NCBI GenBank assembly: GCA_019118935.1
Contig: DWXY01000127.1
Coordinates: 1-40,092, forward strand
Direction: 5' to 3'
DNA: 40,092 bases
Origin: Candidatus Oscillibacter pullicola
GTDB taxonomy: Bacteria; Bacillota; Clostridia; Oscillospirales; Oscillospiraceae
Shown: positions 1-40,092 of the stretch, piece by piece
How positions within the stretch are numbered: the first letter of the stretch is position 1
Layout of the letters: each line of letters opens with the position of its first letter
Made by a program: the position numbers and the translations under genes
Notes under the pieces: generated by a model
Databases searched by the model: none
What the model was told of the DNA's origin: nothing
What the model saw: only the letters and a program-made list of their open reading frames with translations

Positions 1-60
1 AATTAACATACCACCGCTCCTCTGCAATAATTTTTGGATTTCCTTTTCTCTCAAAACCGC

Positions 61-142
61 ACAGGGAAGCGGAATACCGCCTCTCCCTGTTTTTCACCGC
101 ACCGGCCCCGGGGGCTGGCGCCCCCAGGCGGTGGGTGAAAAA
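61..142. terminator. Two consecutive strong hairpins (possible bidirectional terminators)
   Basis: ACAGGGA(61-67)/TCCCTGT(84-90) enclosing GCGG-AATA-CCGC; then TTTTTCACC(90-98)/GGTGAAAAA(134-142) enclosing a GGGGGC/GCCCCC hairpin. Confidence 0.5.
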
Positions 143-159
143 CAAAAACGCCGCGCAGG

Positions 160-360
160 GTTTCCCCTACACGGCGTAAGAAGAGACTTCTTATGCAACA
201 CAGGCATGAATAGATAACGACAAAAGCCGCCCTTTACAAAAAGGCCGGATTGTCGTATCATAATTCATGCGGTGCGGCCTTTCGGCCGTTGTGTAGGTGC
301 GCTATCACCTGCATAGGTTTCCAGGTGTTGGCGCACCTGGAAACTGCCGCATTTTTGTTT
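160..360 (+). ncRNA. Structured non-coding RNA candidate, multi-branch, ending in an intrinsic terminator (possibly raiA-motif-like, unverified)
   Basis: Nested stems: CCTACAC(166-172)/GTGTAGG(291-297); TAAGAAG(177-183)/CTTCTTA(187-193); GCATGAAT(204-211)/ATTCATGC(263-270); ACGACAA(217-223)/TTGTCGT(250-256); CGGCC(275-279)/GGCCG(284-288); terminator GTTTCCAGGTG(317-327)/CACCTGGAAAC(334-344) followed by a T-rich tract. No convincing ORF. Confidence 0.6.
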
Positions 361-418
361 TTCATGTCGATGATATCACGATTGTGATTCGCTTGCAAGC
401 CTTTTTCCAAACTTGTCC

Positions 419-443
419 GGCGGGGCGGCATAGCCGCCCCGCC
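419..443. terminator. Perfect 11-bp hairpin upstream of the XRE-cupin promoter
   Basis: GGCGGGGCGGC-ATA-GCCGCCCCGCC. Confidence 0.4.
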
Positions 444-449
444 TTCCTC

Positions 450-478
450 TTGACAAAATCCGACAAACCGGATACCAT
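450..478 (+). promoter_or_regulatory. Sigma-A-type promoter for the XRE-cupin gene
   Basis: TTGACA (450-455), 17-nt spacer, TACCAT (473-478). Confidence 0.55.
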
Positions 479-533
479 ATAACAGCTATTGTTCAACATA
501 GTGGCCTTTTTGGCCGGGAGAGGAGATCACGCC

Positions 534-1088
534 ATGGAGCTGACCCGGGCGGTGGGGGAGAATATCAAGCGCATCCGCAAGAGCAAGAAGCTCAGTATGG
601 AACGGCTGGCGGCGGAGGCCGGCGTGTCCCGCTCCATGCTGGGCCAGATCGAGCGGGGGGAGGCCAACCCCTCTGTGGCCACCCTGGGCAAGCTGGCCGG
701 GGCATTAAAGGTCCCGGCGGAGGTGCTGCTGGAAAACGACGACTTCGAGCCGCTGCTGCTCTTGCGGGAGCTGGACAACAAGCCCGCCCGGCTGGACGGA
801 GGCAAGGCGCTGCTGCGGCCGTCCCTGCCCTACGATGACGTTCTGCGGCAGGAGACGTATTTCCTGGACTTGTATATCAGCGGCCGGTACGCGCCGGAGC
901 CCATGGTGCCCGGCTGCGTGTGCCTGGCCACCAGCATCTCCGGCACGGTGCTGCTCCACGCGGAGGGACAGGACTTCCAGCTGCTGGAGCGGGACGCCCT
1001 GCGGTTCGCCGCGGACCAGCCCTTCTGGCTGGAAAATCAGTTCAACAGCACCGCCCGGCTGCTGCTGAGCTATCGCTATCTGAAATAA
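534..1088 (+). CDS. XRE-family transcriptional regulator with C-terminal cupin-like domain
   Basis: HTH signature 'MERLAAEAGVSRSMLGQIERGEANPSVATLGKLAGALKVP'; RBS AGGAG upstream of ATG 534. Confidence 0.9.
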   Translation: MELTRAVGENIKRIRKSKKLSMERLAAEAGVSRSMLGQIERGEANPSVATLGKLAGALKVPAEVLLENDDFEPLLLLRELDNKPARLDGGKALLRPSLPYDDVLRQETYFLDLYISGRYAPEPMVPGCVCLATSISGTVLLHAEGQDFQLLERDALRFAADQPFWLENQFNSTARLLLSYRYLK

Positions 1089-1102
1089 GGAGGAACTTTT
1101 TC

Positions 1103-1588
1103 ATGCACATTCGGACTGCCACTCCGGCGGACGCGGCCGCCCTGGCGGCGGTGGAGGCTGCTTGCTTCCCGGCGGCGGAGGCCGCCACGGCGGAGGAGAT
1201 CGCCGACCGGCTGGCTCATTACGCGGACCACTTCTGGCTGCTGGAGGAGGACGACGGCACGCTGGTGAGCTTTGTGGACGGCATGGTCACCGACGAGCCC
1301 AAGCTCCGGGACGAAATGTACGAAACCGCCGCCCTCCACAACGAAAACGGCGCCTGGCAGATGATCTTCGGCGTCAACACTCTGCCGGCCTACCGCCGCC
1401 GGGGCTGCGCCGGACAGGTGCTGGAGCGGGTGATCGCCGACGCCCGGGCCCAGGGGCGGCAGGGCTGTGTCCTCACCTGCAAGGACAAGCTGGTCCACTA
1501 CTATGAGAAATTCGGCTTTGTGAGCGAGGGGATCTCCCAGTCCACCCACGGCGGCGTGGTGTGGTACGATATGAGACTGACCTTCTGA
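1103..1588 (+). CDS. GNAT family N-acetyltransferase
   Basis: N-terminal 'MHIRTATPADAAALAAVEAACFP', motif 'LPAYRRRGCAGQVLERVIADAR', C-terminal 'YYEKFGFVSEG'; RBS AAGGAGG. Confidence 0.9.
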   Translation: MHIRTATPADAAALAAVEAACFPAAEAATAEEIADRLAHYADHFWLLEEDDGTLVSFVDGMVTDEPKLRDEMYETAALHNENGAWQMIFGVNTLPAYRRRGCAGQVLERVIADARAQGRQGCVLTCKDKLVHYYEKFGFVSEGISQSTHGGVVWYDMRLTF

Positions 1589-1600
1589 AAGCGGAAAAAC

Positions 1601-1626
1601 GCCCGCCGGCCATCAGGCCGGCGGGC
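1601..1626. terminator. Hairpin terminator
   Basis: GCCCGCCGGCC-ATCA-GGCCGGCGGGC. Confidence 0.6.
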
Positions 1627-1649
1627 TTGTCGTTTGATATGACGGGGAC

Positions 1650-2063
1650 TCAGTCGCCCATGGGGGCGCCGCACTGGGGGCAGAACTTGCTGTCGGAGGC
1701 CGCGCCGCAGATGGGGCAGATTTTCTGAGCGGGGACGTACGCCTCGACCACGGTGCCGTCGTCCTTGCGGGGCTTGCTGGCCTCCAGCTCGGCGATCTTG
1801 GCCGTGGAGGTGTTGACGGCCTCCACCAGATCCCGGACGGCGTCGGGGATCTCGCCCTCGTACTCGCTGACGAACCACTCGCCGATGGTGCGGTAGTTCT
1901 TGTCGATCTCCCGCTGCTCCCCGGCGATGGCCATGGAGATGCGGGTCAGCTCCGCCGCGTCCTTGGCCTTGTCCGCCGCCACGGCGGCCACGTCCTTGGC
2001 CTTGTCGGCGGCCACGTAGGCCAGGTCCTTTGTCTTCTTCGTCAGATCCTCAAAAAAAGCCAT
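1650..2063 (-). CDS. Zinc-ribbon protein with N-terminal helical region
   Basis: C-terminal 'CPICGAASDSKFCPQCGAPMGD' double CxxC; N-terminal repeats 'AADKAKDVAAVAADKAKDAAE'. Confidence 0.85.
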   Translation of the reverse strand: MAFFEDLTKKTKDLAYVAADKAKDVAAVAADKAKDAAELTRISMAIAGEQREIDKNYRTIGEWFVSEYEGEIPDAVRDLVEAVNTSTAKIAELEASKPRKDDGTVVEAYVPAQKICPICGAASDSKFCPQCGAPMGD

Positions 2064-2188
2064 GTCGATAAACTCCTTTCACCTGCGGACCAAACGCCGC
2101 ACTGATCGTTTTCATTTCCGTTTCATGCCTCTCACTTGGCTTCAGTATAGCGCACTTTTCCACTGAACGCAACAAATTCCGGATTTGT

Positions 2189-3700
2189 TTACACATCGTT
2201 TTCAATCCACCGCAGCGCCCGGTCCACCGCCCGGCGCCACTGGCGGTACTGGGCCTCGCAGGCGGCCTGCGGCCGCTGGGGCAGAAACACGTGCTGGCTG
2301 CGGCGCAGGGCCGCCACTTCCTCCAGGCTGCTCCACACTCCGGCCGCCAGCCCCGCCAGGGCCGCGGCGCCGAAGGCGGTGGTCTCCACCTGGGCGGGCC
2401 GGTCCACCGGCAGCCGCAGCAGGTCCGCCTGGGTCTGCATCATGATGTCGCTGACGGAGGCGCCGCCGTCCACCCGCAATGTGGTGATGGGGCAGGGGGC
2501 GTCGGCGTTCATGGCCTGCACCAGATCCGTCACCTGGAAGGCGATGGCGTCCAGCACCGCCCGGGCGATGTGGGCCTTGGTGGTGCCCCGGGTCAGGCCC
2601 ACGATGGTGCCCCGGGCGTACATGTCCCAGTAGGGGGCGCCCAGGCCGGTGAAGGCCGGCACCACGTAGACGCCTCCGGCGTCCGGCACGCTCTCCGCCA
2701 GCCGGTCGCACTCCGGGGCGGAGGAGATGAGCCCCAGCTCATCCCGCAGCCACTGGATGGCGCTGCCGGCGTTGAACACGCTGCCCTCCAGGGCATAGGT
2801 GGTCTCGCCCCCCAGGGACCAGGCCACGGAGGTCACCAGTCCCGACCGGGAGGCCACCGGCTCGCCGCCCACGTTCATCAGGGTGAAGCAGCCGGTGCCG
2901 TAGGTGTTCTTCGCCTGGCCCGGCGTGAAGCAGGCCTGGCCGAACAGGGCCGCCGGCTGTTCTCCGGCGCTGCCGCAGATGGGGATGCCCGCCAGATCCT
3001 CCAGCCCGGGGATGCAGGGGGCCACAGTGCCGTAGGTGTGGCAGTTGGGCAGCGGCTCCGGCAGCAGGGACAGGGGGATGTCCAGGGCGGCGCACAGGTC
3101 CGCGTCCCACTGGAGGGTGTGGATGTTGAACAGCATGGTCCGGGAGGCGTTGGAGTAGTCCGTCACGTGGGCCGCCCCGCCGGTGAGGTTCCAGATGAGC
3201 CAGCTGTCCACCGTGCCGGCGCACAGCTCCCCACGCTCCGCCCGCTCCCGGGCGCCGGGAACGTGGTCCAGCAGCCACCGGATCTTGGTGCCGGAGAAGT
3301 AGGCGTCGATCAGCAGGCCCGTCCGCTCCGCCACCAGGGGCCCCAGGCCCTCGGCCTTCAGCGCGTCGCAGAGGGGAGCGGTCCGGCGGCACTGCCACAC
3401 GATGGCGTTGCAGACCGGCGCTCCGGTGGCCCGGTCCCAGAGAATGGTGGTCTCCCGCTGGTTGGTGATGCCCAGGGCGGCGATCCGCTTGGGGTCGATG
3501 TGGGCGGCGCCCACCGCCTCCGCCAGGGCCCGCTTCTCCGTGGCCCAGATTTCCAGCGGGTCGTGCTCCACCCAGCCGGGCTGGGGATAGATCTGGCGGA
3601 AGGGGTGCTGGGCCCGGGAGACGATCTCCCCGGCCCGGTTGAACAGAATGGCCCGGGAGCTGGTGGTTCCCTGGTCCAGGGCAGCGATGTATGTTTCCAT
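2189..3700 (-). CDS. glpK: Glycerol kinase
   Basis: '[49 protein letters not shown]', '[32 protein letters not shown]', '[21 protein letters not shown]'. Start chosen at METYIAAL. Confidence 0.97.
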
Positions 3701-3810
3701 GAATGCGGCCTCCTCTGGCGTTTGTGGCGGAAGTGTGGTATCATCGACCCAGAAAGCAGGCATCCTACGCCTGATGGCACACAGTATAGCACAGAGAGGA
3801 TGATTTTTCC

Positions 3811-4746
3811 ATGGTGAGAAACGAATTTACCTTTCCCTCCGCAGACGGGCGGACCGGCATCCACGCGGTGGAGTGGACGCCGGACATGGCGCCCCGGGCG
3901 GTGCTGGTGCTCTCCCATGGCGTGTCGGAGCACATCCTGCGGTATGAGCCCCTGGCGGCCTACCTGACGGAGCGGGGCTTTGCCGTGGCGGGCCACGACC
4001 ACCTGGGACACGGCCTCTCCGTGGCGGCGGGGGCGCCCCGGCTGTACTTCGGACCCAGAGGCAGCTGGGACTGGGTGGTGCAGGACCTCTACACCCGGCG
4101 GGAGCTGGCGGGGCGGCGCTTTCCTGGCCTGCCGGTGTTCCTGCTGGGCCACTCCATGGGGTCCTTCCTGGCCCGGACGTATCTGATCCGCTACCCCGGC
4201 ACCGTGGCCGGGGCCATCCTGATGGGCACGGGGCAGATGCCCCCGGCGCTGGTGGCGGCGGGGCGCGTCCTGGCCGCCCGGGAGGCCCGGAAGGTGGGGG
4301 ACCGCCATTCCAGCCCCCTGGTGAACAAGCTGGCCTTCGAGGCCTACAACCAGAAATTCGCCCCCAACCGCACGGGATACGACTGGCTCTCCGCCAGCAC
4401 GGAGAACGTGGACCAGTATCTGGCGGACCCCCTCTGCGGAGGAGACCCCACCATTGGCCTCTTCCGGGAGATGCTGCGGGGCATCGCGGACATCGAGAAA
4501 AAAGAGAACCTGAAGCGCATGAACCGGAACACCCCGGTCCTCTTCCTCTCCGGGCAGGACGACCCGGTGGGGGACATGGGCAGGGGTGTCCGGCGAGCGT
4601 ACCGCAGCTTCCGCCGCTCCGGCGTCCGGGACGTGGAGATCAGGCTCTACCCGGGCCTGCGGCATGAGATCCTCCAGGAGACGGGCCGGGAGAAGGTCTA
4701 TGCGGACGTGGCGCACTGGCTGGAGGCCCACCTGCCGGAGCGCTGA
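3811..4746 (+). CDS. Alpha/beta hydrolase (monoacylglycerol-lipase-like)
   Basis: '[39 protein letters not shown]', nucleophile motif '[12 protein letters not shown]', late His '[11 protein letters not shown]'. Confidence 0.92.
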
Positions 4747-4766
4747 CCGGCCGGACGCAAAAGGGA

Positions 4767-4796
4767 GCCGGGCATGGGAGTTTCCCCATGCCCGGC
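4767..4796. terminator. Bidirectional hairpin terminator between convergent genes
   Basis: GCCGGGCATGGG / CCCATGCCCGGC. Confidence 0.7.
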
Positions 4797-4799
4797 TTC

Positions 4800-5333
4800 T
4801 TACGCAGCCCGCAGATTTCCCAGAGACAGCACCGCGGGGTCCCCCGCCTGGCGCAGCAGCTGGAGGGAGACCACCGTGTCGGCGGTGAACACCAGCAGCG
4901 CGGCATAGGTGACGGTTGGCGGCACGGCGGCCAGCGCCGGGGCTATCGCCGCCTGGACCACCGGCAGCCCCGCTGCCACCAGCAGGCTCCAGGCCAGGGA
5001 GAAGGGCAGGCAGACCCGGCCCCGCAGATTCCACCGGACCTGGGAGTAGTCCCAGAACCGCACCCCCAGCAGACGGTCATAGAGAACGTGCACGGCGTAC
5101 TCCACCGCCGTGGCCGCTAGACCGCCCCACAGGGCCAGGGACCAGAAGCTGCCGCTCAGCGATTCCGGCAGAGCCAGCACCGCCAGGGCTCCCAGCCCAT
5201 ATACCGGGCACATGGGCAGCAGCAGAAAGCACTTCCGGGCCTGCCGGTCCGCGTGGGTGGCGATGGCGTACCCCCGCTCCAGCAGATAGCCGAGAAAGCT
5301 GTATGTCCAAAATGTCCAAAGCCACAGAGACAA
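4800..5333 (-). CDS. Putative ABC transporter permease (CmpB-like family) membrane protein
   Basis: Multi-TM; 'FWTYSFLGYLLERGYA', 'PVYGLGALAVL', 'DYSQVRWNLRGRVCLPFSLAW' resembles this family. Confidence 0.75.
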   Translation of the reverse strand: MSLWLWTFWTYSFLGYLLERGYAIATHADRQARKCFLLLPMCPVYGLGALAVLALPESLSGSFWSLALWGGLAATAVEYAVHVLYDRLLGVRFWDYSQVRWNLRGRVCLPFSLAWSLLVAAGLPVVQAAIAPALAAVPPTVTYAALLVFTADTVVSLQLLRQAGDPAVLSLGNLRAA

Positions 5334-5512
5334 GCGTCCCCCTCCTCTCCCTGTCCAGTCTGTCCGGACGGAAGAGATTCATACCTCATTGCACGGCGGA
5401 AGATTTTGTGCTACAATGGCCGCAAAGGGGCTGCTGCTATTTGGCTGGGCGGCGGAGGGGGATCTGCCGCCGGCATGCCGCCCCGGAGAGTGGACCGAAG
5501 GGGGAGAGGCGG

Positions 5513-6085
5513 ATGGCGGATACCTGGGAGGCGCTGGAACGGGCCTGCGGGCAGTGCCGGAACTGCGCCCTGGCGGAGACCCGGCTCCACGTGGTGTTCG
5601 GCGACGGCGCCCGGGACGCGGAGATCCTGCTGGTGGGGGAGGGCCCCGGCCAGCGGGAGGACGAGCAGGGCATCCCCTTTGTGGGGCCGGCGGGGCTGCT
5701 GCTGGACGATATGCTGGAGATCATCGGCCTGGACCGGACGAAGGTGTATGTGGCCAACATCGTCAAGTGCCGCCCGCCGAAGAACCGGGACCCGCTGAAT
5801 GTGGAGCAGGACGCCTGCATCGGCTGGCTCCGGCGCCAGACGGCGCTGCTGCGGCCCAAGCTGATTGTCTGCCTGGGCCGGATCGCCGCCAAGGCCATCA
5901 TCAAGGAGGACTTCCGAATCACCGCCGAGCATGGCAAGTGGTTCCAGCGGGGCGGCGTCCAGATGACGGCCATCTACCATCCCTCCGCGCTGCTGCGGGA
6001 TGTGGAGAAGCGGCCGGAGACCTTTGTGGACCTGAAAGCCATTCAGGCCAAGGTGCGGGAGATCTGCACCCACACGGACTGCTGA
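5513..6085 (+). CDS. Uracil-DNA glycosylase, family 4 type (Fe-S)
   Basis: 'CGQCRNCALAETRLHVVFGDGARDAEILLVGEGPGQREDEQGIPFVGPAGLLLDDML', 'NIVKCRPPKNRDP', 'YHPSALLRD'. Start at MADTWEAL with upstream GGGGGAGAGG. Confidence 0.95.
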   Translation: MADTWEALERACGQCRNCALAETRLHVVFGDGARDAEILLVGEGPGQREDEQGIPFVGPAGLLLDDMLEIIGLDRTKVYVANIVKCRPPKNRDPLNVEQDACIGWLRRQTALLRPKLIVCLGRIAAKAIIKEDFRITAEHGKWFQRGGVQMTAIYHPSALLRDVEKRPETFVDLKAIQAKVREICTHTDC

Positions 6086-6086
6086 A

Positions 6087-6114
6087 CCGGGAGGCGCTGC
6101 CTCCCGGCTTTTTT
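6087..6114 (+). terminator. Intrinsic terminator
   Basis: CCGGGAGG-CGCTG-CCTCCCGG followed by CTTTTTT. Confidence 0.85.
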
Positions 6115-6120
6115 GCTTAG

Positions 6121-6173
6121 TTGTAAACTGAAAATTTTTTTTGGTTGACAATTGCGGAAAGCCTTGCTATACT
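6121..6173 (+). promoter_or_regulatory. bioY promoter with putative BirA (biotin repressor) operator
   Basis: TTGTAAAC(6121-6128)-N15-GTTGACAA(6144-6151) inverted repeat; TTGACA(6145-6150)-N17-TATACT(6168-6173). Confidence 0.75.
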
Positions 6174-6204
6174 TCCTCCAGACACAGGAGAGGAGCGATC
6201 CGAT

Positions 6205-6762
6205 TTGAAACAGACTTCCATGACCAGGACCCGGCTGCGGACGGTGGACCTGGCATACGCCGCCCTGTTCGCAGTGCTGCTGATGGTGTGCGCCTGGATC
6301 ACCATTCCCCTGACGGTGCCCTTCACACTCCAGACCTTCGGCGTGTTTGCGGCCCTGGGGACCCTGGGGGGGCGGCGGGGGACGCTGGCCGTCCTGGCAT
6401 ATCTGCTGCTGGGCCTGGTGGGCCTGCCAGTGTTCTCCGGCTTTCAGGGAGGCCCGGGCGTCCTGCTGGGCACCACCGGCGGGTATATTCTGGGCTTTCT
6501 GGCCTCGGCCCTGCTGTATTGGGCCATGACCGCCCGGCTGGGCGACCGCCCGGCGGTGACGGCGGCGGCCATGGTGCTGGGCCTGCTGGTGTGCTATGCC
6601 TTCGGCACCGCCTGGTTCCTGGTGGCCTATGCCCGGGCGGCGGGGCCCATCGGCCTGTGGGCGGCGCTGGGGATGTGCGTGTTCCCCTTTGTGGTGCCGG
6701 ACCTGGTGAAGCTGGCCCTGGCGTGGACGCTGTCCCGGCGGCTGGCGGGCCGTCTGCGGTAG
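6205..6762 (+). CDS. bioY: Biotin transporter BioY (ECF S component)
   Basis: 'LAYAALFAVLLMVCAWITIPLTVPFTLQTFGVFAALGTLGGRRGTLAVLAYLLLGLVGLPVFSGFQGGPGVLLGTTGGYILGF'. TTG start with AGGAG upstream. Confidence 0.96.
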   Translation: MKQTSMTRTRLRTVDLAYAALFAVLLMVCAWITIPLTVPFTLQTFGVFAALGTLGGRRGTLAVLAYLLLGLVGLPVFSGFQGGPGVLLGTTGGYILGFLASALLYWAMTARLGDRPAVTAAAMVLGLLVCYAFGTAWFLVAYARAAGPIGLWAALGMCVFPFVVPDLVKLALAWTLSRRLAGRLR

Positions 6763-6851
6763 AGCGGCACAACCTCCCAAAAAGGTTTGCGTTCCCGGGA
6801 AAAATGTGATATGGTGGAACGCGGATTTTGTCAGCCTTTGGAGGGACGGAA

Positions 6852-7967
6852 ATGAGACTGCTGGCGTTTTTCAAGCGGGAGGCGGTGCTGACCGTGGCGG
6901 CGCTCTGCGCACTGGCCACCATGGTCCTGGTGCCGCCGGACGCCGCCTATCTGGACTACATCGATCTGCGGGTGCTGTGCCTGCTGCTGTGCCTGATGGC
7001 GGTGGTGGCGGGCTTCCAGTCCTGCGGGGCGTTCCAGTGGCTGGCCGGCCGTCTGCTGGCCCGGGGGACCGGGCCCAGGGCCCTGGCGGTGATCCTGGTG
7101 CTGTTGCCCTTCTTCTGCTCCATGGCCGTGACCAATGACGTTGCCCTCATCACCTTTGCCCCATTTACATTGCTGCTTCTGGATCAGCTGGACTGCCGGG
7201 CCGCGGCGGTGCCGCTGCTGGTACTGCAGACCATTGCCGCAAACCTGGGCAGCATGGCCACGCCGGTGGGCAATCCCCAGAACCTCTATCTTTACGGGGC
7301 CTATGGGCTCTCCGCCGGGGACTTTTTCCCGGTGGTGCTGCCCCTGGCGGGGATCAGTCTGGCCTGCCTGACCGCGGCGGCCCTGCCGGTCCTGCCCAGG
7401 GATCTCCAGGTCCCCCCGGTGCACCCGCAGCCCCTGCGGCAGCCCGGGAAGCTGGCCCTGTACGGCGTGCTGTTCCTGCTGTGCCTGCTGACGGTGTTCC
7501 GCGTTCTGCCCTACGGCCTGCTGACGGTCCTGGTGCTGGGGACGCTGGCCGCGGTGGAGCCCGCCCTGCTGCGGAAGCTGGACGTGAGCCTGCTGTGCAC
7601 CTTCGTCTGCTTCTTCACGGTATCCGGCAATTTGGGGCGGCTGCCTGCCGTCCACACGTTTCTCCAGGGCCTGCTGGAGCGCAGCACCCTGCTGACCGGC
7701 GCGCTCACCAGCCAGATCATCAGCAATGTGCCGGCGGCGGTGCTGCTGTCGGGCTTCACGGACAACTGGCGGGAGCTGCTGCTGGGCGTGGACATCGGCG
7801 GCCTGGGAACCCCGGTGGCGTCCCTGGCAAGTTTGATCACGCTCAAGCTGTACCTCCGCTCCCGGGAGGCCCGCCCCGCCCGGTATCTGGCGGTGTTTAC
7901 CGCTGGGAATGCGGCGCTGCTGGCGGTGCTGCTGGCGGCGGTCTGGCTCACGTCGGTGGGGGCGTAA
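6852..7967 (+). CDS. SLC13/ArsB-type anion permease (citrate-transporter-like domain)
   Basis: 'VTNDVALITFAPFTLLLLDQ', 'ANLGSMATPVGNPQNLYLYGAYGL', 'SNVPAAVLLSGF'. Confidence 0.9.
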   Translation: MRLLAFFKREAVLTVAALCALATMVLVPPDAAYLDYIDLRVLCLLLCLMAVVAGFQSCGAFQWLAGRLLARGTGPRALAVILVLLPFFCSMAVTNDVALITFAPFTLLLLDQLDCRAAAVPLLVLQTIAANLGSMATPVGNPQNLYLYGAYGLSAGDFFPVVLPLAGISLACLTAAALPVLPRDLQVPPVHPQPLRQPGKLALYGVLFLLCLLTVFRVLPYGLLTVLVLGTLAAVEPALLRKLDVSLLCTFVCFFTVSGNLGRLPAVHTFLQGLLERSTLLTGALTSQIISNVPAAVLLSGFTDNWRELLLGVDIGGLGTPVASLASLITLKLYLRSREARPARYLAVFTAGNAALLAVLLAAVWLTSVGA

Positions 7968-7977
7968 TATCAGACAT

Positions 7978-8012
7978 AAACCGGAGGCACGGCCAAGCCA
8001 TGCCTCCGGTTT
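7978..8012. terminator. Bidirectional hairpin terminator
   Basis: AAACCGGAGGCA / TGCCTCCGGTTT. Confidence 0.75.
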
Positions 8013-8025
8013 GTGCTTTTACACG

Positions 8026-8541
8026 TTATCGCAGCAGCTTCTTCCGCTCCCGCCAGTCGGGGAGTACCTGCTCCAGCAGCGCGTAGAAATCCGGCCCGTG
8101 GTTTTTCACTTGGATGTGGCACAGCTCATGAACCACCACCAGGTCGATGGCCGCGTCCGGACAGTTCATGAGAAAACAGGAGAAGCACAGACCGTTCTTT
8201 CCGCTGCAGCTGCCGTAGCGGGTGCGGGCGGAGGTGATCTTGACGCCGGTGGGAAACAGGCCCATTTTCTCACTGTAATAGGCGATTTTCGGCGGCAGGA
8301 CCTGCCGTGCCTTTTCCTTCAGGGCGCCGATCTCCGCCTGGGTTGGGGCGGCGGGGGCTAGGGCGGCCCGGCGGCGCTGCTGTTCCAGGTGCCGGGCGAT
8401 CCAGCCGGCGTGACTGGCCACAAAATCGTCGATGCGGGCCTGGGACAGGCGGCGGGGGGCCCGCACCACCACGCGGCAGTCCCTTGTGATCTCCAGGGCC
8501 AGGGTCTTCCGGCCGGAGCGGATGAGTTCATACGTTTCCAT
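8026..8541 (-). CDS. YgjP-like (DUF45) M48-type metallopeptidase
   Basis: 'RTRYGSCSGKNGLCFSCFLMNCPDAAIDLVVVHELCHIQVKNHGPDFYALLEQVLPDWRERKKLL' HExxH-like 'HELCH'. Confidence 0.93.
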   Translation of the reverse strand: METYELIRSGRKTLALEITRDCRVVVRAPRRLSQARIDDFVASHAGWIARHLEQQRRRAALAPAAPTQAEIGALKEKARQVLPPKIAYYSEKMGLFPTGVKITSARTRYGSCSGKNGLCFSCFLMNCPDAAIDLVVVHELCHIQVKNHGPDFYALLEQVLPDWRERKKLLR

Positions 8542-8631
8542 GCCGTTACAGTAGCACACCCGGCGGAAAAACGCAAGGGCGGCGGAACGGACAGAATAAG
8601 GATAAAACTTCCAAATTGAGAATACTAAAAT

Positions 8632-8700
8632 AAAATAATTGTAAATTAAGATAAAATTATTTTCGGTTTTTCTTGCTTTTTTTGAAATAAGAGGTATACT
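8632..8700 (+). promoter_or_regulatory. AT-rich promoter region of phosphoketolase with inverted repeat
   Basis: AAAATAATT(8632-8640)/AATTATTTT(8655-8663); TTGCTT(8673-8678)-N16-TATACT(8695-8700). Confidence 0.6.
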
Positions 8701-8734
8701 AATTGCGAAACAAGCGAGAAAAGGAGGAAATAAT

Positions 8735-11179
8735 ATGCCAAGAACTTCTCAAAAGACGGTTCCGGCAAAGCCTAAAACCAATACGCGCCTGTCCAAAAAG
8801 CCGCCGCTGACGCCGGCGCAGCTGAAACAGGTCGACGCCTGGTGGCGGGCATCCAACTACCTCTCCGCCTGCCAGCTGTATCTGCTGGACAATCCCCTGC
8901 TGAAGCGCCCCCTGGCCGCCTCCGACCTGAAGCAGACCATCGTGGGCCACTGGGGCACCGTGCCGGGGCAGAACTTCATCTACACCCACCTGAACCGGGT
9001 CATTCAGAAGGACGATCTGGACATGATCTACCTCTCCGGCCCCGGCCACGGCGGCAACGCCATGGTGGCCCAGGACTGGCTGGACGGCACCTATACGGAG
9101 GTCTACCCCAACATCACCCAGGACGAGGACGGGATGCGGAAACTGTTCAAGCAGTTCTCCTTCCCCGGCGGCGTGCCCAGCCACGTGGCGCCGGAGACGC
9201 CCGGCTCCATCAACGAGGGCGGCGAGCTGGGCTACTCCCTGGCTCACGCCTTCGGCGCTGTGGCGGACAACCCGGATCTCATCGCCGCCTGTGTGGTGGG
9301 CGACGGCGAGGCGGAGACCGGCCCCCTGGCCACCTCCTGGCACTCCAACAAATTCCTGAACCCCATCACCGACGGCGCGGTGCTGCCCATCCTGCACCTG
9401 AACGGCTTCAAGATCGCCAACCCCACCATCTTCTCCCGGATCTCCCACGAGGAGGTGGAGCAGTTCTTCCGGGGCTGCGGCTGGGAGCCCCGCTTTGTGG
9501 AGGGCAGCGAGCCGGAGAAGATGCACCAGCAGATGGCCGCCACCCTGGACTGGGCCATCCGGGAGATCAAGCGCATCCAGCAGCACGCCCGCACCACGGG
9601 AGACACCACCCGCCCCCGCTGGCCCATGATCGTGTTCCGCTCCCCCAAGGGCTGGACCGGCCCCAAGGAGGTGGACGGCAACCCCGTGGAGGACTGCTTC
9701 CGGGCCCACCAGGTACCCATCTCCATGGGCCCTGACACGGAAAAGCACCTGCCCATCCTGGAGCAGTGGCTCCGCAGCTATCACCCGGAGGAGCTGTTCG
9801 ACGAGGAGGGACGGCCGGTGGATCTGCTGCGCTCCTTCGCACCCAAGGGGGACCGGCGCATGGGTGCCAACCCCCACGCCAACGGCGGCCTGCTGCTGCG
9901 GGACCTGCGGACGCCGGACTTCCGGGACTACGGGGTGGAGGTTCCCGCCCCCGGCGAGGTGGAGGCCCAGGACATGCTGGTGCTGGGCGGCTACGTCCGG
10001 GATGTGATGAAGCTGAACCTGGAATCCCGGAATTTCCGCATCTTCGCTCCGGACGAGACGGCCTCCAACCGGCTCCATCCGGTGTTTGAGGTCACCGGCC
10101 GCCGCTTCCTGGGGGAGCGGTACGAGAACGAGGACCCGGATGAGCACCTGGACCCGGACGGCCGGGTGATGGACTCCATGCTGTCCGAGCACATGTGCGA
10201 GGGCTGGCTGGAGGGCTACCTGCTCACCGGCCGCCACGGCTTCTTCAACAGCTACGAGGCCTTCATCCGCATCGTGGACTCCATGTTCGCCCAGCACGCC
10301 AAGTGGCTGAAGACCTGCAATGAGCTGCCCTGGCGGCAGGACATCGCCTCGTTGAACTATATCCTCTCCTCCAACGTGTGGCAGCAGGATCACAACGGCT
10401 TCACCCACCAGGACCCCGGCTTTCTGGACCACGTGGCCAACAAGAAGGCGGACGTGGTGCGCATCTATCTGCCCCCGGACGCCAACTGCCTGCTGAGCGT
10501 GTTCGACCACTGCATCAAGAGCCGGAACTATGTGAACGTCATGGTGGCCAGCAAGCATCCCCGGCCCCAGTGGCTCACCATGGACCAAGCGGTGAAGCAC
10601 TGCACCCAGGGCATCGGCATCTGGGACTGGGCCTCCAATGACCAGGGAGAGGAGCCGGACGTGGTCATGGCGTGCTGCGGCGACACGCCCACCCTGGAGA
10701 CGCTGGCGGCGGTGACGATCCTCCGCAAGGAACTGCCGGAGCTGAAGATCCGGGTGGTGAACGTGGTGGATCTGATGAAGCTCCAGCCCCACACGGAGCA
10801 TCCCCACGGCCTCACGGACATGGAGTACGACATGCTCTTCACCCAGGACAAGCCCATCATCTTCGCCTACCACGGCTATCCCACGCTGATCCATGAGCTG
10901 ACCTACCGCCGGCACAACAAGCATCTTCACGTCCGTGGCTACAAGGAGGAGGGCACCATCACCACGCCCTTCGATATGCGGGTCCTCAACGACATCGACC
11001 GGTTCCATCTGGTGATCGACGTGGTCCAGCGGCTGCACTCCCTGGGCAACCGGGGGGCCTATCTGGTCCAGCGGATGAACGACAAGCTGGTGGAGCACCG
11101 CCAGTATATCAAGGATCACGGCGTGGATCTGCCGGAGATCCGGGAGTGGAAGTGGAACAACGGCAAGGGAATTGAATGA
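8735..11179 (+). CDS. xfp: Xylulose-5-phosphate/fructose-6-phosphate phosphoketolase
   Basis: '[27 protein letters not shown]', '[49 protein letters not shown]', '[30 protein letters not shown]'; RBS AAGGAGG. Confidence 0.97.
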
Positions 11180-11199
11180 GCCGCTTTTATCAGCGAAGT

Positions 11200-11235
11200 A
11201 GAAGTGCCCCGCCTCTTTCGAGGCGGGGCACTTCT
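11200..11235. terminator. Bidirectional 16-bp hairpin terminator
   Basis: AGAAGTGCCCCGCCTC-TTTC-GAGGCGGGGCACTTCT. Confidence 0.8.
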
Positions 11236-11244
11236 GACGCTGTT

Positions 11245-12360
11245 TTAGAATTGCGGGGTGAAAATGGTGGTTCCATCTTCTTCCGTGACCACATAGAAGC
11301 CGTGACATGTCAGGTCCAGCAGCTGCTGCAGGGCTGCCGGTGAGGCGGCATAATCCTTGACGCTCTCCGGGGCAGTCCAATCCGCGCCGGCATCCAGATT
11401 GTAGGCTTCGATCCAATCCGGCAGGGCCTGGTCCACTTCCTCCAGTGTCACAGAGCGGGTCACTGCGGTGCCGTCCGGGGCGGCGTAGGTCCACTGCACC
11501 TGCCCCAGGTTGCCGATCAGCGCCAGAAGGGTGGGGGCGGTGGCGTACATTCGTTTGTCAAGGGCGCGTCCGGCACCGGACATGTGGGCGGTGACGTCAG
11601 CAAAGTGGATCGTCAGGCCGTAGGGCTCCTGGCTCGTCTGCAGGCTGATGGTGTAGTCGACGATGGGGGGACCGTACCAGGTGTCCACCGCCGCCAGAAC
11701 CTTCCCCACGGCAGCGGCGTCACCCACGTAGGGGGTCTGGGCCTGATACAGCGTCCAGGCGTCGGCGGAGATCTCCGTGTCCTCCTGCCAGATCAGCCGC
11801 CCCTCGCCGACCTCTCCCAGCCAGATCTCTGTCACACCCTTCGAGGAAAAGCTGCGGGTCCCGCCATCGGTGTGGTACAGAAAGGAGGGCAGGACGCTCC
11901 GGGCGGTGATGGAGACCACGCCATCCTGGTTTTCCTCTGTCCAGCCGTGGAAGGCAACGCCGGAGTCCGTGGAGACAACAGTTACCTGAAAGCGGCCGTC
12001 CCATTGATAGAATGAGGTGACCACCATCCGGTCGGGGTCCAGGGGGGACCCGATGAGGAATGCTTTGGCGGCAAAGCCCGCCGCCAGCACCAGCAAGGTT
12101 GACAGCACCGCCAGCATGATCCGCCGCCGGCCCCGGCGCCGGACTTTTTTCAGATAGTCCACCTCCCGGGTGGTTTCCTCGGCCGCCTCTTCGGAAGGAA
12201 CATCCTCCGCCCCCATGGCAGCCCGCTTGGCGGCACAGGCGGGGCAGGACGCCAGATGGGCCTCCACCGCCATATTGGTCTCCTCCGAGGTCAGTCCTTC
12301 CACATAGGTGGGCAGCAGGTCCTCCACAATGGCGCAGGATAATTCAGGAATGTTCTTCAT
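11245..12360 (-). CDS. Anti-sigma factor with N-terminal zinc-finger (zf-HC2) and one TM helix
   Basis: 'LSCAIVEDLLPTYVEGLTSEETNMAVEAHLASCPAC' Hx3CxxC; TM 'IMLAVLSTLLVLAAGFAAKAF'; overlaps the sigma gene end. Confidence 0.9.
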   Translation of the reverse strand: MKNIPELSCAIVEDLLPTYVEGLTSEETNMAVEAHLASCPACAAKRAAMGAEDVPSEEAAEETTREVDYLKKVRRRGRRRIMLAVLSTLLVLAAGFAAKAFLIGSPLDPDRMVVTSFYQWDGRFQVTVVSTDSGVAFHGWTEENQDGVVSITARSVLPSFLYHTDGGTRSFSSKGVTEIWLGEVGEGRLIWQEDTEISADAWTLYQAQTPYVGDAAAVGKVLAAVDTWYGPPIVDYTISLQTSQEPYGLTIHFADVTAHMSGAGRALDKRMYATAPTLLALIGNLGQVQWTYAAPDGTAVTRSVTLEEVDQALPDWIEAYNLDAGADWTAPESVKDYAASPAALQQLLDLTCHGFYVVTEEDGTTIFTPQF

Positions 12361-12832
12361 GGTCTGCTCCTCCTTTCCGCAGTGCCTCCTTGCCCCGGTA
12401 AAACGTCACCCGGGCCCAGGTCTCCGTCCGTCCCAGCACGTCCCCGATCTCCCGGAAGCTGAGGCCCCCGAAGGCCCGGAGGTACATCACCTCCCGGGTG
12501 TTGGGAGGCAGGGCGTGGATCTGCCGCAGCAGGTCCAGGTGGCCCTGCCGGGCCAGGGTGGCCTCCTCAGCGGAGGGGCCCGGCAGGCTGTCCTCCGGCA
12601 GGGGCTCCTCCGGTTTTCGCTTCCGAAGGTGCTGGTACCACAGGTGCTTGGCGATCTGGCACAGCCAGACGGACACCTTGCAGGAGCCGTTGAACCGGTC
12701 GATGGACCGGACGGCCTGGTAGAAGGTTTCCTGGGTCAGCTCCTCCGCCAGGTCGGCGTCATGGCACTGGGAGAGGAGAAATTTATAGACGGTCCTGGCA
12801 TGGGCCTGGTAGATCTGTTCCATATCCTCCAT
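12344..12832 (-). CDS. ECF-type RNA polymerase sigma factor
   Basis: 'LAEELTQETFYQAVRSIDRFNGSCKVSVWLCQIAKHLWYQHLRKRK' (region 2) and 'LPPNTREVMYLRAFGGLSFREIGDVLGRTETWARVTFYRGKEALRK' (region 4). Confidence 0.96.
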   Translation of the reverse strand: MEDMEQIYQAHARTVYKFLLSQCHDADLAEELTQETFYQAVRSIDRFNGSCKVSVWLCQIAKHLWYQHLRKRKPEEPLPEDSLPGPSAEEATLARQGHLDLLRQIHALPPNTREVMYLRAFGGLSFREIGDVLGRTETWARVTFYRGKEALRKGGADHEEHS

Positions 12833-12968
12833 GGGGATTCTCCCTCCTCTCTGTCAGGTATGTCCGGCTGGCGGGGGATTCGTTACACGGATCGGAGAAA
12901 ATCTTCCCTGCGGAAGGGGGAGTGCGTCCCATTGGACGCGGAATGACAGCCATGCTGATGGCTGGGCA

Positions 12969-13040
12969 GATGCACCCCCCATTTCTCTTTTGGTCTTGCC
13001 AAAAGAGAAACGGGCCGTGCACGGTCCAAAGAGAAAAAAC
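12969..13040 (+). repeat. Structured repeat, copy 1 (hairpin plus palindrome)
   Basis: GATGCACCCCCC-ATTTCTCTTTTGG-TCTTG-CCAAAAGAGAAAC-GGGCCGTGCACGGTCC; reverse complement matches ~13546-13619. Confidence 0.85.
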
Positions 13041-13229
13041 GCTTCGGCGGGTCGGTCTGCGCTTGCGCAGACCTCCTGCCGCCGGCGGGGGATGGTTGGC
13101 AGTCCCTTGCGGCAGTCAGGGACGGAAACGCGCTGCCCTTGGGGAAACCTCCAGCCCGGGGAGGTCTGGGATACATCCTGCGCCGCTTTTCGCTGCCGCT
13201 GGCCCGGTGGTTGATGGGGCTTCTGCAAC

Positions 13230-13303
13230 GGGCCGATGAGGGCATCGGCCCCTACGGGAACGCCGAAAGCCATAGTCCTGCCGTAGGGGGGACGCCCTCG
13301 TCC
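13230..13303. repeat. BIME/REP-like double hairpin
   Basis: GGGCCGATG-AGGG-CATCGGCCC (13230-13251) and GGACG-CCCT-CGTCC (13290-13303); the two halves (13235-13257 and 13281-13303) are also imperfect inverted repeats of each other. Confidence 0.75.
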
Positions 13304-13545
13304 GCCTGCTGGTACAAGCCGCCACGACCGCCCCGGTAGCGCGTAGCGAAGCGGAACGCGCGGAAAGAGGAGCAGTTCAAATGCGTCCTTGCACCCCGAC
13401 GACCTCCGCACCATCCGCCACGGGACGGCAGTTGCAAACTCGCAGAAGACCATAGCGTGCCCGAAGGCAAGGCCAAATCGGAGCAGGCACCGATACGCCG
13501 ATCCCCGTCAGCACAGAGGCGCGAACGCGCCGGCGTGCGCCAAAA

Positions 13546-13619
13546 GCGGTCTTTTCTTTTGGACCGTGCACGGCCCGTTTTCTTTTCCACAAGAGGGAAA
13601 AGAAAATGGGGGGTGCATC
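13546..13619 (-). repeat. Structured repeat, copy 2, inverted relative to copy 1
   Basis: Reverse complement GATGCACCCCCC-ATTTTCTTTTCC-CTCTTGT-GGAAAAGAAAAC-GGGCCGTGCACGGTCC. Confidence 0.85.
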
Positions 13620-13772
13620 CCCGCTGGGCAAGCCCCCCTGCGGGAGCAGGATCCCCCCGGCCGCCGTCCGGCGGCCCGCATCTCTCCCCAGGGGCCCCAT
13701 GCCCGCCTCCCCGCCCACCGGGGAGAGAAAAAAGACGGCCGGCCTTCCGGCCAGCCGCCTCGCGGTCTGTGT

Positions 13773-14699
13773 TTACGCCAAAAATCCCTTGAGGATCCGG
13801 TCCTCCGCCTCCTCCTCGGTGAGCCCCAGGGTCTCCAGCTTCAGCAGCTGGTCCCCGGCGATCTTGCCGATGGCTGCCTCGTGGATCAGCTGGGCCTCGG
13901 TGTCGTTGGCGGCGATCTCCGGCACGGAGCTGATCTTGGCCTGTCCCATGATGATGGAGTCGCACTGCACATGGCCGAAGCACTTGGCGTTGCCCACCAC
14001 GCAGGGGCGGAACACCTGGGAGGACTCGTCCTGTGCCACGGACCGGGAGATCACCCGGCCCTTGGCGTCCTCGCCGTTCAGCTCGATGACCATGTCGCTG
14101 TCCGCCACCTGGCGGCCGTGGGTCAGCAGCCGCTCCGTGATAACGGCCTCGGCCCCCTTGCCGCAGACGATCTTGGTGTACCGCTTGGTGGAGTCCACGC
14201 CCCGGATCTGCACCGTGTCCATCTGGATGGAGGCGCCCTCCTCCAGATACACGATGGTCTGGGGATTCATGACCTTCTCACCCTTGCCGTCGCCCTCGGC
14301 GTAGTGCTTTTCCGAGTAGTGGACGTGGGAGTTCTTGCCGATGTGGAAGGTGTGGATGCCGTCGTGGCGGGACTCCTGGTCGCCGCAGTTATGGATGCCG
14401 CAGCCGGCCACGATCTCCACATCGCAGTCCTCGCCGATGTAGAAGTCGTTGTACACCGTCTCCTCCACACCGGACTTGGTGATGATGACGGGGATGTGGC
14501 AGGTCTCGCCCTTCGTCCCGTCCAGGATCCGGATGTCGATGCCGGCGTGGCCGTCGGTCCGGTCGTCGATCTTGATGTGCTCCGTGGACACCCGGCCGTC
14601 ACAGCCGCAGTCCTTGCGGATGTTGAAGGCCCCCACGGGCTTGCCGATCAGGTCCGCGATCTTCTCCAGCAGCTCGCGGTCCACCTGTGTGTCCATCAT
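13773..14699 (-). CDS. SufB/SufD-family Fe-S scaffold protein (short form)
   Basis: 'HIPVIITKSGVEETVYNDFYIGEDCDVEIVAGCGIHNC', 'HYSEKHYAEGDGKGEKVMNPQTIVYLEEGASIQMDTVQIRGVDSTKRYT', 'IHEAAIGKIAGDQLLKLETLGLTEEEAEDRILKGFL'; ATGA overlap with the upstream ATPase gene. Confidence 0.93.
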   Translation of the reverse strand: MMDTQVDRELLEKIADLIGKPVGAFNIRKDCGCDGRVSTEHIKIDDRTDGHAGIDIRILDGTKGETCHIPVIITKSGVEETVYNDFYIGEDCDVEIVAGCGIHNCGDQESRHDGIHTFHIGKNSHVHYSEKHYAEGDGKGEKVMNPQTIVYLEEGASIQMDTVQIRGVDSTKRYTKIVCGKGAEAVITERLLTHGRQVADSDMVIELNGEDAKGRVISRSVAQDESSQVFRPCVVGNAKCFGHVQCDSIIMGQAKISSVPEIAANDTEAQLIHEAAIGKIAGDQLLKLETLGLTEEEAEDRILKGFLA

Positions 14700-15436
14700 A
14701 CAGCAGCACCTTCTTTCGTCAGCACCGGGCACCCGGACAGGGTGTCCGCCAGAATCTGGGGCAGGATCTCCTCGGGCGTGCCCCGGTGGCGCAGCTCCCC
14801 ATCGCCCACCACGATGATCTCGTCCGCCAGGGAGATGATCCGCTCCTGGTGGGAGATGATGATCATGGTGGCGGTGCCGCTGGCGTGGATCTGCTCAAAC
14901 GTCTCTGTCAGCCGGGCGAAGCTCCACAGGTCGATGCCCGCCTCCGGCTCATCAAAGATCATCAGCTGGCTGCTGCGGGCCAGGATGGTGGCGATCTCGA
15001 TGCGCTTCACCTCGCCGCCGGAGAGGGAGGCGTCCACCTCCCTGTCCAGATAGTCGTTGGCGCACAGACCCACCTTTGTCAGGTACTGGCAGCACTGGTC
15101 CTTGGACAGCTTCTCATTCCCGGAGGCGATGGTCAGCAGGTTGCGGACCGTCAGCCCCTTGAACCGGGGGGGCTGCTGGAAGCCGTAGCTGATGCCCAGA
15201 CGGGCCCGCTCCGTGATTCCCAGGTCCGTGATATCCTGACCGTTCCACAGGATCTGGCCGCCGGTGGGCTTCACCAGACCCATGATGATCTTGGCCAGGG
15301 TGGTCTTGCCGCCGCCGTTGGGACCGGTGAACACCACCAGCCGGTGGTCGTCGATGGTCAGGGAGATGTCGTTTAAGATCCCCAGCTCACTGTCGCCCTC
15401 CCGGACGGCGTAGCTGATATGTTTCAATTCCAGCAT
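14696..15436 (-). CDS. sufC: SufC-type ABC ATPase
   Basis: Walker A 'GPNGGGKTTL', signature 'LSGGEVKRIEIA', Walker B 'LMIFDEPEAGIDLW'. Confidence 0.93.
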   Translation of the reverse strand: MLELKHISYAVREGDSELGILNDISLTIDDHRLVVFTGPNGGGKTTLAKIIMGLVKPTGGQILWNGQDITDLGITERARLGISYGFQQPPRFKGLTVRNLLTIASGNEKLSKDQCCQYLTKVGLCANDYLDREVDASLSGGEVKRIEIATILARSSQLMIFDEPEAGIDLWSFARLTETFEQIHASGTATMIIISHQERIISLADEIIVVGDGELRHRGTPEEILPQILADTLSGCPVLTKEGAAV

Positions 15437-15632
15437 ACAATCGGAACCTCCTTTGCTGGCATCAATCCTCGCAGTTTCCCTATTTTAACAGAAACAACGG
15501 GAAAAAGCAATGAAAAAGGGAACTCTCGTCCTATGATATTTTAACCCTGGGACGAATTTCATACGTGTGATTTTTGCAACAGGAACCGTTTTTTCCCAGT
15601 CGCATACACTGGGGAGAAAAGGAGGGACCTGG

Positions 15633-16265
15633 ATGGAACAGACCATACATACACCGGAGACCTATGACTTCCGGAAATACGACCAGATCTGGCGGCGGGT
15701 GGCCCCCAACCTGGAGCCCTATCCCGACCTGCGGGAGCCGGCAGTGCCCGCGATGGCGCCCCTGGCCTCCGGTGCCGCACCGGCGGCGCCCCAGCCTGCG
15801 GCCGTTCCGGCCATGGAGCAGCTGCCCGGCGCGGAGGAGAACCCCTGCTGCATGGGCACCATGGCGCAGGAGGACCTGGGAGTCATCGAGGGCTTCATCG
15901 AGGTGGAGCTGTCGGACCGGCGGACCTATCAGGCATTTGTCCGACGGGCGCCGGCCTTTGCCCGGGGGACACTGCGGGATTTGGCGAACGCGTCGGGCGC
16001 AGCGGCCCGGCGGCTGATGACGGCCTACTACCTCATCACCGGGAACTGCTACCGCCCGGCGGTGGCCAGCGGGCGGATTCCCATAGATAGCTGGTGCCCC
16101 GCCCTGCGGGAGCGGTATCACGTGGAGGCCTGCAACGGCATGAACTACCTGCGGGCAGGGGAGGAGACTACGGACCCCTGTCTGGGGCGGCTGCTGAAGG
16201 AGCTGGGTGAGGAATCCTACCGCCAGGCGGACCAGCTGATGGCCCTGCTGGAGCGGGCGCTGTGA
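15633..16265 (+). CDS. Hypothetical protein, ferritin-like fold candidate
   Basis: Good RBS (AAGGAGGG) and ATG; helical C-terminal half; family assignment is weak. Confidence 0.75.
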   Translation: MEQTIHTPETYDFRKYDQIWRRVAPNLEPYPDLREPAVPAMAPLASGAAPAAPQPAAVPAMEQLPGAEENPCCMGTMAQEDLGVIEGFIEVELSDRRTYQAFVRRAPAFARGTLRDLANASGAAARRLMTAYYLITGNCYRPAVASGRIPIDSWCPALRERYHVEACNGMNYLRAGEETTDPCLGRLLKELGEESYRQADQLMALLERAL

Positions 16266-16372
16266 GCAGAAAGAGGGGAAGGGCGCCGAAAAAACGCCGT
16301 TCCCCTCTTTTCCATGGCCGGAAAATGTGTTATACTAAATTCTAAATTTTGAAATCCAGCGGGAGGAACGGG

Positions 16373-17062
16373 ATGTTTACCGGCTTTACAGACGAGACTG
16401 TGGACTTCATGTGGGGCATCCGCTTCAACAACGAGCGGACCTGGTTTGAAGCTCACAAGGAGATTTATCTGACCCACTTCTACCAGCCCATGCGGGAGCT
16501 GGGGGACGAGCTCTATGACTACATCGCCGCCAAGCGGCCGGATCTGGGGCTCATCCGCAAGGTGACCCGGATCTACCGGGACGTCCGGCGGCTCCACGGC
16601 CGGGGGCCCTACAAGGAGAGCCTGTGGTTCTCTATCGAGCAGCCCTCGGAGGAGTGGACGGCCCACCCCACCTTCTGGTTCGAGCTGATGCCGGAGGGGT
16701 GGACCTGCGGCATGGGGTATTATATGCCCAAGCCGCTGACGATGGCCAAGCTGCGGGCCCGGATCGACCGGGACCCCGCCGCCATGGAGAAGCTGATGCG
16801 GAAGCTGAACCGCCAGAAGGAGCTTGTCCTGGAGACGGAGGACTACAAGCGCCCCAGGGCCCCTGCCCCTTCCAAACTGTTGGAGCCCTGGTACCGGGCC
16901 AGGAGCTTCACCATCTGTCACAATGACAAGCTGACGGATGAGCTGTTCAGCCGGGACATCGTGGACCGCCTGAAACAGGACTTCACCTTCCTGCTGCCCT
17001 ATTACGACTACTTCGTCACCCTGGAGGGCGACCCGGATCCCCGGGATGCCGCCCCGGTCTGA
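16373..17062 (+). CDS. DUF2461-like domain protein
   Basis: 'MFTGFTDETVDFMWGIRFNNERTWFEAHKEIYLTHFYQPMRELGDEL', 'RIYRDVRRLHGRGPYKESLWFSI'. Confidence 0.88.
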   Translation: MFTGFTDETVDFMWGIRFNNERTWFEAHKEIYLTHFYQPMRELGDELYDYIAAKRPDLGLIRKVTRIYRDVRRLHGRGPYKESLWFSIEQPSEEWTAHPTFWFELMPEGWTCGMGYYMPKPLTMAKLRARIDRDPAAMEKLMRKLNRQKELVLETEDYKRPRAPAPSKLLEPWYRARSFTICHNDKLTDELFSRDIVDRLKQDFTFLLPYYDYFVTLEGDPDPRDAAPV

Positions 17063-17087
17063 TTTTACAAAAGGAGAGCGATCAAAG

Positions 17088-17672
17088 ATGAAAGCATGTC
17101 CCGAGAGAAGCGCGGCCCTGGCGCTGCTGCGCAAGTACAATGCCGAGCCCTTCCACATCCAGCACGCCCTGACGGTGGAGGGCGTCATGCGCTGGTACGC
17201 CCAGGAGCTGGGTTACGGCGAGGACGCGGATTTCTGGGCCACCGTGGGCCTGCTCCACGACGTGGACTTTGAGAAGTGGCCGGAGGAGCACTGCAAAAAG
17301 GCCCCGGAGCTGCTGGCGGAGATCGGCTGCAGCGACGAATTCATCCACGCCGTATGCAGCCACGGATACGGCCTGTGCTCCGACGTGGAGCCCACGGAAG
17401 AGATGGAGAAGGTCCTCTTCGCCGCGGACGAGCTGACGGGCCTCATCGGCGCGGCGGCGCTGATGCGCCCCAGCAAGAGCTGCCAGGACATGGAGGTCAG
17501 CTCCCTGAAGAAGAAGTTCAAGGACAAGAAGTTCGCCGCCGGCTGCTCCCGGGACGTCATCAAGACCGGGGCCGAGCGGCTGGGCTGGACGCTGGAGGAG
17601 CTGATGGACAAGACCCTCCAGGCCCAGCGGAGCTGTGAGGAGAGCGTGGCGGCCCAGATGGCGGCGCTGTGA
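17088..17672 (+). CDS. HD domain protein (predicted hydrolase)
   Basis: 'HIQHALTVEGVMRWYAQELGYGEDADFWATVGLLHDVDFEKWPEEH' with HD pair; RBS AAGGAGAG. Confidence 0.9.
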   Translation: MKACPERSAALALLRKYNAEPFHIQHALTVEGVMRWYAQELGYGEDADFWATVGLLHDVDFEKWPEEHCKKAPELLAEIGCSDEFIHAVCSHGYGLCSDVEPTEEMEKVLFAADELTGLIGAAALMRPSKSCQDMEVSSLKKKFKDKKFAAGCSRDVIKTGAERLGWTLEELMDKTLQAQRSCEESVAAQMAAL

Positions 17673-17705
17673 GAGGCTCCCGCCAACAACAGGACAGGGA
17701 CAAAA

Positions 17706-17733
17706 ACGGGCCCCGGCGAAAGCCGGGGCCCGT
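17706..17733. terminator. Bidirectional hairpin terminator
   Basis: ACGGGCCCCGGC-GAAA-GCCGGGGCCCGT. Confidence 0.75.
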
Positions 17734-17742
17734 TCTGCAGCC

Positions 17743-18243
17743 TTATAGGGCCTTGTCGTAGGCCATGCGCTCCCCACCCTGGAAGAAGATCGTCCCCCGG
17801 TGGGAAAAGCCGTTTTTCTCCAGAATGTGCTGCATCCGCTGGTTGGAAGGGTCCGTGTCCACCCGGAGGCTCTGGACGCCATTCTCCCGGCAGAGGGCCT
17901 CGATCAGGCGGAAAGCAGTCTCCGTGAGCCCGCGGCCTCGGAATTCGTCGGCAAAGGCCATCCGATGCACCACGGCATAGGGCTCCTCCGTCTGCCAGGC
18001 GCCCTGGATCTCCCTGTAGGCGGGCTCACCGTCAAAGTCGATGCACAGACACGCGGCGATGGCACCGTCAAACCGGATGACATAGCCCTTCCGGTTCTGG
18101 ATATCCTCCCGGATGGTGTTTGTGTTAGGGTAGTCCTCCGTCCATTGAACAAAGCCTTGGGCCCGCTGAAAGGCCCTGCCCTCGTCCAGGATCTCTCCGC
18201 GGCGCTGGACGTCGGCCTCCCGGGCAAGCTCCAGTGTGTACAT
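17743..18243 (-). CDS. GNAT family N-acetyltransferase
   Basis: 'MAFADEFRGRGLTETAFRLIEALCRENGVQSLRVDTDPSNQRMQHILEKNGFSHRG'. Confidence 0.93.
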   Translation of the reverse strand: MYTLELAREADVQRRGEILDEGRAFQRAQGFVQWTEDYPNTNTIREDIQNRKGYVIRFDGAIAACLCIDFDGEPAYREIQGAWQTEEPYAVVHRMAFADEFRGRGLTETAFRLIEALCRENGVQSLRVDTDPSNQRMQHILEKNGFSHRGTIFFQGGERMAYDKAL

Positions 18244-18284
18244 GGCAATGCACTCCTTTTCCGTTGGATGGACAGGCAGAGGGG

Positions 18285-18313
18285 TTGACGGCCTCTGAAA
18301 AAAGAGGTACAAT
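18285..18313 (+). promoter_or_regulatory. Promoter of the XRE-cupin gene
   Basis: TTGACG(18285-18290)-N17-TACAAT(18308-18313); CCTCT/AGAGG dyad in the spacer. Confidence 0.65.
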
Positions 18314-18401
18314 ATCTTCGTTGAAACATCCAACATACCAGATTTCTTTTATAATGTACCACAAGTCCAATATCTCGTCAATAGGGGAGGCGGAGAAACT
18401 T

Positions 18402-18953
18402 TTGGAGATCAACGCAGTGGTATCGGAGAACGCCCGGCGGCTCCGGGAGGAGAAGCGGCTGACGCTGGAGGAGGCCGCACGGCTGACGGGGGTGTCCCGC
18501 AGCATGCTGGCCCAGATTGAGAAGGGGGACGTGAACCCCACCATCTCCATGGTGTGGAAGATCGCCAACGGCTACCGGGTGTCCTTCACCTCCCTGGTGG
18601 AGCCGGTCCGGCAGCGGCCGGTGCTGCTGCGGGCGGCGGCCGCGCCGGCGCTGGAGGAGGACGGGGGGCGGTACCGGAACTATCCGGTGTTCCCCTTTGA
18701 CGAGGAGCGGGGGTTCGAGACGTACCGCATCGTCATCCAGCCCGGCGGCAGTCTGGAGGCCCAGCCCCACCTGCCGGGGGCGGAGGAGTATGTGACCGTC
18801 TTCGCCGGGGAGGCGGAGATCGGCCTGCCGGAGGAGACGTACCGGCTGGAGACCGGCGACTCCATGCGGTTCCCGGCGGACCAGCCCCACAGCTACCGCA
18901 ACCCGGGGGCGGAGGAGGCCCGGCTGAGCATGCTGATCTGGTACAGAGGATAA
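18402..18953 (+). CDS. XRE-family transcriptional regulator with cupin domain
   Basis: 'LTLEEAARLTGVSRSMLAQIEKGDVNPTISMVWKIANGYRVSFTSLVEP' and cupin 'GAEEYVTVFAGEAEIGLPEETYRLETGDSMRFPADQPHSYRNPG'. TTG start at 18402 favoured by RBS; ATG 18354 is the alternative. Confidence 0.92.
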   Translation: MEINAVVSENARRLREEKRLTLEEAARLTGVSRSMLAQIEKGDVNPTISMVWKIANGYRVSFTSLVEPVRQRPVLLRAAAAPALEEDGGRYRNYPVFPFDEERGFETYRIVIQPGGSLEAQPHLPGAEEYVTVFAGEAEIGLPEETYRLETGDSMRFPADQPHSYRNPGAEEARLSMLIWYRG

Positions 18954-18958
18954 CAGAA

Positions 18959-18982
18959 GGCCCGGACCATCAGGTCCGGGCC
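18959..18982. terminator. Hairpin terminator
   Basis: GGCCCGGACC-ATCA-GGTCCGGGCC. Confidence 0.65.
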
Positions 18983-18991
18983 GTGTGCGTT

Positions 18992-19477
18992 TCAGGAGGC
19001 AGAAGACCGGCTCCGCCGTCCCCACCAGAACCCTAAGGAGAACAGCACCGCCAGCAGCACCAGAGAGATGGCGGTGGCCGCCGTCGTCTCCGGCGTGCCC
19101 CAGTCGCTGCCCGCGAAGGGCCACACCAGCCGGAAGGCGGGGGAGAACAGGGGCCCGGCCGGATACTGCCCCAAGCCGGACAGCAGAAGGCTCCGGGCCT
19201 CGTCGGTGACAAACCAGAACTGCCACACGTACAGGGCGAAGCTCACCAGGCTGGGCCACTGGGTCAGCAGCAGGCAGGCGGGATATCCCAGCCCGGAGCG
19301 GCCACACCGCCGCCCCAGCCACAGGCAGAACACGATGGCCGCCGGGGCCTGGATATAAAAGGCCAGCGTCAGCAGGAACGCCGGGCCGCCGGTCAGGGAC
19401 ACAGCCATCAGATGGTTGCAAAGCCAGCCCCAGAGGCCGGGCACCAGAGAGAGCAGCAGAAGCTTCCAGGTCTTCAT
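18992..19477 (-). CDS. Hypothetical membrane protein
   Basis: Several hydrophobic segments; start at MKTWKLLLLS. Confidence 0.75.
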   Translation of the reverse strand: MKTWKLLLLSLVPGLWGWLCNHLMAVSLTGGPAFLLTLAFYIQAPAAIVFCLWLGRRCGRSGLGYPACLLLTQWPSLVSFALYVWQFWFVTDEARSLLLSGLGQYPAGPLFSPAFRLVWPFAGSDWGTPETTAATAISLVLLAVLFSLGFWWGRRSRSSAS

Positions 19478-19534
19478 GCAGGCACGCTCCTTTCCAAAAA
19501 GGGCGCTGTTTCTTGCAAACAGCGCCCTCATGGT

Positions 19535-21226
19535 TCACTCCATGGAGATGATATAGTAGTACACAGGCTGCCCGCCGGAGAGGACAGCCACCTCCGCCTC
19601 CGGGCACAGCTCCTCAAACAGGGCCCCGGCCTTCTGGGCGTCCGCCTCCTGCACATCCTCGCCGAAGTACAGGGAGATGAAGGAGGCCTTTCGCCCGGCG
19701 GCGTCCTCCGCCAGCTTGTGGAGCAGCGTGTCCAGAGAGCCGTCCGTGCCGAAGAGCTTGCCCTCCTCCAGGGCCAGATAATCGCCCTCTTTGATGGCGA
19801 AGCCGTCAAAGTCGGAGTCCCGGGCGGCGTAGGTGATCTGGGCCGTGGTGACGGAGCTGAGGCAGTCCGTCATGGCGTCGGTGATGCTCTGCGCGTCCGG
19901 CGCGTCGAAGTCCACGTTCATCATGGCGGTGATGCCCTGGGGCACGGTCTTGGTGGGGATCACCACCACCTGCTTCTCCGTCAGGGCGGCGCACTGCTGG
20001 GCGGCCATGATGATGTTGCCGTTGTTGGGCAGGACGAACACCGTCTCCGCCGGGATCTTGTTCACGCCCTCCAGAATGCTCTCGGTGGAGGGATTCATGG
20101 TCTGCCCGCCGGACACCACGCCGTCGGCCCCCAGGTCCCGGAACACGGCGGCCAGGCCGTCCCCGGCGCACACCGCCAGAAAGCCGTAGGGCTTCTCCGG
20201 CGCCGCCACGGCGGGCGCTTCTTCCGCGGGGGCGGACTCCAGCTCCGCCTCCACCGCGTCCAGGTCGTCGGTGCTCTGGACGTGCTTGCCCGCGGCCAGG
20301 TCGTCCGCCTGGGTCCGCATGTTCTCGATCTTGGCCAGCTCCAGCGTGCCGTACTTCTGGGCCTCGTTCAGGGCGTTGCCGGGGATGTTGGTGTGGACGT
20401 GGACCTTGAAGGCCTCGTCGTCCTCGCCGATCACCAGGCTGTCGCCGATGCTGTTGAGATACGTCCGCAGGGGCTCCAGGGAGATGTCGGCCATGGCCTT
20501 GCGGACGATGAACACCGTGTCGAAGGCGAAGGTGATGTCCTCCGCCGCCATGGCGGCGAAGTCCGCCTTCTCCTCCTTGGGCTCGCCTGTCTCCGTCTCC
20601 GGCATGGGCTCGCCCCGCAGCTCCGCCAGCATGCCGTCCAGGATCAGGAGATAGCCCTTGCCGCCGGCGTCCACCACGCCGGCTTTTTTCAGCACCGGGT
20701 TCATCTCCGTGGTCTGGGAGAGGGTGGCGTAGCCCATCCGGATGGCGTCCGCCAGGACCTTCTCCAGGTCCGTCTCTCCGGCGGCGGCCGTGTCCACCGC
20801 CTGCTTGGCGGCAAGACGCGAGACGGTGAGCACCGTGCCCTCGGCGGGCTTCATCACGGCCTTGTAGGCGGCGGAGACGCCCTCCTGCATGGCGGCGGCG
20901 AAGGCGGCGGCGTCCGCAGTCTCCCGGCCCTTCAGGGCCTTGGACAGGCCCCGGAACAGCAGGGAGAGGATGACGCCGGAGTTGCCCCGGGCCCCCCGCA
21001 GCAGGGCGGAGGCGGTGACGGAGGCCGCCTGGTCCACGGTGGCGGGCTCGCTCTTGCGCAGCTCCGTCACGGCGGTGCCGATGGTCATGGACATATTGGT
21101 ACCCGTGTCTCCGTCAGGCACGGGGAAGACGTTCAGGTCGTTGATGGCCTGCTTCTGGGCCGTGATGACGGCCGCGCCGTGGAGCACCATCCGCTTGAAC
21201 AGTGCGCCGGTGATTTGTTCGTTCAT
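19535..21226 (-). CDS. fakA: DAK2-domain protein, fatty acid kinase catalytic subunit-like (YloV/FakA)
   Basis: 'INDLNVFPVPDGDTGTNMSMTI', 'LLRGARGNSGVILSLLFRGLSKAL', 'GVVDAGGKGYLLILDGM', 'KVHVHTNIPGNAL'. Confidence 0.93.
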   Translation of the reverse strand: MNEQITGALFKRMVLHGAAVITAQKQAINDLNVFPVPDGDTGTNMSMTIGTAVTELRKSEPATVDQAASVTASALLRGARGNSGVILSLLFRGLSKALKGRETADAAAFAAAMQEGVSAAYKAVMKPAEGTVLTVSRLAAKQAVDTAAAGETDLEKVLADAIRMGYATLSQTTEMNPVLKKAGVVDAGGKGYLLILDGMLAELRGEPMPETETGEPKEEKADFAAMAAEDITFAFDTVFIVRKAMADISLEPLRTYLNSIGDSLVIGEDDEAFKVHVHTNIPGNALNEAQKYGTLELAKIENMRTQADDLAAGKHVQSTDDLDAVEAELESAPAEEAPAVAAPEKPYGFLAVCAGDGLAAVFRDLGADGVVSGGQTMNPSTESILEGVNKIPAETVFVLPNNGNIIMAAQQCAALTEKQVVVIPTKTVPQGITAMMNVDFDAPDAQSITDAMTDCLSSVTTAQITYAARDSDFDGFAIKEGDYLALEEGKLFGTDGSLDTLLHKLAEDAAGRKASFISLYFGEDVQEADAQKAGALFEELCPEAEVAVLSGGQPVYYYIISME

Positions 21227-21242
21227 CTGTCTCGTTCCTCCC

Positions 21243-21593
21243 TCACAGGGTCATGGAATCCACACACACGTCCACGTCCTTGACGGTGACGCCGGTGTTC
21301 CGGGTGACGACATAGCGCACTTCATTCATGATGGAGCGGCAGACCGCGGGGAGATTGACGCCGTTCTCCACGATGATGTGGAGTTCGATGGAGATGGAGT
21401 TGTCGTCGTGATAGGTGATGCTGACGCCCTTGCTCATGGCCTCCCGGCGCAGCAGGTGCACCAGGCCGTCCGTCATGGAGCGGTAAGCCATGCCCTTGAC
21501 GCCGAAGCAGTTGGTGGCCGCCATGCCGGTGATGTTGGAGAAGACGGCGCTGCTGACAGAGATGTCGCCGTGATCAGACTTGAATTGAATCAT
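21243..21593 (-). CDS. Asp23/Gls24 family protein (YloU-like)
   Basis: 'GDISVSSAVFSNITGMAATNCFGVKGMA', 'LHIIVENGVNLPAVCRSIMNEVRYVVTRNTGVTVKDVDVCVDSM'; adjacent to fakA as in many Firmicutes. Confidence 0.93.
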   Translation of the reverse strand: MIQFKSDHGDISVSSAVFSNITGMAATNCFGVKGMAYRSMTDGLVHLLRREAMSKGVSITYHDDNSISIELHIIVENGVNLPAVCRSIMNEVRYVVTRNTGVTVKDVDVCVDSMTL

Positions 21594-21852
21594 GAGAACG
21601 TCCTTTCTTTCCCAGGAGTTTGGCACGAAGGGCGGCGGGCCGCCTGCTCTGGACAGCCGCTGTCCACAGCCTGTACTTTGAGAATCTTATTATATACGAT
21701 TCTCCGTGAAAGTACAAGTCTAAAAAAGACCCGGCTCCGGCGCGGAAAGCTATTGAAATCTTCCGCCGCTTGCCGTAAAATAGACAAATCACGGGGTTTT
21801 TCGGAAACTGGCGGCCGCAGGCCGCCGACCGGAGGAGAGAGGGGGCGACCCA

Positions 21853-22752
21853 ATGAAAAACAAGGGCCCGCTGTATGTGCTGACCTGCTATGTCATCTGG
21901 GGCCTGCTGCCCATCTTCTGGAAGCTGCTGGCCCAGGTGGATTCTCTATATGTGCTGGCCAGCCGCATCGTGTGGTCCATGGTGCTCACCGGGGGCATCC
22001 TGCTGCTGCGGCGGGACCGGCTGGCCGGTGTGCGGGCTGCGTTCCGGGACCGGAGAGAGTGGGGGCTGCTGGCCGCCGCGGGCTGCGTGGTCTGCGTCAA
22101 CTGGGGCGTCTACATCTGGGCGGTGGCCAACGGGCACATGATCGACTCCAGCCTGGCCTACTATATGAATCCCATCCTGGCGATCCTGCTGGGGACGGTC
22201 CTGTTCCGGGAGCGGCTGACAAAGCTCCAGTGGCTGGCGGTGGCGGTGACCTTCGCGGGACTGGTGATCACCGTCATCCGCTACCGGCAGATCCCCTGGA
22301 TCGCCCTGGTGATCGGCGGCAGCTTTGCCGTTTACGGGGCGCTGAAGAAGCGGGTCCGGTCCGACGCGGCGGTCTCCACCTTTGTGGAGACGCTGACCCT
22401 GGCGCCCTTTGCCCTGGTGCTGATCTTCTGGATGGAGGCCCACGGCACCGGCGCCGCCGGGGTCCTCTCCGGGTGGCAGTGGCTGCTGCTGCCGGTGTCC
22501 GGCGTGGTGACCACTGTGCCGCTGATGTTCTTCGCCGCCGGCATGAAGACCACGCCCATGACCCTCTCCGGCATTCTGATGTATATCAATCCCACCATGC
22601 AGCTGCTGCTGTCCGTGGCGCTGTATGGGGAGGCATTCACCGCCACCCACGCCATTTTGTTCGGCTTCGTCTGGACGGGGCTGATCCTGTACCTGATCTC
22701 CGGCGCCCGCGAGAGCCGGAGACACCGAGAGGAGGAAACGCCATGCGCGTGA
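21853..22752 (+). CDS. rarD: EamA/RarD family transporter
   Basis: 'KGPLYVLTCYVIWGLLPIFWKLLAQVDSLYVLASRIVWSMV', 'NWGVYIWAVANGHMIDSSLAYYMNPILAILLGTVLFRERLT'. Confidence 0.95.
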   Translation: MKNKGPLYVLTCYVIWGLLPIFWKLLAQVDSLYVLASRIVWSMVLTGGILLLRRDRLAGVRAAFRDRREWGLLAAAGCVVCVNWGVYIWAVANGHMIDSSLAYYMNPILAILLGTVLFRERLTKLQWLAVAVTFAGLVITVIRYRQIPWIALVIGGSFAVYGALKKRVRSDAAVSTFVETLTLAPFALVLIFWMEAHGTGAAGVLSGWQWLLLPVSGVVTTVPLMFFAAGMKTTPMTLSGILMYINPTMQLLLSVALYGEAFTATHAILFGFVWTGLILYLISGARESRRHREEETPCA

Positions 22753-23306
22753 TTACCGGCACTGCCCGCGGCCGCCGGCTGAAGGAGCTGGAGGGAATGG
22801 AGACCCGCCCCACCACCGACCGGGTGAAGGAGGGGCTCTTCAGCGCTCTGCAGTTCGACATCGAGGGGCGCCGGGTGCTGGACCTGTTCGCCGGCACCGG
22901 CCAGCTGGGCATCGAGTGCCTCAGCCGGGGGGCTGCCTCCGCCGTGTTCGTGGACCGGCGGGCCGACGCAGTGAAGCTGATCCGGGAGAATTTGAAGCTG
23001 ACAGAGCTCCAGGACCGGGCCCGGGTGGTGGCGGGGGACTCCATGGAGTTCCTGCGGTCGCTGCGGGAGCGGTTCGACATCGTGTTTTTGGACCCGCCCT
23101 ATGCCGCGGGGCTGCTGGAGCCCGCCGTCGCCCATCTGACAGCGTTTGACATTCTCAATCCCCATGGTATAATTGTGGCAGAACACCCGGCGGACCGGAG
23201 CCTTCCGGCGCCTGCGGCGCCCTACCGGGTGCACCGCACCTACCGCTACGGCAGGATCGCCCTGACGCTGATCCGCCGGGGCGGAGACCAAGAAAACGAG
23301 GAATGA
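22743..23306 (+). CDS. rsmD: 16S rRNA (guanine(966)-N(2))-methyltransferase
   Basis: 'MRVITGTARGRRLKELEGMETRPTTDRVKEGLFSALQFDIEGRRVLDLFAGTGQLGIECLSRGA', catalytic 'DPPY'. Confidence 0.96.
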   Translation: MRVITGTARGRRLKELEGMETRPTTDRVKEGLFSALQFDIEGRRVLDLFAGTGQLGIECLSRGAASAVFVDRRADAVKLIRENLKLTELQDRARVVAGDSMEFLRSLRERFDIVFLDPPYAAGLLEPAVAHLTAFDILNPHGIIVAEHPADRSLPAPAAPYRVHRTYRYGRIALTLIRRGGDQENEE

Positions 23307-23311
23307 CCCCC

Positions 23312-23803
23312 ATGAGAACAGCGATTTGCTCCGGCTCTTTCGACCCCATCACCCTGGGGCATTTGGATATCATCCGGCGGGCGGCCGCCTGCTTTGACCG
23401 GGTCTGCGTCTGCGTCAGCCCCAACGCTGAAAAGCGAAACCAGATGTTCACACCGGAGCAGAAGCTCCAGCTGGTGCGGACGGCGGTGGCGGACCTGCCC
23501 AATGTGGAGGCGGAGCTGTGGCCGGGCCTGCTGGCGGACTTCGCGGTGCGGCACCACGCCTCCGCCATCGTTCGGGGCGTGCGCAACACCACGGACTTTG
23601 ATATGGAATATCAGATGGCCCTCATCAACCGGGGGATCCATCCGGAGCTGGAGACGCTGCTGCTGCCCGCCAGCGCGGCGTATCAGCACTTCAGCTCCTC
23701 CATGGCCCGGGAGATGATCCGCTATCACCAGCCGCTGGAAAACTATTTACCCGCGTCCATCGTGCCTCTGGTGCGGGAGATGACGGAAAAGAAGGAAGGA
23801 TGA
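23312..23803 (+). CDS. coaD: Pantetheine-phosphate adenylyltransferase
   Basis: 'TAICSGSFDPITLGHLDIIRRAAACFDRV', 'VRGVRNTTDFDMEYQMALINR', 'SSSMAREM'. Confidence 0.97.
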   Translation: MRTAICSGSFDPITLGHLDIIRRAAACFDRVCVCVSPNAEKRNQMFTPEQKLQLVRTAVADLPNVEAELWPGLLADFAVRHHASAIVRGVRNTTDFDMEYQMALINRGIHPELETLLLPASAAYQHFSSSMAREMIRYHQPLENYLPASIVPLVREMTEKKEG

Positions 23804-23808
23804 GTCCC

Positions 23809-24336
23809 ATGGCAAATGATGTGAACCGTTTGATCGATATGCTGTACGAGCGGATCGAGGACGCCAAGTCCCCGGCCCTGAAACCCAACATGAGCATGGT
23901 GGACCGGGACGAGCTGCTGGATCTGCTGGACGAGCTGCGGGCCCAGCTGCCGGTGGAGATCAAGCGCGCTCAGGAGCTGCTCTCCGCCCGGGACAAGTTT
24001 GTGGAGGACGCCAAGCGGGACGTGGACCGGATGATGCGTCAGGCGGAGCTGGACGCCAAGACCAAGGTGTCCGACAGCGAGGTGCTCTATGCCGCCAAGG
24101 AGAAGGCCCGCCAGATGGTCGCCCGGGCGGAGGAGCGCTGCCGCCAGCTGTACCAGGTGACCAACGAGTACGCCGAGGACGCCCTGGCCCGCACGGAGGA
24201 GGCGGTGCAGATGGCGCTGGATGAGGTGAAGCAGCAGCGGGTGCGCTTCCGCAGCGCCTCCGCTGCCAAAATGCAGGAGCAGCGGGACAAGCTGGACGGC
24301 AGGACCCCGCCCCAGGAGGACAGCGGCGAGGAATGA
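23809..24336 (+). CDS. Conserved hypothetical coiled-coil protein (DivIVA/F-type-b-subunit-like helical rod)
   Basis: Long charged helix 'IKRAQELLSARDKFVEDAKRDVDRMMRQAELDAKTKVSDSEVLYAAKEKARQMVARAEERCRQLY'. Confidence 0.85.
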   Translation: MANDVNRLIDMLYERIEDAKSPALKPNMSMVDRDELLDLLDELRAQLPVEIKRAQELLSARDKFVEDAKRDVDRMMRQAELDAKTKVSDSEVLYAAKEKARQMVARAEERCRQLYQVTNEYAEDALARTEEAVQMALDEVKQQRVRFRSASAAKMQEQRDKLDGRTPPQEDSGEE

Positions 24337-24439
24337 TGCCGCTGGTCAACCGTAATCCTAAAAATTTGTGAAAAACGCCGAAGGATTTGGCGAAACTTTT
24401 TCGGAATGCTCTAGATGTTGCGGACAAAATAAAAAAAAG

Positions 24440-24479
24440 CACCCCATGGCACAAGTTCTTGCGTCATGGGGTGTTTTTT
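24440..24479 (+). terminator. Intrinsic terminator before the dcw cluster
   Basis: CACCCCATG(24440-24448)/CATGGGGTG(24465-24473) followed by TTTTTT. Confidence 0.9.
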
Positions 24480-24592
24480 ATTTTACGTAAACTTGTCAAA
24501 GGTCTGTCGAACATCTGTTTTAAAATGGCGATTTTGGCCGAAAAATGCCATAATTTGGCGTTCTCAGCGGCAGTTTTCCCGGAAAAAACTGC

Positions 24593-24658
24593 TTGCAATC
24601 CCAGCCAATTTCGCTTATACTCAGAGCATGTGGTGGGGAAAAGTGGGTAAAAGTAGAG
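24593..24658 (+). promoter_or_regulatory. Promoter and MraZ-box-like operator of the dcw cluster
   Basis: TTGCAA(24593-24598)-N17-TATACT(24616-24621); TGGGG-AAAAG-TGGGT-AAAAG-TAGAG (24634-24658), i.e. TGGGN repeats at 10-nt period. Confidence 0.8.
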
Positions 24659-24717
24659 ACTAAGTGCCAGAGAGAACCCATCCAGACCCAAAAATCGCGG
24701 GAAAGGGGGGATCAACC

Positions 24718-25161
24718 GTGGCCAGGCTGTTGGGAAAATCCAACAACAGCATCGACTCCAAGGGCCGTCTGGTGATCCCCTCCGCCATGCGGGAAGCCCT
24801 GGGCGACACGTTCTACATCACCATCGGCGCGGAGCACTGCCTGACCATCTACCCCCAGGCCAAGTGGGACCAGATGTCCGAGGAGATGGACGACCTCTCC
24901 TATACGGAGGCCCGGGCGCTGACGCTGCTGTACGCCAACGCCGTCCAGTGCGAGCCGGACGCCCAGGGACGGGTGCTGATCCCTGCCAGCCTCCGGGCCC
25001 ACGCGGGGCTGAAGAAGACCGCCACCATCGTGGGCCTCAACTCCTTCGCCGAAATCTGGGACGAGAAGACCTGGGCGGAGCGGGAGCAGCGGATGTTGGA
25101 GAGCGACGATATGGCCGCGGCCATGGATGCCCTGGCCCGCGTGCGGCGCAGCCGCGGGTGA
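24718..25161 (+). CDS. mraZ: Transcriptional regulator MraZ
   Basis: '[37 protein letters not shown]', second SpoVT/AbrB-like repeat '[37 protein letters not shown]'; GTG start. Confidence 0.96.
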
Positions 25162-25167
25162 GCGCCG

Positions 25168-26112
25168 ATGGAATACACCCACAAGCCTGTTTTGCTGGAC
25201 GCCTGCATCCAGGCGCTGAACATCCGCCCCGACGGGATCTATGTGGACGGAACCCTGGGACGAGCCGGCCACTCTCGGGAGATCGCCAGACGGCTGACCA
25301 CCGGGCGGCTCATCTGCATCGACCGGGACCAGGCCGCCATCGATGCGGCGCAGGACCGTCTGGCCCACTGGCTGGACCGGGTGACACTGGTCCACAGCAA
25401 CTTTTCAGAATTGAAGGAGGTCCTGTCCCGGTGCGGCGTCAGCGGCGCCGATGGGATGCTCTTTGACCTGGGCGTGTCCTCTCCCCAGCTGGACGACGCC
25501 TCCCGGGGCTTCTCCTATATGCAGGACGCCCCGCTGGACATGCGGATGGACACCTCCGCGCCCCTGAGCGCCGCGGACATCGTGAACACCTGGAGCCAGG
25601 AGGAGCTGCGGCGCATCCTGTTTGAATACGGCGAGGAGCGGTATGCCCCCGCCATTGCAAGAGCTATTGTCCGGGCGCGGGAGACCGCGCCTGTGAAGAC
25701 CACCCTGGAGCTGGTGGAGATCATCAAGGGCGCCATGCCCCCCGCGGCTCTGCGGGAGAAGCAGCACCCGGCCAAGCGGAGCTTTCAGGCCATCCGGATC
25801 GCCGTCAACGGCGAACTGGAGGCCCTGCCGCCCATGCTGCGGGCGGCGGTGGACGGGCTGAATCCCGGCGGCCGCCTGGCCGTCATCACCTTCCACTCCC
25901 TGGAGGACCGGATCGTCAAGCGGACCTTGGCGGAGCTGGCCCGGGGATGCGTCTGCCCGCCGGAGTTTCCGGTGTGCGTGTGCGGCAGGAAGCCCCAGGT
26001 GCGGCTGGTGACCCGCAAGCCCATCACGGCGGACGGCGCGGAGCTGGAGGAGAATCCAAGGGCCCGCAGCGCCAAGCTGCGGGTGGCGGAAAAGTGCGGC
26101 TTTGACCTTTGA
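25168..26112 (+). CDS. rsmH: 16S rRNA (cytosine(1402)-N(4))-methyltransferase
   Basis: 'HKPVLLDACIQALNIRPDGIYVDGTLGRAGHSREIA', 'DLGVSSPQLDDASRGFSYMQDAPLDMRMD', 'VITFHSLEDRIVKR'. Confidence 0.98.
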   Translation: MEYTHKPVLLDACIQALNIRPDGIYVDGTLGRAGHSREIARRLTTGRLICIDRDQAAIDAAQDRLAHWLDRVTLVHSNFSELKEVLSRCGVSGADGMLFDLGVSSPQLDDASRGFSYMQDAPLDMRMDTSAPLSAADIVNTWSQEELRRILFEYGEERYAPAIARAIVRARETAPVKTTLELVEIIKGAMPPAALREKQHPAKRSFQAIRIAVNGELEALPPMLRAAVDGLNPGGRLAVITFHSLEDRIVKRTLAELARGCVCPPEFPVCVCGRKPQVRLVTRKPITADGAELEENPRARSAKLRVAEKCGFDL

Positions 26113-26164
26113 CCACGCCGGGACCACCCGGCATCCATGTGTGTGAGAACGGCTCCGCGCCGGT

Positions 26165-26761
26165 ATGGCGGAGCAAAAGGAGGGACCTTCTTTGGCAGCA
26201 GCGCGGGAACTGCGGTACAACAGCCGCAGCGCGGTATATGGAGACTTGGCGTACGACCTGGACCGGGAAGTCCGGGAGCGCGCCCTCCGGCACGCCGGAG
26301 AGGCTCCCCGGCACCAGCCGGCGGCGGAGGCCGCCCCCAAGGCAAAGCCCCGGGTGCGCAGCCTGTCCAAGGCGCAGGTGCGCCAGCGGCAGAAGGTGTC
26401 CGTCCTCTCCGTTCTGGGCGTGGGCGCGGCCATCGGCCTGGCGGTGATGGTGCTGATGGGCTACATCCAGCTGACGATCATCTCCGACGAGGTGGTGTCC
26501 CTCCAGAACCAGCTGGAGGAGCTGCAGACGGAGAATGTCACGCTCACCGCCCAGCACGAGCAGATGTTCGACCTGGCCACCGTGAAAGAGGTGGCGGAGG
26601 CGGCGGGCATGAGCAAGCCCAGCAGCAGCCAGATCTATTACATCGACCTGTCGGAGGGCGACAGTGCCGTGGTCTATCAGCAGGAGGAGTCCAATCTGCT
26701 CAGCCGTTTGCTGACCTCGCTGAACCACGGGATCTACGCCGTGGTGGAATATTTCGAGTGA
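26165..26761 (+). CDS. FtsL-like septum-formation protein (single TM, coiled coil)
   Basis: TM 'VLSVLGVGAAIGLAVMVLMGYIQL' then coiled coil 'ISDEVVSLQNQLEELQTENVTLTAQHEQ'; position between rsmH and the PBP gene. Confidence 0.85.
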   Translation: MAEQKEGPSLAAARELRYNSRSAVYGDLAYDLDREVRERALRHAGEAPRHQPAAEAAPKAKPRVRSLSKAQVRQRQKVSVLSVLGVGAAIGLAVMVLMGYIQLTIISDEVVSLQNQLEELQTENVTLTAQHEQMFDLATVKEVAEAAGMSKPSSSQIYYIDLSEGDSAVVYQQEESNLLSRLLTSLNHGIYAVVEYFE

Positions 26762-26790
26762 CGGCCGCACTATAATGAAGCGAACGGTGG

Positions 26791-26817
26791 GGAGTAAGAA
26801 GGGGGCCTTCTTACTCC
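26791..26817. terminator. Perfect 12-bp hairpin between ftsL-like and PBP genes (attenuator candidate)
   Basis: GGAGTAAGAAGG-GGG-CCTTCTTACTCC then TTGCTTTGG. Confidence 0.65.
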
Positions 26818-26878
26818 TTGCTTTGGTATTGCGTATGGACGGGGGAAGCAGTCCCGGCGTTCCGAAAGGAGAACAGGC

Positions 26879-29347
26879 ATGACGAACAGACCCAGAAGAA
26901 AGAGCGACGCCGCCCGCCGGGCGAACCAGGTGATCCGGGGCAGGACGATGTTCATCATGCTGCTGCTGGGCGTGGCCACCTTTACGGTGCTGTTTTGGAA
27001 GCTGTACGATCTGCAGATCAACCGGCACGACGAGCTGAAGGCCGAGGCGGTGAGCCAGCAGACCGACAGCATGGTCATCAGCGCCTCCCGGGGGACGATC
27101 TACGACAAAAACGGCGAGATCATGGCCATCTCCTACTCCACGGAGACCGTCTTTGTTGACCCCAAGGCCATTGCATCTTGGGTGGAGAAGCAGGAGCAGG
27201 CCATTGAGGAGGCTGCGGAGGCTGCCGCTGAAAACGGGGAATCATACACACCGCCGGCGGTACTGGACCAGGCGTACATCGCCCGGGGCCTCAGCCGCAT
27301 CCTGGATGTGGAGGAGGAGACCATTCTGGAGCAGTTGGGGCGGACCAACCGGCAGAATGAAGTGATAAAGAAGAAGGTGGACCAGGACGTGGCCGATGAG
27401 GTCCGCCGGTTCATCAATGGTGAGATTGACGACGAGGGCAACCAGCTCACCATGGTGAACGAGGACGGCAACACCGTCCTGATCTCCAATCCCAGCAGGC
27501 GGCCCACCTCCCTCCAGGGTATCCATCTGACGCCGGACACCAAGCGTCTGTATCCCTTCGGCTCTCTGGCAGGCAATGTGATAGGGTTCGTAAATGCCAA
27601 CAATGTGGGTGCCTACGGGCTGGAGGCGTCCTATGATGACGTGCTCAGCGGCAGAAACGGCCTGACCGTCACGCCCACCAACGTCAACGGCACGCCCCTG
27701 CTGTTCAGCGGCGGTGAACAAATGTTTGAAGCGGAGAACGGCAGCAGCCTGGTGCTGACCCTGGACACCAACGTCCAGTACGCCCTGGAAAAGGGCCTGG
27801 AGAGCATGCTGGATAAGTACGACGCGGCCAACGGCGGCACCGGCATCGTCATGGACGTGAACACCGGCGCCATCGTGGCCATGGCCTCCTATCCCAACTA
27901 TGACCCCGGCGACTTTTCCACCATCTATACCGAGGAGCTTCAGGCGGAGTTGGACGCCGATTTGGCGAAAATCCAGCAGAACCGTGGAACCTATGAAACG
28001 GAGGAAAAGTATAACGAGGCTTTGACGAATGCCCGGGCCACCGTCCAGTTCAAGCAGTGGCGGAACAAGTGCTATCAGGACACCTATGAGCCCGGCTCCA
28101 CCTTCAAGTCCATCACGCTGGCCACGGCCCTGGAGGAGGGCGTGGTGAACATGAACACCACCTTCACCTGCACCGGCTCCATCCACGTGGAGGGCTGGGG
28201 AAAGCCCATCAACTGCTCCAAGCGGGCCGGACACGGCACCCAGACCCTGAAGGTGGCCACCGGCAACTCCTGCAACCCGGCCTTCGTCACCATGGGCCTG
28301 AAGATCGGCACCGAGGCCTATTACAAGTACCTCAAGTCCTTCGGCCTCATGGAGACCACCGGCATCGACCTGCCCGCTGAGGCGGAGGGCATCTTCGCCA
28401 ATGAGGACAGCTTCAACTCCAACGTGGTTTCCCTGGCGGCCTACTCCTTCGGCCAGACCTTCAACGTCACGCCCCTGGAGCTGATCCGGGCCCAGGCGGC
28501 CACCATCAACGGCGGCTACCTGTACACCCCCTATCTGGTGGAACAGGTGCTGGACGACGAGGGCAACATCCTCAGCCAGCACGAGACCACGGCGGTGCGG
28601 CAGGTCATCAGTGAGGAGACCTCCGCCAAGGTGCGGGAGTGCCTGGAGTGGGTGGTGTCCGACGGCGGCGGCCGCAACGGACAGGTGACGGGCTACCGCA
28701 TCGGCGGCAAGACCGGCACCGGGGATAAGACCGGCACCAAGGACGTGGTGGTGTCTTTCATGTGCTTCGCCCCGGCGGACGACCCGCAGTACATCATGCT
28801 GCTGACCATGGACACCCCCAGCCGCACCACCGGCACCGCCGTGTTCGGCGGCACCATGGTGGCCCCGGTGGCCAGCCAGATCATGAGCGAGATCCTGCCT
28901 CTGTTGGGCGTTGAGCCGGATTACACCGCCGAGGAGCTGGTGGGCGCCGACACCACGGTCCCCAATCTGGTGGGCCAGACCCGGGAGGCCGCCGAAGAGC
29001 GGCTGGCCGACTTGGGCTTCACCTTCCGCACCGTGGGGGACGGGGACACGGTCACCGACCAGACCCCCGCCGGCGGCGCCATCGTGCCCGGAAATGCCTC
29101 CATCATCCTCTACCTGGGCCAGGAGAAGCCGGACACCCCCTGCACCGTGCCCAATGTGGTGGGGAAGAGCGCCTCTGAGGCCAACAAGGCCATCACCAAC
29201 GCCGGACTTATCATGAAGGTCACCGGCACCACCACAGCCAGCTCCGGCAACGTCTACGCCATCACCCAGTCCCTTCCCGCGGGCACGGAGGTGGCGGCGG
29301 GCACGGTGGTGACCGTCCAGTTCGGCGACAACTCCGTCCTGGATTGA
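26879..29347 (+). CDS. Class B penicillin-binding protein (PBP2/SpoVD-like) with two C-terminal PASTA domains
   Basis: SxxK 'EPGSTFKSITLA', SxN 'TGNSCNPAF', KTG 'GGKTGTGDKTG'; PASTA 'TTVPNLVGQTREAAEERLADLG' and 'CTVPNVVGKSASEANKAITNAG'. Confidence 0.96.
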   Translation: MTNRPRRKSDAARRANQVIRGRTMFIMLLLGVATFTVLFWKLYDLQINRHDELKAEAVSQQTDSMVISASRGTIYDKNGEIMAISYSTETVFVDPKAIASWVEKQEQAIEEAAEAAAENGESYTPPAVLDQAYIARGLSRILDVEEETILEQLGRTNRQNEVIKKKVDQDVADEVRRFINGEIDDEGNQLTMVNEDGNTVLISNPSRRPTSLQGIHLTPDTKRLYPFGSLAGNVIGFVNANNVGAYGLEASYDDVLSGRNGLTVTPTNVNGTPLLFSGGEQMFEAENGSSLVLTLDTNVQYALEKGLESMLDKYDAANGGTGIVMDVNTGAIVAMASYPNYDPGDFSTIYTEELQAELDADLAKIQQNRGTYETEEKYNEALTNARATVQFKQWRNKCYQDTYEPGSTFKSITLATALEEGVVNMNTTFTCTGSIHVEGWGKPINCSKRAGHGTQTLKVATGNSCNPAFVTMGLKIGTEAYYKYLKSFGLMETTGIDLPAEAEGIFANEDSFNSNVVSLAAYSFGQTFNVTPLELIRAQAATINGGYLYTPYLVEQVLDDEGNILSQHETTAVRQVISEETSAKVRECLEWVVSDGGGRNGQVTGYRIGGKTGTGDKTGTKDVVVSFMCFAPADDPQYIMLLTMDTPSRTTGTAVFGGTMVAPVASQIMSEILPLLGVEPDYTAEELVGADTTVPNLVGQTREAAEERLADLGFTFRTVGDGDTVTDQTPAGGAIVPGNASIILYLGQEKPDTPCTVPNVVGKSASEANKAITNAGLIMKVTGTTTASSGNVYAITQSLPAGTEVAAGTVVTVQFGDNSVLD

Positions 29348-29462
29348 GAAAGCAGGTTCTGCATGGTTTTCGGCACCTTCCTCCGTATACTTTGCAAATC
29401 CCCTTGTTTATAATGAGGGACGGCAAACTGCTGCCAGACTGAACAAAAGGGGTGTGCATACG

Positions 29463-30911
29463 ATGCATTTAAAAACGCTGCTGGCGGGGCTTTCCCTGCG
29501 GTCCGCCACCGCGGACATGGAGACGGAGATCACCCGTATCAGCTATGACTCCCGGACCACGGCGCCCGGGGACGTCTTTGTGGCCATGACCGGCTTTGCC
29601 GCCGACGGCCACGCCTATATCGGAAAGGCCATGGCGGCGGGGGCCGCCGCGGTGGTGTGCGAGCGGCCGCCGGAGGACAGCTCCGTGCCCTATGTTCTGG
29701 TGGAGAACTCCCGCCGGGCCCTGGCGGTGATGGCCGCAAACTACTACGGCCATCCGGCGGACAGCATGACCATGGTGGCCGTCACCGGCACCAACGGCAA
29801 GACTACCACCACTTACCTGCTGAAGGCCATCCTGGAACAGGAGCTGGGGGCCAAGGTGGGCCTGATCGGCACCAACCAGGATCTGATCGGCGACGAGGTG
29901 GTGCCCACCGAGCGCACCACGCCGGAGTCCCTGGAGCTCCAGGAGCTGTTTGCCCGGATGCGCTCCGCCGGCTGCACCCATGTGGTGATGGAGGCCTCCT
30001 CCCACGCTCTGGCGCTGGACCGGGTGTACGGCATCCACTACGCGGTGGGCATCTTCACCAATCTGACCCAGGACCACCTGGATTTCCACAAGACCATGGA
30101 GGCTTACTGCGACGCCAAGGCCATCCTGTTCCAGAACTGCGACGTGGGTGTCTGCAACGCCGACGACCCGTGGATGGAGCGGCTGCTGCAAAACGCCACC
30201 TGCCGGCGGTACCTCTACGCAGAGCACGCCGCGGCGGACCTGCGGGCGGAGAACATCCTTCTCGCGGCGGACCACATCGCCTTCGACGCGGTGACGAAAG
30301 ATGGCCGGACGCCCATCAAAGTTGGCATTCCTGGCGGATTTATGGTATATAATACGCTGGATGTGCTGGGCGCGGCCCTGGCCCTGGGCGTTCCCCTGGA
30401 AAAGAGTGCCCGGGCGCTGTCCACGGTTCCCCATGTGAAGGGGCGGGTGGAGGTGGTCCCCACGCCGGGAAAGGACTACACGGTCCTGATCGACTACTCC
30501 CACACCCCGGACAGCCTGGAGAACATCCTCCGCACCGTGAAGGGCTTTGCCAAGGGCCGCACCGTGGCCCTGTTCGGCTGCGGCGGCGACCGGGACCGGA
30601 CCAAGCGGCCCATCATGGGCAGCGTGGCGGCGGAGCTGGCGGACTTCGTGGTGGTGACCTCCGACAACCCCCGGACCGAGGACCCGGAGGCCATCATCGC
30701 CGACATCCTGCCGGGCCTGGAGGGCAGCGGTACCCCCTACCAGGTGATCTGCGACCGGGTGGAGGCCATCCACTGGGCGATGGACCACGCGCAGCCCGGC
30801 GATGTCATCGCCCTGTGCGGCAAGGGCCACGAGACCTACCAGGAAGTGAACCACGAGAAGCACCACATGGACGAACGGGAGATCGTGGCGGACCATCTGA
30901 CTGGAAAATGA
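29463..30911 (+). CDS. murE: UDP-N-acetylmuramoyl-tripeptide synthetase MurE (meso-DAP type)
   Basis: 'VAVTGTNGKTTTTYLLKAILEQ', 'RTTPESLELQELFARM', 'DNPRTEDP' motif, 'GKGHETYQ'. Confidence 0.97.
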   Translation: MHLKTLLAGLSLRSATADMETEITRISYDSRTTAPGDVFVAMTGFAADGHAYIGKAMAAGAAAVVCERPPEDSSVPYVLVENSRRALAVMAANYYGHPADSMTMVAVTGTNGKTTTTYLLKAILEQELGAKVGLIGTNQDLIGDEVVPTERTTPESLELQELFARMRSAGCTHVVMEASSHALALDRVYGIHYAVGIFTNLTQDHLDFHKTMEAYCDAKAILFQNCDVGVCNADDPWMERLLQNATCRRYLYAEHAAADLRAENILLAADHIAFDAVTKDGRTPIKVGIPGGFMVYNTLDVLGAALALGVPLEKSARALSTVPHVKGRVEVVPTPGKDYTVLIDYSHTPDSLENILRTVKGFAKGRTVALFGCGGDRDRTKRPIMGSVAAELADFVVVTSDNPRTEDPEAIIADILPGLEGSGTPYQVICDRVEAIHWAMDHAQPGDVIALCGKGHETYQEVNHEKHHMDEREIVADHLTGK

Positions 30912-31159
30912 CCGCCGGGCGTCCGGCGTCAAGCGGTTTGCCGCGGGCAAACCCTTGAAATCGGCCGAATTCACTTCGGACGATTTGAGTCAAATGCGGG
31001 GTGTGAACCACGAGAAGCACCACATGGACGAACGGGAGATCGTGGCGGACCATCTGGCCGGAAAGTGACCGCCGGGCGTCCGGCGTCAAGCGGTTTGCCG
31101 CGGGCAAACCCTTGAAATCGGCCGAATTCACTTCGGACGGCCCGCGCGAAATGCGGCTG
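30846..31159 (+). repeat. 157-bp tandem duplication including the last codons of murE and its 3' flank
   Basis: Copy 1 30846-31002 and copy 2 31003-31159 align without gaps; mismatches are a few substitutions near the stop codon and a divergent ~10-nt block near the 3' end. Confidence 0.95.
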
Positions 31160-31297
31160 TCAGCCATGGGCGGCGCCGCATGGACAATGGGATACGGCGG
31201 GACATCCGGCGGAGAATCGGCCGCCGGAGAACCGCTGGAATCAGGAACGCACCAAAGGGCCGGGGCTGTGCCCGGCGAAGGAGAGGGAGACGGATAT

Positions 31298-32284
31298 ATG
31301 ACACTTTCTTTGATCGCGGCGGCCGTCAGCTTTGTGCTGACGCTGCTCATCGGCAGATTTCTCATCCCGGAGCTGCGCAAGCTGAAGGCCGGCCAGGAGA
31401 TCCGGGAGGACGGCCCCACGTGGCACAAGTCCAAGGCCGGCACGCCCACCATGGGCGGCATCATGTTCATCCTGGGCGCGGGGGTCACCGTGTTCATCCT
31501 GGGGTGGAGCTTCATGCTGGAGGGGGTGTTCTGGCACCTCTACGTGTATCTCTTCGCCCTGATCTTCGGCCTGATCGGCTTTGTGGACGACTACCGCAAG
31601 GTCCGCCAGCACCAGAACGAGGGACTGACGGCCCGGCAGAAGTTCATCCTTCAGCTGGCGGCGGCGGTGGTGTTCCTGGTGCTGATGCGGTACGAGGGTC
31701 TGCTGACCAACGACCTGTATATCCCCTTCCTGAACATCAGCTTTACTATCAACTGGATCGTGTATCTGATCTTCGCGGCCTTCGTCATCGTGGGCTGCGT
31801 CAACGCCGTGAACCTGACCGACGGCATCGACGGCCTGGCTGCCAGCGTCACCTTTGTGGTGATGGCGTTCTTCACCGTGGCCGGCATCCTCTGGAGCGCC
31901 TACGGCATCCAGGCCCTGTTCCCGGCGGCCATGGCGGGGGGACTGGCGGCCTTCTTCGTCTATAACCACCACCCCGCCAAGGTGTTCATGGGAGACACCG
32001 GCAGCCTGTTCCTGGGCGGCGCGGTGGCGGCGCTGGCCTTTGTGTTCGATATGCCCCTGGTGCTGATCCCCGTGGGCATCATCTACATCCTGGAGACGCT
32101 GTCCGACATCATCCAGGTGGGCTACTTCAAGCTGACCCACGGCAAGCGGTTCTTCAAGATGGCCCCCCTGCACCACCACCTGGAGCTCTCCGGCTGGAGT
32201 GAGGCAAAGCTGGTGGCGGTGTTCTCCCTGGTGACGCTGGCCGGCTGCGTTCTGGCCTATCTGGGCGTCCAGGGACGATTCTGA
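31298..32284 (+). CDS. mraY: Phospho-N-acetylmuramoyl-pentapeptide-transferase
   Basis: 'GPTWHKSKAGTPTMGGIMFI', 'NAVNLTDGIDGLAA', 'VFMGDTGSLFLGG', 'APLHHHLELSGWSE'. Confidence 0.98.
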   Translation: MTLSLIAAAVSFVLTLLIGRFLIPELRKLKAGQEIREDGPTWHKSKAGTPTMGGIMFILGAGVTVFILGWSFMLEGVFWHLYVYLFALIFGLIGFVDDYRKVRQHQNEGLTARQKFILQLAAAVVFLVLMRYEGLLTNDLYIPFLNISFTINWIVYLIFAAFVIVGCVNAVNLTDGIDGLAASVTFVVMAFFTVAGILWSAYGIQALFPAAMAGGLAAFFVYNHHPAKVFMGDTGSLFLGGAVAALAFVFDMPLVLIPVGIIYILETLSDIIQVGYFKLTHGKRFFKMAPLHHHLELSGWSEAKLVAVFSLVTLAGCVLAYLGVQGRF

Positions 32285-32349
32285 GCACTCTGCGCCGGCC
32301 CGCTGCGGAGCGCGGCAAGATCCACAGACCCCGAGAGGAGGGAAGCAGT

Positions 32350-33591
32350 ATGGTACGGCAGAAAAAAGCCCCGGCGGCCCGCCGGCGGCCCATGAGCCGG
32401 GAGGAGGCCCTGGCCCGGCAGGAGCGCCAGCAGCGCCGCCGGGAGCTGGAGCAGGAGAGCCGGGAACTGGCCAAGGGCCCCATTGACCTGCCGTTCTTCA
32501 TCCTGGTGATGCTGCTGACCGGCGTGGGCCTGGTGATGCTGCTGTCCGCCAGCTTTCCCTCCGCCTATTACGAGACGGACGGCCAGAACCCCATGTCCTA
32601 CTTCATCCGCCAGGGCGTATTCGCCATCATGGGCGTGGCGGCCATGCTCTTCATCGGCAAGATCAACTACCAGCGGTTCCGCGGTCTTGCAAAGCCGCTG
32701 CTGTATCTGGCCGTCATTCTGCTGATCCTGGTGATCGTGCCGGGCAACCCCCTGGCCATCACCCGGAACAACGCCACCCGCTGGCTGGGCATCCCGGGCA
32801 CCTCGCTGCAGTTCCAGCCCTCGGAGATCGCAAAGCTGGCGGTGGTGATCTACTTTGCCGACAGCATCTCCAAGAAAAAGGACCGTATGCAGACGTTCCG
32901 CTACGGCATCGCCCCCTATGCGGTGCTGCTGATCGTTCTGGCGGCCCTGGTGGGCATCGAGCCCCACCTCTCCGGCGCCATCCTCATCATGGGCGCCGGC
33001 GCGGTGATGATGCTGGTGGGCGGCATCCACTGGAGATGGGTGGGGCTGGCCATGGGCGCAGCCGGGCTGCTGCTGTATCTGGTGCTGGGCGTGATCGGCT
33101 ACAACGCCTCCCGCATCGAGATGTGGCACAACCCCTGGCTGGATCCCCAGGGAGCCGGCTACCAGCTGCGCCAGAGCCTCATCACCATCGGCTCCGGCGG
33201 CCTGTGGGGTGTGGGCCTGGGCAAGAGCCGCCAGAAGTTCCTCTACCTGCCGGAGGAGCACAACGACTTTATCTTCGCCATCGTCTGCGAGGAGCTGGGC
33301 CTGATCGGCGCCACCGTCATCATGCTGTTGTTCGCGGCGCTGATCCTCCGGGGCTTCTGGATCGCCCTCCACGCCCGGGACCGGTTCGGCAGCCTGATGG
33401 TGGTGGGCATCATGACCCTGGTGGGCCTTCAGACGTTTTTGAACATCGGCGTGGTGACGGGCCTGCTGCCCACCACCGGCATCTCCCTGCCGTTTTTCAG
33501 CTACGGCGGCACGGCGCTGTCCATCCAGCTGGCGGAGATGGGGATCGTCCTGTCGGTCTCACGGCAGATGAAGCCCACAAAGGCGGGGTAG
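32350..33591 (+). CDS. ftsW: SEDS-family glycosyltransferase FtsW/SpoVE type
   Basis: 'LLTGVGLVMLLSASFPSA', 'LGIPGTSLQFQPSEIAKLAVVIYFA', 'YLPEEHNDFIFAIVCEELGLIGA', 'LPTTGISLPFFSYGGTA'. Confidence 0.96.
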   Translation: MVRQKKAPAARRRPMSREEALARQERQQRRRELEQESRELAKGPIDLPFFILVMLLTGVGLVMLLSASFPSAYYETDGQNPMSYFIRQGVFAIMGVAAMLFIGKINYQRFRGLAKPLLYLAVILLILVIVPGNPLAITRNNATRWLGIPGTSLQFQPSEIAKLAVVIYFADSISKKKDRMQTFRYGIAPYAVLLIVLAALVGIEPHLSGAILIMGAGAVMMLVGGIHWRWVGLAMGAAGLLLYLVLGVIGYNASRIEMWHNPWLDPQGAGYQLRQSLITIGSGGLWGVGLGKSRQKFLYLPEEHNDFIFAIVCEELGLIGATVIMLLFAALILRGFWIALHARDRFGSLMVVGIMTLVGLQTFLNIGVVTGLLPTTGISLPFFSYGGTALSIQLAEMGIVLSVSRQMKPTKAG

Positions 33592-33607
33592 TACGATCCA
33601 GATAGGA

Positions 33608-33708
33608 GTTAAGAGATAAAAGATAAGAGATCAAGGCGGAATCTCAAAAATGTCCGGCTATGCCGGACACCAAATCTCTTGTCCCTTAACTTTTATCTCA
33701 TATCTTTC
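33608..33708. repeat. AT-rich imperfect inverted-repeat element with central perfect hairpin
   Basis: Left arm GTTAAGAGATAAAAGATAAGAGAT, centre TGTCCGGC-TAT-GCCGGACA (33651-33669), right arm ATCTCTTGTCCCTTAACTTTTATCTCATATC. Confidence 0.8.
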
Positions 33709-33725
33709 GATTGGAGTGCAGCAAA

Positions 33726-34862
33726 GTGGCAGCATCATTGAAGAAGGTGATCTTCACCTGCGGCGGCACGGCCGGGCATGTGAACCCGGCCATCGCGCTG
33801 GCCCAGCTGATGCGCGAAAAGGACCCGGAGACGGAATTTTTGTTCGTGGGAGCGGAGCGGGGACTGGAGAAGGACCTGATCCCCAAGGCGGGATACGACT
33901 TCCGCACCGTCCACATCTCCAGCTTCCACCGGTCCTTCAAGCCCCGGGAGATCCGGCACAACCTGGTCTCCGTGGGGAATCTCCTTCGGGCCCCTGGAGA
34001 GGCCCGGGCCATCCTGCGGCAGTTCCGGCCGGACGTGGTCATCGGCACGGGGGGCTACGCCAGCTTCCCCATGGTGAAGGCCGCCGCCAAGGCGGGGATC
34101 CCCACGGCCGTTCACGAGTCCAACATGGTGCCCGGCCTCACCACGGAGATGCTGGAGCCCTTCGCGGACCGGATCATGGTGGGGTTTGAGGCCTGCCGGG
34201 AGCACTACCGCCATCCGGAGAAGGTGATCGTCACCGGCACGCCGGTGCGGCGGGACTTCTTCCACCTGACGAAGGCGGAGGCCAAGAAGGCCCTGGGCGT
34301 GGACGACGGCCGGCCCCTGCTGGTGTCCTTCTGGGGGTCCCTGGGGGCCTCCGGCATGAACCGGCAGATGGCGGACTTCCTGGTGCTGGAGGCGGCCAAG
34401 GAGCCCTTCCACCACATCCACGGCGCCGGAAAGGACGGCTATCCGGTGCTGCTGAAGCTGCTGCGGGAGAAGGGGGTGGACCTGGCGGACCACCCGGCGC
34501 TGCAGGTGCGGGAGTACATCTACGACATGGCCGCCGTCATGCGGGCGGCGGATCTGGTGCTCTGCCGGGCGGGAGCCTCCACCATCAGCGAGCTGACGGC
34601 GCTGGGGGTCCCGGCGCTGATCGTGCCCTCCCCCTATGTCACCAACAACCACCAGGAAAAAAACGCAAGGGTCCTGGAAAACGCCGGCGGCGCCGCGGTG
34701 CTGCTGGAGAAGGACTGCTCCGGTCAGGCGCTGTTCCAGGCGGCCTGCGGCATCCTCCACGACGGAGCGCGCCGGGCCTCCATGGAGCGGGCCATGTCCG
34801 CCCTGGGAATCCGGGACGCCACAGAGCGAATTTATCAAACTGTGCTGGAAATCTGCCAGTAA
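33726..34862 (+). CDS. murG: UDP-N-acetylglucosamine--N-acetylmuramyl-(pentapeptide) pyrophosphoryl-undecaprenol N-acetylglucosamine transferase
   Basis: 'KKVIFTCGGTAGHVNPAIALAQLM', 'VIGTGGYASFPMVKAAAKAGIPTAVHESNMVPGL', 'LCRAGASTISELTALGVPALIVPSPYVTNNHQEKNA'. GTG 33726 chosen; the start is uncertain. Confidence 0.96.
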   Translation: MAASLKKVIFTCGGTAGHVNPAIALAQLMREKDPETEFLFVGAERGLEKDLIPKAGYDFRTVHISSFHRSFKPREIRHNLVSVGNLLRAPGEARAILRQFRPDVVIGTGGYASFPMVKAAAKAGIPTAVHESNMVPGLTTEMLEPFADRIMVGFEACREHYRHPEKVIVTGTPVRRDFFHLTKAEAKKALGVDDGRPLLVSFWGSLGASGMNRQMADFLVLEAAKEPFHHIHGAGKDGYPVLLKLLREKGVDLADHPALQVREYIYDMAAVMRAADLVLCRAGASTISELTALGVPALIVPSPYVTNNHQEKNARVLENAGGAAVLLEKDCSGQALFQAACGILHDGARRASMERAMSALGIRDATERIYQTVLEICQ

Positions 34863-34926
34863 CCACGAAACCCCGCCGGCCATAGGATGGACTGTTGAAC
34901 CATTCTGGATTCGGAGGGGAACGGAT

Positions 34927-36198
34927 ATGAGCCAGCTTTTGTCGGTGCGAGGCGGCCGCCGCCTGGAGGGCGAGGTCACGATCCAGGGGGCCAAGAACAG
35001 CGTCCTGCCCATCCTGGCGGCCACGCTGTTGGCAAGGGGACAGGTGGCGCTGCTGGGCTGCCCCCGGCTGCGGGATGTGGACGCCTCCATCCGCATCCTG
35101 CGGCATCTGGGCTGCGACGCCCACTGGGAGGCGGATGCCCTGGCGGTGGACACCACCGCCCTGCGCCGCTGTGAGATCTCGGATGTACTCATGCGGGAAA
35201 TGCGCTCCTCCGCCATTTTCCTGGGGGCGATCCTGGCCCGGTGCGGCCAGGCGGATCTGAGCTACCCCGGCGGGTGCGAGCTGGGCCCCCGGCCCATCGA
35301 CCTCCACCTCTCGGGCCTGCGGGACCTGGGGGCGGAGATCCGGGAGGAGGGCGGCTTCCTCCACTGCCGGGCGGACCGGCTGCGGGGCCGGGAAGTGGTG
35401 CTGCGGATGCCCTCCGTGGGGGCCACGGAGAATCTGATGCTGGCCGCCTGCGGGGCGGAGGGCGTCACGGTGATCTCCAACGCCGCCCGGGAGCCGGAGG
35501 TGGTGGATCTGCAGAACTTCCTGAACGCCTGCGGGGCCCGGGTGTCCGGGGCGGGGAGCTCCGCCGTGTCCATAGAGGGCGGGCAGGACCTCCACGGCTG
35601 TACGTACCGGGTCATGCCGGATCGGATCGCGGCGGCTACTTACCTCTGCGCGGCGGCCTCCGCCGGCGGGGACATCTATCTCCGGGGCGCGGAGGAGCGG
35701 CACCTGGCCACGGTCACCGCCGCCCTGCGGGAGGCGGGCTGCGCCGTCACGGCGGACAGCGGGGGCATCCGGGCCCTGTGCCGGGAGCGGCTGCGGGCCG
35801 TGGGGCCGGTGCAGACGGCGCCCTATCCCGGCTTTCCAACAGACGCCCAGGCGGTGCTGATGGCAGCCCTGCTGCGCAGCCGGGGCGCCACGGTGTTTGA
35901 AGAGAACATCTTTGAAAACCGCTACCGCCATGTGGACGAACTGATCCGCATGGGGGCCAGCATCCGGGTATCCGGCCGGGTGGCGGTGGTCACGGGCGTG
36001 GAACGGCTCCACGGGGCGCCGGTGCGGTGCACGGATCTGCGGGGCGGGGCGGCCCTGTGCGTGGCGGCCCTGTCGGCGGAGGGGGAGACCCGGGTCTCCC
36101 AGATCTGCCACATCGACCGGGGCTACGAAGACCTGGCCCGGGACCTGCGGGCTCTGGGGGCCGACGCGGAGCGGGTGGAAGACACAGAAAACAGCTAG
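34927..36198 (+). CDS. murA: UDP-N-acetylglucosamine 1-carboxyvinyltransferase
   Basis: 'IQGAKNSVLPILAATLL', 'YPGGCELGPRPIDLHLSGLRDLGAEI' with the PGGC catalytic Cys, 'PYPGFPTDAQAVLMAALL'. Confidence 0.97.
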   Translation: MSQLLSVRGGRRLEGEVTIQGAKNSVLPILAATLLARGQVALLGCPRLRDVDASIRILRHLGCDAHWEADALAVDTTALRRCEISDVLMREMRSSAIFLGAILARCGQADLSYPGGCELGPRPIDLHLSGLRDLGAEIREEGGFLHCRADRLRGREVVLRMPSVGATENLMLAACGAEGVTVISNAAREPEVVDLQNFLNACGARVSGAGSSAVSIEGGQDLHGCTYRVMPDRIAAATYLCAAASAGGDIYLRGAEERHLATVTAALREAGCAVTADSGGIRALCRERLRAVGPVQTAPYPGFPTDAQAVLMAALLRSRGATVFEENIFENRYRHVDELIRMGASIRVSGRVAVVTGVERLHGAPVRCTDLRGGAALCVAALSAEGETRVSQICHIDRGYEDLARDLRALGADAERVEDTENS

Positions 36199-36209
36199 GA
36201 GAAGACGAC

Positions 36210-36971
36210 ATGGCCAGACGCAGACATTCCAACCGGCGGCGCAGGAGGGGAAACTTCGGCTTCCTCTATAAGCTGCTGTCCGTGCTGGTGATCTGCGCGG
36301 CCGTGGTGACGGCCCTGACGCTGTTCTTCCGGGTGGACACCATCGAGGTCACGGGGACTGAGCGGTACACCGAAAAGGACGTGATCGAGGCCAGCGGCAT
36401 CCAGCTGGGTGACAACCTCTTTCTGCTGAACAAGTACGAGGCCGCCCGCAGCATCGCGGAGCAGCTGCCCTACATCGATATTGAGGACATCCGCATCCGG
36501 CGGGAGCTGCCGGACACCCTGATGATCGATGTGTCGGAGTGCGGCACGCCCCTGGCGGTGATCCAGGACGGCAGCGCCTGGCTGCTGAGCCCCAAGGGCA
36601 AGATCGTGGAGCAGCTGCCGGCGTCTCAGGCCGGGGACTATGCGGTGATCGACGGCTGCGAGCTGCTGGCCCCCTCGGTGGGCACGGACATCGCCCTGTC
36701 CACGGAGTTCGCCAATCAGCAGACCAGTCTGCTGGCGCTGCTGGCGGCGCTGGACGCCGCGGGCCTGACGGACCGGGTGGACGCCATCCACCTGGACGAT
36801 CTGTCCCGGCTGACCATGGACTACGCCGGCCGCTTCTCCGTGGAGATGGAGTACAACGCGGACTATGACCGGATGCTGCAGATCCTGGAGGCGGGAATCA
36901 GCAAGCTGGAGAGCAACCAGACGGGCAGCATCCGCCTGGACCTGAATCCGCCGATCCTCACGCTGGACTGA
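36210..36971 (+). CDS. ftsQ: Cell division protein FtsQ/DivIB (POTRA domain)
   Basis: TM 'LYKLLSVLVICAAVVTALTLFF' then POTRA 'RVDTIEVTGTERYTEKDVIEASGIQLGDNLFLLNKYEAARSIAEQLPYIDIEDIRIRRELPDTLMIDVSE'. Confidence 0.94.
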   Translation: MARRRHSNRRRRRGNFGFLYKLLSVLVICAAVVTALTLFFRVDTIEVTGTERYTEKDVIEASGIQLGDNLFLLNKYEAARSIAEQLPYIDIEDIRIRRELPDTLMIDVSECGTPLAVIQDGSAWLLSPKGKIVEQLPASQAGDYAVIDGCELLAPSVGTDIALSTEFANQQTSLLALLAALDAAGLTDRVDAIHLDDLSRLTMDYAGRFSVEMEYNADYDRMLQILEAGISKLESNQTGSIRLDLNPPILTLD

Positions 36972-36972
36972 G

Positions 36973-37033
36973 AGGGGCGGATTTGGCAGAAGCCTGCCGA
37001 GACAGGGGGGACGGACCGCCGCCCCTCCTTTTT
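36973..37033 (+). terminator. Intrinsic terminator between ftsQ and ftsZ
   Basis: AGGGGCGG(36973-36980)/CCGCCCCT(37019-37026), inner GGCAG/CTGCC hairpin, T5 tract. Confidence 0.6.
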
Positions 37034-37069
37034 CCGGACAAAAATCTGAGGGAAAAGCCCGATGGACTC

Positions 37070-37098
37070 TTGACCGGAGGACGAAAGTGTCATACAAT
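37070..37098 (+). promoter_or_regulatory. Sigma-A-type promoter of ftsZ
   Basis: TTGACC(37070-37075)-N17-TACAAT(37093-37098). Confidence 0.75.
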
Positions 37099-37186
37099 AA
37101 ACTAAATGTTATGAGATACAGGATATTGTGAATCCAAAGGGACGATCCTCCCTTTTTACACAAACGATAGTAGGAGGCACCACTAT

Positions 37187-38308
<1,122 letters not shown>

Positions 38309-38319
38309 ACGATTTTTTC

Positions 38320-38358
38320 CAGGACCTGCGGGTATTTGCCTGCGGGTCCTGTTTTTTT
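38320..38358 (+). terminator. Intrinsic terminator after ftsZ
   Basis: CAGGACC(38320-38326)/GGTCCTG(38345-38351) followed by a T-run. Confidence 0.8.
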
Positions 38359-38498
38359 GCCGCCGCGGCGGCACAGTCAAAGCCTGCCATGGGGCCGCTT
38401 CCGCATTTTGCAAGGCGTGTTTTTCCGCCTGCGGCAGATGATAACCTCGCCGGCAGATCAGCGGATTTGCCGGCCGCGTTTCGGAAAGGGGTGATTTC

Positions 38499-39566
38499 AT
38501 GTATGGACCATTTCAAAAAGCGAGACACGCGCTGCGGGGCGGAGCGGCGCTGGTCTTGGCATTGCTGCTGTGCGCGGCCATGCCGGCGCGCGCTGCCGGT
38601 GTGACGGCCGGCGGCACGGACCAGGACACCTCCGCCCGGATGCTGGTCCCCGTGGGCCACACGGTGGGCATCAAGCTCTTTGCCCGCGGGGTGATGGTGG
38701 TGAAGGCGCCGGAGAGCGGCACGCCCGCGGATGACTGCGGCCTGCAGACCGGCGACATCATCGTCAAATGTGGCGGCGTCTCCGTGACCTCTTCGGAGCA
38801 GTTCCAATCCCTGCTCCAGGAGAATGGGGAGACGGCCACCGACCTGCAGGTCCGCCGGGAAGGCGGGAGCGTGACGCTCTCTGTCTCCCCGGAGCAGAAC
38901 GAGAAGGGCGCCTACTGCATCGGCGCCTGGATTCGGGACAGCATGGCCGGCATCGGCACCATGACGTATTACGACCCGGAAAGCGGCGCCTTCGGCGCTC
39001 TGGGGCACGGGATCACGGACGCCGACACGGCGCTCCTGATGCCCTTTGCCTCCGGCTCCATCCTGCCCTCCACCGTGAAGGCGGTGAAGAAGGGCGCCAT
39101 CGGCGAGGCCGGTGAGCTGCGGGGCGATTTCGACCTGGCCACAGATCTGGGTGATCTGTACGCCAACACCACCAGCGGCGTCTTCGGCACGCTGGACCCC
39201 GGCGAATTCACCGAGCGGCTGGGCGATCCCATGCCGGTGGCGGCCGCCGGGGAAGTCCACGCCGGTCCTGCCACCATCCTCTCCAATGTGGAGGGCGATG
39301 CCGTTCGGGAATATGATGTGGAAATTTTACAGGTTGTAGAGAACGCGGCGGACGGCCGGGACCTGGTGATCTCCGTGACGGACCCGGAGCTTCTGGCCGC
39401 CACAGGCGGCATCGTCCAGGGCATGTCCGGCAGCCCGATCCTGCAGGACGGCAAATTTGCCGGTGCGGTGACCCACGTCCTGCTGAACGATCCAAGCAAA
39501 GGGTATGGAATTTTGATGGAAACTATGCTGGCAGCGGGAGATTTCTCAGAAGAACCCGTGGCCTGA
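38499..39566 (+). CDS. spoIVB: SpoIVB-like signalling peptidase (S55, PDZ domain)
   Basis: PDZ 'MVVKAPESGTPADDCGLQTGDIIVKCGGVSV'; 'MTYYDPESGAFGALGHGITD', 'GMSGSPILQDGKFAGAVTHVLLNDPSKGYGI'. Confidence 0.95.
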   Translation: MYGPFQKARHALRGGAALVLALLLCAAMPARAAGVTAGGTDQDTSARMLVPVGHTVGIKLFARGVMVVKAPESGTPADDCGLQTGDIIVKCGGVSVTSSEQFQSLLQENGETATDLQVRREGGSVTLSVSPEQNEKGAYCIGAWIRDSMAGIGTMTYYDPESGAFGALGHGITDADTALLMPFASGSILPSTVKAVKKGAIGEAGELRGDFDLATDLGDLYANTTSGVFGTLDPGEFTERLGDPMPVAAAGEVHAGPATILSNVEGDAVREYDVEILQVVENAADGRDLVISVTDPELLAATGGIVQGMSGSPILQDGKFAGAVTHVLLNDPSKGYGILMETMLAAGDFSEEPVA

Positions 39567-39588
39567 CATGGTCTTCCAGGCAGACAGC

Positions 39589-39630
39589 GGCGGCGGGAAG
39601 CAATTCGCTTCCCGCCGCCCCGAAATTTTT
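39589..39630 (+). terminator. Intrinsic terminator after spoIVB
   Basis: GGCGGCGGGAAGC-AATTC-GCTTCCCGCCGCC then ATTTTT. Confidence 0.85.
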
Positions 39631-39642
39631 CGCAATACAGAT

Positions 39643-39967
39643 TTACGGCTCTCCGAGCGGGAGCTCCTGCGCCTGGACGGTGGATTCCGCCTCCGTTTGG
39701 AAACTGCGGAACGACGCCATGCTGAGCAGGAGCAGCAGGAGCTGGATCACCACTGCGCCGATCAGCACCCCGGCCACAATTTTCCAAATGCGACGGGCCC
39801 GGCGGTTTTTGATGGCCAGCTGTTCGTTGATCCGGCCCAGCTGTTCCGCCACCCGGTCCGCCTCCGCCGCCTGCGGAAGCTCCGGCCCCAGCAGGGCCGC
39901 CGGGGTGGTGTCCAGTTCCTCCGCCAGCCGGATTAGCAGCTCCGCGTCCGGCACAGACCGGCCCGGT
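39643..39967 (-). pseudogene. C-terminal remnant of an XRE-type HTH regulator with one TM helix
   Basis: 'GRSVPDAELLIRLAEELDTTPAALLG' matches the end of an HTH_3 domain, followed by a TM segment; the upstream HTH half is absent and replaced by unrelated coding sequence. Confidence 0.75.
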
Positions 39968-40092
39968 TCACGCAGTTAAAGATACGGGCTTGGAAAGCTG
40001 GTCTATATTGCCGACAAAGCGGTAAAAGATTTCGATTTCCTGGACCCGGTTTCCCTCGCCGTCTTTGACTGCCTCATGGATCAGGATTTTTT
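39968..40092 (-). CDS. C-terminal end of a probable large serine recombinase (DUF4368-like tail), partial at the window edge
   Basis: Reverse-strand frame open to the edge: 'KILIHEAVKDGEGNRVQEIEIFYRFVGNIDQLSKPVSLTA*', resembling the C-terminal tail of Tn4451/TndX-type serine recombinases. Not in the ORF track because no start lies inside the window. Confidence 0.65.
   Translation of the reverse strand, partial: KILIHEAVKDGEGNRVQEIEIFYRFVGNIDQLSKPVSLTA

Follow-up and report, generated by a model that had tools for sequence, protein, structure and literature searches.

The structured element described here is very probably a transcription attenuator driven by an antisense RNA, as in pT181 and RnaG, a reading that rests on computation. 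Consensus-matching promoters on both strands, two RNA structures, mutually exclusive pairings that co-vary, diversified loops and, in most copies, a downstream gene in the same orientation were all found. The window, by which we mean the whole stretch of DNA that was analyzed (40,092 nucleotides), is an entire contig (C122) of a 161-contig genome which holds a single copy of the element. Comparison with relatives placed the conserved unit at approximately 137 to 363, with promoter elements reaching 398 (Table 1).

TABLE 1 Features of the element, in window coordinates
Feature	Position	Strand	Remarks
Downstream gene start	1-10	-	ATG at 10-8, RBS-like GAGGAG upstream; cut by the contig end
H2, second hairpin	88-144	-	The U-tract serves again in the 5' arm (144-134), whose partner is 98-88
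Sense leader RNA	137-363	-	5' end near 363; terminated form ends near 137; conserved unit
Sense intrinsic terminator	148-177	-	ACGCCGTGTAGGG GAAA CCCTGCGCGGCGT, then TTTTGTTTTTC; compensatory changes
Strand c, GUGUAGG	166-172	-	Forms the antiterminator with b or the terminator with strand d
Antisense promoter	233-261	+	TTTACA, 17 nt, TATCAT; TTGCAA and TATAAT in most relatives
Predicted antisense RNA, ~95 nt	268-362	+	Closed three-hairpin junction (P4, P3, P2), then U-tract; putative ends
Junction-closing stem, 3' side CCGC	269-272		5' side GCGG at 347-350, minus strand
P4 hairpin, CGGCC/GGCCG	275-288		Covariation
Antiterminator strand b, CCUACAC	291-297	-	Overlaps the 3' side of P3; pairs with 166-172
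P3 hairpin, AGGUG/CACCU	295-310		Carries the second of the two proposed specificity loops
P2 hairpin	317-344		Covariation; proposed specificity loop
P1 5' strand, GAAAAACAAAAAUG	350-363	-	Pairs with the terminator U-tract
Sense promoter	370-398	-	TTGCAA, 17 nt, TATCAT; -10 is TATAAT in most relatives

Structure and strand of the element

The initial annotation had described a single stable plus-strand noncoding RNA with its own terminator, and a structured RNA with a terminator was borne out with strong covariation. All of the stems that it listed are present, including CCTACAC/GTGTAGG (166 to 172 and 291 to 297), TAAGAAG/CTTCTTA near 177 to 193, a long stem formed by GCATGAAT (204 to 211) and ATTCATGC (263 to 270), and the CGGCC/GGCCG hairpin at 275 to 288. 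The roles of two of them must be reassigned. The pairing taken as the outer stem exists, but it is the antiterminator pairing rather than a closing stem, and the 11-bp hairpin taken as the terminator (317 to 327 and 334 to 344) lacks a T directly after it, being followed by TGCCGCA and then TTTTTGTTTTT; this hairpin is better explained as closing off a shorter antisense RNA on the plus strand. A stand-alone plus-strand RNA was rejected because the sense promoter and the strong terminator sit on the minus strand. What remains of that proposal is most likely the short antisense RNA on the plus strand, the larger RNA being a minus-strand leader. Folding of plus-strand positions 140 to 400 gave a z score of -7.8 against dinucleotide shuffles, with 0 of 200 shuffles equaling the native sequence, and the minus-strand RNA (137 to 363) gave a z score of -10.8.

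The leader is laid out as a promoter, a three-hairpin 5' domain and a strong terminator, followed by a gene. Immediately before the RNA, 62 of 86 members have a sense promoter that matches the consensus at 9/12 or better, and this promoter is likewise conserved in all 16 distant members. Homologs have compensatory changes at all 24 modeled pairs; across 84 distinct sequences, each of these 5'-domain pairs has at least one such change, and 95.4% of cells are paired compared to 72.5% after shuffling, a signal that is abolished by sliding the partners. Within the domain, 99.3% of P3 cells are paired (compensatory change in 5/5 pairs), as are 98.2% of P4 cells (4/4 modeled pairs), and the junction-closing stem also appears in the plus-strand fold. 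P1 co-varies with the U-tract of the terminator (z of 16 versus permuted partners in 71 members, with relatedness still included), and H2, an 11-bp perfect inverted repeat, co-varies with a z of 6.1 on the same kind of permutation, again with relatedness included. P1 and H2 exceed the needs of a minimal attenuator; a protective role of P1 for the terminated RNA is possible, as is competition between H2 and P1 in the read-through RNA. H2, which lies downstream of the terminator, is kept in chromosomal copies and missing from several mobile-element copies. Attenuation through an upstream open reading frame (ORF) was considered and rejected, since the AUG in P1/P2 lacks both conservation and a ribosome-binding site (RBS).

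Two further features were seen around the sense promoter. In three mobile-element copies (L052, L053, and L051), a palindrome like ATATGTGTATGCACATAT that resembles a repressor operator lies between the -35 and -10 boxes. In the window, a perfect 11-bp GC-only hairpin (GGCGGGGCGGC/GCCGCCCCGCC, 419 to 443) lies between the sense promoter and an XRE-type regulator gene, which diverges from the leader and has its ATG near 534.

An opposing promoter and a predicted antisense RNA

When P2 is read on the minus strand, A.C cells far outnumber G.U cells, an imbalance that contradicts a purely minus-strand reading and that led to the antisense promoter. This promoter matches the consensus (TTGNNN, a spacer of 17 or 18, TATAAT) at 9/12 or better in 73 of 80 members, compared to 3.7% of shuffles; the -10 box is exactly TATAAT in 54 members, and the spacer is 17 in 61. 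It extends to other families, where 15 of 16 distant members reach at least 9/12 and the remaining one reaches 8/12. The opposing promoter also accounts for the conservation of two motifs, AUUAUAC and GCAAG, that had no explanation in a minus-strand RNA; on the plus strand they read as TATAAT and a TTGC -35 box. The promoters of the window itself depart from consensus, both -10 boxes being TATCAT and the antisense -35 box being TTTACA.

The plus-strand RNA predicted from this promoter folds at -53 kcal/mol (268 to 362; z of -7.1). P2 is its final hairpin, and 81 of 85 members have a T-rich tail adjoining P2. In 69 of 80 members, P2 folds more stably as plus-strand than as minus-strand RNA (-20.1 versus -17.3 kcal/mol; p = 2e-10), whereas the terminator has its greater stability on the minus strand (-21.3 versus -15.4 on the plus strand). 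P2 is thus tuned to the plus strand and the terminator to the minus strand.

Mutually exclusive pairings and the proposed mechanism

Strand b shares nucleotides with P3 and can pair instead with strand c, which forms the terminator's 5' arm. The two pairings are mutually exclusive. The complementarity of b to c scores 15.9 with its own partners and 13.3 +/- 0.3 with permuted partners, a comparison in which relatedness is not removed. In other subfamilies b and c change together, as in ACUCAACAC with GUGUUGAGU, and one member (L019) carries matching insertions in both strands (CCGUACAC/GUGUAUGG). When leaders were folded only up to strand c, as nascent RNAs, the b:c pairing formed in 47 of 57; when the complete leaders were folded to the end, P3 replaced it in 49 of 57. 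The leader of the window behaves likewise, with b:c in the nascent fold and P3 in the complete one. Four members (L043, L085, L101, and L107) keep P3 and the promoter and have a weak b:c pairing. One genome (G123; members L123 to L126 and L134) has two distinct pairing groups, AGGAG/CUCCUACAC and GAGUG/CACUCAGCAC, which suggests separate specificity families side by side.

In the mechanism that we propose, the minus-strand leader would be transcribed from its own promoter and, without antisense RNA, strand b would pair with strand c as the latter emerges; this would open P3 and block the terminator, so that the downstream gene would be transcribed. The plus-strand RNA, started at the opposing promoter within the leader and complementary to the 5' domain of the leader, would make contact through the P2 and P3 loops and occupy strand b. 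Strand c would then be free for the terminator, and transcription would stop near window position 137. We infer that both RNAs are made and pair with each other, that this pairing causes termination, and that the P1 helix stabilizes the terminated RNA.

The loops assigned to this contact are where near-identical copies mostly differ. Between near-identical paralogs, mostly pairs from one genome, 52% of P2 loop positions and 46% of P3 loop positions differ, compared to 8% in P4 and 0% in the P3 stem and strand b. Antisense systems gain orthogonality by such loop changes in plasmid incompatibility, and we propose that the P2 and P3 loops are specificity loops diverging as antisense specificities do, although their variability could partly reflect drift.

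Distribution and downstream genes

A blastn search of 301 genomes of the family recovered some twelve relatives at full length and a larger number in part, whose alignment has a common promoter and terminator, both on the minus strand. The first covariance model was built on the 113-nt 5' domain. By covariance model, the element was found in 123 of 401 family genomes and 45 of 106 genera, with at most 9 copies per genome. A broader model matched 43 of 295 genomes sampled from the order, one of which has as many as 11 copies; in the class sample 17 of 391 genomes were positive, and in the phylum sample 5 of 200. The relatives number in the hundreds. Carriers include genomes named Flavonifractor, Pseudoflavonifractor, Oscillibacter, Evtepia, Agathobaculum, and Intestinibacillus; Flavonifractor sp. 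An82, Oscillibacter valericigenes An411, and Evtepia gabavorous are cultured examples. Pattern matches in genomes labeled Micrarchaeota and Solibacter (L165 and L195) failed the covariance model and were taken as chance. Contigs frequently end just past the element (L098, L099, L126, L134, and the window itself), as repeated sequence is expected to break assemblies.

Most copies have an RBS and an ORF close behind on the same strand. By a simple rule, 36 of 67 first downstream ORFs are secreted-looking, compared to 31 of 261 background ORFs. S-layer homology domains were found in 17 of 38 downstream proteins put to Pfam, counts that are indicative because the proteins were chosen nonrandomly, and repeats of the leucine-rich, WG, or InlB type are frequent in these proteins. 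Behind other copies lie genes for tyrosine integrases, serine recombinases, or a PemK-like toxin, either immediately or past a short ORF, and a TraX-like gene is found downstream in the relative that is closest by identity outside the genus. In the nearest complete relative of the window copy (L084, 1855 to 2025), the counterpart of the ORF at the contig end stops in frame after 57 codons, and coding-like sequence continues in frame. Five distant members from the class Clostridia (L154, L156, L157, L158, and L159) precede a small protein of approximately 100 to 120 amino acids, one with a weak DUF6809 match.

Comparison with known RNA families and systems

The window gave no match to Rfam 15 at the gathering score, nor did 20 family relatives, and 16 order/class relatives gave none besides one tRNA; no Rfam riboswitch model matched in any of these three sets. 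The raiA motif RNA is a Firmicutes RNA of approximately 200 nt. The suggestion in the initial annotation that the element might be raiA (RF03072), which it resembles in size and phylum, or another known Firmicutes RNA found no backing in Rfam 15: raiA gave no match at any threshold tried and is unlisted for the window even at an E value of ≤10. The element does not match 6S RNA (RF00013), and the 6S RNA of the same genome is located elsewhere (C70:19008-19206). No Rfam countertranscript (ctRNA) family matched at the gathering score; ctRNA_pGA1 (RF00236), itself a countertranscript family, matched the sense terminator weakly, at the level of chance (20.8 bits, with the cutoff at 45 bits; E value of 0.1). 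A phage origin was rejected, with no exact match to the core in viral contigs and none in phages. In the literature searched, the family was nowhere described. Absent from Rfam 15, it is best read as a new family of chromosomes and mobile elements.

Most known examples of antisense-driven attenuation serve plasmid copy control and few are chromosomal, and pIP501-type RNAIII/repR is a comparable attenuator system. In pT181 and in RnaG/icsA, the antiterminator forms by default and antisense binding frees the terminator (PMC4878617 and PMC5394118, respectively), a scheme that the parts of the new family match. The new family resembles pT181 repC in having a leader with exclusive antiterminator and terminator structures and an antisense RNA, here predicted, that is complementary to the 5' part and would favor the terminator (PMC4878617). 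It differs in preceding surface-protein and integrase genes rather than rep, in its additional helices P1 and H2, in lacking a ctRNA match at the Rfam gathering score, and in its setting: blastn of three members against PLSDB found no plasmid, and a plasmid origin was rejected. In Shigella flexneri, RnaG attenuates the surface-protein gene icsA through kissing loops, an antisense-driven scheme (PMC5394118) that the new family would share ahead of surface-protein genes. RnaG, however, is a single 450-nt antisense RNA of a virulence plasmid, whereas the predicted antisense RNA is approximately 95 nt and the family is multicopy and spread across the Clostridia.

Alternative explanations

It is improbable that the element is an orphan riboswitch whose three-hairpin 5' domain binds a small molecule that stabilizes P3 and favors the terminator, the opposing promoter being incidental. 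A conserved three-hairpin domain ahead of a terminator/antiterminator is what such a switch would look like, and many copies precede surface genes. Cyclic di-GMP riboswitches are terminator-bearing leaders before surface and mobile-element genes in Clostridia, and GGDEF genes are commoner in RNA-positive genomes (45/57 versus 66/144, taking genomes G001 to G200 as those searched; odds ratio of 4.4, uncorrected for kinship). However, conservation among unpaired motifs is highest in promoter boxes of the opposite strand, P2 is tuned to that strand, and variability peaks in the P2 and P3 loops. Cyclic di-GMP itself was rejected as the ligand because 12 RNA-positive genomes lack a GGDEF match; the genome of the window is among these, and the family further differs from cyclic di-GMP riboswitches in its antisense promoter and its lack of an Rfam match.

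The strongly co-varying P1, which joins both RNA ends, and the strong terminator would also suit a stand-alone, trans-acting minus-strand RNA with coincidental downstream genes, and in one lineage the genes near cysS are variable. We regard this as comparably improbable: the downstream genes are nonrandom, the alternative b:c pairing would serve no role, and in several mobile copies the RBS lies approximately 12 to 15 nt past the terminator, leaving no space for a second promoter. The inverted-repeat ends, the patchy distribution, the multiple copies per genome and the contigs ending beside the element might instead recall a palindromic DNA element (a MITE or recombination site) with no RNA function. 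Such an element would not be expected to have sense and antisense promoters, mutually exclusive pairings that co-vary, or helices of strand-specific stability, with P2 and the terminator tuned to opposite strands, and we regard it as very unlikely indeed.

Significance

Taking the antisense-driven attenuator as the preferred reading, we suggest tentatively, as a possibility that we would not yet favor, that carrier genomes hold sets of attenuators, each with a private antisense RNA made orthogonal by its loops. Such sets could allow independent and possibly bistable ON/OFF control of many surface-protein genes and mobile-element integrases without DNA rearrangement, and the attenuators would then probably have originated on mobile elements and reached surface genes of the chromosome from there. 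The family is present in about a third of the sampled genomes of one gut family and is scattered across the phylum. If confirmed, it would constitute a widespread RNA layer over the surface display of gut Clostridia and the timing of mobile-element movement, and it would provide a natural source of orthogonal RNA switches.
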